This document shows, one piece after another, positions 1 to 64,000 of a stretch of DNA of 64,000 nt (positions within the stretch are counted from its first letter, which is position 1; each line of letters opens with the position of its first letter). Location: contig NZ_QRDJ01000008.1 of the NCBI RefSeq assembly GCF_003385845.1, forward strand, positions 248,001 through 312,000. Direction: 5' to 3'. The notes under the pieces are model-generated. The model worked only from the letters and a program-made list of their open reading frames with translations. It searched no databases and was not told where the DNA came from. The position numbers and the translations under genes are program-made. The DNA comes from Kushneria indalinina DSM 14324 (GTDB lineage Bacteria > Pseudomonadota > Gammaproteobacteria > Pseudomonadales > Halomonadaceae).

Positions 1-57
1 CGGTTGAAGGATACCAAGACCAATCTGGAATTCTTCGAGGCCATGAAGCGCCGCTAG
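1..57 (+). CDS. rho: Transcription termination factor Rho, C-terminal end only
   Basis: An open frame runs from the window edge to a TAG and encodes 18 residues ending KTNLEFFEAMKRR. This closely resembles the end of E. coli Rho (KTNDDFFEMMKRS, from memory). Rho is the hexameric RNA helicase of factor-dependent termination. rho lies just upstream of ubiD in Pseudomonas, which agrees with the next gene here. The rest of the gene is outside the window, so the call rests on a short tail plus synteny. Confidence 0.75.
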   Translation, partial: RLKDTKTNLEFFEAMKRR

Positions 58-104
58 CGCGTCCTGCGGTGTCACGGGCGTTGTCGGAAGGCGCCTGCAT
101 GAGA

Positions 105-137
105 GGGGCAGCATGCTATGCTGCCCCTTTGCTTTAT
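105..137 (+). terminator. Rho-independent terminator after rho
   Basis: A perfect 10-bp stem (GGGGCAGCAT at 105-114, ATGCTGCCCC at 118-127) with a 3-nt loop is followed by TTTGCTTTATT. It lies between rho and ubiD, so ubiD probably has a separate promoter or relies on read-through. Confidence 0.8.
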
Positions 138-156
138 TACGGGAGCAGGACCGGGC

Positions 157-1626
157 ATGAAGTATCGCGATCTGCGGGAGTTTATCCAGGGGCTCGAGCG
201 GATGGGGGAGCTCAAGCGTGTTACCGCTGAAGTCGACCCTCATCTGGAAATGACCGAGATATGTGATCGCGTGCTGCGCGATGAAGGGCCGGCCCTGCTG
301 TTTGAAAACGTGCGTGGCAGCACGATGCCGGTGCTGGCCAATCTGTTTGGCACGCCGCGCCGGGTGGCGCTGGGCATGGGACAGGACAGCGTGGGCGCCC
401 TGCGCGAAGTTGGCGAGCTGCTGGCCTTTTTGAAGGAGCCCGAGCCGCCCAAGGGCTTTCGTGACGCCTGGCAGAAGGTGCCGATTTTCAAGCAGGTCAT
501 GAGCATGGGGCCGCGCCACGTCAAAAAGGCGCCGTGTCAGGAAGTCGTGCTCGAGGGAAGCGATGTCGATCTGGATGTCATCCCCATTCAGCACTGCTGG
601 CCGGGGGACGCCGCGCCGCTGGTGACCTGGCCTCTGGTCATTACCAAAGGGCCGCACAAGGAGCGCCAGAATCTGGGCATCTATCGCCAGCAGAAGCTGT
701 CGAAAAATCGCCTGATCATGCGCTGGCTGTCCCATCGCGGCGGGGCGCTGGATTTTCGCGACTGGCAGCAGACGCACCCAAACGAGCCCTTTCCGGTGGC
801 GGTGGCGCTGGGCGCTGATCCAGCCACCATTCTGGGCGCCGTGACGCCGGTACCCGACTCGCTGTCCGAATACGCCTTTGCCGGGCTGCTGCGTGGCTCC
901 AGGACCGAGCTGGTCAAGTGTCATCACGCCGATCTCAGCGTGCCGGCCAGCGCCGAGATCGTGCTGGAAGGCCATATCTATCCCGACGACATGGCGCCGG
1001 AAGGCCCCTTTGGCGATCACACCGGCTATTACAACGAAGTCGATACCTTCCCGGTCTTTACCGTCGAGCGCATCACCCATCGGCGCGATCCCATCTATCA
1101 TTCCACCTATACCGGCCGTCCGCCGGATGAGCCGGCCGTGCTGGGCGTGGCGCTCAATGAGGTCTTTGTGCCCATTCTGCGTCGCCAGTTTCCCGAAATC
1201 GTCGACTTCTATCTGCCGCCCGAAGGGTGCTCCTATCGCCTGGCCGTGGTGTCGATGAAAAAGCAGTATCAGGGACACGCCAAGCGGGTGATGATGGGCG
1301 TGTGGAGCTTTTTGCGTCAGTTCATGTACACCAAGTTCGTGATCGTGGTGGATGATGACGTCAACACCCGGGACTGGAAGGACGTGATCTGGGCCATTAC
1401 GACGCGCATGGACCCTTCCCGCGATACGGTCATGGTGGACAACACACCGATCGACTATCTCGACTTTGCCTCGCCGGTCAGCGGTCTGGGCTCCAAGATG
1501 GGCCTTGATGCGACGTCCAAGTGGCCGGGCGAGACCCAGCGCGAGTGGGGCACGCCGATTGTGATGAGCGATGAGATCAAGGCCCGGGTGGACGAGCGCT
1601 GGGACGACTACGGCATCAATACCTGA
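157..1626 (+). CDS. ubiD: 4-hydroxy-3-polyprenylbenzoate decarboxylase UbiD
   Basis: UbiD removes the carboxyl group of 3-polyprenyl-4-hydroxybenzoate in ubiquinone synthesis, using the prenylated FMN cofactor made by UbiX. The 489-residue product begins [10 protein letters not shown] and is close to the usual length of about 490-500. I chose the ATG at 157 because GGGAGCAGGA lies just upstream and the protein start aligns with known UbiD. An earlier in-frame ATG at 118 lies inside the rho terminator hairpin. Family-typical stretches include [12 protein letters not shown] in the middle and [10 protein letters not shown] near the end. A flavin reductase gene follows, as in E. coli (ubiD-fre). 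Other ubiquinone genes (ubiB, ubiJ, ubiE) lie at 13.5-16.7 kb. Confidence 0.95.
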
Positions 1627-1693
1627 GCCGTTAATGGCTCGGGAGTTACCGACACAATGCACTGCTGCATTTCTATCGATTGAAGGAAGCACC

Positions 1694-2431
1694 ATGTCTG
1701 CCAGGACGCTGACCTGTAGGGTCGAGACCATGGAAACGCTATCGGCCGATGTCTATCGCCTTTTTCTGCGTGGCGATCCGCAACAGATTCTGTTTGCCCC
1801 GGGTCAGTATCTGACGCTGGTGGTGCAGGGGAATCATCTGCCGTTTTCGATTGCCAATGCGCCCAACGGCGAGGGCATTCTGGAGCTGCATGTTCAGTAT
1901 GTGGCCGATAGCAACAACGCCCGGGCCCTGTTTGAACAGCTCCACGTGGGCGCTGATCTCGAAGTGTCGCTGGCCGGTGGCGAGTCCGTGCTGGAACTCG
2001 ATGATCCGCGGCCGCTGCTGTTGATCGCCGCCGGTACCGGCTTTGCGCAGATGAAATCCATCATCGAGGCCTCGCTGGCCCTTCACCCCGAGCGCCCCAT
2101 CCATCTGTGGTGGGCGGCGCGCGCGCGCAGCGAACTTTACATGGAGCTTCAGGCGCGCCACTGGGCCGAACAACACGAGCAGTTCAGCTTTACGCCGGTG
2201 GTGGAGTTGCCCGGTGAAGAGGATTTTGACGGCGTGGTCGAGCGTATCGATAACGCCCTGCATGACCGCATTCAGCGTGCCGACGAGGCCAGCATCTTTA
2301 TCGCCGGCTCCCCCGGCATGGTCTATGCCGTAGTGGATACGCTGGCCCGGATCGAGCCCATGGCCAAACGAATATTTTCCGATGTCTTCAGCTATGCGCC
2401 CCGAGTGCAGGGGGAGGATGGCGGGTCATGA
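1694..2431 (+). CDS. fre: NAD(P)H-flavin reductase, Fre-like
   Basis: A 245-residue protein of the ferredoxin-NADP reductase superfamily. It has an N-terminal flavin-binding barrel with LPFSIAN and a C-terminal nucleotide domain with LLIAAGTGFAQMKS and IFIAGSPGMVY. Fre reduces free FMN or FAD with NAD(P)H. The ubiD-fre neighbourhood is also seen in E. coli, and supply of reduced flavin to UbiX/UbiD chemistry is a reasonable inference. The ATG at 1694 is preceded by GAAGGA. The flavin motif normally reads R-P-F/Y-S; here the arginine position is leucine, so flavin specificity or affinity may differ. The stop overlaps the start of folM by 4 nt, implying translational coupling. Confidence 0.85.
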   Translation: MSARTLTCRVETMETLSADVYRLFLRGDPQQILFAPGQYLTLVVQGNHLPFSIANAPNGEGILELHVQYVADSNNARALFEQLHVGADLEVSLAGGESVLELDDPRPLLLIAAGTGFAQMKSIIEASLALHPERPIHLWWAARARSELYMELQARHWAEQHEQFSFTPVVELPGEEDFDGVVERIDNALHDRIQRADEASIFIAGSPGMVYAVVDTLARIEPMAKRIFSDVFSYAPRVQGEDGGS

Positions 2432-3141
2432 GCCAGGCGCCGATACTGATCACTGGCGGCGGTCAGCGACTGGGCCGCTACTGTGCCGAACGCCTGCATG
2501 ATGATGGCCATCCCGTCATCATCACCTATCGGCGTGAACGCCCGGCCATCGAGGCGCTGCGTGCCCGCGGTGTCATCGCGCTGTATGCTGATTTCTCCAA
2601 TGAGGCCGACATTCTGGACTTCATTGCTCGGCTGAAGGCGCATACCGGAGTGCTCAGGGCCATTATCCACAATGCCTCGCACTGGCAGCGTGACGAGGAC
2701 AGCGCCTCGTGCGGGGAGGACTTTGCCCTGATGTTTCAGGTGCACATGCAGGCGCCCTATCTCGTCAATCTGCACGCCCACGATCTTTTGATGGCCTGTC
2801 CCGAGCCGATGCGCGATATCATCCATATCACGGATTACAGCGCCACGCATGGATCAAAAAAGCATATGGCCTATGCAGCCACCAAGGCCGGTCTCGAGAA
2901 TCTGACCCTGTCGATGGCCGGTCGCTTTGCCCCCGATATCAAGGTCAACGCCATCGCACCGGCAGGCATCATGCTCAATGCCAGTGACACCGATGACTAT
3001 GTGGCACATCTCAACGCCAAATCAGCGCTGCCTGCCGTGCCGGGGCCGAAGGTGATCTGGCAGGGGGTGCGTTACCTGCTCGATAATGCTTTCGTCACAG
3101 GCGTCACTTTGCCTGTTGACGGCGGGCGTCATGTGAAGTGA
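2428..3141 (+). CDS. folM: Dihydromonapterin reductase FolM (SDR family)
   Basis: A 237-residue short-chain dehydrogenase. It has the Rossmann glycine motif ITGGGQRLGRY at the N terminus, HNASHWQRDED in the middle, the YAATKAG catalytic Tyr-Lys pair, and a C terminus FVTGVTLPVDGGRHVK. It matches E. coli FolM well, including the unusual GGG(Q/R)R(L/I)G start and GGRHxx end. FolM reduces dihydromonapterin to tetrahydromonapterin, the cofactor of bacterial phenylalanine hydroxylase, and has weak dihydrofolate reductase activity. The ATG overlaps the preceding stop (ATGA), so it is cotranslated with the flavin reductase. A generic SDR role cannot be excluded. Confidence 0.85.
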   Translation: MSQAPILITGGGQRLGRYCAERLHDDGHPVIITYRRERPAIEALRARGVIALYADFSNEADILDFIARLKAHTGVLRAIIHNASHWQRDEDSASCGEDFALMFQVHMQAPYLVNLHAHDLLMACPEPMRDIIHITDYSATHGSKKHMAYAATKAGLENLTLSMAGRFAPDIKVNAIAPAGIMLNASDTDDYVAHLNAKSALPAVPGPKVIWQGVRYLLDNAFVTGVTLPVDGGRHVK

Positions 3142-3225
3142 ACTGATATCGGCGATTGCCTCGCCAGACAACAACCACGATGTTCAACAACAACGTTGTT
3201 CCAACGACCGTGACAGGTGACCCTC

Positions 3226-3351
3226 ATGACATCGCCGTCGACGTTACTGAAGGATCGTGCATTGCTGGTCGGTATGGTGGCCGGTGTAGTGGTGATATCG
3301 CTGGCGGCTGCGTTGCCGGCACTGTTTATCTGGAAGGAGTTTCTCATCTGA
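3226..3351 (+). CDS. Small single-pass membrane protein (41 aa), unknown
   Basis: A short frame encodes 41 residues: MTSPSTLLKDR, then a hydrophobic stretch from about residue 13 to 35 (LLVGMVAGVVVISLAAALPA and on), ending WKEFLI. This looks like one membrane helix with a basic N-terminal side. A weak AGGTGA sits 6 nt before the ATG. It follows folM by 84 nt and precedes a stable hairpin at 3381-3402. I do not recognise a family. Codon composition resembles the neighbours. Translation is uncertain because short hydrophobic frames can arise by chance. Confidence 0.4.
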   Translation: MTSPSTLLKDRALLVGMVAGVVVISLAAALPALFIWKEFLI

Positions 3352-3380
3352 GTCGGCCATGCTAGTCTCGGATGATCGAT

Positions 3381-3402
3381 CACGGGGTCGCTGGACCCCG
3401 TG
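3381..3402 (+). terminator. Stem-loop, possible weak terminator of the upstream unit
   Basis: A perfect 9-bp stem (CACGGGGTC at 3381-3389, GACCCCGTG at 3394-3402) has a 4-nt loop. The nearest T run (five T) begins about 14 nt downstream, so intrinsic termination would be weak. It may end the folM unit or be part of the leader RNA described next. Confidence 0.35.
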
Positions 3403-3438
3403 AGCTGAATCAGACATTTTTCATCAGGATAACCCGGC

Positions 3439-3564
3439 ATGTCGCATCTCGTGCTCAATGACACACTGACACCGCTGTCGCGCAGGGCGACAGCGGTGTT
3501 GTCGTGTGCTCAGAACACGGTCGGTTATCCAGTGGGCTATTGGTTTAGAGACAGGCACGCCTGA
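3439..3564 (+). CDS. Putative aromatic leader peptide (41 aa) of the DAHP synthase attenuator
   Basis: The ATG at 3439 has AGGA 9 nt upstream. The 41-codon frame ends GYPVGYWFRDRHA and contains Tyr at 3526-3528 and consecutive Tyr-Trp-Phe codons (TAT TGG TTT, 3538-3546) shortly before the TGA at 3562. The last codons form the 5' arm of a hairpin, and a strong terminator follows at 3607-3648. This is the arrangement of leader peptides in ribosome-mediated attenuation, and the codons match all three end products of the pathway. A second perfect 12-bp stem (3469-3480 with 3488-3499) sits early in the frame and is unexplained. No database support; inference from layout. Confidence 0.45.
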   Translation: MSHLVLNDTLTPLSRRATAVLSCAQNTVGYPVGYWFRDRHA

Positions 3565-3648
3565 TTGTTCAGGGCGTGCCGGTGTCTACCGTGCTGCCCA
3601 CCCATGAAACCCCCGGTCGGCAGCATGCCACCGGGGGTTTTTTGTTTT
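3550..3648 (+). promoter_or_regulatory. Candidate transcription attenuator upstream of DAHP synthase
   Basis: Segment 1 (GGCACGCC, 3554-3561) overlaps the end of the leader peptide and pairs perfectly with segment 2 (GGCGTGCC, 3573-3580). Segment 2 (GGCGTGC, 3573-3579) can instead pair with GCATGCC at 3623-3629 (one G-U pair), which lies inside the terminator; TGCTGCC (3592-3598) can also pair with GGCAGCA (3619-3625). The terminator is AAACCCCCGGT (3607-3617) with ACCGGGGGTTT (3630-3640), then a T-rich run to 3648. A ribosome stalled at the Tyr-Trp-Phe codons would cover segment 1 and free segment 2. No obvious promoter lies between the terminator and the gene, so expression seems to need read-through. 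Confidence 0.5.
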
Positions 3649-3690
3649 CATGCCATGGGTCAATGACCCGGTAGCCATCAGGAGAGCCGC

Positions 3691-3819
3691 ATGACCATGA
3701 CTTATCACAACGATTCGACCCTTGACTGGCGATTTAAGCCCACGCTGGCGGCGCTTCGGGCGCTGGCCGTCGGCGTGCTGGCACAGGGCGCTCCACTTTC
3801 CCCCTTGTTACGCTGTTAA
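3691..3819 (+). CDS. Small ORF (42 aa) directly upstream of DAHP synthase
   Basis: The ATG at 3691 follows GGAGAG with 4-6 nt spacing, a good ribosome binding site. The 42-residue product starts MTMTYHNDSTLDWRFKP and continues with an alanine/leucine-rich stretch to LSPLLRC. Its TAA at 3817 lies 17 nt before the start codon of the DAHP synthase gene, so the two could be translationally coupled. It carries one each of Tyr, Trp and Phe near the start but is not strongly enriched. No family recognised. It lies downstream of the terminator and would be made only on read-through transcripts. Confidence 0.4.
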   Translation: MTMTYHNDSTLDWRFKPTLAALRALAVGVLAQGAPLSPLLRC

Positions 3820-3836
3820 AGGATAGAAGAGACACC

Positions 3837-4931
3837 ATGAACGCCTTACGCCATACCGCCGAACCTGCCAGTGCTGCACCCGCCGAGCATGACCAAAAGG
3901 CTGGTGCGACGGGAGCTGCCCAGCCTCTGCCCACACCGGGCGCGCTCAAGGAAGCCATTGCGCTTGCGCCTTCTCTACAGGTGCAGATCGCAGGTCATCG
4001 CCAGACCATTCGTGACATTCTGGATGGGCGGGATTCGCGCCTGCTGGTCGTGATGGGGCCCTGTTCGATCCATGATCGCGACAGCGCACTCGACTATGCC
4101 CGGCGCTTGAAAGGGCTTGCCGATGAGGTGGCAGACAGCATGGTGCTGGTCATGCGGGTCTACGTCGAAAAACCGCGTACGACCGTGGGCTGGAAGGGGC
4201 TGGTGTATGATCCGCATCTGGATGGCAGCGACAACATGGCAGAAGGGCTTGCCAGTACGCGCCGGCTCATGCGCGATATCACCGAACTGGGCCTGCCGAT
4301 CGCCTGTGAGCTGCTTCAGCCCATGTTGAGTGCCTACATGGAGGATCTGATCAGCTGGGCGGCCGTTGGGGCACGTACCACCGAGTCACAGATTCATCGT
4401 GAAATGGTCAGTGCACTGCCCATGCCCACGGGCTTCAAGAATGGCACCGACGGCGGCATTCAGGTCGCCATTGATGCCATGGGCGCCAGCCGCCACGGCC
4501 ATCGCTATCCGGGCTTTGATGACAACGGCTGTCCGGCGCTTCTGCACTCCAGTGGCAATTCTCATACCCATTTGGTACTGCGCGGTGGCCACTGGGGTCC
4601 CAACTTTGACGCTCAAAGCGTCGAAATGGCTACCGGAGCCCTCAGGGCGGCCGGCGTTTCAACGGCCATCATGGTGGACTGCTCTCATGCCAACAGTGGC
4701 AAGGACCCCGCTCGACAACCTCTGGTGCTCGATGAGGTCATTCGCCAGCGTCTTGATGGCGCGTCATCCCTGGTCGGCGTCATGCTTGAAAGCCACCTGG
4801 AAGCGGGTAAACAGGCTCTGGGCGGAACGCTGCGCTACGGCGTCTCCGTGACCGATGGCTGCCTGGGCTGGACCGACAGCGAACATCACCTGCGCCTTGC
4901 CGCGCAGCGTCTGTCCGAGCAGCATATTTGA
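3837..4931 (+). CDS. aroG: 3-deoxy-7-phosphoheptulonate (DAHP) synthase, type I
   Basis: Condenses phosphoenolpyruvate with erythrose 4-phosphate, the first committed step of aromatic amino acid synthesis. The 364-residue protein has the family landmarks VVMGPCSIHD (metal-ligand Cys), YVEKPRTTVGWKG (substrate-binding Lys-Pro-Arg-Thr), GARTTESQ, GFKNGTDGG and DCSHANSGKDP. The N-terminal 45 residues are Ala/Pro-rich and unlike E. coli AroG. The C-terminal half resembles the Pseudomonas type annotated as Trp-sensitive, so the feedback inhibitor (Phe, Tyr or Trp) cannot be told and the symbol is provisional. The leader region upstream suggests attenuation by aromatic amino acids. A weak inverted repeat (4941-4948 with 4965-4972) follows the stop. 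Confidence 0.9.
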   Translation: MNALRHTAEPASAAPAEHDQKAGATGAAQPLPTPGALKEAIALAPSLQVQIAGHRQTIRDILDGRDSRLLVVMGPCSIHDRDSALDYARRLKGLADEVADSMVLVMRVYVEKPRTTVGWKGLVYDPHLDGSDNMAEGLASTRRLMRDITELGLPIACELLQPMLSAYMEDLISWAAVGARTTESQIHREMVSALPMPTGFKNGTDGGIQVAIDAMGASRHGHRYPGFDDNGCPALLHSSGNSHTHLVLRGGHWGPNFDAQSVEMATGALRAAGVSTAIMVDCSHANSGKDPARQPLVLDEVIRQRLDGASSLVGVMLESHLEAGKQALGGTLRYGVSVTDGCLGWTDSEHHLRLAAQRLSEQHI

Positions 4932-4983
4932 GTTATTCAGAGGGTGGCCCAAGACCGCGCTGCAGCCACCCTGAGCCGGGAGA

Positions 4984-5012
4984 TTGTCAAAAATCTGTCA
5001 TGATATCGTCGT
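4984..5012 (+). promoter_or_regulatory. Tandem PhoB boxes and promoter of phoX
   Basis: Three 7-mers are spaced by exactly 4 nt: TTGTCAA (4984-4990), CTGTCAT (4995-5001, identical to the consensus half-site) and TCGTCGT (5006-5012, weaker). This 7-4-7-4-7 pattern is that of Pho boxes. TAATCT at 5012-5017 could be the -10 element, with the Pho box in place of the -35. The start codon of phoX is about 35 nt further on. Confidence 0.7.
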
Positions 5013-5051
5013 AATCTCGCCTCATTGATCAAGCTCCCGAGAGACGATGAC

Positions 5052-7193
5052 ATGAGTCAAGAAATTGAAAATCATGACAATCACAATGATAGCGGTAATC
5101 GTCCTTTCTCATCCGTGATGGCGCGCTATCTGTCGCGTCGTCGCATGTTGCAGGGCAGCCTGGGGCTGGCAGCCGCCACGCTGTTTACCGATTTCGGTTT
5201 GAGTGCTGCCCTTCGCCAAGCCAGTGCCGAGCCGCGGCGCCGGCTCACCCTGGGATTTGAATCGCTGCCCGGCAGCATGACGGATGCCATCGTCGTTCCT
5301 GAAGGCTATACCGCTCAGATACTGGTTCCCTGGGGCACACCACTGGATGGTAGTGCTGCCGACTGGCAGCAGGACATGCACCTCACACCGGCCTTTCAGG
5401 CACGTGCCATGGGCATGCACCACGACGGCATGTACCACTTTCCGCTGGACACACAGCACGCCTCGCGCGATTTTCTGCTGGCGATCAATCATGAATATAT
5501 CGATCAGAGCGCCCTCTGGGCGCCTCAGGGTGGGCCGACCAACAATGACGAGGGGGCGCGCCCGGCTGATGAGGTGCGTACCGAGATCAATGCCCATGGC
5601 ATGGCGGTTGTCCGTCTGCGGCGTGATGATCAGGGGCACTGGGCGCCGGTGGCCGATGATGCCCACAATCGACGTGTTACGTCGGCCACGCCCATGGAGC
5701 TTGCTGGCCCCGTTCGCGGGACATCATGGGCGGTAACCGCCTGGTCACCGGAAGGAACGCATGTTCGTGGCACCAATAACAACTGTGCCAGCGGTTATAC
5801 TCCCTGGGGCACCTATCTGACCTGTGAAGAAAACTGGCCCGAGGTCTTCATTAATCGGGGCAAGCTGACTCCCGATCAGGCGCGTCTGGGCATTAACGGT
5901 GAGCGCGGCCGCTACAGCTGGGAAAGTGCTGAAGATGGCGAGCAAGGTGAGTTCAGCCGTTTCGACAATACCCCTCACGGCGACGACCCCGCGAAGGACT
6001 ACCGCAATGAGGCCCGTGGCTTTGGCTACATTGTGGAGATTGATCCCTACGATGCTGACAGTATCATTTACAAGCGCACGGCGCTGGGGCGTTTTCGTCA
6101 CGAGGGCTGCTGGCCCGGCCGTGTGGTCGAGGGCATGCCACTGACCTTTTATACCGGTCACGACAGCCGCAACGAATACATCTACAAGTTCGTGACGACC
6201 AAAATCTGGCAGCAAAGCGATGCCAACCGTCCGGGCGAAGCCTATGATCGACAGGCGATCGGCACCAGCTATCTGGACGAGGGCACACTGTATGTGGCCC
6301 GGTTTGATGCCGATGGTGAAGGCGAGTGGCTGCCTCTAACGGTGGACGCCATCATCCCTCAGGGAGAGCATAAGGGGCGTCGGCTGGGGGAAGTTTTCGA
6401 AAATCAGGCCGGCATTATCATCAATACCTGCGACGCGGCCGATCTGATGGGTGCCACGCCCATGGACCGCCCGGAATGGGGAACGGTCGATCCGCATTCG
6501 GGCATCGTGTACATGACGCTGACCAATAACTCAAAACGCACTGAGGCAGAGCGTCCGGCAAGCTTCACCGGTGAGGGCGATGATGTTTTCACCGTGGGCA
6601 GCGGTTACGCCACCGCGCCGGTCAATGCCGCCAACCCACGCCCGGATAATACCTACGGCCATGTCATTCGCTGGCAGGAGCGCCATGATGATCCGACCCG
6701 CATGCGCTGGGAGCCTTTCGTCTTTGGCAGCAGTGCCAGCGATGCCGACAGCAATCTGTCCGGGCTTACCGACGTGAATGCCTTTGCAAGCCCTGACGGT
6801 CTCTGGTTTGACGAGCGTGATGATGGCGAAGGGATTCTCTGGATCGAAACCGACAACGGTCTGGACAAGGGGCGCGAGAATGCGGTGGCCGAAATGACCA
6901 ACGATCAGGTGCTGGCCGTGGTCCCCGGTGCCATGAGTGACGATGGCCAGCCTGCCATCAACGCCCAAAACCAGGCACAGCTCAAGCGTTTCGCCATCGG
7001 CCCCAATGAGGCGGAAGTCACCGGCATTTTTGCAACGCCTGACCGGACTGCGCTGTTCATCAATATTCAGCATCCGGCCAATTGGCCGGCAGCCAATACC
7101 GAGAATGCCACGCAAACAGCGCAAGGGCAGGTGCGTCCGCGTTCCTCGACGGTAGTCATCCAGAAACGTGATGGCGGCAGAATCGGGGTATAA
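5052..7193 (+). CDS. phoX: PhoX-family alkaline phosphatase, Tat-exported
   Basis: A 713-residue periplasmic phosphatase of the PhoX (DUF839) family, which releases phosphate from organic esters and uses calcium and iron. The N terminus has a twin-arginine signal, YLSRRRMLQGS, followed by a hydrophobic stretch and cleavage near QASA. Family-typical segments include NNNCASGYTPWGTYLTCEEN, LGRFRHEG, MTLTNNSKR and GLWFDERDDGEGILWIETDN. I chose the ATG at 5052; an in-frame TTG at 5025 is the only upstream alternative. The promoter carries tandem PhoB-like boxes, so induction by phosphate starvation is likely. It converges on ppk1. The tatABC genes needed for export lie 4-6 kb downstream. Confidence 0.9.
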   Translation: MSQEIENHDNHNDSGNRPFSSVMARYLSRRRMLQGSLGLAAATLFTDFGLSAALRQASAEPRRRLTLGFESLPGSMTDAIVVPEGYTAQILVPWGTPLDGSAADWQQDMHLTPAFQARAMGMHHDGMYHFPLDTQHASRDFLLAINHEYIDQSALWAPQGGPTNNDEGARPADEVRTEINAHGMAVVRLRRDDQGHWAPVADDAHNRRVTSATPMELAGPVRGTSWAVTAWSPEGTHVRGTNNNCASGYTPWGTYLTCEENWPEVFINRGKLTPDQARLGINGERGRYSWESAEDGEQGEFSRFDNTPHGDDPAKDYRNEARGFGYIVEIDPYDADSIIYKRTALGRFRHEGCWPGRVVEGMPLTFYTGHDSRNEYIYKFVTTKIWQQSDANRPGEAYDRQAIGTSYLDEGTLYVARFDADGEGEWLPLTVDAIIPQGEHKGRRLGEVFENQAGIIINTCDAADLMGATPMDRPEWGTVDPHSGIVYMTLTNNSKRTEAERPASFTGEGDDVFTVGSGYATAPVNAANPRPDNTYGHVIRWQERHDDPTRMRWEPFVFGSSASDADSNLSGLTDVNAFASPDGLWFDERDDGEGILWIETDNGLDKGRENAVAEMTNDQVLAVVPGAMSDDGQPAINAQNQAQLKRFAIGPNEAEVTGIFATPDRTALFINIQHPANWPAANTENATQTAQGQVRPRSSTVVIQKRDGGRIGV

Positions 7194-7235
7194 CCTTCTG
7201 ATACGGGTTACAGCGAAGGTGTCATCAAGGGAAGC

Positions 7236-7269
7236 AACAGCTCGGGCCGCCTATGCGGCACGAGCTGTT
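7236..7269. terminator. Stem-loop between convergent phoX and ppk1
   Basis: AACAGCTCG (7236-7244) pairs with CGAGCTGTT (7261-7269), with an inner GCCGC/GCGGC stem around CTAT. The T run after it is short (TTT), so it is a modest terminator for phoX; on the other strand it lies beyond the ppk1 stop and could serve that gene too. Confidence 0.5.
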
Positions 7270-7291
7270 TCATGCGGTCTGGAATGCCTGA

Positions 7292-9487
7292 TCAAGGACG
7301 CGCGGCATAGGCATACAGCAGGGTTTCCTGGGCACTGATGGCGGCTTCATCCTTGCCCGGGCAGCGCTTTTCATAGTGGCCGTCCGGCTGCAGCGTCCAG
7401 CTCTGGCAGTTGTCCAGCATGTAGGTATCCAGATCCTTTCTGACCCGTTGGGCGATCTTCTTGTCCAGCAGGGGAAAGCAGGTTTCCACACGCTGGAACA
7501 TGTTGCGCTCCATGAAGTCGGCGCTGGAGCACCAGGTCTCGGACTTGCCGGCGTTGTGAAAGTGAAAAACGCGGGTATGCTCCAGAAAACGGCCCACCAC
7601 CGAGCGCACCGTGATGTTGTCGGACACTCCGGGGACGCCCGGGCGCAGACAGCAAGTGCCACGAATGATCAACTGACAGATAGCACCCGCCTGAGAGGCC
7701 CGGTACAGCGCCTGAATCAGTTTGGGCTCCGTCAGGGAGTTGCACTTGATGGTCAGCATCGCCTTGTGTCCCTTGCGAGCGTGCGCCGTTTCGCGATCGA
7801 TCAGCTCCACCAGCCGACGGTGCAGCGTAAAGGGTGCGTGCAGCAGGTGCTCGGTATGGCGCGGCTCCCCCATGCCCGAGAGTTGCTGAAAGACGTGATG
7901 GACGTCCTCGCACAGCGTTTCGCGCGCCGTGAGCAGGCTGTAGTCGGTATACAGTTTCGCCGTCTTGGAGTGGTAATTGCCGGTGCCCATGTGGGCGTAG
8001 TGGCGAATACGCCCGGCTTCGCGGCGCACGATATGCAGCATCTTGGCGTGGGTCTTGTAGGCCATGACGCCATAGATCACGTTGGCGCCGGCTTCCTGCA
8101 GCCGGGAGGCGAGCGCGATGTTGTCGGCCTCGTCAAAACGGGCGCGCAGCTCGATCACCACGGTGACTTCCTTGCCGCTGCGCGCCGCATCGACCAGCGC
8201 ACTGACTACCCCGGAATCGGAGCCGGTGCGATAGAGCGTCTGCTTGATCGCCAGCACCCCCGGATCACGAGCGGCCTCGGCCAGCCAGTTTTCGATCACG
8301 CCGAACGACTCCCAGGGATGCAGCAGCAAAATATCCTGTCGGCTGATCAGGTCAAACAGGCTCTCATCCTTGCGCAGGGCTTTCGGCAGGCCCGGCACGA
8401 AGGGGTTATAGCGCAGATCGGCGCGCTCGCTGTCACCGATCATGGCCATCAGCCGGCTCAGGTTGACTGGGCCGTCAACCAGATACAGGTCCTCATGGCC
8501 GAGCTGGAACTGCTTGAGCAGAAAGTCGCTCAGATGTGACGGACAGTTGTTGGCCACCTCAAGGCGGACGCCGTCGCCGTAGCGTCTGGCCAGCAGTTCG
8601 CTCTTGAGCGCCGAGGCCAGGTCCGCAACATCTTCGGTGTCCATGGCAAGATCGGCGTTACGGGTCAGGCGAAACTGGTAGCAGCCGCGTACGGTCATGC
8701 CGGGGAAGAGCTGTTCGGCATGGGCATGAATCATCGAGGAGAGAAACACATACTCCTGACACTCCTCGCGCTCCAGCGCCTTTGGCAGTCTTATCAGGCG
8801 GGGCAGGGAGCGCGGCGCCGGGATGATGGCCATGCCGCCTTCACGCCCGAAGGCGTCACGACCTTCCAGCTCGACGATGAAGTTGAGGCTCTTGTTGACC
8901 AGCCGCGGGAAGGGGTGCGACGGGTCCAGCCCGATGGGGCTGATGACCGGCATGATCTCGTCATCGAAATAGGAACTGACCCATTCCCGCTGCGCCTTGT
9001 TCCAGTTGTTGCGGCGCAGAAAATGGATGCCGCGCTCGGCCAGTGCCGGAATCAGCTGGGTATTGAGAATATGGTACTGACGCTCTACCTGCTCATGGGC
9101 AGTGGTGGCAATCTCGTGAAAGATGCTCGAGGTCGAGTGACCGTCCATGCCGGGTTCTTCGTTGCCATAGGCAATACGTCGCTTGAGCCCTGCCACACGA
9201 ATCTCGAAAAACTCATCCAGATTGGACGAAAAGATCAGCAAAAACGTGAGTCGCTCCAGCAGGGGATGGGTCTCATCGAGCGCCTGCTCCAGTACGCGAA
9301 CGTGAAATCTCAGGGTTGACAGTTCGCGGTTGAAGTAGAGTCCGGCATCATCCAGATCACGTGCGGCATTGGCGGCGGCCCGGGCGCGGATACCGGCGTG
9401 CGTGTGGTTGATCCTCAGCGTCGAGGCAGGGTCGTTCTCGGGTGAAGCGGGTGTTTCAGAAGCCGGGTTAGTGGGCATTGATGACAT
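7292..9487 (-). CDS. ppk1: Polyphosphate kinase 1
   Basis: PPK1 transfers the terminal phosphate of ATP onto polyphosphate. The 731-residue protein has the N-terminal helical part (LSTLRFHVRVLEQA, SSNLDEFFEIRVAGLKRRI) and the two phospholipase-D-like domains. The autophosphorylated histidine lies in YKTHAKM, GTGNYHSKTAKLYTDY follows it, and the second conserved histidine is in RFLEHTRVFHFH. All catalytic landmarks are intact. The ATG at 9487 is preceded by GGAGAG with 6-nt spacing, so I prefer it to the ATG 24 nt upstream. hemB is immediately upstream, as in Pseudomonas, but here hemB is a pseudogene. A PhoB-box-like repeat sits 66-83 nt upstream of the start. Confidence 0.95.
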   Translation of the reverse strand: MSSMPTNPASETPASPENDPASTLRINHTHAGIRARAAANAARDLDDAGLYFNRELSTLRFHVRVLEQALDETHPLLERLTFLLIFSSNLDEFFEIRVAGLKRRIAYGNEEPGMDGHSTSSIFHEIATTAHEQVERQYHILNTQLIPALAERGIHFLRRNNWNKAQREWVSSYFDDEIMPVISPIGLDPSHPFPRLVNKSLNFIVELEGRDAFGREGGMAIIPAPRSLPRLIRLPKALEREECQEYVFLSSMIHAHAEQLFPGMTVRGCYQFRLTRNADLAMDTEDVADLASALKSELLARRYGDGVRLEVANNCPSHLSDFLLKQFQLGHEDLYLVDGPVNLSRLMAMIGDSERADLRYNPFVPGLPKALRKDESLFDLISRQDILLLHPWESFGVIENWLAEAARDPGVLAIKQTLYRTGSDSGVVSALVDAARSGKEVTVVIELRARFDEADNIALASRLQEAGANVIYGVMAYKTHAKMLHIVRREAGRIRHYAHMGTGNYHSKTAKLYTDYSLLTARETLCEDVHHVFQQLSGMGEPRHTEHLLHAPFTLHRRLVELIDRETAHARKGHKAMLTIKCNSLTEPKLIQALYRASQAGAICQLIIRGTCCLRPGVPGVSDNITVRSVVGRFLEHTRVFHFHNAGKSETWCSSADFMERNMFQRVETCFPLLDKKIAQRVRKDLDTYMLDNCQSWTLQPDGHYEKRCPGKDEAAISAQETLLYAYAARP

Positions 9488-9552
9488 CGAGAACTCTCCG
9501 GGAAATGACATGCGCCCTCAAAGGACCGCATCCATCAGTGTGGGAAACTCTC

Positions 9553-9570
9553 ATGACGCTTTGATGACAG
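9553..9570 (-). promoter_or_regulatory. PhoB box upstream of ppk1
   Basis: Read on the minus strand the site is CTGTCAT-CAAA-GCGTCAT: one perfect and one 5-of-7 half-site with the canonical 4-nt spacer. It directly abuts the stop codon of the hemB remnant and lies 66-83 nt before the ppk1 ATG, a proper place for a phosphate-starvation promoter. Confidence 0.65.
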
Positions 9571-10570
<1,000 letters not shown>

Positions 10571-10599
10571 GACTGGCCTTCTGAAACGCGCAAATGGCG

Positions 10600-10650
10600 C
10601 GTGCGAATACAACTATAATAGCTGGCCTGTACGGCAGCGGTGACGATTAT
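10600..10650. promoter_or_regulatory. Divergent promoter region between hemB remnant and elbB
   Basis: The intergenic stretch 10571-10736 contains TATAAT at 10614-10619 on the plus strand; the same A/T block reads TATTAT on the minus strand. It could be the -10 of elbB (with a 118-nt leader) or of the old hemB. No convincing -35 hexamer is seen on either strand. Confidence 0.3.
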
Positions 10651-10736
10651 CGTCGCACTCGATCAGGCCCTTCTGGTGCCGGTCGCCACTGTCTGCCCGG
10701 GAAGGCGGATGTCATGTATCTCATGGGAGCAGCAGC

Positions 10737-11405
10737 ATGAAAAAGCGTGTAGCAGTCGTGATTTCCGGATGCGGATGGCTGGATGGTACCGATGTGCAGG
10801 AGCTGACGATGGTGCTGTTGCGCCTGGATCAGCTGGGCCTTGAGTGGAGCTGTTTTGCTCCGGATGTGGCACAGCACCATGTGATCGACCATACCAGCGG
10901 CGAATCCATGGACAGTGAAGGCCGCCACGCCATGGTGGAGTCATGTCGTATGGTGCATGAACGTGTCTATCCGCTGGACAGATTGCAGCCAGCAGAGTTT
11001 GGCGCGATCATTATCCCCGGCGGGCATGGCGCCATCAATCAACTGAGCGATTTTGCCGTCAGTGGCTCTTCCATGCAGGTGCTCGAACAGCTCGTGTCCC
11101 GGCTTCATGAGTTTCATGACGCGCACAAGCCCATCGCGCTAGTCGGCATGGCAGCGCTGCTGGTCCCGAAACTCTTTGAGCAGGCCATCCCGGTGACCCT
11201 GGGGCAGAGTGCCGAGCTTTCCGGCACCATCAGTGCCATGGGGGGGCTGCACAAAAGCGCCGGCGTCGGCGAGATCGTGGTGGATCTCGAACACCGCGTT
11301 CTCACCACGCCCGGCTGGCTCATGGGCAAGCGACCCTCGGACATCGCTCAGGGGCTTTTCAAGCTGGTGGAGCGCGTCAATAGCCTGATGGAACAGTCAC
11401 GCTGA
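10737..11405 (+). CDS. elbB: ElbB-like protein (DJ-1/PfpI superfamily) without the elbow cysteine
   Basis: A 222-residue protein matching E. coli ElbB, a glyoxalase-type DJ-1/PfpI protein. It has the start VAVVISGCGWLDGTDVQE, CFAPD, PGGHGAINQLSDFA, KPIALVGMAALLVPKLF and VLTTPGW. In E. coli ElbB the nucleophile-elbow segment reads PLGFMCIAPAM; here it is PIALVGMAALL, so the cysteine is replaced by glycine. Cysteines elsewhere (SGCG, SCFAPD, VESCRM) do not occupy that position. The fold is probably kept but the usual cysteine-dependent activity should be lost. It converges on tatC with only 29 nt between the stops. Confidence 0.75.
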   Translation: MKKRVAVVISGCGWLDGTDVQELTMVLLRLDQLGLEWSCFAPDVAQHHVIDHTSGESMDSEGRHAMVESCRMVHERVYPLDRLQPAEFGAIIIPGGHGAINQLSDFAVSGSSMQVLEQLVSRLHEFHDAHKPIALVGMAALLVPKLFEQAIPVTLGQSAELSGTISAMGGLHKSAGVGEIVVDLEHRVLTTPGWLMGKRPSDIAQGLFKLVERVNSLMEQSR

Positions 11406-11434
11406 TGGATGGAGCCGCGCCGAGGCGCGGTCTG

Positions 11435-12208
11435 TCAGCTGCCGGTGTCATTCATCTCGACATCGTCGCGACCGCCGCGCGGGCGCCGAATGAGACGAGC
11501 AAAGAGGATGCCGACTTCAAACAGCAGCCACATCGGGCCTGCCAGCAGCGTCTGGGAGATGATGTCGGGCGGTGTCAGCACCATGCCCACGATAAAGCAG
11601 GCAATGACCACATAGGGGCGCTTGGCCGTGAGTGCCTGTACCGTGGTGGCGCCGGTCAACACCAGCAAAAAGGTGGCCACCGGAATCTCGAAGGCCAGCC
11701 CGAACGCCATGAAAAGCTTGAGCACGAAGGAGAGGTAGGCATTGATGTCGGTCATGATTTGCACATCTGCCGGCCCGGCGGTGGTGAAAAACTGAAACAG
11801 CAGCGGAAACACCACGTAGTAGGCAAAGGCGGCCCCGCCATAAAACAGCATGACGCTCGAGCCCAGAATGGGCAGGGCCAGCTTCTTCTCGTTGGCATAA
11901 AGGCCCGGGGCGATAAAGGCCCAAGCCTGATAGAGCACAAAGGGAATGGCCAGAAACAGCGACACGATCAGCGTCAGCTTGAACGGCGCCAGAAAGGGCG
12001 AAGCGACTTCCGTGGCGATCATCTGCGAGCCGGGCGGCAGCAGAGCCATGAGCGGCTCGGCCACAAAGGTATAGATCTGGTTGGAAAAGGCGTACAGCGC
12101 GGCAAACGCCACCACGATAATGATCATGGCGCGCAGCAGTCGCGAACGCAGCTCAATAAGGTGATCGATCAGCGGTGTCTGCGACTGATTATCGTCCTGT
12201 GGGCTCAT
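11435..12208 (-). CDS. tatC: Sec-independent protein translocase TatC
   Basis: TatC is the polytopic inner membrane receptor for twin-arginine signal peptides. The 257-residue protein begins with the typical cytoplasmic segment LIDHLIELRSRLLRAM and contains six hydrophobic segments, with the conserved ASPFLAPFKL and FGLAFEIPV stretches. Its start overlaps the tatB stop by 4 nt, so tatA-tatB-tatC form one operon. PhoX, encoded nearby with a clear RR signal, is a likely client. Confidence 0.95.
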   Translation of the reverse strand: MSPQDDNQSQTPLIDHLIELRSRLLRAMIIIVVAFAALYAFSNQIYTFVAEPLMALLPPGSQMIATEVASPFLAPFKLTLIVSLFLAIPFVLYQAWAFIAPGLYANEKKLALPILGSSVMLFYGGAAFAYYVVFPLLFQFFTTAGPADVQIMTDINAYLSFVLKLFMAFGLAFEIPVATFLLVLTGATTVQALTAKRPYVVIACFIVGMVLTPPDIISQTLLAGPMWLLFEVGILFARLIRRPRGGRDDVEMNDTGS

Positions 12209-12750
12209 CGATCGTGGTTATCCCTGTCATGACGGTCCGATGCCGGTGGTCGAGAGGCGGCGGCATCGGATGGTTTCTGCTCATCGGACGCAGCTTCAGA
12301 GGCCGGTGCCGGGGCGGTTGCCGGGTCAGCGGTATTTGCATGACGATCCGGCGCCGGCGCTGTCGAGGGATCAGCGGTATGCGCGTGGCGGTCCGACGCC
12401 GACTCGGCATCGGATGTCTCTTTCTGTCGGTCCGCTGAGCGATCATCGGAAAGGGCCCTGTCCGAGAGCTTCCGACTGCTGGCAGAGGGATCATCTCCCA
12501 GACTCTCGATATCGTCCCGGGCCTTTTTCAGCCCCTGATCGAAGCGGTCCTGCTGGCTTTTCATCTTGCGCTGCAGCTCTTCGGTTTCGAGCTGAGAGGT
12601 GATTTCCTGCTGCACGCTGGAGACCGTACGCTTGATCTTTCCCAGCCATAGACCGGCCGTACGTGCTGCCGTTGGCAGACGTTCGGGGCCCAGCACCACC
12701 AGAGCAATGGCACCGACCACGATCAGCTCGGGAAAACTGATATCGAACAT
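12205..12750 (-). CDS. tatB: Sec-independent protein translocase TatB
   Basis: A 181-residue protein with the TatB N terminus MFDISFPELIVVGAIALVVL, the GPERLP hinge, an amphipathic helix and a long charged cytoplasmic tail. It forms the signal-peptide receptor with TatC. The tail (from about residue 80) is low complexity and includes two copies of a 15-residue unit, DRHAxTADPxTAPAP. Such tails vary greatly between species. It lies 6 nt after tatA and overlaps tatC by 4 nt. Confidence 0.93.
   Translation of the reverse strand: MFDISFPELIVVGAIALVVLGPERLPTAARTAGLWLGKIKRTVSSVQQEITSQLETEELQRKMKSQQDRFDQGLKKARDDIESLGDDPSASSRKLSDRALSDDRSADRQKETSDAESASDRHAHTADPSTAPAPDRHANTADPATAPAPASEAASDEQKPSDAAASRPPASDRHDRDNHDR
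12304..12393 (-). repeat. 45-bp tandem repeat inside tatB
   Basis: Two imperfect 45-nt copies encode residues 120-149 of TatB (units DRHAHTADPSTAPAP and DRHANTADPATAPAP). The period is a multiple of three, so copy-number change would keep the frame and only alter tail length. Confidence 0.75.
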
Positions 12751-12756
12751 GAAGGA

Positions 12757-13008
12757 TTATTTCCGGGTGTCTTCTTTTTCGCGCGTGTCCGTATGGCTAT
12801 CGATGGTCTCGTTGCCCGGGCTCTCGTCATGCTTGACGCGCTGCTGAGGTTTGCTGGTCGTCTCGTCATCGTCATTGACGGCCTGCTTGAAGCCCTTGAT
12901 GGCGCCACCCAGATCGCCGCCCAGATTGCGAAGCTTCTTCGTACCGAAAATCAGGATGATGATGCCCAGAACGATCAGAAGCTGCCAGATACTGATACCA
13001 CCCAACAT
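12757..13008 (-). CDS. tatA: Sec-independent protein translocase TatA
   Basis: An 83-residue protein: the N-terminal helix [20 protein letters not shown], the hinge, the amphipathic [19 protein letters not shown] and an acidic tail. TatA multimers form the passage for folded Tat substrates. The ATG at 13008 is preceded by GGAG with 7-nt spacing and gives the usual MLGG(I)S start; upstream in-frame codons lack a binding site. First gene of the tat operon, 104 nt after hisE. Confidence 0.94.
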
Positions 13009-13112
13009 GGCTTTTCTCCATTGTGTCCGATGGACACGGTCGTTGATAAATCCGGTGCTGTCTTGAACAGCATCCATCATTGTAATGATAAGACAGGTAA
13101 AAGGGGCAAATG

Positions 13113-13451
13113 TTAGCCGTCAGTACGTGACGCCTTTTCCTCAAGCCCCGAAATGCCCTGGCGACGTGCCAGTTCTTCAAGCACGCTGCGATGGTCCAGT
13201 CCCAGATGGGACAGCATGACCAGCGAGTGGAACCAGAGATCGGCCGTTTCACTGATCAGTGCCTGTCGGGCCTGGTCGTCGCCATGTTCGGCATCGCGAG
13301 CGGCAAGAATCGTTTCGACCGATTCTTCGCCCACCTTTTCCAGAATCTTGTTGAGACCGCGCTGGTGCAGACCGGCAACGTAGGACGTATCAGCGTCACC
13401 ATGGCGCCGGTCGGCCAGGCTTTGATCGAGCTGATCGAGAATAGTGCTCAT
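13113..13451 (-). CDS. hisE: Phosphoribosyl-ATP pyrophosphatase HisE
   Basis: A 112-residue all-helical MazG-like enzyme that hydrolyses phosphoribosyl-ATP to phosphoribosyl-AMP in histidine synthesis. The metal-binding motif [15 protein letters not shown] and the [14 protein letters not shown] helix are present. The ATG at 13451 is favoured by its AGGA and by alignment. In Pseudomonas hisI lies next to hisE; here the upstream neighbour is ubiB and no hisI is visible, so the following step (HisI) is encoded elsewhere. Confidence 0.92.
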
Positions 13452-13547
13452 TGAAATGGGTTCCTGATGTTTCATGCCAGAGCGTGTTCAGGACGATGGG
13501 AGCTTATATCATCACCGTCCGCAATCTGTCGATGTTATCTGCATCGC

Positions 13548-15176
13548 TCAGCGCCAGATTACCAGGGCCAGCCCGATACCGGCGGCGGCCAGAACGCTCC
13601 AGTGCTGCTGCAGTGCCCACTGCGAAACGGGTTGCCAGGCCAGTGCCCCGGCGATCAGTACCAGACCGATCCGAATCCGTCGCGCGCCCTTGCGTATCCC
13701 CGAAAAGGAGTTTTGCAGGGTCACGAAGGCAGCCGTCTGCTGCTCGCGATGCTTGCGCTCGTTTTCAACCTGAGAGAGGGCCTGGTGGGCCAGTACCGGC
13801 AGCTGGGGAATGCGCTGGGCAAGATCCGGTGCCTGACGCTTGAGCTCTTCCCAGAATCCCTTGGGACCGGCGCGCTCGTGCATCCAGCGCTCCAGAAAGG
13901 GTTTGGCGGTATGCCAAAGATCAAGGTCTGGGTACAGGGTGCGCCCCAATCCTTCAATATTGAGCAGCGTTTTCTGCAAAAGAACCAGCTGCGGCTGCAC
14001 TTCCATATGAAAGCGCTGGGCCGTCTGGAAAAGCCCCATCAGTACCTGGCCAAAGGAGATGTCCTTGAGCGGCTTTTCCAGAATGGGCTCACAGACTGAG
14101 CGGATGGCCGCGGCAAATTCGTTGGCGCGGGTATCTTCACCCACCCAGCCGGACTCGATGTGCAGCATGGCCACTTCGTAATAGTCCTGGCGGAAAAAGG
14201 CGATGATGTTACGCGCCAGATAGTCCTGATCCTCGCGGGTCAGGCTGCCCACGATCCCGCAGTCGATGGCAATGTAGCTCGGATCAAGCGGGTTGCTGAT
14301 GTCAACGAAGATGTTGCCCGGGTGCATGTCGGCATGAAAGAAGTTGTCACGAAACACCTGGGTGAAAAAGATTTCCACGCCGCGCTCGGCGAGCAGACGC
14401 ATGTCGACGCCCTGTGATTCCAGCGCGTCGGTATCGGCCACCGGAACGCCGTTGACCCGCTCCTGGGTCATGACGCGCTTGCGCGTCAGCGGCCAGTAGA
14501 TGGTCGGGACATGTAAAAGCGGGGAGTGCTGGAAGTTACGCTTGAGCTGGGAGGTGTTGGCGGCCTCCTTTTGCAGATCAAGTTCATCAAAGAGCGTGGA
14601 TTCATAGTCCTTGACCACTTCCACTGGGCGCAGGCGCCGGGCCTCGGGCCAGACCTTCAAAAGAACCTTTGCAAAGGTATACAAAAGCGCCATGTCGTTG
14701 CGCATGACGCTGTCGATGCCGGGGCGAATGACCTTGACCACCACCTCTTCACCGGTATGCAAGCGCGCAGCATGGACCTGAGCGATGGAGGCCGAGGCCA
14801 TCGAGTCGGGCTCGAAATGATCAAAAAGCTCACCGACCGGCGCACCCAGCTCTTCCTCGATGATGGTGCGTGCCGTGTCGCTGTGAAAGGGCGGCACCTG
14901 ATCCTGCAATCGCTTGAGTTCGACGGCGATGTCCGGCGGCATCAGATCGCGCCGGGTCGAAAGCATCTGTCCGAACTTGATAAAGATGGGCCCCAGATCT
15001 TCCAGGGCCAGTCGCAGGCGCTCACCGCGCGTCTTGTCCCCTTTCGGGAACAGCCTGATGGGGGCAATGGCCATCAGGAAACGGGCGTAGCCCGGCAGGC
15101 GTTCTCCGGGAATCAGGCTGTCGAGCCGATAACGGGTAACCACCCAGGCAATACGGATCAGGCGCCATAGCGTCAT
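13548..15176 (-). CDS. ubiB: UbiB, atypical kinase-like ubiquinone biosynthesis factor
   Basis: A 542-residue member of the ABC1/ADCK/UbiB family, needed for ubiquinone synthesis and thought to act as an ATPase that helps lipid intermediates reach the Ubi complex. Landmarks: [14 protein letters not shown] (KxGQ motif), the [11 protein letters not shown] loop in place of a normal kinase P-loop, [10 protein letters not shown] and IDCGIVGSL. The last 45 residues are two hydrophobic segments that anchor it in the membrane. The ATG at 15176 shares one base with the ubiJ stop codon, so the two are translationally coupled. Confidence 0.94.
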
Positions 15177-15811
15177 CAAGAGTGATGCCCTCGCAGACGA
15201 CGGTTGAGACGTTCAAGCCGGGCTTCCAGCCGGTCCGTCGCAATTTCGAGTTCGGTCAGATGGTCGCGGGCGACATCAAAGCGGGCGCGGCCGGCAAGCC
15301 ACTGACCCTCTTCCAGGATGTACTCGCGCAGATCCTGCTCAAGACTTCTTGATGAGTGCACGCCAAAGTGCCCCAGACGTCGCAGACCGGTGGCCAGGCT
15401 GTGGGCCGGTGCCTCACCGAACCACTCGGCAAAGGCGCCTTCCCAGTCGATATCAAGATCCATCAGCAGCTCGCGCGCCTGCATTAAAAGACCCAGCTGC
15501 CCACGCACCACCAGTCTATGGCTGGTCATGAGTGACTGTATCGGCGTGCCGCCCAGCAGGGCACCCAGCGTATCGGCATCGATTTCGATGGTCGTGTCCG
15601 CATCCCGGTCCTCGCCATCGGGGAGGGATGCCAGCGTGAGACCATGAATGTGAAAAATAACCAGCACTTCAATCCGGGGGGATTCAAGTCTCAACAAAAG
15701 GCGCTGACCGGCCATGGCCGACAGACGAGGCGGCGCCGCCGGGTCACGTGAGAGCAGGCGGTTAATGCTTTTCTCGATACCGGCCAGCAGTACGGGGGTG
15801 ATAAAGGACAT
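15176..15811 (-). CDS. ubiJ: UbiJ, SCP2-domain ubiquinone biosynthesis accessory factor
   Basis: A 211-residue protein with an N-terminal sterol-carrier-protein-2-like domain ([48 protein letters not shown]) and a C-terminal coiled coil (about residues 170-205, rich in Glu, Arg and Leu). UbiJ binds ubiquinone intermediates and scaffolds the aerobic Ubi complex. The start at 15811 (MSFITPV) matches the E. coli protein start; an upstream ATG at 15835 would add eight residues. It sits between ubiE and ubiB, the conserved order ubiE-ubiJ-ubiB. Confidence 0.9.
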
Positions 15812-15936
15812 CAGCAGAACTGCCCTTGTATGCAATGACGAGAAGTCATGAAATACGCGTATGTCATGCCATTAACCCTGTCGGGAAGCGGCCCGGCGGA
15901 TGCTGCCGAACAAAAGGCACCACCCGCGCAGGTCGT

Positions 15937-16683
15937 TCAGAACTTGATACCGCGGTGCAGTGCCACAACACCGCCGGTCATGTTGGTGTACTCGACGCGC
16001 TCAAGCCCTGCATTTTCCATCATGGCCTTGAGGGTCGGCTGATCGGGATGCATGCGGATCGATTCGGCCAGATAGCGATAGGAGTCGGCATCGTTGGCCA
16101 CCCACTTGCCAATGCGGGGCAGGACATGGAAGGAGTACTGGTCATAGACCTTCTCGAAGACCGTGTTGACAGGCTTTGAGAATTCCAGGATCAGCAGTCG
16201 TCCGCCCGGCTTGAGCACGCGCGCCATGGACGCCAGCGCGGCATCCTTGTCGGTGACGTTGCGAAGACCGAAGGCAATGGTGATGCAGTCAAAGGTGTTG
16301 TCGGGGAAGGGCAGGGCCTGAGCATCGGCCTGCACGATTTCAACCTGAGCACCGATACCGCGATCCAGCAGCCGGTCACGTCCGACCTGCAGCATGGCGG
16401 CGTTGATATCGGCCAGTACCACTCGACCGGTGGGGCCGACACGCTCCACGAATTTGGCCGTCAGATCACCGGTGCCGCCGGCAATGTCCAGTACGGCATG
16501 GCCGCGGCGTACGCCCGAACGCTCCAGCGCCACACGCTTCCAGAAGCGATGAACGCCCATCGACATCAGATCGTTCATGATGTCATAGCGGCGTGCCACG
16601 CTATCGAAGACCTGCTCGACGCGGCCGGCCTTCTCCTCGACAGGGACTTCCTCATAGCCGAAGTGCGTTGTCTGCTTGTCCAT
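15937..16683 (-). CDS. ubiE: UbiE, demethylubiquinone/demethylmenaquinone C-methyltransferase
   Basis: A 248-residue SAM-dependent methyltransferase. The UbiE signatures [18 protein letters not shown] and [14 protein letters not shown] (SAM-binding motif I), followed by [15 protein letters not shown] and [15 protein letters not shown], are all present. It methylates the quinone ring at C-2. Usual length, clear start. First gene of the ubiEJB group; the gap to ubiJ is 125 nt. Confidence 0.96.
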
Positions 16684-16852
16684 GGCGTTCCCCTGTCAGC
16701 GTTTGCAAATTCATGTGTTCTGGCATTGTCGGCGGCGCTGCCTGCCCCGCAGGCATCAGTGCGTTGTCACTCCGGTCGGGAGGGGCGCGCCTGTCGAGAG
16801 CCATTGTAGCTTTCAGGACTTCATTTGTCCTGACGGCGACAAGAGGCTGCGC

Positions 16853-17245
16853 TTATTGGCTCTGCAGCGGTATGCCCAGCGGTTCGCGCGAGGCATTGGC
16901 CTTTTTGAGCTCGTGAAGATAGTCGTCCCACCAAAGCTCGCGGTTTTCGATCATCTCCCAGAGATAGGCGTAGGTGTACAGGCCGCTGTCATGGCCATCA
17001 TCAAAGTGCAGCTTGAGGGCATAGTTGCCCACTGGCGTAATGTTTTTCAGCCCGATGTATTTCATGCCGGTCTGCAAAACGGCCTGCTCCGGGCTGTGGC
17101 CACGGACTTCAGCCGATGGTGAATACACCCGGAGCATTTCGGCGCTGAGGCGAAAGCTCTGCTGCTCACCGTTGATGTCATAGGTCAGCGCCAGCTCGCG
17201 ACTGCGCTGATGGTAGTGAACGCCGGTTGGCATGGGGGCACTCAT
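16853..17245 (-). CDS. DUF971 (gamma-butyrobetaine hydroxylase-like N-terminal domain) protein
   Basis: A 130-residue protein made of a single DUF971 domain: it starts GVHYHQRSRELALTYDINGE, with LRVYSPSAEVRGH, VGNYALKLHFDDGHDSGLY and TYAYLWEM further on. The domain also occurs fused to gamma-butyrobetaine hydroxylase and has been linked to iron-sulfur or scaffold functions; its role alone is not established. It lies between hslU and ubiE, a common Pseudomonas arrangement. Confidence 0.85.
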   Translation of the reverse strand: MSAPMPTGVHYHQRSRELALTYDINGEQQSFRLSAEMLRVYSPSAEVRGHSPEQAVLQTGMKYIGLKNITPVGNYALKLHFDDGHDSGLYTYAYLWEMIENRELWWDDYLHELKKANASREPLGIPLQSQ

Positions 17246-17312
17246 GGGACGTCTCCATGATGTTGAATAGTACTCGATGATGCCCGCTCCGTAAGGAGGC
17301 CGGCATCATGTC

Positions 17313-17343
17313 AAAAAGCGGGCGGCCCATGAACGGGCCGCCC
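17313..17343 (-). terminator. Rho-independent terminator of hslVU
   Basis: On the minus strand GGGCGGCCC pairs with GGGCCGCCC around a 6-nt loop (plus-strand 17320-17343) and is followed by GCTTTTT. It lies 38 nt after the hslU stop and separates hslVU from the DUF971/ubi genes. Confidence 0.8.
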
Positions 17344-17380
17344 TCCAGGATACGCCGTTGGCGTCAAACGATAAAGACGC

Positions 17381-18745
17381 TCAGAGGATGTAGCGAGAGA
17401 GATCCTCATCGCGGGCCAGCTCGCCCAGACGCTCATCGACATAGGCGCCGTCGATCACCAGCGGGCCCTGCATGTCACTGCCGTCAAAGAGCGCTTCTTC
17501 CAGCAGGCGTTCCATGACCGTATGCAGACGCCGCGCGCCGATGTTTTCGGTGCCTTCGTTGACCTGCCAGGCCGTCTGCGCAATGCGCTCAATGCCGTCA
17601 TCGGTAAATTCGATGTCCAGCCCTTCGGTCTTCATCAGCGCTTCATACTGGCGTGTCAGCGACGCTGACGGCTCGGTCAGGATGCGCTTGAACTCGTTCG
17701 GTGACAGTGCCGAGAGCTCCACGCGGATCGGCAGGCGGCCCTGCAGCTCCGGAATCAGATCCGAGGGCTTGGAGAGGTGGAACGCACCCGAGGCGATAAA
17801 GAGGATGTGGTCGGTATGCACCATGCCGTGCTTGGTCGACACCGTTGACCCCTCGATCAGCGGCAGCAGGTCACGCTGCACGCCCTCGCGGGAGACATCG
17901 CCACCGCTGCCGGATTCGGCGCGCTTGGCCACCTTGTCGATCTCGTCCAGGAACACGATACCGTTTTGTTCCACGGCTTCGATGGCCCGGGCCTTGAGAT
18001 CGTCATCGTTGACCAGCCTGGAGGCTTCCTCATCGCGTACCAGCTTGTACGCTTCCTTCACGGTGAGGCGACGCGTCTCCTTGTTCTGCTTGCCCATGTT
18101 CGAAAACATGCTGGAGAGCTGGTTGGCCATGTCTTCCATGCCGGGAGGGGCCTGAAAGTCCATGCCCTGACCGGCCGGCGACAGCTCGATGTCGATCTCC
18201 TTGTCATCGAGCGTGCCTTCGCGCAGCTGCTTGCGAAAGGTCTGGCGCGTGGCGCTGTCACGGCTCTTGCCGCTGTCATATTCACTGCCGCGGGCGGGCG
18301 GCAGCAGAGCGTCAAGGATGCGCTCTTCGGCGGCATCATCGGCCTTGGTGCCCACCTGTGACTTGGCCTGTTCACGGACCAGCTTGATGGCAGCTTCCAC
18401 CAGATCACGAATGATCGATTCGACATCGCGACCGACATAGCCGACCTCGGTGAACTTGGTCGCCTCGATCTTGATAAACGGCGCGTTGGCAAGCTTGGCC
18501 AGGCGGCGGGCGATTTCGGTCTTGCCCACGCCGGTCGGGCCGATCATCAGGATGTTCTTGGGCGTGACCTCCGGGCGCAGCGCGTCATCAAGCTGCATGC
18601 GACGCCAGCGGTTGCGCAGGGCAATCGCCACGGCACGTTTGGCGTCAGCCTGGCCAATGATGTATTGATCCAGCGCGTGCACGATTTCGCGCGGGGTCAT
18701 GTGATTGCTGTTGGCGTTTTGAGGGGACATTGAAGTCTCGGTCAT
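17381..18745 (-). CDS. hslU: HslU, ATPase subunit of the HslVU protease
   Basis: A 454-residue AAA+ ATPase that unfolds substrates and feeds them to HslV. It has the [20 protein letters not shown] start, Walker [12 protein letters not shown], the GYVGRDVES pore loop, Walker [10 protein letters not shown], the inserted I-domain (about residues 115-245) and the conserved C terminus DEDLSRYIL that docks into HslV. The ATG at 18745 comes 2 nt after the hslV stop; another ATG 15 nt downstream (MSPQNAN) is possible. HslVU is typically heat-shock induced. Confidence 0.96.
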
Positions 18746-18747
18746 GA

Positions 18748-19269
18748 TCAGTCCAGTGATTCGAGCGTCACGTTGTGGTTGGTGTACACACAGATATCTG
18801 CCGCAATCGCGAGGCTCTTTTCAGTGATTTCACGCGCTGACAGGTCGGTATTGTCCAGCAGGGCGCGTGCTGCGGCGTTGGCATACTGACCGCCCGAACC
18901 GATGGTGATGATGCCATGTTCGGGTTCCAGCACATCGCCGGTGCCGGTGATGATCAGGGAGGCGTTGCGATCGGCCACGGCCAGCATCGCTTCGAGCTTG
19001 CGCAGGGCGCGATCGGTGCGCCACTCCTTGGCAAGCTCCACGGCCGCCTTGGTCAGGTGGCCCTGATACTTCTCAAGCTGCGCCTCAAAGCGCTCAAACA
19101 GCGTAAAGGCATCTGCCGTACCCCCGGCAAAGCCGGCCAGCACCTGGCCGCGATGAAAACGGCGGACCTTGCTGGCGTTACCCTTCATGACCGTATCGCC
19201 CAGCGACACCTGTCCGTCGCCGGCCAGGGCGACCTGTTCGCCGCGGCGAACGGATACAATCGTGGTCAT
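18748..19269 (-). CDS. hslV: HslV, proteolytic subunit of the HslVU protease
   Basis: A 173-residue proteasome-like peptidase. After removal of Met the N-terminal Thr of MTTIVSVRR is the nucleophile. The family stretches [33 protein letters not shown] and IGSGGQYA are intact. It is the first gene of hslVU and is preceded by a candidate sigma-32 promoter. Confidence 0.97.
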
Positions 19270-19370
19270 CGGCGCTACTCCAATGCGTTGGTGACATGCA
19301 CCTGGTGACTTGAACGCAGACAGCGCTCAGGGCGCGTAAGGTCGTCTGCGTTTTGGAAACTTTCCCTTGA

Positions 19371-19398
19371 AGTGCGGGCTCTCGCTGCTCAAATCAAG
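19371..19398 (-). promoter_or_regulatory. Candidate sigma-32 heat-shock promoter of hslVU
   Basis: On the minus strand CTTGAT (19398-19393), a 14-nt spacer and CCCGCACT (19378-19371) resemble the sigma-32 consensus CTTGAA / CCCCATNT at the right spacing. It would start transcription about 100 nt upstream of hslV. The -10 match is only partial. Confidence 0.4.
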
Positions 19399-19497
19399 CC
19401 GTGCTCCCCAGGGAAATTGGCTGAAGTGCGCAATTCAACCCCGGCATGGCCCGCCCTCAGCCCCTTTCAGCCATCAGAGAGTCGCTTTGGCACATGC

Positions 19498-19531
19498 AAA
19501 AAGGGCGCCCGTTGCCATGCAACGGGCGCCC
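19498..19531 (-). terminator. Rho-independent terminator after ftsN
   Basis: A perfect 13-bp stem (plus-strand 19503-19515 with 19519-19531) with a 3-nt loop is followed on the minus strand by TTTTT. It lies 23 nt after the ftsN stop. Confidence 0.85.
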
Positions 19532-19553
19532 CTTGCTAGACGCAGGCGATGTG

Positions 19554-20417
19554 TCAACGCTGCTGAATCTGCATTGGGTCGATGCCGCGGGTCTGCATCA
19601 GCCCTCTGGCGCGCGAAAGCTCACCCGAGTCCCGGTAGGGGCCGGCCTGGACGCGATGCCAGGTAGTACCGTCCGCCGTCTGGACCTGACTGACCTGCGT
19701 GACAAGCCCAAGGTCGCGCAGCTTGCCGGCCATGGCATTGGCATCGCTTTGCGACTTGAACGACGCCGCCTGCAGCATATAGCTGGGACCGTTGCCAGAG
19801 CTGTTGTTGCTGCTCGAGCTTTCCTGCCTGGCAGGGGCACTCTGGCGGGAGCTGGAAGCCTCATGGCGAGACGCCAGCTGCTGAATGGCATCATCATTGT
19901 CGGTATTGCCGCTGGGCGCAGGCTCGGGTTTGCGTGTCGGTGCACTCTGCTGTGACGACGAGGATGCATTGCCGCCGGGGTTGCTCACTGACGAGTCACC
20001 GGTACTGCCCGCGATGCGTCGGGCGTGCTGTTCGAGCACGGCGCCTTCGGTACCAGGGCGCGGGGGCGAGCTGTAGTCTTCCACGTTCGGGGCGATCACT
20101 TCCGATTCGGGCAGCAGGGTATAGAACTCGAAGGTCGGCATCTGACCCTCTTCACTGGTCTGCTGTGACGCCTCGCCGTCCTGCGGCTGCTCTGCGCCAT
20201 CGGCGCGCTTTTTGGTGACTACGGCGGCCACCTGATCGCGCTTGGGCGGCGCATCATTCTGGAAATACTGGGCGATGGCAAAGCCCGCGATGATGCCTAC
20301 CAGCGCCCACAGCCAGCCGGGAATATGGAAACCGTCACCACCGCCGCCGCGTTTGGTCTTGCTGCGTGATGTGGCGCCCTTGCCCGAGGGTGCCTTCTTG
20401 CTCTGGCGCTGTGCCAT
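19554..20417 (-). CDS. ftsN: FtsN-like cell division protein with SPOR domain
   Basis: A 287-residue protein: a basic Ser/Lys-rich cytoplasmic N terminus, one membrane helix (WLWALVGIIAGFAIAQYF, about residues 35-52), a long Ser/Ala/Gln-rich periplasmic linker, and a C-terminal SPOR domain (about 210-287) with YMLQAASFKSQSDANAMAG and WHRVQAGPYRDSGE. SPOR domains bind denuded septal peptidoglycan, and FtsN activates septal wall synthesis. The order argS-ftsN-hslV matches Pseudomonas, which supports FtsN over another SPOR protein. The start follows the argS stop directly. Confidence 0.85.
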   Translation of the reverse strand: MAQRQSKKAPSGKGATSRSKTKRGGGGDGFHIPGWLWALVGIIAGFAIAQYFQNDAPPKRDQVAAVVTKKRADGAEQPQDGEASQQTSEEGQMPTFEFYTLLPESEVIAPNVEDYSSPPRPGTEGAVLEQHARRIAGSTGDSSVSNPGGNASSSSQQSAPTRKPEPAPSGNTDNDDAIQQLASRHEASSSRQSAPARQESSSSNNSSGNGPSYMLQAASFKSQSDANAMAGKLRDLGLVTQVSQVQTADGTTWHRVQAGPYRDSGELSRARGLMQTRGIDPMQIQQR

Positions 20418-22103
20418 TTACATCTCCCTGGGGGCGGAAACGCCCAGCAGGTCAAGCCCGTTGCGCATGACCTGGCGGACGGCCAGACCGAGTGCCAGCC
20501 GCGCGTTGCGCAGATCGGCGTCCTCGACCATGACCTTGACGGCGTTGTAACAGGTATGGAATTCGCTGGCGAGCTCCTGCAGATACAGGGCGATCTGCTG
20601 GGGCTCACGCTGCTGCGCGGCGCGGCGCACGGTTTCGGGCCAGCTGCCCAGCCGATTGATGAGATTGCGCTCGCGTGCGTCCTCGAGCAGATGCAGCGAT
20701 GCCCGCGCCAGATCCGCGTCAAAGGCCCAGCCGTTATCAGCGGCCTTTTTCTCCACGCTGCATACGCGCGCGTGGGCGTACTGGGCGTAGTAGACCGGGT
20801 TGTCGCTGGACTGGGAGCGTGCCAGATCGATATCAAAGGTCATCTGCGAGGTGGCTGCGCGCGACACCAGGAAGTAGCGCGTGGCGTCACGGCCGACCTC
20901 ATCGATAAGATCGCGCAGGGTGACGTAGCTGCCGGCCCGCTTGGAGAGCTTGACCTCCTGACCCGAGCGGGTGACCAGCACCATCTGGTGCAGGACGTAG
21001 TCCGGCCAGTTCTTCGGGATGCCGGTATCCAGCGCCTGAAGACCGGCGCGAACGCGGGTCACCGTGGAGTGGTGGTCGGCGCCCTGTTCGTTGATGACGG
21101 TGGTAAAGCCGCGCTCCCACTTGTCGAGATGATAGGCGACGTCGGGCAGGAAGTAGGTGTAGCCGCCCTCGCGCTTTCGCATCACGCGATCCTTGTCATC
21201 GCCGAAGTCGGTGGTCTTGAGCCACAGGGCGCCGTCGGACTCGTAGGTATGACCGCCCTCGATCAGACGCTTGACCGTGGCCTCCACCTTGCCGCTTTCA
21301 TAAAGGTCGGACTCAAGGAAAAAGACGTCAAAGCCGACACCGAAGGCCTTTAAATCAAGATCCTGTTCGTGGCGCAGCCAGGCGACCGCAAAGGCGCGAA
21401 TGGCGTCCATGTCGTCGGAATCGGCCGCGGCCGTGACCTGACGGTCGTCGGCGGTGACGGTGTCGCCCTGCATATAGGCGCGCGCCACGTCCTGAATGTA
21501 CTCGCCGCGATAGCCGTCGGCCGGCCAGGCCGGGTCGTTGGGCTCGATGCCCTTGATGCGCGCCGCCACCGACAGGGCCAGATTGTCGATCTGAGCGCCG
21601 GCATCGTTGTAGTAGAACTCGCGGGTAACGCTGTAGCCGTTGGCCTCGAGCAGGCGACACAGGCTGTCGCCTACCGCCGCACCACGACCGTGGCCCACGT
21701 GCAGCGGGCCGGTCGGGTTGGCCGAGACAAACTCGACCTGCACTTTCTGACCCTGACCGTCGCTGTTGCGACCAAACGCGTCACCGGCGTCAAGGATATC
21801 GAAAAGCACTTCGCCGGCGGCGCTGGTGTTGACGAAGAAGTTGATAAAGCCGGGGCCGGCAATCTCGACGCTTGAGATGGCGCTGGAGGCAGGCATGGCG
21901 GCAATCAGGCGCTCGGCCAGCTCGCGCGGCTTCATGTCGGCGGGCTTGGCCAGCATCATGGCCAGATTGCTGGCGTAGTCGCCGTGGGCCCGGTCGCGCG
22001 CCACATCGACACGAATGTCGGGCTGGATGCCAACGGGCAGGGCGCCTTCGGCCCTGAGCACATCAAGCGCCGTGTTAAGCAGTAGGGTGATCGTCTCTTT
22101 CAT
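20418..22103 (-). CDS. argS: Arginyl-tRNA synthetase
   Basis: A 561-residue class I synthetase. The HIGH-type motif is HVGH within [13 protein letters not shown]; the KMSKS position is LSKRAGS, as is common in ArgRS. The N-terminal tRNA-contact domain (about 1-110) and the C-terminal helical DALR domain (after about residue 440) are present. Length is normal. The stop lies directly against the ftsN start, with GGGAGATG inside the argS end acting as the ftsN ribosome binding site. Confidence 0.97.
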
Positions 22104-22312
22104 GCTGGCATCTATGGTCGTGGATGGCTGGCCCGACGCATTCGGCCAGGTCTGAAACTGCGCGCCCCGTGACCAGGCGTCCGAATTGACACGGTCGATG
22201 GGTCAGCGGGGGCAGTCGCTTTGGGCCCGCCATTATCGTTCAACCGTGGACAGTGTCAAAACCGGTATTGTGTCCGATGTGTATCGAGCGCGTGTGCCGA
22301 CCACCCGATGGC

Positions 22313-24547
<2,235 letters not shown>

Positions 24548-24710
24548 GGTCGGCTTGCTCCAGAGATGAAAGGGGTGAATCCGGCCCGTTTTGAGGGGGT
24601 ACCCTCCGGGCCGCGGCAGGGTAGCACGTTCCCTGCATCGGTCGTGATGGCGATCCTGTGACACCTTTTTGTAGTGTCCGTGTACCCACGCGTGTGGCGG
24701 GGTTGTCAAC

Positions 24711-24739
24711 TTGTGAGCATGAGGCTTTTTCGTTACGCT
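24711..24739 (+). promoter_or_regulatory. Candidate sigma-70 promoter of maeB
   Basis: TTGTGA (24711-24716), a 17-nt spacer and TACGCT (24734-24739) precede the maeB ATG by 39 nt. Spacing is ideal, the hexamers are moderate. Confidence 0.35.
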
Positions 24740-24778
24740 GCGCCGGATTGATCGTTGATTTTCAATCGGATAAAAAAC

Positions 24779-26050
24779 ATGTCACAGGATAAAAGACAGG
24801 CAGCACTGGATTATCACGCCGACCCCATTCCGGGAAAGCTGAGCATCGAAGTCACCAAACCCACCAGCTCCTCAAAACATCTCGCCATGGCCTACAGCCC
24901 GGGCGTGGCCGAGCCGGTACGTGAAATCGCCCGCGACCCCGAAAACGCCTATCGCTATACCGGCAAGGGCAACCTGGTCGCCGTGATCTCCAATGGTAGC
25001 GCTATCCTCGGGCTGGGTAATCTGGGGGCGCTGGCCAGCAAGCCGGTCATGGAGGGCAAGGGCGTCTTGTTCAAGCGCTTTGCCGGCATTAATGCCATCG
25101 ACATCGAAGTCGATACGGCAGATCCCGCCGTCTTTATCGAGACCGTGGCCCACATTGCCCTGACCTGGGGCGGCATCAATCTGGAAGACATCAAGGCGCC
25201 CGAGTGTTTCCGGATCGAGCGCGAGCTCAAGGCGCGCTGCGATATTCCGGTCTTTCATGATGACCAGCATGGCACGGCGATCGTGACCGCTGCGGGGCTG
25301 CTCAACGCCCTGGATATTGCCGGCAAGACGCTGAAAGATGCCCGCATCGTCTGTCTGGGCGCCGGCTCTGCCGCCATTGCCTGCATGGATCTGCTGATCG
25401 CCTGCGGCGCGGCGCGTGACAACATCCGCATGCTCGACAGCAAGGGCGTCATCCACGACGGTCGTAATGATCTCAACGAGTTCAAGGCGCGCTACGCGGC
25501 CACTACCTCCGAGCGCAGTCTGGATGATGCCATTGACGGTGCCGATGTCTTTATCGGCCTGTCCGGCCCCGATCTGTTTGCGCCCGAGCAGCTTGAGAAA
25601 ATGGCGGCCAATCCCGTGGTGTTTGCCTGCTCCAATCCCGATCCTGAAATTCACCCTGATACGGCGCACGCCACTCGGGATGATGTGATCATGGCCACCG
25701 GGCGTTCGGACTACCCCAACCAGGTCAACAACGTGTTGGGCTTTCCCTTCATCTTCCGCGGGGCGCTGGATGTGCGCGCACGCGAAATCAATGAAGAGAT
25801 GAAGGTCGCGGCCGTGCACGCCCTCAAGGACCTTGCCCGCGAGCCGGTCACGCCGGAAGTGCTGACGGCCTACGAGCTTGAGTCGCTCGAGTTCGGTCGC
25901 GGCTACATCATTCCCACGCCGATGGACTCGCGCCTGCTGGACCGGGTCTCCTCGGCCGTGGCCCGCGCTGCGGTGGATTCAGGCGTGGCGACGAAGGCGT
26001 ATCCGTCCCACTATCCGCTGACCAGCGTCGAGGATGTCTACGGCGGCTGA
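24779..26050 (+). CDS. maeB: Malic enzyme (short, single-domain form)
   Basis: A 423-residue enzyme that decarboxylates malate to pyruvate with reduction of NAD(P). Landmarks: YSPGVAEPVREIA, GNGSAILGLGNLGALASKPV-type segment (here SNGSAILGLGNLGA), FHDDQHGTAIV, the dinucleotide-binding VCLGAGSAAIACMDLL and VFACSNPDPE. It lacks the C-terminal phosphotransacetylase-like domain of E. coli MaeB, matching the Pseudomonas-type enzyme at this locus. The start at 24779 gives MSQDKRQAALDYH. A strong terminator follows. Confidence 0.9.
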   Translation: MSQDKRQAALDYHADPIPGKLSIEVTKPTSSSKHLAMAYSPGVAEPVREIARDPENAYRYTGKGNLVAVISNGSAILGLGNLGALASKPVMEGKGVLFKRFAGINAIDIEVDTADPAVFIETVAHIALTWGGINLEDIKAPECFRIERELKARCDIPVFHDDQHGTAIVTAAGLLNALDIAGKTLKDARIVCLGAGSAAIACMDLLIACGAARDNIRMLDSKGVIHDGRNDLNEFKARYAATTSERSLDDAIDGADVFIGLSGPDLFAPEQLEKMAANPVVFACSNPDPEIHPDTAHATRDDVIMATGRSDYPNQVNNVLGFPFIFRGALDVRAREINEEMKVAAVHALKDLAREPVTPEVLTAYELESLEFGRGYIIPTPMDSRLLDRVSSAVARAAVDSGVATKAYPSHYPLTSVEDVYGG

Positions 26051-26073
26051 TGGATTGCCCCGGGCAACACCAG

Positions 26074-26104
26074 AAACCCCGCACCACTGGTGCGGGGTTT
26101 TTTC
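26074..26104 (+). terminator. Rho-independent terminator after maeB
   Basis: AAACCCCGCACC (26074-26085) pairs with GGTGCGGGGTTT (26089-26100), followed by a run of six T ending at 26103. It lies between convergent maeB and the DUF481 gene. Confidence 0.88.
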
Positions 26105-26121
26105 ATGTCGGACAGAAAACG

Positions 26122-26961
26122 CTAGAAGTTGTAGACCACCGAGGCCGCCGTGGTGCGATCGGTATGGGCATCCGCCTCGCGCGGCGGACTGGAGTTGCTT
26201 TTGATGTCGTGGGACACCCGCAGCGACAGGCTTGAATTGATGGCTACCGAAATGGCCGAGTAGGAGCGAATCGTCACGTTGTCCTCGGCGCCTTCGACCG
26301 AAAACTGCTGAATGAAACTGGCCGTATCCGATAGCGTCAGCGCATAGTCCGCGGCCAGATAGCCCAGCATCATGTGGCGGCTGCCGCCGTTTTCGTAGTC
26401 ATCAAAGCGATAGCCGGGGCCTGCCTCCAGCGACAGGGCCTGAAGATCGGTATCAAAGAGCTGGCGGCCGTAGCCGACAATGGTCGTGAACTGATTGTCA
26501 TAACCCGAGAAGCGCTCCTTTTCATAGCGTGCCAGACCGAAGAGATAGTTGAGCGAATCCTCCAGCGAGTAGCGTTCGCGCTGGCTGAACAGGTACTGCT
26601 CGGCGGTGGTGTTTTCGCTGTCGCTGACGCTTTTGACCTCGGCCCGGGTGGTGTGTGTCCAGGCCTGGTCGTACCAGGTAATACGGCCCTTGCCCAGCAG
26701 CGTCTCGGTATTGGTATTGCCGGACAGCGCCGTATAGCCAAGCTCGATGGCGCCCGAAAAGGGCACGGCGTCATCGCTGGGTGGTGGCGGGGCATAAAAC
26801 AGCGAATCGGCTGCCTGGGCACTGTTTTGCCAGCAGGCCAGTACGGTCAGCACGAAAAGCCCGAGACACCGGCGCAGGGCCGGGGGCGGGCAGGACAGGG
26901 CAACCGGCGCAGCCGGCGTCGTGACACTGTTGTTGGCGTGAACGGGTGAACGCATGGTCAT
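26122..26961 (-). CDS. DUF481 (YdiY-like) outer membrane protein
   Basis: A 279-residue protein with a signal-peptide-like N terminus (LFVLTVLACWQNSAQAAD, cleavage after AQA, about residue 50). The rest is beta-rich with alternating hydrophobic residues and ends in VVYNF, a terminal aromatic typical of outer membrane barrels. GAIELGYTALSGNTNTETL is the usual DUF481 opening. YdiY of E. coli is an uncharacterised acid-inducible family member. The N-terminal region before the signal is long (about 30 residues), so translation may start later, but the only other ATG is two codons in. Confidence 0.8.
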   Translation of the reverse strand: MTMRSPVHANNSVTTPAAPVALSCPPPALRRCLGLFVLTVLACWQNSAQAADSLFYAPPPPSDDAVPFSGAIELGYTALSGNTNTETLLGKGRITWYDQAWTHTTRAEVKSVSDSENTTAEQYLFSQRERYSLEDSLNYLFGLARYEKERFSGYDNQFTTIVGYGRQLFDTDLQALSLEAGPGYRFDDYENGGSRHMMLGYLAADYALTLSDTASFIQQFSVEGAEDNVTIRSYSAISVAINSSLSLRVSHDIKSNSSPPREADAHTDRTTAASVVYNF

Positions 26962-27024
26962 GAAGTTTCACTGCGGTGTGGATACCTGTCCGGGCGGGGC
27001 GCCCGGACAGGCAGGTAGGCGCGA

Positions 27025-29556
27025 TCAGAAAATGGCGTCGTAGCTGCCGGTGCCCTGAGAGCCGCTTTCCGATTCAAGTTCAGGACGAATCGAGCGCTGC
27101 TGATAGGGCGGCAGGTTGTCCTTTCTGAAGATTTCGGTAATGCCGCCACCGTCTTCATCGTGCAGCCGCTTGCCGGTGTCGGGGTCGATACGCACCGTCA
27201 CGATATCATCGGGCGGGGTCGGCGCCGCTTCCGGCGTCCCCTGAAGTACCGTCCCCATGTAGTCCTTCCAGATGGGCAGCGCCGCCTGCGCGCCGTATTC
27301 GGCAATGGTCTCGTTGGTATCCTTGCCGACCCAGACGCTGGTGGCCACGTTGCTGTTGAAGCCGGAGAACCAGGCATCACGCTGATCGTTGGTGGTACCG
27401 GTCTTGCCGGCGATATCACCGCGGTTGAGCGACAGTGCACCGCGACCGGTGCCGCGCTCAATCACGTCACGCATCATGGTGCGCAGCATATAGACCGACT
27501 CGGGCGAGGCCACGCGCTCGGCGATCGGATAGGTGCGATCACCGATGGTGACGGTGGCATCCATCGGGTCGCACTCGCGACACGCTGCCGGCGGATTGGT
27601 CTCTTCCAGCAGGTTGGGACCATCCTCGCCTTTGGTGACACTCTCGATGAACCACGGCTTGATGCGGAAACCGCCGTTGGCGATTTCGGCGTAGCCACGG
27701 GCAATCTCCAGCGGCGTCAGCTCGGCCGTGCCCAGCGCCAGCGACAGGCCATGCGGCAGACGGTTGCGCTCAAAGCCCATGTTGACCAGAAAGTCGATGG
27801 TGTTGTCCAGGCCTACCGACTGCAGGGTACGGATGGTCACCAGGTTGAGCGAGCGATACAGACCCACTCGCAGGCGGGTCGGACCGCCAAAGCTGCGCTC
27901 GGAGTTCTCCGGGCGCCAGGTGTCCTGATTACCGATGCCGGCCTGCACGATCGGCGCATCGTTGACGATGGTGGCCGGCGTCATGCCGTTTTCAAGCGCT
28001 GCCAGATAGATAAAAGGCTTGAAGTTGGAGCCGGGCTGGCGGCGCGCCTGGGTAACGCGATTGAACTTGCTGTTGGCAAAGCTGAAGCCGCCCTGCAGTG
28101 CCCTCAGGGCACCGGTCTGCGGGTCCAGAGAAACCAGCGCACCTTCGGCCTGCGGCATCTGTGCCAGACGCCAGCCCTCCCCGCGGGTGCGCTCCATGAT
28201 GCGCACCAGATCGCCGCGACCGGCGATCTGACCGGCACTGCCTGGTGCCGCTGCCCGGCCGCGCGGGCTCAGATAGCGTGCCGCCCATTCAAGGCCCGGC
28301 CACTCGATGGTGATGACCTCATCGTTGTCATCAAGCACACGCATGGTACGGCCATCGGTGTCGATCACGATGGCCGGCTGCAGCGGCCCCAGACGCGGCG
28401 TGGCGTCCAGCACGCGCTGCCAGTTGCTGACATCGCCGTCGATGCCGGCCACGGTGGTCTTGCTGCGTGCCGCGGCCTCGCGGGCGGTACTTTCGACTTC
28501 CGGCGACTCGGAGAGCTCCTCTTCAAGCCCTGCGCGGTCGGTACGGTCCTGGGCCTCCGACAGACTGGCCGGGATATCGCTCTCTTCGGCACCGCGCCAG
28601 CCGTGGCGGGTGTCGTAGTCCACCAGACCATTGATCAGGGCGTTGCGGGCCGCCTCCTGCATCTCGCTGTCCAGCGTCGTGACGATGCGGTAGTTGCCGG
28701 TATAGGCCTCTTCGCCAAAGCGCTCCAGCGCGTACTGGCGGGCCATCTCGGCCACCCAGGGCGCCTGGACATCGGGCTGGGTGTGATGACGTCGGGTTTC
28801 GATCGGCGCCTGAACGGCGTCCTGATAGGCGCTCTGGTCGATCAGGCCCAGCTGCTGCATGCGCAGCAGTACCCAGTTGCGGCGAATCAGCGAGCGCTGG
28901 GGGCTGCTGATCGGGTTCAGGCTGGAGGGCGCCTTGGGCAGGCCGGCGATGGTCGCCAGTTCCGGCAGGCTCAGTTCATCGAGCGGCTTGTCGAAATAGG
29001 CCTCGGCTGCCGCGCCCACGCCGTAGGCGCCCTGGCCCAGGTAGATCTTGTTGACGTAGAGCTCGAGGATCTGCTGCTTGGACAAAATCTGTTCCATCTG
29101 CAGCGACAGCAGGATTTCACGGATCTTGCGGGTAAAGGTCTGATCCAGGGTGAGCAGATAGTTACGGGCCACCTGCATGGTGATGGTGCTGCCGCCGGAG
29201 CGGATACGCCCGCTGGTACCCAGCTCGAGGGCGGCGCGCACCAGACCGCGCGGGTCAACGCCCGGGTGCTGATAGAAACCGGCATCTTCTGCCGCCAGCA
29301 GGGCATTGATGAAGTCCTGCGGGATCTCGTCACCCTTGACCATCTGGCGACGCTGGGCACCGAACTCGCCGATGAGCTTGTCATCGGTGGTATAGACCCG
29401 CAGCGGCATCTCGAGCTGATAGTCCTGCAGCTGGTGAACGTCAGGCAGGCTGGGAGCAAAGTAGAGCGCAGCGCCAGCTACAGAAAGCGCAATGCCTGCC
29501 GTTATGGCAAGCAGCAGGAAGAAGAGGTGGAAAACCAGGCGCTTGATGAACGTCAT
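27025..29556 (-). CDS. mrcA: Penicillin-binding protein 1A
   Basis: An 843-residue bifunctional class A PBP. An N-terminal membrane anchor (LVFHLFFLLLAITAGIALSV) is followed by the glycosyltransferase domain (LLAAEDAGFYQHPGVDPRG, GGSTITMQVARN, KQQILELYVNKIYLG), an inserted OB-like domain and the transpeptidase domain, with SNFKPF (SxxK nucleophile), a serine-containing second motif and KTGTTND. It builds and cross-links peptidoglycan. It is divergent from pilM, as ponA is in Pseudomonas; the shared 281-nt region would hold both promoters. Confidence 0.95.
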   Translation of the reverse strand: MTFIKRLVFHLFFLLLAITAGIALSVAGAALYFAPSLPDVHQLQDYQLEMPLRVYTTDDKLIGEFGAQRRQMVKGDEIPQDFINALLAAEDAGFYQHPGVDPRGLVRAALELGTSGRIRSGGSTITMQVARNYLLTLDQTFTRKIREILLSLQMEQILSKQQILELYVNKIYLGQGAYGVGAAAEAYFDKPLDELSLPELATIAGLPKAPSSLNPISSPQRSLIRRNWVLLRMQQLGLIDQSAYQDAVQAPIETRRHHTQPDVQAPWVAEMARQYALERFGEEAYTGNYRIVTTLDSEMQEAARNALINGLVDYDTRHGWRGAEESDIPASLSEAQDRTDRAGLEEELSESPEVESTAREAAARSKTTVAGIDGDVSNWQRVLDATPRLGPLQPAIVIDTDGRTMRVLDDNDEVITIEWPGLEWAARYLSPRGRAAAPGSAGQIAGRGDLVRIMERTRGEGWRLAQMPQAEGALVSLDPQTGALRALQGGFSFANSKFNRVTQARRQPGSNFKPFIYLAALENGMTPATIVNDAPIVQAGIGNQDTWRPENSERSFGGPTRLRVGLYRSLNLVTIRTLQSVGLDNTIDFLVNMGFERNRLPHGLSLALGTAELTPLEIARGYAEIANGGFRIKPWFIESVTKGEDGPNLLEETNPPAACRECDPMDATVTIGDRTYPIAERVASPESVYMLRTMMRDVIERGTGRGALSLNRGDIAGKTGTTNDQRDAWFSGFNSNVATSVWVGKDTNETIAEYGAQAALPIWKDYMGTVLQGTPEAAPTPPDDIVTVRIDPDTGKRLHDEDGGGITEIFRKDNLPPYQQRSIRPELESESGSQGTGSYDAIF

Positions 29557-29837
29557 GTAACACGTGTTCCGTCAATGAGGCGGGCTTGGGTCCGCAGGAC
29601 ATCGGTGACCGTCTGGCGTCGTCGTCGAAGACCGCGCGGGAATATGGAACCAGCAAGCCGGGCATTATAAGTAGCCGGTGCCAGGGCGACCAGCGTTAAT
29701 GGGTAGTCGAGCACAGAGTGATCGCTTTTAAAACCGTTTAAAGCGTGCGTAAACCCCGTTATTTGCGACTTCATGGTGGTCTTCAAAACGTTATAAACAA
29801 CGTCCGCATGAAGCGGGTCATTGGCCGGAGAACTTGA

Positions 29838-30893
29838 GTGCTGGGTTTCGGACGTGCGACACAGGGTTTGATCGGCGTGGATATTACCTCTGCCACCGTC
29901 AAGCTGCTTGAGCTTGAGCGCTCGGGTGATCATTGGCGGGTGGCCTCCTGGGCCGTGCGCCCGCTGGTGGATCGCGCCGTGGTGGAGCGGCGCATTCGTG
30001 ACATGGATCAGGTGGTCATGGCGCTGTCGCGTGCCATTGATCACGCCGGCCCACGGGCGCGTCGTGCCGTGGTAGCCGTGCCCACCGGCGCCGTGATCAC
30101 CAAGGTGCTGAGCATGCCGGTGTCGTTTAACGACAACGATATTGCCCAGCGCATTGCCATGGAATCGGACAAGCATATCCCTTTTCCGTTCAATGAAGTG
30201 ACGCTCGACTTTCAGCGTCTGGGCGTCAACGCCCGCTATGACGATCAGCAGGATATCCTGCTGGTGGCCTGCCGCCGTCAGGACATGCAGCTGCTCACCG
30301 ATGTACTGGAGCAGGTGGGGCTCGAGCCCGCGGTGGTGGATGTCGAGATGTTCGCCATGGAGCGCGCGACCCGCTACCTGCTCTCCCGAATCACCCATCA
30401 CCCCGACCGGGGCAGTGCCCTGATCGACATCGGTGCCAGCATGACGGCCTTTCACATCTTTCATCGCGGCCGCATCGTCCATACCCGCGACAACGTCATG
30501 GGCGGGCGCCAGCTGACCGATCAGATTCGCCAGCACTATCGCCTGACCTTTGACGAGGCCGGGCGTGCCAAGAAAACCAACGATCTGCCGGACTATCGCC
30601 AGCGCATTCTGAACCCCTTCCGGGAGTCGCTGGTGCAGCAGATCATGCGCTCGCTGAAGCTTTACTACACCACGGCCGGGGCCTGTGAGATCGAGCGGCT
30701 GATTCTGGCCGGGGGTTCCAGCGTCATCGAGGGGCTGGCCGAACGCCTGGCCGAGGAGAGCCGGCTTGAAGTGGTGCCGGCCAACCCATTTGCCTCCATG
30801 CGCATCGGCAGCGGGATCGACAATACCAGCCTTGCCCTGGACGCGCCCGCCATGATGACCGCCTGCGGGCTGGCCATGAGATCGTTGTCATGA
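29838..30893 (+). CDS. pilM: Type IV pilus assembly protein PilM
   Basis: A 351-residue actin-like ATPase that sits on the cytoplasmic side and binds the N terminus of PilN. It has IGVDITSATVKLLELE (phosphate-1-type loop), PTGAVITKVLSMP and ALIDIGASMTAFHIF (phosphate-2 loop) and ILAGGSSVIEGLAERL. It starts with GTG at 29838, preceded by GGAG with 7-nt spacing; no suitable ATG exists nearby. First gene of the pilMNOPQ operon, each gene overlapping the next by 4 nt. Confidence 0.94.
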   Translation: MLGFGRATQGLIGVDITSATVKLLELERSGDHWRVASWAVRPLVDRAVVERRIRDMDQVVMALSRAIDHAGPRARRAVVAVPTGAVITKVLSMPVSFNDNDIAQRIAMESDKHIPFPFNEVTLDFQRLGVNARYDDQQDILLVACRRQDMQLLTDVLEQVGLEPAVVDVEMFAMERATRYLLSRITHHPDRGSALIDIGASMTAFHIFHRGRIVHTRDNVMGGRQLTDQIRQHYRLTFDEAGRAKKTNDLPDYRQRILNPFRESLVQQIMRSLKLYYTTAGACEIERLILAGGSSVIEGLAERLAEESRLEVVPANPFASMRIGSGIDNTSLALDAPAMMTACGLAMRSLS

Positions 30894-31498
30894 GCACGGT
30901 GATTGAAACCCCGGGCGACGTTCAGATTGATATCAACCTGCTGCCCTGGCGCGAGCAGGCGCGCGAGCGCCGGACCCGCCGGTTCCATCTCTGGCTGTTG
31001 CTGAGCGCACTTCTCGGACTGGGCATCGGATTTTTGTGTCAGCAGTATCATCAGTACCAGCTGAGTCGTATCGATGCCGATATTGCCCATATTCAGCAGC
31101 GTACGGACGCGCTGGAGCACGATATTACCCAGGGGCAAGCGCTGGAGGAGAAGCGCCATCAGATGCAGGACCGCATCGAGCTGATTCGCCAGCTGCAGTT
31201 TTCCCGCTCTCAAACGGTGGCGCTCTTTCAGGCGCTGACCGATACCCTGGGCGACGGGGTGGTCTACGACCGGGTCGAGCGTCATGACGGTCAGCTCGAT
31301 ATCAGTGGGCTGGCCACCACCAACCGTCAGGTGTCCGATCAGATGCGTGCGCTGTCGACTGCGGCGGTGTTGGGCGAGCCGCTGCTGCTGGACGTGCGTG
31401 CCGAAAGCGAACGCTCCAACCAGCGGCGTTTCAACCTGCAGGTGCCCGAGCATCCCCTGCATGATGGGCAGACGCCTGTGCCGGAGGCATCATCATGA
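30890..31498 (+). CDS. pilN: Type IV pilus assembly protein PilN
   Basis: A 202-residue inner membrane protein. The cytoplasmic N terminus contains IDINLLPWREQARERR, the segment PilM binds, followed by one membrane helix (LWLLLSALLGLGIGFL, about residues 32-48), a coiled coil and a periplasmic ferredoxin-like domain that pairs with PilO. The 4-nt overlaps with pilM and pilO indicate coupled translation. Confidence 0.93.
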   Translation: MSTVIETPGDVQIDINLLPWREQARERRTRRFHLWLLLSALLGLGIGFLCQQYHQYQLSRIDADIAHIQQRTDALEHDITQGQALEEKRHQMQDRIELIRQLQFSRSQTVALFQALTDTLGDGVVYDRVERHDGQLDISGLATTNRQVSDQMRALSTAAVLGEPLLLDVRAESERSNQRRFNLQVPEHPLHDGQTPVPEASS

Positions 31499-32151
31499 AG
31501 CCCATCGACTGGCGTCTTGAATGGCAGCGCCTGCGCCAGATTCGCCTTTCCGAGCTGAGCTTCGAAGAGGGCGGCAGCTGGCCGTGGCTTTTGCGCGTGC
31601 TTGTCTGTGGGGTGGTGGTGCTGATCGTGGCCTTCGGGGCGCAGTGGTTTCTGGCCGCCCCCGTGGCGCGTGAGGTGGAAGAGGCCCATGCGCAGGTAGA
31701 AACGCTGAAATCGCAGTACGCCACGCGGGCTTTCCAGGCGGCCAATCTGCCGCTGCTGGAACGACGCATGCAGGAGCTGGACGTACGCATGGGCACGCTG
31801 TTGAGCATGCTGCCCACCGACAGTGAGGTGCCGGCGCTGCTGGACGACATCAGCGACGCCGCGCGTGGGCAGCAGCTCGAGATCGACTTCATCCGGCTGG
31901 CATCGCCCGAGGCACATCCTTTCTATATCACTCAGCCACTGGATATTCAGGTGCGCGGGGATTACCACCGCCTGGCCGCCTTTATTTCGCAGGTGGCGGA
32001 GCTGCCGCGCATTGTGACCCTGCACGATTTCACCCTGGCACCGGCCAACGGCGAGGCGGGCGAGGCACTGGTGCTGTCGCTGCAGGCCGAAACCTATCGC
32101 TATGAGCCCGAACAGAACAAGGTCGCGTCGGCCGGGGCGGTGACGCCATGA
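31495..32151 (+). CDS. pilO: Type IV pilus assembly protein PilO
   Basis: A 218-residue inner membrane protein: a short cytoplasmic part with LSELSFEEGGSWPWL, one membrane helix (about residues 33-53), a periplasmic coiled coil and a ferredoxin-like fold (LEIDFIRLASPE, IQVRGDYHRLAAFISQVAEL). With PilN and PilP it forms the alignment complex linking the motor to the PilQ secretin. Confidence 0.93.
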   Translation: MKPIDWRLEWQRLRQIRLSELSFEEGGSWPWLLRVLVCGVVVLIVAFGAQWFLAAPVAREVEEAHAQVETLKSQYATRAFQAANLPLLERRMQELDVRMGTLLSMLPTDSEVPALLDDISDAARGQQLEIDFIRLASPEAHPFYITQPLDIQVRGDYHRLAAFISQVAELPRIVTLHDFTLAPANGEAGEALVLSLQAETYRYEPEQNKVASAGAVTP

Positions 32152-32681
32152 ACAGGGCATCTCCCCTGATCGTGCTGGCGCTGTGTCTGGGGCTGTGGGG
32201 CTGCGAGCAGGACAGGACAGAGCAGCTGGATGCGGCGCTTGAGACACTGCGTCAGCGCCCGGTCGGACATCTGGACGCGCTGCCCGAGCAGCCGGTCTAT
32301 CAGCCGCTGCGCTACGACGCGCACGAGCGTCGCAGCCCCTTTGCCGCCGCCCCGGGCATGGTCGCCGCCGCGCCTGTTGAGGCGACGCCGTCGGGCAGCG
32401 TCAGACCGGACCCCGGTCGCGTGCGCGAACCGCTGGAAGGCTATGCGCTCAGCGCCCTGCGACTGGTGGGCACCCTGAGCGTGGACGGTCGCACGATCGC
32501 GCTGATCCGCACGCCGGAAGGCCGGGTCGTGCGCCTGCAGCACCGGCAGCATATCGGTGAGAACAGTGGACGGGTCACGCGCATCGGCAGTGACCATATC
32601 GAGATTACGGAGCTGGCGCCGGATGGCAGCGGCGGTTTCAGCGAAGTCAGCCGCACGCTGACGCTGGGAGCAACCTCATGA
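32148..32681 (+). CDS. pilP: Type IV pilus lipoprotein PilP
   Basis: A 177-residue lipoprotein: the signal peptide ends in the lipobox LWGC (Cys about residue 19), followed by an unstructured stretch (YDAHERRSPFAA) and a beta-sandwich HR domain (LSALRLVGTLSVDGRTIALI, HRQHIGENSGRVTRI). It bridges PilN/PilO and the periplasmic N domains of PilQ. Confidence 0.93.
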   Translation: MNRASPLIVLALCLGLWGCEQDRTEQLDAALETLRQRPVGHLDALPEQPVYQPLRYDAHERRSPFAAAPGMVAAAPVEATPSGSVRPDPGRVREPLEGYALSALRLVGTLSVDGRTIALIRTPEGRVVRLQHRQHIGENSGRVTRIGSDHIEITELAPDGSGGFSEVSRTLTLGATS

Positions 32682-34846
32682 CACCCAAGGGTCACCACCT
32701 TTACCGCAGGCAGCTGTCGAGCGGCCTGCGCCTTGTCACCGGTCTGATGTGCCGCCGATCCCGGCGTCATGTTACAGCGCTGGTATCGGGCCTTTTGCTG
32801 TTTCTGACCGCCTCGCTGGCCAGTGCGGCATCATTAACCGATATCTCGCGGCAGCCGGCCGGTCAGGGTCAGGAGGTCGTTCGACTGACCTTTGACGGCG
32901 CCATCAACGTACCGCAGTCCACCATGCTGAGTGCGCCGCAGCGGCTGGTGCTGGATTTCGACGGCGTCGGCAGTCGCCTGTCAGCACCGCGAGTGCCGCT
33001 GGCCGGTACGAGCGTTGATGAGGCCGAGGCACGTGTATCGGGGAATCAATTGCGCGTCATTTTTGCCATGGCCCGCCCGGTGGGCTGGCAGCTCTCTGCG
33101 CGGGGCAACGTGCTGGAGGTCAGACTCGGCGAAGGCGGGCAGGGCGGCAGCGCAGGCCAGGGCGGTGATCTTTTGCAGCGCATTGCCGCCGTGCAGGCAG
33201 GGGGTGCGGTCAGTCGTAGCTACGATAACAGCGGCACCGCCGCGGTGAGCGACGCGCGCGCCCGGATCGAGGATATTGATTATCGCGCTGCCGGGCAGGG
33301 CGCCGGGGAGCTGATCGTGACCCTGGACCGTCAGGGCATCTCGCCGCAGCTGGATGTGCAGGGCAGCCAGGCACGCGTGCGCTTGAGCGGCGTGCGTCTG
33401 ACCCCGCAGTGGCAGCGCATCGTGGATGTCAGCGACTTTGCCACGCCCGTGTCGCGCATTACGCCCTCACAGTCCGGCGAGGATGTGGTGCTGACGCTGG
33501 CCCTGCAACCGGGTGCGGTGGCGATGGCCACCCAGCGCGGGAGCGAGGCGGTCATTCGGGTCTCGCCGGCGGATTCCGCGGCCGCTGATCGTCAGCAGTT
33601 GCAGTTTCCCTTTGACGGCAAGCGCATCTCGCTGAATTTCGAGGATATTGATGTGCGCACGGTGCTGTCGATTCTGGCCGATGAGGTCGGGCTCAACCTG
33701 GTGGTCAGCGACAGCGTCAGCGGTAACGTGACGATCAACCTGCGCCAGGTGCCGTGGGACCAGGCGCTCGATCTGATCTTGCAGACCCGTGGCCTTGCCA
33801 GTCGGCGCAGCGGTGATGTGCTGCTGGTGGCACCCGGTGAGGAGCTGGCCGGCATGGCGCAGCGCGTCGCCCAGGCCGATCAGAGCCTTTCCGCCAATGA
33901 GGCGCTGACCACCGACTATCTGCAGATGCGCTATGCCAAGGCGATCAACATGGCAGCGCTTCTGCGCGGTGATCAGGGGCTGGGGCTTTTGTCCGAGCGC
34001 GGCCATGTGTCGGTGGATGAGCGCACCAACACGCTGCTGGTGCAGGATACCCGCGAGCGTATCGAGCAGATCCGGCGCACCATCGACCACCTGGATGTGC
34101 CGGTGCGGCAGGTGCAGATCGAGGCACGCATCGTGATCGCCCGTGACCGGGTGGTCAATCAGCTGGGCGTGCGCTGGGGGCTGTCGCGTCCGGGCACGCC
34201 GTCGAGCGGCATCAATCTGTCCGGGGCGTCCAGCGGTATTGCGGCCAACGGCGGGCTGAGCGTGGATCTGGGCAACGCGGTGGCGCCGACCACCGGGTTC
34301 AGCTTTGGCTATCTCTCCGGCGATGTGCTGCTGGATCTGGAGCTCAATGCGCTGGAGTCCGAAGGCAAGAGCCAAACGATATCCCAGCCCAAGGTGATCA
34401 CGGCCAACCAGCATCCGGCCCTGATCAAGCAGGGTCAGGAAATTCCCTATCAACAGGGCGGGGACAACACCCTGACCGGTACCACCGTCCAGTTCAAGGA
34501 GGCCGTGCTGTCACTGGAGGTCACGCCCCAGATCACGCCGGACAATCGCATCATCATGGATCTGATCGTCAATAACGACGACGTCTCCAGCAGTCAGTAC
34601 AACGGTGTACCGGCCATTGATACCAATCAAATTCAGACCCAGGTGCTGGTCAACGATGGTGAAACGGTCGTACTTGGCGGTATCCTCTCTACCGAGCAGG
34701 TCAATAATCTGTACAAGACCCCGTTTCTGGGGGACCTGCCGGGCCTTGGTCGACTGTTTCGCTATACCGAACAGTCCAATGAAAAGGTAGAATTGCTGGT
34801 GTTCATTACGCCAAGGATCCTTGAGGACACCCTGACGGTGCGCTAA
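32678..34846 (+). CDS. pilQ: Type IV pilus secretin PilQ
   Basis: A 722-residue outer membrane secretin through which the pilus passes. A long basic N terminus precedes the signal peptide ([15 protein letters not shown], cleavage near residue 50). Two AMIN domains (about 55-135 and 195-290) bind peptidoglycan. They are followed by the STN domain ([20 protein letters not shown]), an N1/NolW domain and the secretin core ([54 protein letters not shown]). The stop TAA overlaps the aroK ATG by one base, as seen in other gammaproteobacteria. Confidence 0.95.
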
Positions 34847-35415
34847 TGCAGGCTTTACCCAATCTGTTTCTGGTCGGTCCGATGGGGACCGGCAAAAGTA
34901 CCATCGGCCGCACGCTGGCGGCCGAGCTGCATCGTGACTTTTTCGATAGCGATCACGTTATCGAGAAGCGCTGTGGCTGCAATATTCCCTGGATATTTGA
35001 TGTCGAGGGCGAGGCCGGGTTTCGCATTCGCGAAGCCCAGGTCATTGATGAAATTACCCGCTATCAGGGGATCGTGATGGCCACCGGCGGTGGCGCAGTC
35101 ATGCATCCTACCAACCGGCGCCTGTTGCGTGAGCGGGGCGTGGTCATCTATCTCTCCACTACCGTTGAGCAGCAGCTCCGGCGCACGGCGCGCGATCGCA
35201 ATCGCCCGCTTTTACAGTGCGCCGACCCGGAGCAGCGCCTGCGCGAGCTTCTGGAGCTGCGTGACCCGCTTTATCGCGATACCGCGACGTTGATTGTCAG
35301 CACCGACCGGCGCAGCCCGCGCTCGGTGGTCGCCGAGATCCGACGGCGTACCCGGCGCTATGCGACCAGCACCTCGCGTGGCTGTCACTCCGACCTGCCG
35401 GGCTATTCGCTTTAG
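34846..35415 (+). CDS. aroK: Shikimate kinase
   Basis: A 189-residue P-loop kinase that makes shikimate 3-phosphate. Walker A is [11 protein letters not shown]; the shikimate-binding [18 protein letters not shown] and [10 protein letters not shown] motifs follow, then the lid [11 protein letters not shown]. Length is normal with about 15 extra C-terminal residues. Its start overlaps the pilQ stop (TAATG), so translation is probably coupled to the pilus operon. aroB follows 66 nt downstream. Confidence 0.95.
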
Positions 35416-35481
35416 CCGATGACTGTTGGCGCCGGCATGAGGCGCCGCCATCTATTCCTTACTGATCAACGGATGTCGCAG

Positions 35482-36564
35482 ATGCAGACCCTCACGGTGG
35501 AATTGCCGGATCGTCACTATCCCATTCATGTCGGTCCCGGCCTTCTGGATGACGCCTCGCTTCTGACCCCGCATTTTACCGGGCGTCAGGTCATGATCGT
35601 GACCAACGAGACGGTGGCGCCGCTCTATCTCGAGCGACTGAAGACGACGCTGGCCGATTACGATGTCCATGAGGTGATCCTGCCCGACGGTGAGGCGACC
35701 AAGAATCTCGAGCACGTCGAGCGCATCTGGGACGCCCTGCTGGCGGCCGGCTTCAACCGGCGTGCCACCCTGATCGCGCTGGGTGGCGGCGTGACCGGCG
35801 ACATGACCGGTTTCGCGGCGGCCAGCTATCAGCGCGGCATCGCCTTTATCCAGGTGCCGACCACGCTGCTGGCGCAGGTGGACTCCTCGGTAGGTGGCAA
35901 GACCGGGGTCAATCATCCCCGCGGCAAGAACATGATCGGTGCCTTTCATCAGCCGCGTGCGGTGATCGTGGATACCGATACGCTTAACACGCTGCCGGCG
36001 CGTGAGCTGACCGCCGGGCTTGCCGAGGTCATCAAATACGGTCTGATCCGCGATGTGGACTTCATGACCTGGCTTGAAGACAACATGGCCGGCCTGCGCT
36101 CGCTGGAGGCGCCGCTTCTGACCGAGGCGATCCTCAAAAGCTGTGCCATCAAGGCCGAGATTGTGGTGGAAGACGAGACCGAGCAGGGCGTACGGGCCCA
36201 TCTCAACCTGGGCCACACCTTTGGTCACGCCATCGAGACCGCCATGGGCTATGGGAACTGGTTGCACGGTGAGGCGGTCGGTGCCGGCATGATGATGGCC
36301 ACGGGCCTGTCACAGCGTCTCGGCTGGCTGGACGAGGCGACCCTCGAGCGCGTGGCGTCCCTGCTCAACGCCGCCGGGCTGCCGCGTCATGCGCCGACCG
36401 AGGTCAGCGCCGAGCGTTTTCTGGAGCTGATGCATCTGGACAAGAAGGTCACCGATGCGCGCCTGCGACTGGTGCTTTTGAAGGCGCTGGGTAAGGCCTG
36501 TATTACCGATGAGGTCAACGAGACGACAGTCCGAGAGCTTCTGGAGAACTGGGAAAGGCAGTAG
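35482..36564 (+). CDS. aroB: 3-dehydroquinate synthase
   Basis: A 360-residue NAD- and zinc-dependent enzyme that cyclises DAHP, the product of the DAHP synthase encoded at 3.8 kb. Landmarks: [72 protein letters not shown] and the metal ligands in [11 protein letters not shown] and [10 protein letters not shown] chose the ATG at 35482 ([18 protein letters not shown]), which aligns with known AroB starts; an ATG at 35473 would add three residues. Confidence 0.95.
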
Positions 36565-36606
36565 TTTGATGCGCCTTTTCTGATCCAGGGCGTTGCCCTG
36601 TCACAG

Positions 36607-36639
36607 TGGCCGATGCGACAGCGCATCGGCCATTTTTTT
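36607..36639 (+). terminator. Rho-independent terminator of the pil-aroKB operon
   Basis: A perfect 11-bp stem (TGGCCGATGCG at 36607-36617, CGCATCGGCCA at 36622-36632) with a 4-nt loop is followed by seven T. Confidence 0.92.
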
Positions 36640-36917
36640 ATTTCGACTTTAGTAGTGTTGCTACATCGATCGAGGCTTTCATTTCTGACAGGTTTGAGGC
36701 TTGAAAGCCGCCGTGAATAACAATGGTTATCATCGGGCCGGCAACCCCTGAGACCAAGGTCTTATTGTGTCGTCGCGACCGCTCCCAAAAACCCTTTTCT
36801 TTCAATTGTGTAAGCTTTGCCTTGCCGGTGCCCGGCCCTCTAGTCTCGCTCGATTGTTCTCCAGCCGGCCCGATGCCGGCAGCTTCCCATCAAGACAACA
36901 ACCGCGGGAGAGGAAAG
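36640..36917 (+). other. Leader/promoter region of the CitMHS-type transporter with inverted repeat
   Basis: About 280 nt without a supported gene. It contains an 8-bp inverted repeat, GGCTTTCA (36674-36681) and TGAAAGCC (36702-36709), separated by 20 nt, a candidate operator or RNA stem. The frame of the transporter stays open upstream to 36723 but lacks a binding site and family similarity there. No clear -10/-35 pair seen. Confidence 0.35.
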
Positions 36918-38285
36918 GTGCTGACCCTCATAGGCCTTGCCATCATCATTACCATCGTGACCCTTTTGCTGTTTGAAAAGGTCATCCCGATTATCGCCCT
37001 TAGCGCCATCCCCTTTGTCGGTGCGCTGCTGGCCGGTTTTGGTATCAATGAGATCTCGGAATTCTTTCAGCAGGGTGTGAACAAGGTGGCGGGCGTCGCC
37101 TTCATGTTCATGTTCGCTATCCTGTTTTTCTCCATCATGAAGGAACGCGGGCTCTTTGACCCCCTGATTACCGGCATGGTGAAGCTGACGCGCGGCAACG
37201 TGGTGGCCGTGGCGGTCATGACCGCGCTGGTATCGGCCTGCGTGCACCTGGACGGTGCCGGAGCGGCCACCTTTCTGATCGTGATGCCGGCGTTGATTCC
37301 CCTCTATCGCCGGCTGGGCATGAGCCCCTATCTGATGCTGACCCTGATGGCGACCAGCATGGGCCTTTTGAACATGGTGCCCTGGGGCGGGCCGATCGGG
37401 CGTGCCGCAGCCGTGACCGATATTTCTCCCGATAAGCTCTGGCACGGGCTGATTCCGGTGCAGCTGGTGGGCATCGTACTGGCCGTGATCGGGGCGCTTC
37501 TGCTGGGGCTGCGGGAAAAGCGGCGCATCGAAGCCCTCGGCGGGATGGAGGCGGCCATTGCGCACAACTATCCGCCGGGCAGCAGCATGGATATTGCCTC
37601 CAGCGGTACGGCCACCGACGCGTCTGCGCATGATGCCGATCCCAGTGGACGGACTTCCGGGGCGCATGAGGGCATGCCGCGGTTTTACTGGATCAACGCC
37701 GCGCTGACGCTGGTGACGGTCGTATCGCTGGCGCTGGGGCTGATGGCCCCGGCCTATATCTTCATGCTGTCGCTCTCCGTGGCACTACTGCTCAACTATC
37801 CGAGCCTGTCGGCGCAGTCGCGCGTGATCACGCAATACGCCCCGCAGGCCTTCAACATGGGCGCCATCATTGCCGCCGCCGGCGCCTTTCTGGGCATTCT
37901 CAACGGCACCGGCATGCTGGAAGCCATCGCTCTGGATGTAACGCGCATCCTGCCCGGTCAGGCCGTGGGTCTTTTGCACATTCTGGTCGGCATCATGGGC
38001 GTGCCGCTGGAGCTTCTGACCAGCACCGATGCCTACTACTTCGCGCTTTTGCCGGTCATTCAGCAGATTACGGGCAGTGCCGGGGTGGATCCGGTCTCGG
38101 TGGCGCATGCCATGTCGATCGGCAGCATCGTGGGCACCTTCATCAGTCCGTTTTCCCCGGCGTTGTGGCTGGCCCTCGGGCTGGCCGGCCTCGAGATGGG
38201 GCGCTATATCCGCTACGCCTTCCTCTACCTGTGGGGATTCAGTCTCATCATGATGGTATTCGGCTACCTGTTCGGCCTGTATTGA
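36918..38285 (+). CDS. CitMHS-family transporter (citrate-metal:proton symporter type)
   Basis: A 455-residue polytopic protein of the CitMHS family in the ion transporter superfamily. About eleven hydrophobic segments are visible, with family-like stretches IPFVGALLAGFGINEISEFF, FMFMFAILFFSIMKERG, SACVHLDGAGAATFLIVMPA and MVPWGGPIGRAA. A hydrophilic loop of about 45 residues lies near the middle. The GTG at 36918 is preceded by GGAGAGG, giving VLTLIGLAI, the normal family start. B. subtilis CitM imports citrate with magnesium; substrate here is not shown by the sequence. It sits between aroB and gltB, where Pseudomonas carries a different gene. Confidence 0.85.
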   Translation: MLTLIGLAIIITIVTLLLFEKVIPIIALSAIPFVGALLAGFGINEISEFFQQGVNKVAGVAFMFMFAILFFSIMKERGLFDPLITGMVKLTRGNVVAVAVMTALVSACVHLDGAGAATFLIVMPALIPLYRRLGMSPYLMLTLMATSMGLLNMVPWGGPIGRAAAVTDISPDKLWHGLIPVQLVGIVLAVIGALLLGLREKRRIEALGGMEAAIAHNYPPGSSMDIASSGTATDASAHDADPSGRTSGAHEGMPRFYWINAALTLVTVVSLALGLMAPAYIFMLSLSVALLLNYPSLSAQSRVITQYAPQAFNMGAIIAAAGAFLGILNGTGMLEAIALDVTRILPGQAVGLLHILVGIMGVPLELLTSTDAYYFALLPVIQQITGSAGVDPVSVAHAMSIGSIVGTFISPFSPALWLALGLAGLEMGRYIRYAFLYLWGFSLIMMVFGYLFGLY

Positions 38286-38323
38286 GTCGACGCATCAGAC
38301 CGCTTTGATTCCTGTCGATGTCT

Positions 38324-38350
38324 GGCCCGGAAGTGACTTCCGGGCCTTTT
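38324..38350 (+). terminator. Rho-independent terminator after the CitMHS transporter
   Basis: A perfect 10-bp stem (GGCCCGGAAG at 38324-38333, CTTCCGGGCC at 38337-38346) with a 3-nt loop, followed by TTTT. Confidence 0.85.
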
Positions 38351-38742
38351 GCCATCAATGGCACAGGCATGCGATCCGAAGGCAAGCCAAAAAAGGCATG
38401 GGTCATGCATAAACGGCATGGGGTGAGGCGCACTTTTACAGGGCGGCGAAGGCATTCCGGCGCCATTGCGGTGCAGACCTAACGTCTTGACAGGGTTGTC
38501 TTTTTTGGCAGGAAAGTGCTGTAACTCTTCGAAATTGAGTCGTTTTTTTCAAAATCAGAAGGGCGGCAGGGGGTTTGCCTCGCGAGCCGTCTATCGTATG
38601 CTCGAACCAGCTCTTTTCCCACCTCGGGCGCTCATGAGGCGCTGTCTGAAATAAAAATAACCGGGCAGAGTATCCTTCTTTTAGACCCATTACAACCGTG
38701 TCAATTTCTTGATGCTTCGCTTTCTAGCGTTTACGGAGAGGC
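38351..38742 (+). other. Intergenic region upstream of gltB
   Basis: About 390 nt with no gene I can support. TTGACA at 38487-38492 resembles a -35 hexamer but no good -10 sits 16-18 nt further on. Several A/T-rich patches (around 38545-38555 and 38645-38660) fit a promoter-bearing leader for gltBD, with the binding site GGAGAG just before the gltB ATG. Confidence 0.3.
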
Positions 38743-41700
38743 ATGTTCATGACAAGAGGTCTTCATCGGCCCGACGAGTTCCGTGACAACTGCGGTTTCG
38801 GCCTGATCGCCCATATGGAAGGGCAGTCAAGCCATGATCTGCTGGCCACTGCCATCGAATCCCTGACCTGCATGACCCACCGTGGCGGCATCAACGCCGA
38901 CGGCAAGACCGGCGATGGCTGTGGCCTGCTGCTGGGCATGCCCACGGGCTTCATGCGCGATATCGCCCGAGAGTCCCTGCAGGCAGAGCTGGGGGACAAC
39001 TTCGCCGTGGGCGTGGTGTTCTTCCCCGACGACGACGAGCGTGAAAGGAAGGCGCGAGGCGTTGTCGAGGAAGAACTCGCCGCCCGTGGCCTGGCCTTCC
39101 ATGGCTGGCGCGACGTGCCCGTGGACGACAGCGTCTGCGGACCGCTGGCACAGTCCTGCCAGCCGCGCATTCGACAGATGTTCGTCTCCCCGGCCAAAGG
39201 CCGTGACAGCGATCTCGACTTCAACGTCGATCTGTACATGGCGCGCCGCTTTGCCGAGCAAAAGCTCAAGGGCGAGGAGGAGTTCTACGTCTGCTCGCTC
39301 TCCTCGAAAGTGGTCTCCTACAAGGGTCTGATGATGCCGGCGGATCTGCCGACGTTTTATCAGGACCTGGGCGATGAGCGCCTGGAAACCTCGATCTGCG
39401 TTTTCCACCAGCGCTTTTCGACCAATACCGCGCCGCGCTGGCCGCTGGCCCAGCCGTTTCGTTTTCTGGCCCACAACGGTGAGATCAACACCATCGAGGC
39501 CAACCGCAGCTGGGCCAATTCGCGCAAGGAGAACTTTGCGACCGAGCGGCTCAAGGAGATTGAAGGGCTCGAGGAGATCGTCAACACCACCGGGTCCGAC
39601 TCCTCGAGCATGGACAACATGCTCGAGCTTTTGCTGACCGGCGGTATGGAGCTCTACCGCGCCGTGCGTTTGATGGTGCCGCCGGCATGGCAGAACGTCG
39701 AGACCATGGACAGCGAGCTGCGCTCGTTTTACGAATACAACTCTATGCACATGGAAGCCTGGGACGGCCCGGCCGGCATCGTTTTGACCGATGGCCGTCA
39801 CGCCGTGTGCATGCTGGATCGCAACGGTCTGCGCCCGGCGCGCTGGGTGATCACCGACAACGGCTACATCACGCTGGCCTCGGAGATCGGCGTGTGGAAC
39901 TACCCCACCGGGACGGTCGTGGCCAAGGGCCGCGTCGGACCGGGGCAGATCCTGTCGGTGGATACCCACACCGGTGAGGTCCTTCACACCGCCGATGTCG
40001 ATGACCGCCTCAAGCGTGCCTACCCGTACAAGCGCTGGCTCAAGGAAAACGCCCACTATCTGGAATCGGCACTGACCGAGCTGGCAGAATTCCAGCCGGT
40101 GGACGAGCGTCAGCTGCTGGCGATGGAGAAGATGTTCCTGGTGACCAACGAGGAGCGCGATCAGGTACTGAGGCCGCTGGCCGAAACCGGTCAGGAAGCG
40201 GTCGGCTCGATGGGTGACGATACCCCCATGGCCGTACTGTCGCGTCAGCCGCGGCTTCTGAGCGACTTTTTCCGCCAGAAGTTTGCTCAGGTCACCAACC
40301 CGCCGATCGACCCGCTGCGTGAAGCGATCGTCATGTCGCTGGAGACCTGCCTGGGCGCCGAGCGCAGCGTGTTCGAGGCCACGCCCGATCACGCCCACCG
40401 CCTGATTCTGACCACGCCGGTGCTGTCCCCGCGCAAGTTCACCGCGCTGACCGAGCATGACGATCCGGCCTTTGCCAGCTGTCGTCTGCCGATGATGTAT
40501 GACGGCGAGGCGATGAGCCTCAAAGAGGCCATCGTCCAGCTGCGCCAGCAGGCCGAAGAGAAGGCGCGCGCCGGCTGTGTGGTGCTGGTGCTCTCCGACA
40601 GTGGCCTGGAAAAGGGCCAGCTGCCGATTCATCCGGCACTGGCCGTGGGCGCGGTGCATCAGCATCTGGGTCGACTGGCGCTGCGCCCGCGCATCAATAT
40701 CGTGGTCGAGACCGGTTTTGCCCGCGACGCTCATCAGATGGCGGTGCTTTTCGGCGTGGGGGCCACGGCGGTCTATCCGTGGCTGGCCTATCAGACCATG
40801 GCGGACATGTATCGCAGCGGCGAGCTGACCGGCAATCCGGCAGACGGGCGCGAAAACTATCGTCGCGGTCTGCAAAAGGGGCTTTTCAAGATCCTCTCCA
40901 AGATGGGCATCTCGCACATCGCCTCCTACCGCGGCTCGCAGCAGTTCGAGGCGGTAGGGCTGTCCTCCGAGATCATGGATCTATGCTTTCACGGCATGGC
41001 CTCGCGCATCGAAGGCACCGGCTTTGCCGAACTGCAGCTGCAGCAGGAGCTGCTGGCCCGGGATGCCTGGACGGCGCGCAAGCCGATCCGTCAGGGCGGC
41101 ATCTACCGCTACGTGCACGGCCACGAGTACCACGCCTACAACCCGGACGTGGTCAAAAAGCTTCAAGAGGCCGTGCAGGAGAGCAGCTTCGAGAAGTGGA
41201 AGGTGTTTGCGGCGCTGGTTAACGAGCGTCCGGTGGCCACCATCCGCGACATGCTCAGGCTCAAGGCCGGCGCCGAGCCGATCGATCTGAGCGAGGTCGA
41301 GCCGGTCGAAAACCTGCTGCCGCGCTTTGACAGCGCCGGCATGTCGCTCGGGGCACTCTCGCCCGAGGCGCACGAGTCGCTGGCCCAGGCGATGAACGAG
41401 TCGGGCGGTCGCTCCAACTCCGGTGAGGGCGGTGAAGACCCGGCGCGCTACGGCACGATCCGCTCCTCCAAGATCAAGCAGATCGCCTCCGGGCGCTTTG
41501 GCGTGACGCCGGCTTATCTGGTCAACGCCGAGGTCATGCAGATCAAGGTCGCCCAGGGCGCCAAGCCCGGCGAGGGTGGTCAGCTGCCGGGTGGCAAGGT
41601 CAATGCGCTGATTGCCAAGCTGCGCTACGCGGTACCCGGCGTGACGCTGATCTCGCCGCCGCCGCACCATGACATCTACTCCATCGAGGATCTGGCTCAG

Positions 41701-43203
41701 CTGATCTTTGATTTGAAGCAGGTCAATCCGGACGGTCAGGTGTCGGTCAAGCTGGTCTCCGAGCCCGGCATCGGCACCATCGCCACCGGCGTTGCCAAGG
41801 CCTACGCCGATCTGATCACGGTGTCGGGCTATGACGGCGGCACCGCGGCCAGTCCGCTGACCTCGATCAAGCATGCCGGCTCGCCGTGGGAGCTGGGGCT
41901 GCCCGAGGTGCATCAGGCGCTGCGGATCAACGGCATGCGCGGTCGGATTCGTCTGCAGACCGACGGTGGCCTCAAAACCGGGCTGGATGTGGTCAAGGCG
42001 GCGATTCTGGGCGCCGAAAGCTTTGGCTTTGGCACCGCGCCGATGGTCGCGCTGGGCTGCAAGTACCTGCGGATCTGTCACCTCAACAACTGCGCCACCG
42101 GTGTCGCCACCCAGCACCAGGGGCTGCGTGACGAGCATTTCCGCGGCACGGTGGACATGGTCAAGAACTACTTCCGCTTTATCGCCGAGGAAGTGCGCGA
42201 GCTGATGGCCATGCTGGGCGTGCGCCGGCTCACCGACCTGATCGGGCGGGTGGATCTGCTCGAGAAGATCGAGGGCGAGACCCGCTCCCAGCGCGCACTC
42301 GAGTTCGAATCACTGCTGCATAACGACTTCGTGCCCGACGACGCGCCGCAGTTCTGCCAGGTGGAGCGCAACGTGCCCCACGACGGCGGCGAGAAAAACC
42401 TCGAGATCATGGATCTGACGCGTGAGGCGCTCGAAGAGAAAAGTGGCGGCGAGTTCCATCTCACCACCACCAACTGCGACCGCTCGATTGGTGCCACGCT
42501 GTCCGGCGCCATCGCCAAGCGCTACGGCGAGGCGGGCCTTGAAGACGCCCCGATCACGCTGCGTCTGACGGGCGTGGCCGGCCAGAGCTTCGGGGTGTGG
42601 AACGCTCGCGGGCTCAACATGTATCTCGAAGGCGATGCCAACGACTACGTCGGCAAGGGCATGAACGGCGGCACGCTGATCATCACGCCGCCGAAGGACA
42701 GTCGGTTTGAAAGCCGTCACACGGCGATCATCGGCAACACCTGTCTGTATGGCGCGACCGGCGGCACGCTGTATGCCGCGGGCACGGCCGGCGAGCGCTT
42801 TGGCGTGCGCAACTCCGGGGCCTTTGCGGTCATCGAAGGCGCGGGCGATCACTGCTGTGAGTACATGACCGGTGGGGTCATCACGGTGCTGGGCAGAACC
42901 GGGCTCAACTTCGGGGCCGGCATGACCGGCGGCTTTGCCTTCGTGCTCGATCTGGATCGCGAGTTCGTGGACAGCTACAACCACGAGCTGGTCGAGATCC
43001 AGCGCGTCAACACCGAGTACATGGAAGCCTATCGGCGCTATCTGCGTGAAACGCTCGAGGCGTATGTCGCTGAAACCGGATCCGCCTGGGGTCAGGAGAT
43101 TCTCGAGGATTTCACCGAATTTGTTCGCTATTTCTGGCTGGTGAAGCCCAAGGCCGCAAGCCTTGGAACCCTTCTGGCTGAATCCCGCCGCCGGCCCGAA
43201 TAA
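38743..43203 (+). CDS. gltB: Glutamate synthase (NADPH) large subunit
   Basis: A 1486-residue iron-sulfur flavoprotein that makes two glutamates from glutamine and 2-oxoglutarate. After a short propeptide, the amidotransferase nucleophile is the Cys of [13 protein letters not shown] (about residue 17). The N-terminal class II amidotransferase domain ([15 protein letters not shown]), the central domain, the FMN-binding domain ([37 protein letters not shown]), the 3Fe-4S cysteines ([15 protein letters not shown]) and the C-terminal beta-helix of GXXGXXXG repeats are all present. An ATG two codons later (MTRGLHRP) is an alternative start. gltD follows after 13 nt. Confidence 0.97.
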
Positions 43204-43210
43204 GGAGTGA

Positions 43211-44653
<1,443 letters not shown>

Positions 44654-44674
44654 TCAGGACCGCGCAGTACGCGA

Positions 44675-44706
44675 GGGCGTCGGCCATTGTGCCGGCGCCC
44701 TTTTTT
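44675..44706 (+). terminator. Rho-independent terminator of gltBD
   Basis: A 10-bp stem with one T-G pair (44675-44684 with 44691-44700) and a 6-nt loop, followed by six T. Confidence 0.88.
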
Positions 44707-44814
44707 GTTCTGAATCGGGGTGTGTTGGCGCTCGCGTCGGTGGTATGTGCGCCGCCAAATCTATACAGTGGCGCCCTCGCGACACACTGCAATGAACGAA
44801 CAAGGGTAAAGAAC

Positions 44815-45069
44815 ATGATCAGGCTGGAACGCAATATTCTGGATCAGGCCAATAACCATATGCGTGAACTGGAAGATCATGTCATGGGCAACAATGACGG
44901 TGATCAGAACAAGGCGCTGGACACCAGCAGCCAGCTCAAGGCACTGCTGGCACTGGCCGAGATCCGTGACAGCGGCATGTCCGATGAGTGCGCCGGCATG
45001 CTCGAGGAAATCGAGCGCCGCTCGAAGCTTGTGATTTCAAAGCTCGAAGACAGCCGCCTGAGCCTCTAA
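44815..45069 (+). CDS. Small acidic helical protein (84 aa), unknown
   Basis: An 84-residue protein that starts MIRLERNILDQANNHMRELE and ends SKLEDSRLSL. It has no signal peptide or membrane segment and looks largely helical and acidic, with heptad-like spacing of Leu/Ile near the C terminus (AGMLEEIERRSKLVISKLE). AAGGG lies about 9 nt before the ATG. It stands alone between two terminators, so it is probably monocistronic. Good codon usage and a clear binding site make it a likely real gene. I do not recognise a family. Confidence 0.7.
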   Translation: MIRLERNILDQANNHMRELEDHVMGNNDGDQNKALDTSSQLKALLALAEIRDSGMSDECAGMLEEIERRSKLVISKLEDSRLSL

Positions 45070-45091
45070 ACGTTGTACCGGGCCGTAAATC

Positions 45092-45125
45092 AACGGGCGC
45101 CCTGAGAACAGGGCGCCCGTTTTAC
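45092..45125. terminator. Bidirectional stem-loop terminator
   Basis: A perfect 13-bp stem (AACGGGCGCCCTG at 45092-45104, CAGGGCGCCCGTT at 45109-45121) with loop AGAA. T-rich flanks are short on both sides (TTTT on plus). It separates the 84-residue gene from the convergent oxidoreductase. Confidence 0.8.
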
Positions 45126-45136
45126 GTTCCAGGGGC

Positions 45137-46333
45137 TCAGGCGATCCCGATGCGCCCCTTGAGCGTCTCTTCGCTCTGGGGTGACGTGTCGGCCAGCACC
45201 GCACGGGCCTTATCGAGCTTGTCCGGGTCCATGTTGAGCTGCAAAACGCCTTTTACCCTGCCGTCTTTCAGGTAATACACCACGCCCTGCTGCTGCGGGG
45301 TGGCCCAGTCCTCGACGGTTTCCAGCGAACTGTCGAGCGCACCGACGGCCTTGTAGGCCATGTCAAAGACGGTGGAGTAGAAGTACGGGGTATGATCGTA
45401 GCGCTCCTGACTGCCGGCCATGATATGGCCCACGGTGGTGCCGGACTGGTTGGCGTGATCCACGTGCTCGATGCGCTGACGGCCCAGAATCCGGTCCGGG
45501 TAGCGGGCAATGTCACCGGCGGCGAAGATGGCCTCGTCACGGGTCTGCAGCCGTTCGTTGACGACCACGCCGTCGTCGACCTCAAGGCCGGCCTGCTCGG
45601 CAAGCGCTACATTGGGCGTCACACCCAGCCCAAATACCACGGCTTCGGCTTCCAGCGTGCTGCCGTCATCCAGCGCCAGGGTGATGCTGTCACCATGGAC
45701 CTGGCCGTTATCGACGCTGCGGCCGCCGAGCAGCCTGACGCCCTGGTCCAGATAGGTCTGGTGAAAGCGGCTGGCGAGCGACTTCGGAAACATTTTGCTG
45801 CCCAGCACCTCTTCGGGATAGATCAGTGTGACTCGGGTGTCGTTTTGCACCAGTGCCGCGGCGATCTCGGTGCCGATATAGCTGCCGCCGACGACCACGA
45901 TATGGCGTTGCCCGCCTGAAAGTTCGCGCAGGCGGTCGTAATCGCGCACGGTGCGAAAATAGAGCACGCGATCGCCCGCCGGCAGGTCATCCAGCGTCAC
46001 AACCGTGCCGCCGGTGGCCAGCAACAGCCTGCCATAGCCGTGCACTTCTCCCGAGGCCGTGGTCACGGTCTTTTCGTCACGGTTGATGCTTTCCACGCGG
46101 GTGTCGGTGTAGAGCGTGGTGTGCTCGTCCTGCTCCGGCGACATCCAGATCCTGTCATAAGTGAACTCGGGGTCGGTCCAGAGCTTCTTGGAAAGGGCGG
46201 GGCGCGTGACGGGGCCGTCGGGCTCGGCGCCCAGAATGGCAATGCTGCCCCGGTCGTCGTGCTCGCGGATACCGTTAACGGCGTTGGCGGCCACCATGCC
46301 GCCTCCGATAATCAAATAATCATGACGTTGCAT
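45137..46333 (-). CDS. FAD-dependent NAD(P) oxidoreductase (ferredoxin reductase / AIF-like)
   Basis: A 398-residue two-dinucleotide-domain flavoprotein. N-terminal FAD motif YLIIGGGMVAANAV, the second Rossmann motif VVVGGSYIGTEIAAALV, FGLGVTPNVALAE and the FAD-contact IFAAGDIARYPD, then a C-terminal reductase domain (about 310-398). This is the layout of rubredoxin/ferredoxin reductases and apoptosis-inducing-factor-like enzymes. No adjacent ferredoxin or oxygenase gene is seen, so the electron acceptor is unknown. Confidence 0.85.
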   Translation of the reverse strand: MQRHDYLIIGGGMVAANAVNGIREHDDRGSIAILGAEPDGPVTRPALSKKLWTDPEFTYDRIWMSPEQDEHTTLYTDTRVESINRDEKTVTTASGEVHGYGRLLLATGGTVVTLDDLPAGDRVLYFRTVRDYDRLRELSGGQRHIVVVGGSYIGTEIAAALVQNDTRVTLIYPEEVLGSKMFPKSLASRFHQTYLDQGVRLLGGRSVDNGQVHGDSITLALDDGSTLEAEAVVFGLGVTPNVALAEQAGLEVDDGVVVNERLQTRDEAIFAAGDIARYPDRILGRQRIEHVDHANQSGTTVGHIMAGSQERYDHTPYFYSTVFDMAYKAVGALDSSLETVEDWATPQQQGVVYYLKDGRVKGVLQLNMDPDKLDKARAVLADTSPQSEETLKGRIGIA

Positions 46334-46771
46334 ATCGACTCCCTGTCGTCAGATGCTTGAGTGTTCTCCCGGCGTCCCGCCGGTCATGCCGATAGCTCAA
46401 GCGTAGTTCAGGACGGGTGGGTCTGTCGGGCATCAACCCCATCGATATCAGGGAGGCCGGAGTGGCATCCGCGCCCGCTCTGTCGTTGCTCCTGATGGCA
46501 GGCGTGGCCGACAAGAGCGCCCGATTCAATGGCTGTCTGTTCTTTTTATACCGTTGTTTATCGGTGTGGCGGACATTGTGAAGCACTTGCTTCGCCATGG
46601 CGCCCCTGTCAGCCTGGCGGGTCGTGTCGACCGGTCAGCCGCCCGGCAGTGTCGTTCGCCAGGATGGCCGGTGCCTGGTCCTGTCTCGAACCGCAGGGGA
46701 GCATCCCGACGCCCGGGGCGGTAGAATGCGCGCCGAATGGCATTTGATGACACGGCTGGAGTAGACAAGTA
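46334..46771. other. Divergent intergenic region between the oxidoreductase and the pyrimidine permease
   Basis: About 440 nt without a supported gene. On the minus strand TATAAA (46550-46545) could be a -10 for the oxidoreductase; on the plus strand TAGAAT (46722-46727) could be a -10 for the permease, without a clear -35. GAAGCA-CT-TGCTTC (46580-46593) is a perfect 6-bp inverted repeat between them, a possible operator. No purine riboswitch core was seen. Confidence 0.3.
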
Positions 46772-48085
46772 ATGGCACAATCCTGGTTTCCGCGCTGGCA
46801 CCTGGCTGACGCCAGCAAGGATGGGCTGGTCGCGCCCGATGAGCGCCTCAGCGCCGGCCAGACGCTGGTCATGGGTATTCAGCATGCGGTGGCGATGTTC
46901 GGCTCAACCGTGCTGGCGCCGCTTTTGATGGGGTTTGATCCCAATCTGGCCATTTTGATGTCCGGTATCGGCACGTTGCTGTTTTTTCTGATCGTGGGGG
47001 GGCGCGTGCCGAGCTATCTGGGCTCGAGCTTTGCCTTTATCGGCGTGGTGATTGCCGCCACCGGTTACGCCGGCAGCGGCGGCAACCCCAATATCGGCCT
47101 GGCGCTGGGCGGCATCATTGCCTGCGGGGCGATCTATGCCCTGGTCGGGCTGATTGTAATGGGGCTGGGCACGCGCTGGATCGAGGTGCTGCTGCCGCCG
47201 GTGGTGACCGGGGCGATCGTCATGACAATCGGGCTCAATCTGGCGCCGGTGGCCGTTTCAAGCGTGGTGGATTCCAGCTTTGACAGCATCATGGCGCTGG
47301 TCACGGTGCTCTGCGTCGGGCTGGCGGCGGTATTCACCCACGGCATGCTGCAGCGGCTTTTGATTCTGGTCGGGCTGGTGGCGGCCTATATTCTCTACGC
47401 CGTGGTCACCAACGGGCTGGGCCTGGGCACGCCGATCGACTTTTCGGTGATCTCGAGCGCCGCCTGGTTCGGCCTGCCGACATTTTCCACGCCTGAGTTC
47501 AGCACCCACGCGATCGTGCTGATCGCGCCGGTCGCAGTGATTCTGGTGGCCGAGAACCTGGGGCATATCAAGGCGGTCGGGGCCATGACGCAGCGCAATC
47601 TGGACCCGTATATCGGTCGCGCCTTTCTGGGCGATGGCCTGGCGACCATGCTCTCCGGGTCGGCCGGCGGTACCGGCGTGACCACCTATGCCGAGAACAT
47701 CGGTGTGATGGCGGTTACCCGGGTCTACTCGACGCTGATTTTCGTCGCCGCCGCCGGCTTTGCGATTTTGCTGGGCTTCTCGCCGCGCTTCGGGGCCGTC
47801 ATTCAGACCATTCCCGAGCCGGTGCTGGCCGGTACCTCGATCGTGGTCTTTGGTCTGATCGCCGTGGCCGGTGCGCGCATCTGGATCGAAAACAATGTGG
47901 ACCTGGGCGATAACGCCAATCTGATCGTGGTCGCGGTGACGCTGGTGCTCGGTGCCGGTAACTTTTCGTTGAGCCTTGGGCAGTTCACGCTCGATGGCAT
48001 CGGCACGGCCACCTTTGGCGCGGTGATTCTGCATGCCATTCTGCGTCGCGGTACGGCGCGCAAGACGCTGGAAGGCGATCACTGA
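46772..48085 (+). CDS. rutG: RutG/UraA-type pyrimidine permease (NCS2 family)
   Basis: A 437-residue protein with about 14 hydrophobic segments. It resembles E. coli RutG closely: starts FPRWHLADASKDGLVAPDER, then GIQHAVAMFGSTVLAPLLMG, GGRVPSYLGSSFAFIGVVIA, the family motif ILVAENLGHIKAVGAMTQRN and SGSAGGTGVTTYAENIGVMA. NCS2 members are proton symporters for uracil or purines. The rest of the rut pathway (rutA-F) is not adjacent, so the gene may serve general uracil salvage and uraA would be an equally fair name. GGAG lies 10 nt before the ATG. Confidence 0.85.
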   Translation: MAQSWFPRWHLADASKDGLVAPDERLSAGQTLVMGIQHAVAMFGSTVLAPLLMGFDPNLAILMSGIGTLLFFLIVGGRVPSYLGSSFAFIGVVIAATGYAGSGGNPNIGLALGGIIACGAIYALVGLIVMGLGTRWIEVLLPPVVTGAIVMTIGLNLAPVAVSSVVDSSFDSIMALVTVLCVGLAAVFTHGMLQRLLILVGLVAAYILYAVVTNGLGLGTPIDFSVISSAAWFGLPTFSTPEFSTHAIVLIAPVAVILVAENLGHIKAVGAMTQRNLDPYIGRAFLGDGLATMLSGSAGGTGVTTYAENIGVMAVTRVYSTLIFVAAAGFAILLGFSPRFGAVIQTIPEPVLAGTSIVVFGLIAVAGARIWIENNVDLGDNANLIVVAVTLVLGAGNFSLSLGQFTLDGIGTATFGAVILHAILRRGTARKTLEGDH

Positions 48086-48227
48086 ACCGGGTCTGATACC
48101 CGATGCCCCGGGGCTGTCATGCCATCGGCGTGGGCAGGCTCGGGGCGTTGTCATGACATGTGCTTTCGTTTTCAGGCCCCGGTCGCGTTAGGCTTGATGA
48201 GATGACTGTCATGAACGAGGGCGCTTT

Positions 48228-48944
48228 ATGAATGAACAGCCGGACGATGAAAGACCGCTGGCCATGACGCGCGAAGTGCTCGAGGCCGACCGTCTTCGCG
48301 CCCACTATGAAAAGCATCATCCGCAGGAGGCACTGGTCTCCAACGAGGCCTTTCGCGATTCGATCAACGACATGCTCTCCCACCGCCCGCCCGGCAGTGA
48401 GCAGATCGATGGCGTCTATCTGTTCGCCTATGGCTCGCTGGTGTGGAATCCGTGCATCGAGATCGAGGAACGCCAGCGTGTGCGCCTTGAGGGCTATCAT
48501 CGTGACTTCTGCCTGAATCTGGAGCACGGTCGCGGCACGCCCGAGTGCCCGGGGCTGATGCTGGCGCTGGTGCCCGGCGGTGACAGCGAAGGCATGGCGC
48601 TGCGGGTCAGCGAGCAGCATCTGGCGCACGAGCTGTTGCTGGTCTGGCGTCGTGAGATGATCACCGGCGCCTACATGCCGCGCTGGGTGACGCTGGCCAC
48701 CGAGGTGGGCGAGCTGCCAGGGATTGCCTTTATCGCCAACCCCGAGCATTCGCGCTATCTACCCGGACTTTCCGATGCCGATATTGTCGGCCGGCTGGCC
48801 GCGGCCCGTGGCGTACTGGGGAGCTGTCTTGAGTATCTGGACAATACGGTGGCAGGGCTCAAGGATCTGGGGATAGAGGACGTCTATCTGGGGCGGCTCC
48901 AGCGCGCTGTGCATGCCCATAACCGCACCGAGCGCACACGTTAG
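48228..48944 (+). CDS. chaC: ChaC-like gamma-glutamylcyclotransferase
   Basis: A 238-residue protein of the ChaC family, which cleaves glutathione to 5-oxoproline and Cys-Gly. The substrate-binding loop VYLFAYGSLVWNP is followed by VRLEGYHRDFCL, RGTPECPGLMLAL and IANPEHSRYLPGLS. The N-terminal 60 residues (before YLFAYGS) are charged and helical. The catalytic Glu probably lies in the middle part, but I cannot assign it with certainty. ATG at 48228 preceded by GAGGGCG. Confidence 0.88.
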   Translation: MNEQPDDERPLAMTREVLEADRLRAHYEKHHPQEALVSNEAFRDSINDMLSHRPPGSEQIDGVYLFAYGSLVWNPCIEIEERQRVRLEGYHRDFCLNLEHGRGTPECPGLMLALVPGGDSEGMALRVSEQHLAHELLLVWRREMITGAYMPRWVTLATEVGELPGIAFIANPEHSRYLPGLSDADIVGRLAAARGVLGSCLEYLDNTVAGLKDLGIEDVYLGRLQRAVHAHNRTERTR

Positions 48945-49029
48945 AACTGGTGCATATTTATCGCATGCCGATCGATTTCCTGCTGTACTTGCCAACCATG
49001 GCCATTGATACCTGACCCCTGGAGTATGC

Positions 49030-49533
49030 ATGAAAAAGCCGCAAACCCTTTTTTTTCAGGATGATGGCGATATTCCCAATAGCGGTTACCCCACGCTGCT
49101 CTATCGCGGCATGACGGCAGAAAACGGACAATCGCTGGTGGAGACCCTCGAGGCCCTGTTCGAGCACAACGACTGGCCCGTTCAGTGGCGTGGGGGCGTA
49201 TTTGATTATCACCACTTTCACAGTACGGCCCATGAGGTGCTGGGCGTCCATGACGGCGCCGCCACCCTGCGGCTGGGTGGCGAGCAGGGCGAGGACATCG
49301 AGGTCAGCGCCGGGGACGTGATCGTGCTGCCGGCCGGCACCGGGCACTGTCGTATCAGTGCCAGCAACGACTTTGCCCTGACGGCAGGGTACCCGCGCGG
49401 ACAGGGGGACTGGGACATCTGTCGCAGTGGTGACAATACGCCCGCCGTACGAGAGCGCATCGAGCTCCTCTCACGGCCGGCGCTTGATCCGGTGGCCGGC
49501 GACGCCGGCGGTGTGGCCAGCGACTGGGTCTGA
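49030..49533 (+). CDS. Cupin-domain protein (YjlB-like)
   Basis: A 167-residue single cupin barrel: HHFHSTAHEVLGVHDGAATL corresponds to cupin motif 1, with histidines and a glutamate able to bind metal, and GDVIVLPAGTGHCRI is motif 2. FFQDDGDIPNSGYPTLLYRG at the start resembles B. subtilis YjlB and relatives of unknown function. ATG at 49030 follows TGGAG. It is likely independent of the ABC transporter genes that begin 62 nt later. Confidence 0.8.
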   Translation: MKKPQTLFFQDDGDIPNSGYPTLLYRGMTAENGQSLVETLEALFEHNDWPVQWRGGVFDYHHFHSTAHEVLGVHDGAATLRLGGEQGEDIEVSAGDVIVLPAGTGHCRISASNDFALTAGYPRGQGDWDICRSGDNTPAVRERIELLSRPALDPVAGDAGGVASDWV

Positions 49534-49595
49534 CCCGGATCGATAGCACGCTGTCCGTTCAGGGCAGCGTCCGTTCATTTCAAGAGGATACGCCG

Positions 49596-50756
49596 TTGAC
49601 GAACGAGTCTCGCCAACGCGCCAGCGCGGAAGATCGGGATACGCACGACAGCAGTGCCATCGTGTTTGAAGGGGTCACCAAACGCTACAGCGATGGCACG
49701 GTGGCGGTCGAGACGCTGGATCTGACCCTGCCGGCCGGGGAGCTGACCGTGCTGGTCGGCCCCTCGGGCTGTGGCAAGACCACCACGCTTCGCATGATCA
49801 ATCAGCTGGAAACATTGAGTGAAGGCCGGCTTCTGATCGGCGATCGTGACGTGACCTCGGTGGACGCCACCCGGCTGCGCCGCCAGATCGGCTATGTGAT
49901 GCAGCATTCGGGGCTCTTTCCCCACAAGACGATTGCCGACAACATTGCTGTCGTGCCACGCCTTCTGGGCTGGGACAAAACGCGTATTCGCGAGCGGGTG
50001 GCGGCGCTGGTCGAGCTGGTCGGCCTTGATGAAACGCTCGCCAGGCGCTATCCGCATCAGCTCTCCGGCGGGCAGCAGCAGCGTGTGGGTCTGGCACGGG
50101 CGCTGGCCGCCGACCCGCCGATTCTTCTGATGGACGAGCCCTTTGCCGCGGTCGACCCGATCGTGCGCACCCATCTGCAGGAAGAGTTTTTGAACCTGCA
50201 GCGCCGGGTGCAAAAGACCATCGTGATGGTGACTCACGACATTGACGAGGCGATGAAGCTTGGCGATCGGGTCGCCATATTTTCCCAGGGGGGAAAACTG
50301 GCCCAGTTCGACACCCCCGCCCGACTGCTTTCGGCCCCGGCAAGCGAGTTTGTCGTTGATTTCATCGGGGCCGATCGCGAGCTGCGCCGCCTGGCGCTGG
50401 AGCGTCTGGATAGCATGGAACTGGATGCCGGGCTGACGGCACCGAGAGACGAGATCGTGGCCAGGGCGCGCAGCTATCTGCAGCAGGCCGGCAGCGGCGG
50501 CATCGTGGTGCTCGATGAGCAGCGCGCCCCGCTGGGCTGGCTGGACTGGGAGACCCTCAAGCAGGCCGATGACCGGGCACGCATCGATTCACTGCCCCTG
50601 AAGGCCTGGCGTCACCGCCTTTATCTGCATGACAACCTGCGAAGCGCGCTCAATGCCCTGATCAGCTCGCCCGGCGAGGTCATGCCGGTGCTCAATGCCC
50701 AGGGGCGCTACGTGGGAGTAATCGATCAGCTGCAGCTGACAAGGCGGCTGTCATGA
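49596..50756 (+). CDS. Osmoprotectant (glycine betaine/choline-type) ABC transporter, ATP-binding protein
   Basis: A 386-residue ATPase of the quaternary-amine transporter group. Walker A VGPSGCGKTTTLRMI, Q-loop region QIGYVMQHSGLFPHKTIADN, signature LSGGQQQRVGLARAL, Walker B PILLMDEPFAAVDP and the switch histidine in VTHDIDEAMKLGD. The C-terminal 110 residues are CBS-like (GGIVVLDEQRAPLGWLDW), a region that senses ionic strength in some relatives. It appears to start with TTG at 49596, 7 nt after AAGAGGA. The gene overlaps the first permease gene by 4 nt. Confidence 0.9.
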   Translation: MTNESRQRASAEDRDTHDSSAIVFEGVTKRYSDGTVAVETLDLTLPAGELTVLVGPSGCGKTTTLRMINQLETLSEGRLLIGDRDVTSVDATRLRRQIGYVMQHSGLFPHKTIADNIAVVPRLLGWDKTRIRERVAALVELVGLDETLARRYPHQLSGGQQQRVGLARALAADPPILLMDEPFAAVDPIVRTHLQEEFLNLQRRVQKTIVMVTHDIDEAMKLGDRVAIFSQGGKLAQFDTPARLLSAPASEFVVDFIGADRELRRLALERLDSMELDAGLTAPRDEIVARARSYLQQAGSGGIVVLDEQRAPLGWLDWETLKQADDRARIDSLPLKAWRHRLYLHDNLRSALNALISSPGEVMPVLNAQGRYVGVIDQLQLTRRLS

Positions 50757-51388
50757 ACTGGGGCTGGGTGGCCTCCAACAGTCATCAGATCATGGCGGCG
50801 CTTTTGCAGCACATTCAGCTGGTCGGGCTGGCCCTGCTGTTCGGTTTTCTGATCGCTTTCCCGCTGGCGCTGCTGGCGGTGCGCTGGCCGCGGCTCTACG
50901 GCCCGTCGCTGGCCGTCACCGGCGTCATGTTCACCATTCCGTCGCTGGCGCTGTTCATTTTGCTGATGCCCTTTACGGGACTGTCGATGGCGACCTCGCT
51001 GATCGGGTTGACGCTCTATACGCTGTTGATTTTGTTTCGCAATATCGTTCAGGGCCTGCGCGGTGTGTCACCCAGCGTGCGGGAGGCCGCGCGGGCGCTG
51101 GGTTATACGCCGGCGCGGCGGCTGTTTGCCGTGGAGCTGCCGATCGCGCTGCCGGTGATCGTGGCCGGCATTCGCATTGCGGCGGTGACCATCATCGGCA
51201 TGGTGACGGTCACGGCGCTGATCGGCCAGGGCGGGCTGGGGCAGCTGTTCATCACCGGCTTTACCCTGAGCTTTGCCACGCCCCTGGTCATCGGCTTCGT
51301 TTTGTCGGTGGTCCTGGCAGTGGCGGTGGATCTGGCGCTGGTGGGCATCTTGTACTGGCTGACGCCATGGCAGCGGGGAGTGCGCTGA
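50753..51388 (+). CDS. Osmoprotectant ABC transporter, permease 1
   Basis: A 211-residue inner membrane protein with about six hydrophobic segments and the EAA-loop region SPSVREAARALGYTPARRLFAVELPIALP. PS-L-A-F-ILL near residue 65 (FTIPSLALFILLMP) is typical of OpuCB/OsmW-type permeases. Overlaps by 4 nt with the ATPase gene and by 1 nt with the second permease gene. Confidence 0.9.
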   Translation: MNWGWVASNSHQIMAALLQHIQLVGLALLFGFLIAFPLALLAVRWPRLYGPSLAVTGVMFTIPSLALFILLMPFTGLSMATSLIGLTLYTLLILFRNIVQGLRGVSPSVREAARALGYTPARRLFAVELPIALPVIVAGIRIAAVTIIGMVTVTALIGQGGLGQLFITGFTLSFATPLVIGFVLSVVLAVAVDLALVGILYWLTPWQRGVR

Positions 51389-52062
51389 TGAATAGTGATT
51401 TCATGACGCTGATCGCCGGCGTCATCGACTGGTTCTCTCAGCCCATGAACTGGCAGGGGCCCGGCAGCATTCCGGAGCACGTTCTTGAACACGTCACCTA
51501 TGTGGTGATCTCGACGTTGATCGGGGCGGCCATTGCGCTGCCGATCGGCATCGGCCTGGGGCACAGCGGGCGCGGTGGGCTGATGGCGATCAATATCTCC
51601 AATATCGGCCGCGCCATTCCTGCCTTTGGCGTCATTATTCTGGTCTTTCTGCTGGCAGGCTTCGGCGTGATCCCGGTGATCGTGGCGCTGGTCGCACTGG
51701 CGATCCCGCCGATGGTGACCAATAGTTTCGTGGGCATGCGCGAGGTGGACCCGGCCGTGCGTCAGGCGGCCGTGGCGCTGGGCATGACCGGCTGGCAGCG
51801 GCTGTGGCAGGTCGAGCTGCCGATCGCCATGCCGCTGATCATGGCCGGGGTGCGAACGTCTGCCGTACAGGTCATGTCGACGGCCACGCTCGCCGCCTAC
51901 GTGGGCCTGGGCGGGCTCGGGCGCTATCTGATTGACGGTCTTGCGGTGCGCGATCTCTCCCAGGTGCTGGTCGGCGCGATACTGGTGGCCGTGCTGGCCA
52001 TCGTCACCGAACTGCTGCTGGCGGGCGTCCAGAGGCTGATCACGGCCAAAGGGCTGCAATAA
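51388..52062 (+). CDS. Osmoprotectant ABC transporter, permease 2
   Basis: A 224-residue membrane protein. The EAA-like loop is VDPAVRQAAVALGMTGWQRLWQVELPIAMP, given here as positions about 129-158, with NIGRAIPAFGVI and YVGLGGLGRYLIDGL nearby. The ATG at 51388 shares a base with the stop of permease 1 and has GGGGAG upstream. The two permeases are homologous and would form the membrane heterodimer. Confidence 0.9.
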   Translation: MNSDFMTLIAGVIDWFSQPMNWQGPGSIPEHVLEHVTYVVISTLIGAAIALPIGIGLGHSGRGGLMAINISNIGRAIPAFGVIILVFLLAGFGVIPVIVALVALAIPPMVTNSFVGMREVDPAVRQAAVALGMTGWQRLWQVELPIAMPLIMAGVRTSAVQVMSTATLAAYVGLGGLGRYLIDGLAVRDLSQVLVGAILVAVLAIVTELLLAGVQRLITAKGLQ

Positions 52063-52123
52063 CGGGGTACGTGCAATAAGGGTGCACAAGGCGCCGGTCT
52101 GGGCCAGAATCGACAGGGCCGAT

Positions 52124-52162
52124 GATGAACACAAGGGATGAACACAAGGGATGAACACAAGG
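52124..52162 (+). repeat. Three perfect 13-bp tandem repeats at the binding-protein start
   Basis: GATGAACACAAGG occurs three times head to tail (52124-52136, 52137-52149, 52150-52162). Each unit contains an ATG (52125, 52138, 52151) and an AAGG that can act as ribosome binding site for the next. Only the second ATG is in frame with the binding protein; the first and third run into early stops. Because 13 is not a multiple of 3, copy-number change would alter which ATG is in frame. Confidence 0.85.
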
Positions 52163-52173
52163 GAATGAATGAC

Positions 52174-53142
52174 ATGACCAAAGGGACCATGAACATGGGC
52201 AGCGGCTGGAAGCTGGGCCTCGGAGCGCTGGCACTGGCGGCGCTGGCCGGGTGCTCGGGCGGCGATGATGACAATGCCGAGGAGAATACCGCACAGACCG
52301 GCGGCAATGATCAGGCCAGCCTGACCATCGGCTCGACCAACTTCCCCGAGCAGCTGATTCTGGCCAACATCTACGCCGATGTGCTTCGAGGTGACGGCGT
52401 CAATGTGACCACGCGTCTCAATCTGGGCTCGCGCGAGGTGGTCTTTCCGGCGCTGACCAACGGCGAGATCGATCTACTGCCGGAGTATACCGGCGCGCTG
52501 ATGACCTATCTCGATCAGGACGAGGCGCACGTAAACTCCCGCAGTCCGGAAGACGTGATGTCGGCACTGCGTGAGGTACTGCCCGATGGCATCGAGGCGC
52601 TGGACGCTTCACCGGCCGAGGATCGTGATGCGCTGGTGGTCACGCGTGACACCGCCGATCAGTACGGCCTTGAAACCTTTTCCGACCTGGCCCCGGTCTC
52701 CGGAGAGCTGACGCTGGGCGGGCCGCCGGAAACGCGCACCCGTGATGTCGGTATTCCCGGGCTCAAGCGGGTCTATGACATCGAGTTTGCCGGGTTCCGC
52801 TCACTCGATGCCGGCGGGCCGCTGACCCGTGGCGCGCTGGCCAATGGCGATATCGACGTGGCACGCATGTTCTCCTCCCAGGGGGCGATTGCCGAGAACG
52901 ACTGGGTGGCACTGCGTGATGACAAGGATCTGGAGCCGGCCCAGAACATCGTGCCGATCGGGCGTAGCGAGGCGCTGACCGATGAGATGCGCGACAGCCT
53001 CAATCGCGTCTCCGCGGCACTGTCGACGCAGGACCTGCAGGCCATGAACCATCGCGTCGAGATCGACAAGGACGACCCGGCCGAGGTGGCCAGTCAGTGG
53101 GTCGATGAGCACATGGACAACGACAGCCAGACTGCGAACTAA
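52174..53142 (+). CDS. Osmoprotectant ABC transporter, substrate-binding lipoprotein
   Basis: A 322-residue lipoprotein: signal peptide LGLGALALAALAGC with the lipobox LAGC, an acidic linker (GGDDDNAEEN) and the OpuAC-type binding domain (LTIGSTNFPEQLILANIYAD, NGEIDLLPEYTGALMTYLD). I favour the ATG at 52174, 9 nt after AAGGGA. ATGs at 52165, 52189 and 52195 are in frame too, as is one at 52138 in the 13-bp repeats. Ligand could be glycine betaine, choline, proline betaine or another solute. It follows the second permease gene by 111 nt and ends before a terminator. Confidence 0.88.
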   Translation: MTKGTMNMGSGWKLGLGALALAALAGCSGGDDDNAEENTAQTGGNDQASLTIGSTNFPEQLILANIYADVLRGDGVNVTTRLNLGSREVVFPALTNGEIDLLPEYTGALMTYLDQDEAHVNSRSPEDVMSALREVLPDGIEALDASPAEDRDALVVTRDTADQYGLETFSDLAPVSGELTLGGPPETRTRDVGIPGLKRVYDIEFAGFRSLDAGGPLTRGALANGDIDVARMFSSQGAIAENDWVALRDDKDLEPAQNIVPIGRSEALTDEMRDSLNRVSAALSTQDLQAMNHRVEIDKDDPAEVASQWVDEHMDNDSQTAN

Positions 53143-53172
53143 ACGCGGGCTCTACTCTACCGTGGCTGATCG

Positions 53173-53197
53173 CGCCGCCCTTCTGGGCGGCGTTTTT
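53173..53197 (+). terminator. Rho-independent terminator of the osmoprotectant transporter operon
   Basis: CGCCGCCC (53173-53180) pairs with GGGCGGCG (53185-53192) around TTCT, followed by five T. Confidence 0.92.
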
Positions 53198-53426
53198 GTG
53201 TCTGCACGCTTGCATGGATCCCGGGTCTGCACCGGCATCGGCCAAAAAAACACCAGGTTGCACCACGCACAAGGAAAAAAATTCACGGCAGCAGGCGGCG
53301 GGACAGAAAAAAGACCATCGCTGAATCTGTCACGCTGGAAGGCCGGTGGCGGCAGGGCTCTTCATGGCCTGTTATCACCCGCCCTTTAGACGTGCATCCA
53401 TGACGCGCCTGCGTCCAGGAGGTGAC

Positions 53427-54893
53427 ATGCAGCTCAACGACCCACGCCTTTTTCGCCAGCTCGCCTATATCGATGGACAGTGGACGGCCGGCGCCAGCAA
53501 CCATGATGAGGCCGTACTGGACCCGGCCAACGGTGAAACCCTGGGGTTTTGTGCGCTGCTGGATGCCGAACAGATTACCCATGCCGTCACCGCGGCCGAG
53601 CGCGCCTTTGCCGGCTGGCGGGCGCTGTCGGTGGATGAACGCGGCCGACATCTCCATCGCTGGTATCAGCTGCTGCATGAGCACCGCGAGGATCTCGCCT
53701 ATCTGATGACGCTGGAGCAGGGCAAGCCGCTGAGCGATGCCCGCGGCGAGGTGGATTACGGCGCCAGCTTCATCCAGTGGTTTGCCGAAGAAGCGCGCCG
53801 CGCCTATGGCGTGACAATCCCGAGTCATATTCCCAATGCGATGCTGGGCACGCTCAAGGAACCGGTAGGGGTGTCGGTGATGCTCACCCCCTGGAATTTC
53901 CCGCTGGCGATGATTACCCGCAAGGCGGGTGCGGCACTGGCCGCCGGCTGTCCGGTGATCGTCAAGCCGGCCAACGAAACGCCGTTTACGGCGCTGGCGC
54001 TGGCCGAGCTTGCCGAGCGTGCCGGCATCCCGCCGGGCGTCTTCAACGTGGTGACCGGTGAGCCTGCCACTGTTTCCGAGGTGCTGTGCACCGACGATCG
54101 GGTGCGCTCGGTGTCGTTTACCGGCTCCACGCGGGTCGGCAAGCTGTTGATTCGCCAGAGCGCCGGCACTGTCAAGCGCATGTCGCTCGAGCTCGGAGGC
54201 AATGCGCCCTTTATCGTCTGCGAGGATGTGGACGTCGATGAAGCGGCCCGGGACGCGGTGGCGGCAAAATTCCAGACCGCCGGCCAGGACTGCCTGGCGG
54301 CCAATCGCATCTTCGTGCATCGGCGCATTTATGATCGCTTTCTGGAGCGTTTTGCCGTGCACATGAAAGCACTGAAGGTGGGCAGCGGCATGATGGCGGT
54401 CGATATCGGCCCGCTGATCCATCGCCGGGCCGTGAAGGCAGCGCATGCCATTGTCGAGGACGCCGTGAATCAGGGCGCCCGGCTGGTGGCGGGCAACCAG
54501 TCGATGGCACCGGGCGCCAACTTCTTCATGCCCACGCTGCTGGCCGATATCACCCCGGGGATGCGCGTCTTTCGCGAAGAGACCTTCTCGCCGGTGGCAG
54601 GCGTGTGCGCCTTTGATGACGACGAGGCGGTCGTGGCGGCGGCCAACGATACCGAATACGGTCTGGCGGCCTATGTCTACAGCAACGACGTCAAACGCAT
54701 CTGGAAGATGATGCGCGGGCTCGAGTACGGCATGGTCAGCGTTAACACACTGAAGATGACCGGTGCGCCGATTCCCTTCGGCGGGGTCAAGCAGTCGGGG
54801 CTGGGCCGCGAGGGCGGCGCCCAGGGCCTAGAAGAATATCTGGACACCAAATACTTCTGTCTGGGCAACATGCCGGGCCCGTCCGGTAGCTGA
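53427..54893 (+). CDS. gabD: Succinate-semialdehyde dehydrogenase-like aldehyde dehydrogenase
   Basis: A 488-residue NAD(P) aldehyde dehydrogenase. It starts MQLNDPRLFRQLAYIDGQW, like E. coli GabD. LTPWNFPLAMITRKAGAALA and SFTGSTRVGK bind cofactor; the catalytic Glu is in LELGGNAPF and the catalytic Cys in AGQDCLAANRIF. FGGVKQSGLGREGG is near the end. A strong AGGAGGTGAC precedes the ATG. It lies upstream of eutB and eutC; some hydroxyectoine clusters (Sinorhizobium) include a succinate- or aspartate-semialdehyde dehydrogenase gene, so a role in ectoine breakdown is possible alongside the GABA pathway. Confidence 0.85.
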   Translation: MQLNDPRLFRQLAYIDGQWTAGASNHDEAVLDPANGETLGFCALLDAEQITHAVTAAERAFAGWRALSVDERGRHLHRWYQLLHEHREDLAYLMTLEQGKPLSDARGEVDYGASFIQWFAEEARRAYGVTIPSHIPNAMLGTLKEPVGVSVMLTPWNFPLAMITRKAGAALAAGCPVIVKPANETPFTALALAELAERAGIPPGVFNVVTGEPATVSEVLCTDDRVRSVSFTGSTRVGKLLIRQSAGTVKRMSLELGGNAPFIVCEDVDVDEAARDAVAAKFQTAGQDCLAANRIFVHRRIYDRFLERFAVHMKALKVGSGMMAVDIGPLIHRRAVKAAHAIVEDAVNQGARLVAGNQSMAPGANFFMPTLLADITPGMRVFREETFSPVAGVCAFDDDEAVVAAANDTEYGLAAYVYSNDVKRIWKMMRGLEYGMVSVNTLKMTGAPIPFGGVKQSGLGREGGAQGLEEYLDTKYFCLGNMPGPSGS

Positions 54894-55004
54894 GCCGGTA
54901 TGGCTGAATCGGACCGCCTTGAAGCGTTCCGGCCCATGCGCCAGGGTGAACGATTCCAGAGTGGAACACCGTGGCGCATTCGCCTGTCATTGACCGAGAG
55001 CCTC

Positions 55005-56000
55005 ATGAACTGCCATCCCGTCACCCTGCACGATATCTATCTGGCCCGCGCCCGCCTTGCGGGCCAGGCGGCCCGTACACCGCTGGTAAAATCCGTGGCG
55101 CTGTCCCATCGCTTTGACGCCGAGGTCTATCTCAAGCTCGAGACCCTGCAGCCCAGTGGGGCCTTCAAGCTCAGGGGCGCGCTCAACGCTATCGCCGCAC
55201 TGGATGAGACCACGCTGGCACGCGGTGTGACCACGGCCTCGACCGGCAACCACGGTCGGGCGGTGGCCTGGGCGGCGTCCCGGCTGGGGGCGCGCGCCAT
55301 CATCTGTGTCTCGGAGCTGGTGCCGGCCAACAAGGTCGCCGCCATCGAGGCGCTGGGCGCCGAGGTGCGTACGGTCGGGCGTAGTCAGGATGATGCCTTC
55401 GTGGAAGCGCGCCGGCTGGTGAAAGACGACGGCATGACGCTGATCGAGCCTTTCGATGATCCGCTGATCGTGGCCGGGCAGGGCACCATCGGCCTGGAGC
55501 TGATGGAAGATGTCCCCGGGCTTGATCGGGTGCTGGTCGGCCTTTCCGGCGGCGGCCTGCTGGGCGGTATCGGCCGCGCCGTGCGGGCGATCAACCCGCA
55601 GGTGCAGGTGACCGGCGTGAGCATGATGAACGGGGCGGCGATGATCGAGAGCCTGACGGCCGGCCACCCGGTCGCGGTCGAGGAGGTCGAAACGCTGGCG
55701 GACTCGCTCGGCGGCGGTATCGGTCTGGACAATCGCTGCACCTGGTCGCTGGTGCGCGAGGTGATGAGCGATCACTGTCAGGTCAGTGAGCCCGCCATCG
55801 CCCGCGCCATGGTGCACTTTCTGGAAACCGAGAAGATGCTGGTGGAAGGGGCGGCCGTGGTGGGTCTGGCCGCGCTCGAGGAGCACGCCATCGATATTCG
55901 CGGTGAGAAGGTCGCGCTGATTGTTTCCGGCAGCGGCGTGGACATGGCCACCTGGCAGCGGGCAAAAGCCATGGTCGAGAAGCACATGGTCGACACTTGA
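55005..56000 (+). CDS. eutB: Threonine dehydratase-like PLP enzyme, EutB type
   Basis: A 331-residue fold-type II PLP enzyme. The PLP lysine is in PSGAFKLRGA, the substrate loop is TASTGNHGRAVAWAA and the phosphate-binding glycine loop is LSGGGLLGGIG. It lacks the C-terminal ACT domain of biosynthetic threonine dehydratase. Being followed after 27 nt by an ornithine-cyclodeaminase-like gene is the eutB-eutC pair of hydroxyectoine catabolism, where these enzymes act on hydroxyectoine-derived intermediates. The ATG at 55005 (MNCHPVTLHD) is chosen because the 35 residues upstream have no family similarity. A plain catabolic threonine/serine dehydratase remains possible. Confidence 0.8.
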   Translation: MNCHPVTLHDIYLARARLAGQAARTPLVKSVALSHRFDAEVYLKLETLQPSGAFKLRGALNAIAALDETTLARGVTTASTGNHGRAVAWAASRLGARAIICVSELVPANKVAAIEALGAEVRTVGRSQDDAFVEARRLVKDDGMTLIEPFDDPLIVAGQGTIGLELMEDVPGLDRVLVGLSGGGLLGGIGRAVRAINPQVQVTGVSMMNGAAMIESLTAGHPVAVEEVETLADSLGGGIGLDNRCTWSLVREVMSDHCQVSEPAIARAMVHFLETEKMLVEGAAVVGLAALEEHAIDIRGEKVALIVSGSGVDMATWQRAKAMVEKHMVDT

Positions 56001-56027
56001 ACCAACAGACAGGACACGGGAGCGGGC

Positions 56028-56975
56028 ATGGAGCTTTACAACCGCACGCAGATTCAGGACGTCGTCACGCTTGATCACGCCGCACTCGACGCCGTTGAAA
56101 CCGGCTTTCGGGCGCTGGGACAGGGGGAGGTGGTGCAGCCGCCGATTCTGTCCATGGCGATCGAGGAGTCCAACGGCGAGGTCGACGTCAAGACCGCCCA
56201 CATTCGCGGCAACGACCGCTTCGCCATCAAGGTCAGCCCCGGCTTCTTTGATAACCCCTTCATTGGCCTGCCGAGTCTCAACGGGCTGATGATCGTCTTC
56301 TCGGCCAAGACCGGGCTGGTCGAGGCGGTGCTGTTTGACGAGGGCTATCTCACCGACATCCGCACCGCGCTGGCCGGGGCCATTGCCGCGAAGCATCTGG
56401 CGCGCAGCGACAGCCGACGTGCGGCCGTGCTCGGCGCGGGCGTTCAGGCCGAGCTGCAGGTGGCGGCGCTCAGGCTGGTGCGCGATATCGACACCGTCGA
56501 TGTCTGGGCGCGCGATACCGACCGCGCCGAAGCGTACGCGGCGCGCATGCGCGAGCGCTTTGACGACCTGACCGTCAACGTCCATGGCGACATCGAAAGC
56601 GCCTGCCGTGAGGCGGACGTGATCATTACCACCACACCGTCGAAATCGCCGCTGCTGAACGCCTCGCACCTGCCCACGGGCGTGCATGTCACCGCCATGG
56701 GCTCGGACAGCCCGGACAAGCGCGAACTGGACGAATCCGTAATGACCCGCGCCGACGTGTTCGTGGCCGATACCCGCGCCCAGAGCGAGACCAACGGCGA
56801 GCTCAAGGCCTGGGCCGGCCGTACGCCACCCTTTGAGGTGCGGGAGCTGGGGCAGGTGATTGCTTCCGGACAGTCACCGCGCACGACGCGTGATCAGATC
56901 ACAGTGTGCGATCTGACCGGCACCGGCGTACAGGACACCGCCATTGCCGGTTTTGCACTGACACGGCTGATGTAA
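56028..56975 (+). CDS. eutC: Ornithine cyclodeaminase-like protein, EutC type
   Basis: A 315-residue NAD-binding protein of the ornithine cyclodeaminase / mu-crystallin family. Typical stretches are VDVKTAHIRGNDRFAIKVSP, FDEGYLTDIRTALAGAIAAK, the Rossmann AAVLGAGVQAELQV and VHVTAMGSDSPDKRELD. Paired with eutB it fits hydroxyectoine degradation. GGGAGCGGGC precedes the ATG. No other eut/doe genes (DoeA/EutD hydrolase, DoeB/EutE deacetylase) are in the window. Confidence 0.82.
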   Translation: MELYNRTQIQDVVTLDHAALDAVETGFRALGQGEVVQPPILSMAIEESNGEVDVKTAHIRGNDRFAIKVSPGFFDNPFIGLPSLNGLMIVFSAKTGLVEAVLFDEGYLTDIRTALAGAIAAKHLARSDSRRAAVLGAGVQAELQVAALRLVRDIDTVDVWARDTDRAEAYAARMRERFDDLTVNVHGDIESACREADVIITTTPSKSPLLNASHLPTGVHVTAMGSDSPDKRELDESVMTRADVFVADTRAQSETNGELKAWAGRTPPFEVRELGQVIASGQSPRTTRDQITVCDLTGTGVQDTAIAGFALTRLM

Positions 56976-57007
56976 GGGCTGTCATCCCGGATTCGATGTC
57001 TGGCGGA

Positions 57008-57895
57008 TCAGTCCGTCAAGGAGCGCGCTGCGAGCCAGTCAAGAAAGACGCGCAGGCGCGGCGAGAGCTGGCGGTCTCGTGGATATAGGGCGACGACCGG
57101 GGAGGGAGCCGAGGCATACTCTGAAAGCACTTCGACAAGCCGTCCGGCGGCGATATCGTCAGCCACGTGATAGCGCGGCACCTGAATGAGGCCAAGTCCC
57201 AGACGCGCAGCGCTGACCATTGTTTCAGCACCGGTCGTAATGAGCGCGGCGGGCAAACGCCGTGTCACGGTTCGGTCATCGATTGTCAGCTCAAGATCCA
57301 TGGGGGCCCCGGTCTTCGATGACAGGAAGGCCACCACGCGGTGACCTTCCAGCTCATCAGGAGTCGAGGGCGAACCGTGGCGTTCCAGATACTCCGGTGC
57401 GGCAACGATGGTCTCCGGCAGCACCCCCAGGCGCCGGGCGATGAGATCGCTGTCGGCCGGCTCGGTGACACGCACGACGCAGTCGACGCCCTCGCGAATC
57501 AGATCGACCAGACGGTCGCCTTCCGACATGACGAGCTCGAGCTGCGGGTGGGCACGAAGAAAGTCCGGCAGGGCCGGCAGCAGAAAGTGGCGAGCCAGCG
57601 TGCCGTGAACATCCACTCGAAGCCGGCCCTTCACGTCGCCGCCGGTGAAAGCGCCCTCGGCATCCTCGACCTCGCCAACGATGGCAAGGCAGCGTTGATA
57701 CCAGGCCTCTCCGTCCAGGGTTGGGGCGACCACCCGGGTGGTACGATCCAGGAGACGCACGCCAAGTCGCGTTTCCATGCGCCTGACGGCGTCGGAAATC
57801 GTCGAGGCCGGCATGCCAAGGCTTTCGGCTGTCCGCCGAAAGCTGCACGTTTCCGCCACGCGAATGAAGACGCGCATCTCGTCAAAGCGATCCAT
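57008..57895 (-). CDS. LysR-family transcriptional regulator
   Basis: A 295-residue regulator. The winged helix-turn-helix occupies residues about 1-60 (FIRVAETCSFRRTAESLGMP, DAVRRMETRLGVRLLDRTTR), followed by the substrate-binding domain. The group with FDEMRVFIRVAE starts often controls divergent oxidoreductase genes. It is divergent from the SDR gene (118-nt shared region), so that gene is its likely target. It converges on eutC with 32 nt between the ends and could also be unrelated to the eut genes. CCTGCCGGCAGG (57917-57928) in the shared region is a candidate site. Confidence 0.9.
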   Translation of the reverse strand: MDRFDEMRVFIRVAETCSFRRTAESLGMPASTISDAVRRMETRLGVRLLDRTTRVVAPTLDGEAWYQRCLAIVGEVEDAEGAFTGGDVKGRLRVDVHGTLARHFLLPALPDFLRAHPQLELVMSEGDRLVDLIREGVDCVVRVTEPADSDLIARRLGVLPETIVAAPEYLERHGSPSTPDELEGHRVVAFLSSKTGAPMDLELTIDDRTVTRRLPAALITTGAETMVSAARLGLGLIQVPRYHVADDIAAGRLVEVLSEYASAPSPVVALYPRDRQLSPRLRVFLDWLAARSLTD

Positions 57896-58013
57896 TGTCC
57901 GGTTTCTCCGAATGCTCCTGCCGGCAGGTCGGCATTTATACGCTCCAGACCGCGTGCCATTCTTGGGTCAGAGAACCAGCGAGCACGTCCGACAGAAAAA
58001 AGGAGATCATCCC

Positions 58014-58754
58014 ATGACCGAGCAAATCCTGAAAATCGCCCTGGTGACTGGCGCCTCTCGCGGTATCGGTGCCGCCATTGCCAAACGTCTGGCCGCCGAC
58101 GGTTTCAATGTGGTGGTCAACTACTCGGGCAGCGAGCAGGCCGCTGTCGAGGTCGTGTCGGCCATTGAGGCGGCCGGTGGACGAGCCGTGGCTGCGAAAG
58201 CCGACGTGTCCGATCCGCAACAGGTGGCACGACTTTTTGACGAGAGCGAAGCGGCCTTTGGCGTGCCGAGCGTGCTGGTGAACTCGGCTGGCGTCATGCA
58301 GCTGGCACCGCATGCCGACAGCGACGATGTCCTGTTCGACCGGACCGTAGCCATCAATCTGAAAGGCTCCTTTCTGACGATGCGCGAGGCGTCGCGGCGA
58401 ATGGCCGATGGTGGGCGAATCGTCAATCTCTCCTCCTCCGTGGTAGGGGCGAAGCTCCCGACCTATGGCGTCTATAGCGCAACCAAGGCCGCGATCGAGG
58501 TCATGGGCGATGTGCTGTCCAAAGAGCTTCGAGGGAGAAATATCACCGTCAATTCGGTGGCGCCGGGGCCCACGGCAACGGATCTGTTTCTGAAGGGCAA
58601 GACCAACGAGCAGGTCGAGACGCTTGCGAAGGGCAATCCGCTTGAGCGGCTGGGCCGGCCCGAGGACATCGCCAGTACGGTCTCGTTTCTGGTCGGCCCG
58701 GAGGGCGGGTGGATCAACGGTCAGACGCTGCGTGCCAATGGTGGCATGGTCTGA
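58014..58754 (+). CDS. Short-chain dehydrogenase/reductase (FabG-like)
   Basis: A 246-residue classical SDR: cofactor motif TGASRGIGAAIAKRL, NSAGVM, the catalytic serines in VNLSSSVVG, YSATKAAIEV, and the C-terminal GQTLRANGGMV. Arg-free, NADP-type region VVVNYSGSEQAA follows the second strand. AGGAGA precedes the ATG at 58014. It is divergent from the LysR gene and probably controlled by it. Substrate unknown. Confidence 0.88.
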   Translation: MTEQILKIALVTGASRGIGAAIAKRLAADGFNVVVNYSGSEQAAVEVVSAIEAAGGRAVAAKADVSDPQQVARLFDESEAAFGVPSVLVNSAGVMQLAPHADSDDVLFDRTVAINLKGSFLTMREASRRMADGGRIVNLSSSVVGAKLPTYGVYSATKAAIEVMGDVLSKELRGRNITVNSVAPGPTATDLFLKGKTNEQVETLAKGNPLERLGRPEDIASTVSFLVGPEGGWINGQTLRANGGMV

Positions 58755-58820
58755 AGGAAAGGGGGACGGCAAACCGCCCCCTGGCGTCATGGGGAGACCA
58801 TGGGGCAAATGACGGTCGGA

Positions 58821-59396
58821 TCAGTCGGCGATGCGCGGCTCACCGGGCTGATAGCGGGGCATGGGCAGCGCGTCGCGCATGTCCGCGGGCGTCTCGAAAT
58901 CCTTCGCGATACCGCGCATCTGTGCGACCGGTTTGGGGAAACCCGAGCGGCGGCTGTAGTCGGGCGTGATGCCGCCCATGTACGCATGGCGTCGGTGCAG
59001 TTTCGCGGCACACCAGCCTTCCAGCGCCGTGACGGCGCCCAGTGCCAGCATGGTGTTATCAATAGTGCTTCGATGCACGTGCGGCTCGCGGCGCACCCAG
59101 GCCAGCGCCGCCAGATCCAGCGCGTCACCGGCGAGGCGGAGCTTGAGCGCCGGTGCCGGGTTGTCACTCAGAGCGCCCAGTCCGGTCACGATCTGTCGCA
59201 CGCCACAGGCACGTACCCAGTTCTCATGGCCTTCGACACCCAGCGCGCGCGTCACGCGCCCCGGCATGAACAGCTCCGCCAGTCCCAGACCTACGCCGGC
59301 CCAGCCGAGCACGCGGGCCAGCCGGTCGTTGCCATCCATCGAGCGTGGGCCGCCATGATCGCCCGGGTTGGCAGACAGGTGATGCGATGTCGTCAT
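58821..59396 (-). CDS. Conserved hypothetical, membrane-associated (191 aa)
   Basis: A 191-residue protein. Residues about 25-110 (RVLGWAGVGLGLAELFMPGR, VRACGVRQIVTGLGALS, RLAGDALDLAALAW) resemble the N-terminal segment found in some polyketide-cyclase/SRPBCC membrane proteins: weakly hydrophobic helices with glycine motifs. A further hydrophobic stretch is MLALGAVTALEGW. The C-terminal 50 residues are charged and rich in Pro and Arg. The ATG at 59396 follows GGGAG at 9 nt. Lies 85 nt downstream of the zinc alcohol dehydrogenase gene, same strand, so possibly cotranscribed. Confidence 0.65.
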   Translation of the reverse strand: MTTSHHLSANPGDHGGPRSMDGNDRLARVLGWAGVGLGLAELFMPGRVTRALGVEGHENWVRACGVRQIVTGLGALSDNPAPALKLRLAGDALDLAALAWVRREPHVHRSTIDNTMLALGAVTALEGWCAAKLHRRHAYMGGITPDYSRRSGFPKPVAQMRGIAKDFETPADMRDALPMPRYQPGEPRIAD

Positions 59397-59481
59397 TGAA
59401 GCGTCTCCCTTTGCCTTTTGACGTGTTTTTTGACGAGCGTGCCTTTTGAAAGGGGAACAGGTTCTAAAGGAGAACCAGGGC

Positions 59482-60651
59482 TCATGGCTTGAGGACCACC
59501 TTGATGCAGCCGTCCTGTTTTTCCCGGAAGGTTTTATACATGTCCGGCCCCTGGTCGAGTCCCATGCTATGGGTGATGACAAACGACGGGTCGATCTGGC
59601 CGTCATCGATACGGGCCAGCAGGTCATCGGCCCAGCGCTTGACATGGGTCTGGCCGGTGCGCACCGTCAGCCCCTTGTTCATCAGCGCGCCGATGGGCAT
59701 CTTGTCGACCAGCCCGCCGTAGACGCCGGGAATCGAGATGACCCCGGCCGGACGGCAGACGTAGATCATCTCGCGCAGCACGTGGGCGCGATCACTTTCC
59801 AGCATCACGGCCTGCTTGACCCGGTCATAGACGCTGTCCAGCGAGCGGGTGGCATGAGCTTCAAGACCGACCGCATCGATGCACTTCTCCGGGCCCTTGC
59901 CGCGGGTCAGCTCATTGAGCCGCTCCAGTACGCTTTCATCATCAAAGTTGATCGTGATGGCGCCGCCGGCACGGGCCATGGCCAGGCGCTCGGGCACGTT
60001 GTCGATCATGATGATCTGCTCGGCGCCGAGCATGATGGCGCTGCGTACGCAGAACTGACCGACCGGGCCGGCGCCCCAGATGGCCACGGTATCGGTGGGC
60101 TGGATGTCGCACTGCACCACGGCCTGCCAGCCGGTGGGAAAGATATCGCCCAGAAACAGCACCTGCTCATCGGTGAGCGTGTCCGGCACCTTGATATGGG
60201 TATGATCGGCAAAGGGCACGCGCACGTACTCGGCCTGGCCGCCGGCGTAGCCGCCGGTGAGGTGCGAGTAGCCAAAAAGTCCGGCACCGGCATGACCGAA
60301 GGCTGCGTCGGCCAGGGCGCGATTGCGGTTGGAGCGTTCGCAGACCGAGAAGTTGCCGCGACGACACTGCTCACACTCACCGCAGGTGATGGTAAAGGGC
60401 ACCACGATACGATCGCCAACCTTGAGATTGCGCGTCTCGCTGCCGACTTCCATGACCTCGCCCATGAACTCATGGCCCAGTACATCGCCGGATTTCATGG
60501 CCGGAATGAAGTGGTCATAAAGGTGCATGTCGGAGCCACAGATGGCGCAGCTACTGACGTTGACGATGGCGTCGCGCGCATCCTCGATGGTGGGGTCGGG
60601 TACCGTGTCGTAGCGAACGTCGTTCTTGCCGTGCCAGCAAAGCGCCTTCAT
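59482..60651 (-). CDS. Zinc-dependent alcohol dehydrogenase (formaldehyde dehydrogenase-like)
   Basis: A 389-residue medium-chain dehydrogenase. Catalytic zinc ligands: Cys of [11 protein letters not shown] and His-Glu of GHEFMGEV. Structural zinc cysteines: [16 protein letters not shown]. Cofactor motif [15 protein letters not shown]. The long insertion after GLEAHA (about residues 245-275) and the [17 protein letters not shown] stretch are typical of the glutathione-independent formaldehyde dehydrogenase-like group. Substrate not shown by the sequence. Divergent from the epimerase gene across 230 nt. Confidence 0.85.
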
Positions 60652-60881
60652 GGCGTGGCCTCCCTGTCAAAACGAGCCGAAGAATCAGCGCCGTCATGAC
60701 GGCGCCGCGGGGCAGGAAAAGGGTACCTTTCCAATCTGGTCCAGTACGCCAGGGGGCACAAGGCAAAGAACAGGGGAAGGTATTAATGCCGGATAAGAAA
60801 GGGACAAAAGGTGTTGCTTACTGGCACATCGAACCGCGCCTTGCCAGGGTGTCATGACTGCTTCATTAACCGGGAGAACCC

Positions 60882-61772
60882 ATGCGCATTCTGTTTACGG
60901 GTGGTAGCGGCAAGGCCGGCCGACATGCGACCGCTTATCTTCGCGACCAGGGCCACCGGGTCACCAATCTGGACTGGGCGACGTCCGATACGCCCGGCAT
61001 CGCGCACCTGACGACCGATCTGACCGACGCAGGCCAGGTCTTCAATGCCTGCCGGGCCTACGCCAGCCCCGACGAACTGGAGCCGGGCACCGGCGTGCCG
61101 CATTACGACGCCATCGTCCACTTCGCGGCCATACCGGCCATTCTGCATCGGCCGGACAATGAGACGTATCGCATCAATACCCTGAGCACCTACAACGTGC
61201 TGGATGCCGCCACCAAACTGGGTATCCCCAAGGTGATTTTCGCCTCCAGCGAAACCACCTATGGGGTCTGCTTTGCCGATGGCGAGGTAAAGCCGGCGTA
61301 TCTGCCCGTGGACGAGGAACACCCCACCGTGCCGCAGGACAGCTACGCCATGAGCAAGGTGGTCAACGAGGTCACCGCGCGCTCTTTCCAGGCGCGCTCG
61401 GGAATCGACATCTACGGCCTGCGCATCAACAACGTGATCGAGCCGCATGAGTATCGCGAGAAGTTTCCGGCCTTCATGGAGAATCCCGCCCTGCGCCGCC
61501 GCAACATCTTTGCCTACATCGATGCCCGCGATCTCGGCCAGATGGTTGATTGCTGTCTGAAAACGGATGGTCTGGGTTACGAGGTGTTCAATGTAGCCAA
61601 TGATGATCTATCGGTGAGTCTGACAAGCCGTGAGGTGATCGAGCGTTTCTACCCGGAGGTGCCGCTCAAGCGCGAGATGGGCGAGTTCGAGACCTTCTAC
61701 AGCAACGAGAAGGCGCATCGTCTGGTGGGTTTCACGCCGAAGCACTCCTGGAGGGACGAGCTGGGGCAGTAG
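60882..61772 (+). CDS. NAD-dependent epimerase/dehydratase family protein
   Basis: A 296-residue extended SDR. N-terminal glycine motif MRILFTGGSGKAGRHATAYL, VHFAAIPA, the catalytic serine region VIFASSETTYG, and the YxxxK pair in SYAMSKVV. LGYEVFNVANDD and FTPKHSWRDEL at the C terminus are like sugar-nucleotide or uronate epimerase/dehydrogenase relatives. Not placed in a polysaccharide cluster, so a small sugar substrate is plausible. Good GGGAGAA upstream; terminator downstream. Confidence 0.85.
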   Translation: MRILFTGGSGKAGRHATAYLRDQGHRVTNLDWATSDTPGIAHLTTDLTDAGQVFNACRAYASPDELEPGTGVPHYDAIVHFAAIPAILHRPDNETYRINTLSTYNVLDAATKLGIPKVIFASSETTYGVCFADGEVKPAYLPVDEEHPTVPQDSYAMSKVVNEVTARSFQARSGIDIYGLRINNVIEPHEYREKFPAFMENPALRRRNIFAYIDARDLGQMVDCCLKTDGLGYEVFNVANDDLSVSLTSREVIERFYPEVPLKREMGEFETFYSNEKAHRLVGFTPKHSWRDELGQ

Positions 61773-61827
61773 AAAAATCTGCCGGACGCCTTTGATGGGT
61801 CATCGCGGCTTTTGGCATCAATAAAAA

Positions 61828-61862
61828 GGGAGCGTGCGGTTGAGCCGCACGCTCCCTTTTTT
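61828..61862. terminator. Bidirectional Rho-independent terminator
   Basis: A perfect 12-bp stem (GGGAGCGTGCGG at 61828-61839, CCGCACGCTCCC at 61845-61856) is followed by six T on the plus strand and preceded by AAAAA, which gives a T run on the minus strand. It serves the epimerase gene and convergent zwf. Confidence 0.92.
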
Positions 61863-61899
61863 CTGCCCGATCAAAAGGGCGCGATTATTTCATCTGATG

Positions 61900-63498
61900 C
61901 TATTGCCGTCTTGAACTGCCCGGTACCGGTGCCACGCCCGGCCCCGTCACTTCGCCGATCTTGTGCCAGGTCCGGCCATCACGCTCGAGCAGCTCGTCGG
62001 CGCTCTGCGGGCCCTCGGAGCCGGCCTCATAGCCTTCGACGCTGTCGTCCTCGGCCCAGGCGTCCAGAAAGGGCTGAACGGCGCGCCAGCTGTTTTCGAT
62101 CGTGTCCACACGCTGAAACAGCATCTGATCGCCGGTCAGGCAGTCATAGATCAGGGTTTCATAGCCGGTGGCGGCGGGCAGGTCGAAGAAGTCCTTGTAG
62201 GCAAACCCCATCTTGACGGTATCCATCTCCAGCTCCGGCCCGGGGCGCTTGGCCTGGAAGTCGAACCACATGCCCTCGTTGGGCTGCAGCTGAATGATCA
62301 GCCAGTTGGAGGTCAGCCGGTCCACGTCGGTGCCGCGGAACTGGGCGTAGGGGGCCGGCTTGAAACAGATGGCGATCTCGGTATCGCGCGCGCTCAGACG
62401 CTTGCCGGTGCGCAGATAAAAGGGCACGTTCACCCAGCGCCAGTTGTCGACCATCATCTTCATGGCGACATAGGTTTCGGTGTTGCTGTCCTCCTCGACA
62501 TCGGGCTCGTCCCGATAGTCGGGGACATCCTCCTCGTTAAGGTGGCCGGCGTGATACTGCCCGCGCACCGAATTTTCGCGCACCTCCTCTCTGGGCCAGG
62601 GACGCAGGGCGCCCAGGACCTTGGCCTTTTCGCTGCGCAGGGCATCGGCGCCGAAGGCCGCCGGCGGCTCAATGGCCACCATGGCCAGCAGCTGAAAGAG
62701 GTGATTGGGCACCATGTCCCGCATGGCACCGCTTTTTTCATAAAAGCTGCCGCGCGTTTCAACGCCCACGGTCTCGGCGGCGGTGATCTGGATATGATCG
62801 ATGTAGTGATTGTTCCAGAAGGGCTCGAACAGCACGTTGGCAAAACGGGCGACCAGGATGTTCTGCACGGTCTCCTTGCCCAGAAAGTGGTCGATTCGAT
62901 AGATCTGCTCTTCCTTCATGACCTCCAGCAGCTGAGCGTTGAGCGCCTGGGCCGACTCGAGATCATGGCCAAAGGGTTTTTCCACCACCATGCGGCGGTA
63001 GCGGTTATTTCCCTCTTTCATCAGATCGGCCTGGCCCAGCTGACCTGCGATCTCGCCGAAAAAGCGCGGTGCGGTGGCGCAGTAGAAGATGGCGTTATCG
63101 CTGGTGGCTTCCTCAAGCTGGGTCCTGATCTGCGCGTAGATGTCCGACTCGGTGAAATCGCCCTGAAGATAGTGAATACGCTCGGCAAAATCCTGCCAGT
63201 GCGCTTCATCAATCTCCTGGCCGCCGCCTTCGGCATGCTTGTCGGCGGCCTTGTCGGCGATGAAATCCTTGAGATGGCCGCGAAAGCTGTCGTCATCGTG
63301 CTCGGCAATGTCGACGCCGACAATGTTCATGCCGCGGTCAAGCAGGCCGTCGCGGTCCAGGTTGTAAAGTGAGGGCACCAGCAGTCGTTTTACCAGATCG
63401 CCGCTGGCGCCAAAGATGAACATGGTGGTGTCGTCGGCCGGTGGGGCCGCCTTCTGGTGCTGCCCGTCCTCTTGATGCTGATGGTCGGTCTGGGTCAT
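61900..63498 (-). CDS. zwf: Glucose-6-phosphate 1-dehydrogenase
   Basis: A 532-residue enzyme that oxidises glucose 6-phosphate to 6-phosphogluconolactone, making NADPH. NADP motif FIFGASGDLVKRLLVPSLYN, the substrate-binding RIDHFLGKETVQN (catalytic His region) and VEKPFGHDLESAQ are present. It is about 40 residues longer than E. coli Zwf, with extra charged residues at the N terminus (DHQHQEDGQHQK) and a C-terminal tail. The start at 63498 follows AAGGCG. Pgl and edd are not adjacent. Confidence 0.94.
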   Translation of the reverse strand: MTQTDHQHQEDGQHQKAAPPADDTTMFIFGASGDLVKRLLVPSLYNLDRDGLLDRGMNIVGVDIAEHDDDSFRGHLKDFIADKAADKHAEGGGQEIDEAHWQDFAERIHYLQGDFTESDIYAQIRTQLEEATSDNAIFYCATAPRFFGEIAGQLGQADLMKEGNNRYRRMVVEKPFGHDLESAQALNAQLLEVMKEEQIYRIDHFLGKETVQNILVARFANVLFEPFWNNHYIDHIQITAAETVGVETRGSFYEKSGAMRDMVPNHLFQLLAMVAIEPPAAFGADALRSEKAKVLGALRPWPREEVRENSVRGQYHAGHLNEEDVPDYRDEPDVEEDSNTETYVAMKMMVDNWRWVNVPFYLRTGKRLSARDTEIAICFKPAPYAQFRGTDVDRLTSNWLIIQLQPNEGMWFDFQAKRPGPELEMDTVKMGFAYKDFFDLPAATGYETLIYDCLTGDQMLFQRVDTIENSWRAVQPFLDAWAEDDSVEGYEAGSEGPQSADELLERDGRTWHKIGEVTGPGVAPVPGSSRRQ

Positions 63499-63609
63499 GT
63501 CATCGCCTTGTGCTTGGGTGCATGTGGACCGGGGGCAACGCGTCACTCCCCTTCTATAAAGCGTAATGCAAATGCGACGTTATGCCTCATGGATCAGTAA
63601 AGGCCCGGG

Positions 63610-64000
63610 TCATGAATCGTCGTCGGGGCGTTTCGGGTCATCAGGCGGGCGCCGGGCAGGGGGCTCGGGGGCGTCATGCAGTCGATCCAGGCGCTCACGC
63701 AGCTCGCGTACCTCGCCGGTCAGTTCGCGAATCTGTTCATGCAGAGCGCGGGTCATGTCGCGCTGAGCACGCGCCTCGCGGGATTCGCGTTCGCTGTCGT
63801 CGGCGATGAAGATCGAGCTGATATAGGCGGCAAAGCTGCCAAAAAGCCCCACGCCGCCGATCATCAGCATGACCGCTACCACCCGGCCCAGAGCCGTGAC
63901 GGGATAGTAATCGCCATAGCCCACGGTGGTGATGGTTACGATCGCCCACCACAGGGCTTCCTCGGCCGTATTGATCGGGCTTTCAGGGTGGGGGCTTTCC
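63610..64000 (-). CDS. Potassium channel (two-transmembrane pore domain), C-terminal part
   Basis: The frame enters from the window edge. It contains the pore helix EEALWWAIVTITT followed by the selectivity filter TVGYGDYYP, an inner helix VVAVMLMIGGVGLFGSFAAY, and a short cytoplasmic coiled coil (ARAQRDMTRALHEQIRELTG) ending in a Pro/Asp-rich tail. This is the Ion_trans_2 type. No RCK or cyclic-nucleotide domain follows. The first transmembrane part is outside the window. Confidence 0.88.
   Translation of the reverse strand, partial: ESPHPESPINTAEEALWWAIVTITTVGYGDYYPVTALGRVVAVMLMIGGVGLFGSFAAYISSIFIADDSERESREARAQRDMTRALHEQIRELTGEVRELRERLDRLHDAPEPPARRPPDDPKRPDDDS

Follow-up and report, generated by a model that had tools for sequence, protein, structure and literature searches.

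The trp and phe attenuators of Escherichia coli operate through mutually exclusive RNA helices, and the leader L1 described below shares with them a short leader frame, regulatory codons, exclusive helices and an intrinsic terminator. The two E. coli leaders sense one amino acid each, whereas the codon run of L1 is shared by three, and the parity of L1 is shifted by one relative to theirs, since formation of its helix 1:2 is expected to accompany readthrough. Both E. coli leaders are mentioned in the accessible part of PMC11802643. For DAHP synthase itself, a leader is known from Corynebacterium glutamicum, where aroR (Phe-Tyr-Phe) precedes the aroF DAHP synthase operon and, in the consulted portions of the two reports, controls it by attenuation through ribosome stalling, with a response to limiting Phe but none to the availability of Tyr (PMC11802643, PMC4046766). 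As far as these descriptions go, aroR resembles L1 in placing an aromatic-codon leader peptide before a DAHP synthase gene, and differs from the leader pair reported here in that one leader is described and its reported core has no Trp codon.

Two further systems bear on the second leader of this locus, L2. The LEU element, located before leuA in Actinobacteria, combines a leader frame, a run of cognate codons and a conserved pseudoknot; according to the available part of the source, the cognate codons base-pair with the ribosome site of leuA, and mutating them reportedly leaves regulation unaffected (PMC1262725). L2 likewise joins a codon run to a conserved pseudoknot but, unlike the LEU element as described there, sits behind a complete attenuator. 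Two leader peptides for one gene are described in the accessible text on the ermB translational attenuator (PMC8274638), which differs from the L1/L2 pair in that an antibiotic is sensed, translation is controlled and the gene is unrelated.

Here, we analyzed a 64,000-nt stretch of Kushneria indalinina DSM 14324 (contig NZ_QRDJ01000008.1), hereafter the window, in which two leader peptides in series probably control DAHP synthase, L1 as a transcription attenuator and L2 as a second check. A DAHP synthase attenuator is already known (aroR), and no single ingredient of L1 or L2 is unheard of; as far as our searches show, what has not been described is their combination, a run for three amino acids, the parity shift and the L2 element. 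The literature searched, which comprised few subscription papers and included PMC2965389, contained in the parts available no DAHP synthase leader in Pseudomonas or in the window's family, nor any serial pair of aromatic leaders. L1 would be one leader reading three amino acids where three pathways share their entry enzyme. The comparison also brings to light a second conserved leader with a pseudoknot and gives a likely function to P15, a Pseudomonas small RNA of unclear role; both leaders bear on the engineering of aromatic compound production.

Organization of the locus

The features of the locus are listed in Table 1. A preliminary description, made from the window alone, had proposed a ribosomal attenuator sensing Tyr, Trp and Phe in front of DAHP synthase. 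Its 41-codon frame, consecutive TAT TGG TTT codons, perfect hairpin following them (3554–3561 with 3573–3580) and T-tailed terminator are all present, the ribosome-binding site being a modest AGGA at 3426–3429, and the identity of the downstream gene agrees with its matches to TIGR00034 and PF00793. L2 was absent from that description.

Table 1. Features of the DAHP synthase leader region, in window coordinates
Feature	Position	Strand	Remarks
Candidate promoter	3341–3368	+	TTCTCA 3341–3346, 16 nt, TAGTCT 3363–3368; consensus match only
Leader peptide L1, 41 codons	3439–3564	+	codes MSHLVLNDTLTPLSRRATAVLSCAQNTVGYPVGYWFRDRHA
Segment 0 (GTGGGC)	3532–3537	+	can pair with GCCCAC 3596–3601; noted in the window's genus only
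Regulatory codons TAT TGG TTT (Tyr Trp Phe)	3538–3546	+	
Segment 1, 5' arm of first hairpin	3554–3561	+	GGCACGCC; partner 3573–3580; covariation
Segment 2, 3' arm of first hairpin	3573–3580	+	GGCGTGCC; segment 3 is the other partner in most relatives
Segment 3, antiterminator 5' arm	3590–3598	+	CGTGCTGCC
Segment 4, antiterminator 3' arm	3619–3627	+	GGCAGCATG; within terminator loop
Intrinsic terminator	3606–3648	+	stem 3606–3617 with 3630–3641, then T-rich tail
L2 ribosome-binding site	3680–3686	+	AGGAGAG
Second leader peptide L2	3691–3819	+	MTMTYHNDSTLDWRFKPTLAALRALAVGVLAQGAPLSPLLRC
L2 motif TGG CGA TTT A (Trp Arg Phe)	3727–3736	+	
L2 hairpin of the window's genus	3741–3777	+	begins 5 nt past the Phe codon
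DAHP synthase ribosome-binding site	3818–3826	+	AAAGGATAG; overlapped by L2 stop codon
DAHP synthase (type I), regulated gene	3837–4931	+	TIGR00034, 425.7 bits; PF00793

The promoter-like pair of elements is kept in the seven aligned genomes of the genus, the window counted, its TAGTCT reading TGGTCT in one. The stretch 3400–3660 folds with a z-score of −7.67, none of 200 shuffles being as stable. A simple promoter/terminator scan did not list the L1 terminator because it limited loops to 3–8, the actual loop being 12.

Two smaller features lie 5' of L1. Between the candidate promoter and L1 there is a hairpin (3381–3402; CACGGGGTC...GACCCCGTG), at which relatives differ in sequence while the pairing seems to be largely kept. 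Directly upstream of the candidate promoter, 3217–3351 holds a 44-residue hydrophobic frame with no Pfam family above cut-off, and a comparable small frame precedes L1 in another genus (locus L191, 580–723).

Distribution of the leaders

We found homologues of DAHP synthase in 250 genomes of the family to which the window belongs, and took upstream regions from 110 of these and from 80 named loci, 190 regions in all. The 110 family genomes consist of 30 with loci and 80 picked among the best synthase matches listed; this sample runs from the best synthase match downwards, leaving out genomes with only a distant synthase. The named loci, the top 80 of 586 from a public genome set, comprise 77 Pseudomonas, two Stutzerimonas and one Alloalcanivorax. 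Strict patterns for L1 and L2 were both found in 161 of the 190 regions; 25 further regions have only L1 and four have only L2.

We also considered whether the same leader stands on the paralogous DAHP synthase; in 10 of 10 genomes of the window's genus compared, both motifs are absent within 500 nt upstream of that gene, a result that counts in favour of the two-leader reading. A class-wide search with an L1 model, run under stricter filters that lose weak matches, returned 31 matches (30 loci) in 21 of 274 sampled genomes; among the 30 loci, DAHP synthase lies within the roughly 1.5-kb flank for four genomes (G000, G003, G411 and G420) and not for the others. The L2 model gave no match in the same 274 genomes, an empty answer that is uninformative; the window's own genus lacks the second pseudoknot arm. 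A second, weak match of the L1 model in the window's own genome looks like a plain terminator and was set aside.

Codon content of L1

The strict L1 pattern, which itself fixed TGG TTT/TTC, occurs in 186 of the 190 upstream regions, and the remaining four carry variants with the cores GYWYGYF, GWYGYF, FWWYGYF or FYFGYWY. Among the 186 strict leaders, 174 read TAT/TAC TGG TTT A, six read TAT/TAC TGG TTT G, one reads TAT TGG TTC A, and five have a different codon ahead of TGG TTT. Over the 12 codons ending at Phe, the L1 frame contains on average 5.89 Tyr, Trp and Phe codons (n = 186), whereas the other two frames average 0.65 and 1.55; counts for L1 and L2 alike are conditioned on the TGG..TTT anchor, so that two of the 12 codons are given. 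Past Phe, the aromatic rate of L1 drops to 5.7% per codon. A ribosome-binding site with at least four matching bases precedes 150 of the 186 frames.

The Phe codon of L1 is TTT, and not TTC, in 185 of the 186 leaders, and the base after it is A in 180. This A after the Phe codon of L1 and of L2 is kept although the codon to which it belongs varies.

Two local pairings were seen within or across the L1 frame. In the window's genus, the L1 ribosome-binding site (GGATAACC, 3427–3434) is complementary to GGTTATCC (3523–3530) inside L1, and this complementarity is largely kept in the seven aligned genomes, the window counted; the pairing may act as a throttle on L1 translation. The L1 of the window also contains a perfect 13-bp hairpin (3469–3499; ACACCGCTGTCGC...GCGACAGCGGTGT), of which only parts are present in the aligned relatives.

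Covariation of the L1 helices

Covariation was measured on 74 non-redundant L1 leaders kept out of the 186, in paired columns picked after inspection of the alignments. Helix 1:2, counted on six gap-free pairs only, has 91.6% of its cells paired, with 62 both-side changes compared to 13.3 in shuffles. The corresponding values are 92.0% and 31 versus 5.1 for helix 2:3, 91.9% and 30 versus 9.8 for the antiterminator helix 3:4, and 89.5% and 35 versus 7.2 for the terminator helix. Sliding the partners lowered the share of paired cells for all four helices. The weakest measure concerns helix 2:3, whose count of pairs with changes on both sides was reached by 50 of 500 shuffles.

Helices 1:2, 2:3, 3:4 and the terminator form a mutually exclusive chain, with segment 4 lying in the terminator loop. 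L1 thus combines an intrinsic terminator with a conserved antiterminator that excludes it, both helices covarying. The alternative pairing first put forward for the window, 3573–3579 with 3623–3629, can be drawn; the conserved antiterminator is instead the longer 3590–3598 with 3619–3627.

Predicted switching of L1

When charged tRNA for Tyr, Trp or Phe is scarce, the ribosome would stall at the Tyr-Trp-Phe codons of L1. In most relatives, a ribosome stalled there would stand just short of segment 1, so that helix 1:2 could form and leave segment 3 free; segment 3 would then pair with segment 4 as the antiterminator and block the terminator. With all three amino acids in ample supply, the ribosome would proceed to the L1 stop codon and hold helix 1:2 open, allowing helix 2:3 and, in the cell, termination. 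In the window's genus, segment 0, located directly 5' of the codons, apparently sequesters segment 3, and the stalled ribosome would cover it.

To express this quantitatively, we computed the pairs that join the terminator loop to upstream RNA once the loop has been made, with the front edge of the ribosome set 12 nt beyond the first base of the A-site codon. With the ribosome stalled at Trp, antiterminator pairs averaged 10.67 for family leaders and 7.25 for named loci; with the ribosome at the L1 stop codon, the means were 4.51 (median 1.0) and 1.92 (median 0.2), respectively. The Trp stall exceeded the stop codon in 83 of 107 family leaders and 74 of 79 named loci. The other 24 family leaders showed no clear gain, and two of these (G176 and G222) had almost no antiterminator in any ribosome-bound state. 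The mean difference between stall and stop was 6.11, compared to 0.05 with leaders shuffled between the codons and the terminator (n = 74).

The calculation depends on the footprint. With the edge at 15 nt rather than 12, the result for a Phe stall was reversed (13 leaders for, 31 against, of 74), and the Trp stall still held (44 for, 2 against, of 74). When RNA 5' of the ribosome was allowed to pair around it, the contrast was smaller, 44 of 74 leaders being for and 11 against. The untranslated state was also predicted to be rich in antiterminator pairs (means of 7.46 in the family and 6.44 in the named loci), unlike in classical attenuators.

Within the window's genus, helix 3:4 was calculated to be favoured even with the ribosome at the stop codon. 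Ribosome-free RNA of the window and six close relatives had 0.0 to 1.3 antiterminator pairs in four cases (0.0 in the window), 5.8 in a fifth, and 10.0 and 11.4 in the last two. Two members of the genus (G006 and G008), which carry GGCAGC with GCTGCC in place of the GTGGGC/GCCCAC of segment 0, reached only 0.1 to 1.3 pairs with a Tyr or Phe stall. Since the stalled ribosome would cover segment 0, the same output may be obtained there via a different sequestering partner. Overall, selection of the L1 helix by ribosome position is predicted for most leaders; the prediction is sensitive to the footprint and excepts the window's genus at the stop codon. The preliminary reading of L1 as a candidate Tyr/Trp/Phe attenuator is supported by what recurs in the relatives, namely the frame, the Tyr-Trp-Phe codons and four covarying helices. 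It is amended in that another antiterminator pairing is the conserved one, the parity differs from that of trp, the calculated switch is incomplete in the window's genus, L2 is added, and aroR stands as a precedent.

Relationship of L1 to the small RNA P15

Searches with Rfam linked L1 to RF00627, sRNA P15. The L1 leaders of three Pseudomonas and Stutzerimonas loci score above its cut-off of 70 bits (L001, 113.2; L055, 108; L041, 104.7), the Alloalcanivorax leader reaches 68.6 bits, below the cut-off, and L1 of the window reaches 34.6 bits, below the same gathering cut-off. Among 14 control genomes, one (Deinobacterium chartae) was also matched, below the cut-off. P15 is classed in Rfam as an sRNA, with a model that begins within the L1 frame; given the scores in Pseudomonas and Stutzerimonas, P15 corresponds to the 3' portion of this leader, as far as the terminator. 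Across the 64-kb window, no Rfam family, T-box and riboswitch families included, scored above its cut-off.

In the accessible parts of the literature, P15 is listed among sRNAs found by an earlier study (PMC2375449), and a 2008 survey suggested that it might be a riboswitch from its synteny with a TPP riboswitch (PMC2527527); the consulted text of these two papers does not mention a leader peptide for P15. That the region is a trans-acting small RNA or a riboswitch, with the L1 frame incidental, would accord with the Rfam entry and with the suggestion in PMC2527527. However, the aromatic codons are specific to the L1 reading frame, L1 stands ahead of DAHP synthase in the regions compared, and the antiterminator covaries, and we consider this explanation very improbable. 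Under the attenuator reading, the terminated L1 leader may also count as a small RNA.

A second leader with a conserved RNA structure

The TGG CGA TTT A motif of L2 was found in 165 of the 190 regions. The search pattern fixed TGG CG. TTT, so that the last base of the Arg codon and the final A could vary; each of the 165 matched frames reads CGA TTT A after TGG. A ribosome-binding site with at least four matching bases precedes every one of these frames, and in the window the run reads Tyr...Asp-Trp-Arg-Phe. The 12 codons ending at Phe contain a mean of 5.11 Tyr, Trp and Phe codons (n = 165), against 0.23 and 0.81 in the other frames, and past Phe the aromatic rate falls to 0.4% per codon. Among the 25 regions without strict L2, six have a second Tyr/Trp/Phe-rich frame, e.g., MTYFYFEIGAWYYVS... 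and MRYYNPAFNRLFRWSF..., 18 have no room for L2, with 23–50 nt from the L1 terminator to the synthase start, and one has room and no Tyr/Trp/Phe-rich frame.

A recognizable second-arm sequence follows the motif in 150 of the 165 frames; the other 15, the window's genus among them, stand outside the pseudoknot alignment, which comprises 44 non-redundant sequences of the 150, one row (L151) having been lengthened by hand by 10 bases. In the 44 aligned sequences, a stem starts 8 nt past the Phe codon, and a second helix crosses it. The arrangement consists of an 8-bp stem, an 8-nt loop, a 6-bp second stem, a 1-nt junction and a third loop of mostly 9 nt, a geometry which, as read from these sequences, is that of an H-type pseudoknot. 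Of its cells, 95.6% are paired (93.5% in the first helix and 98.5% in the second), compared to 23.5–50.6% in slid versions, and both-side cells number 33, against 10.5 in shuffles. The weaker measures are a +3 slide, which gives 30 both-side cells to the 33, and the tally of pairs altered on both sides, a value that 22 of 500 shuffles reached. In the window's genus, a plain hairpin occupies the pseudoknot site, and the second arm of the other genera was not found. Six relatives scanned with Rfam gave no match over L2 up to an E-value of 0.5.

Possible outputs of L2

L2 would be translated from the transcript that survives L1, reading the same kinds of codons before its own conserved RNA structure and ending at or near the synthase start. 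Most likely it checks the supply of these amino acids a second time, after initiation, through translational coupling or Rho. We hold, from sequence evidence, that L2 is a second reader of the same amino acids, whose output may pass via translation coupling, Rho or RNA stability. A more specific proposal, which we advance tentatively and at slightly less than even confidence, is that L2 represents an undescribed type of translation-read RNA element with a conserved Trp(UGG)-Arg(CGA)-Phe(UUU)-A core, whose H-type pseudoknot, 8 nt on, forms only with a ribosome waiting at the aromatic codons; placed behind a terminator-type attenuator, it would let the same three amino acids gate the entry enzyme of the shikimate pathway twice, in transcription and after it.

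L1 could also be the sole regulator, with L2 a translated spacer or a small coding gene, for example of a peptide with a conserved WRF core. The absence of L2 from the 18 regions with short L1-to-synthase gaps indicates that it is dispensable, and the invariance of the CGA codon and of the A after TTT in the 165 matched frames also counts in favour of this view. Yet six of the seven remaining long gaps have lost WRF and keep a Tyr/Trp/Phe-rich frame, so that codon content is kept rather than a fixed peptide, which favours sensing. The steep fall in aromatic codons past Phe, and a peptide that 3' of the motif tracks RNA pairing, also speak against regulation by L1 alone, which we regard as unlikely.

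Alternatively, L2 could act as a translational attenuator, keeping the synthase ribosome site hidden unless a ribosome stalls on L2. This would fit the distance from the L2 end to the synthase start in the family (median 5.5 nt, with ATGA overlaps), the named loci having 29–50 nt (160 regions, starts chosen by script), and the presence of CCUCC within the pseudoknot in 36 of the 44 aligned sequences, as counted by eye. We calculated the energy needed to open the synthase site in 160 of the 165 L2 regions, with nested folding only and the pseudoknot itself unscored. In the family, the medians remained nearly flat at 6.5 to 7.0 kcal/mol for A-site codons from −4 to +8 around Trp, and fell to 5.5 kcal/mol at +15. 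The opening energies thus gave no support to a structure that hides the site, and we view this mode of action as doubtful, if a little less so than L1 acting by itself.

Control of Rho-dependent termination is a further candidate, in which translation of L2, or stalling on it, would hide or expose a Rho site ahead of the synthase gene. In keeping with such a role, the inspected sequences showed no intrinsic terminator 3' of L2, and leader frames elsewhere act through Rho, as noted for tna in the accessible part of PMC1262725; as a separate reading, it appears to us rather improbable. The occurrence of a pseudoknot after CGA TTT A also raised the idea of frameshifting from L2 into DAHP synthase. 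This idea found no support and was dropped: only 27 of 165 regions have a synthase frame that stays open as far back as the motif, and the median length before the −1 frame closes is 2 codons.

A second CGA, in the form CGATGT or CGAAGT, recurs 3' of the pseudoknot in L2 regions of the family (e.g., locus L102, 1430–1480); in Pseudomonas, it reads CGAACA.
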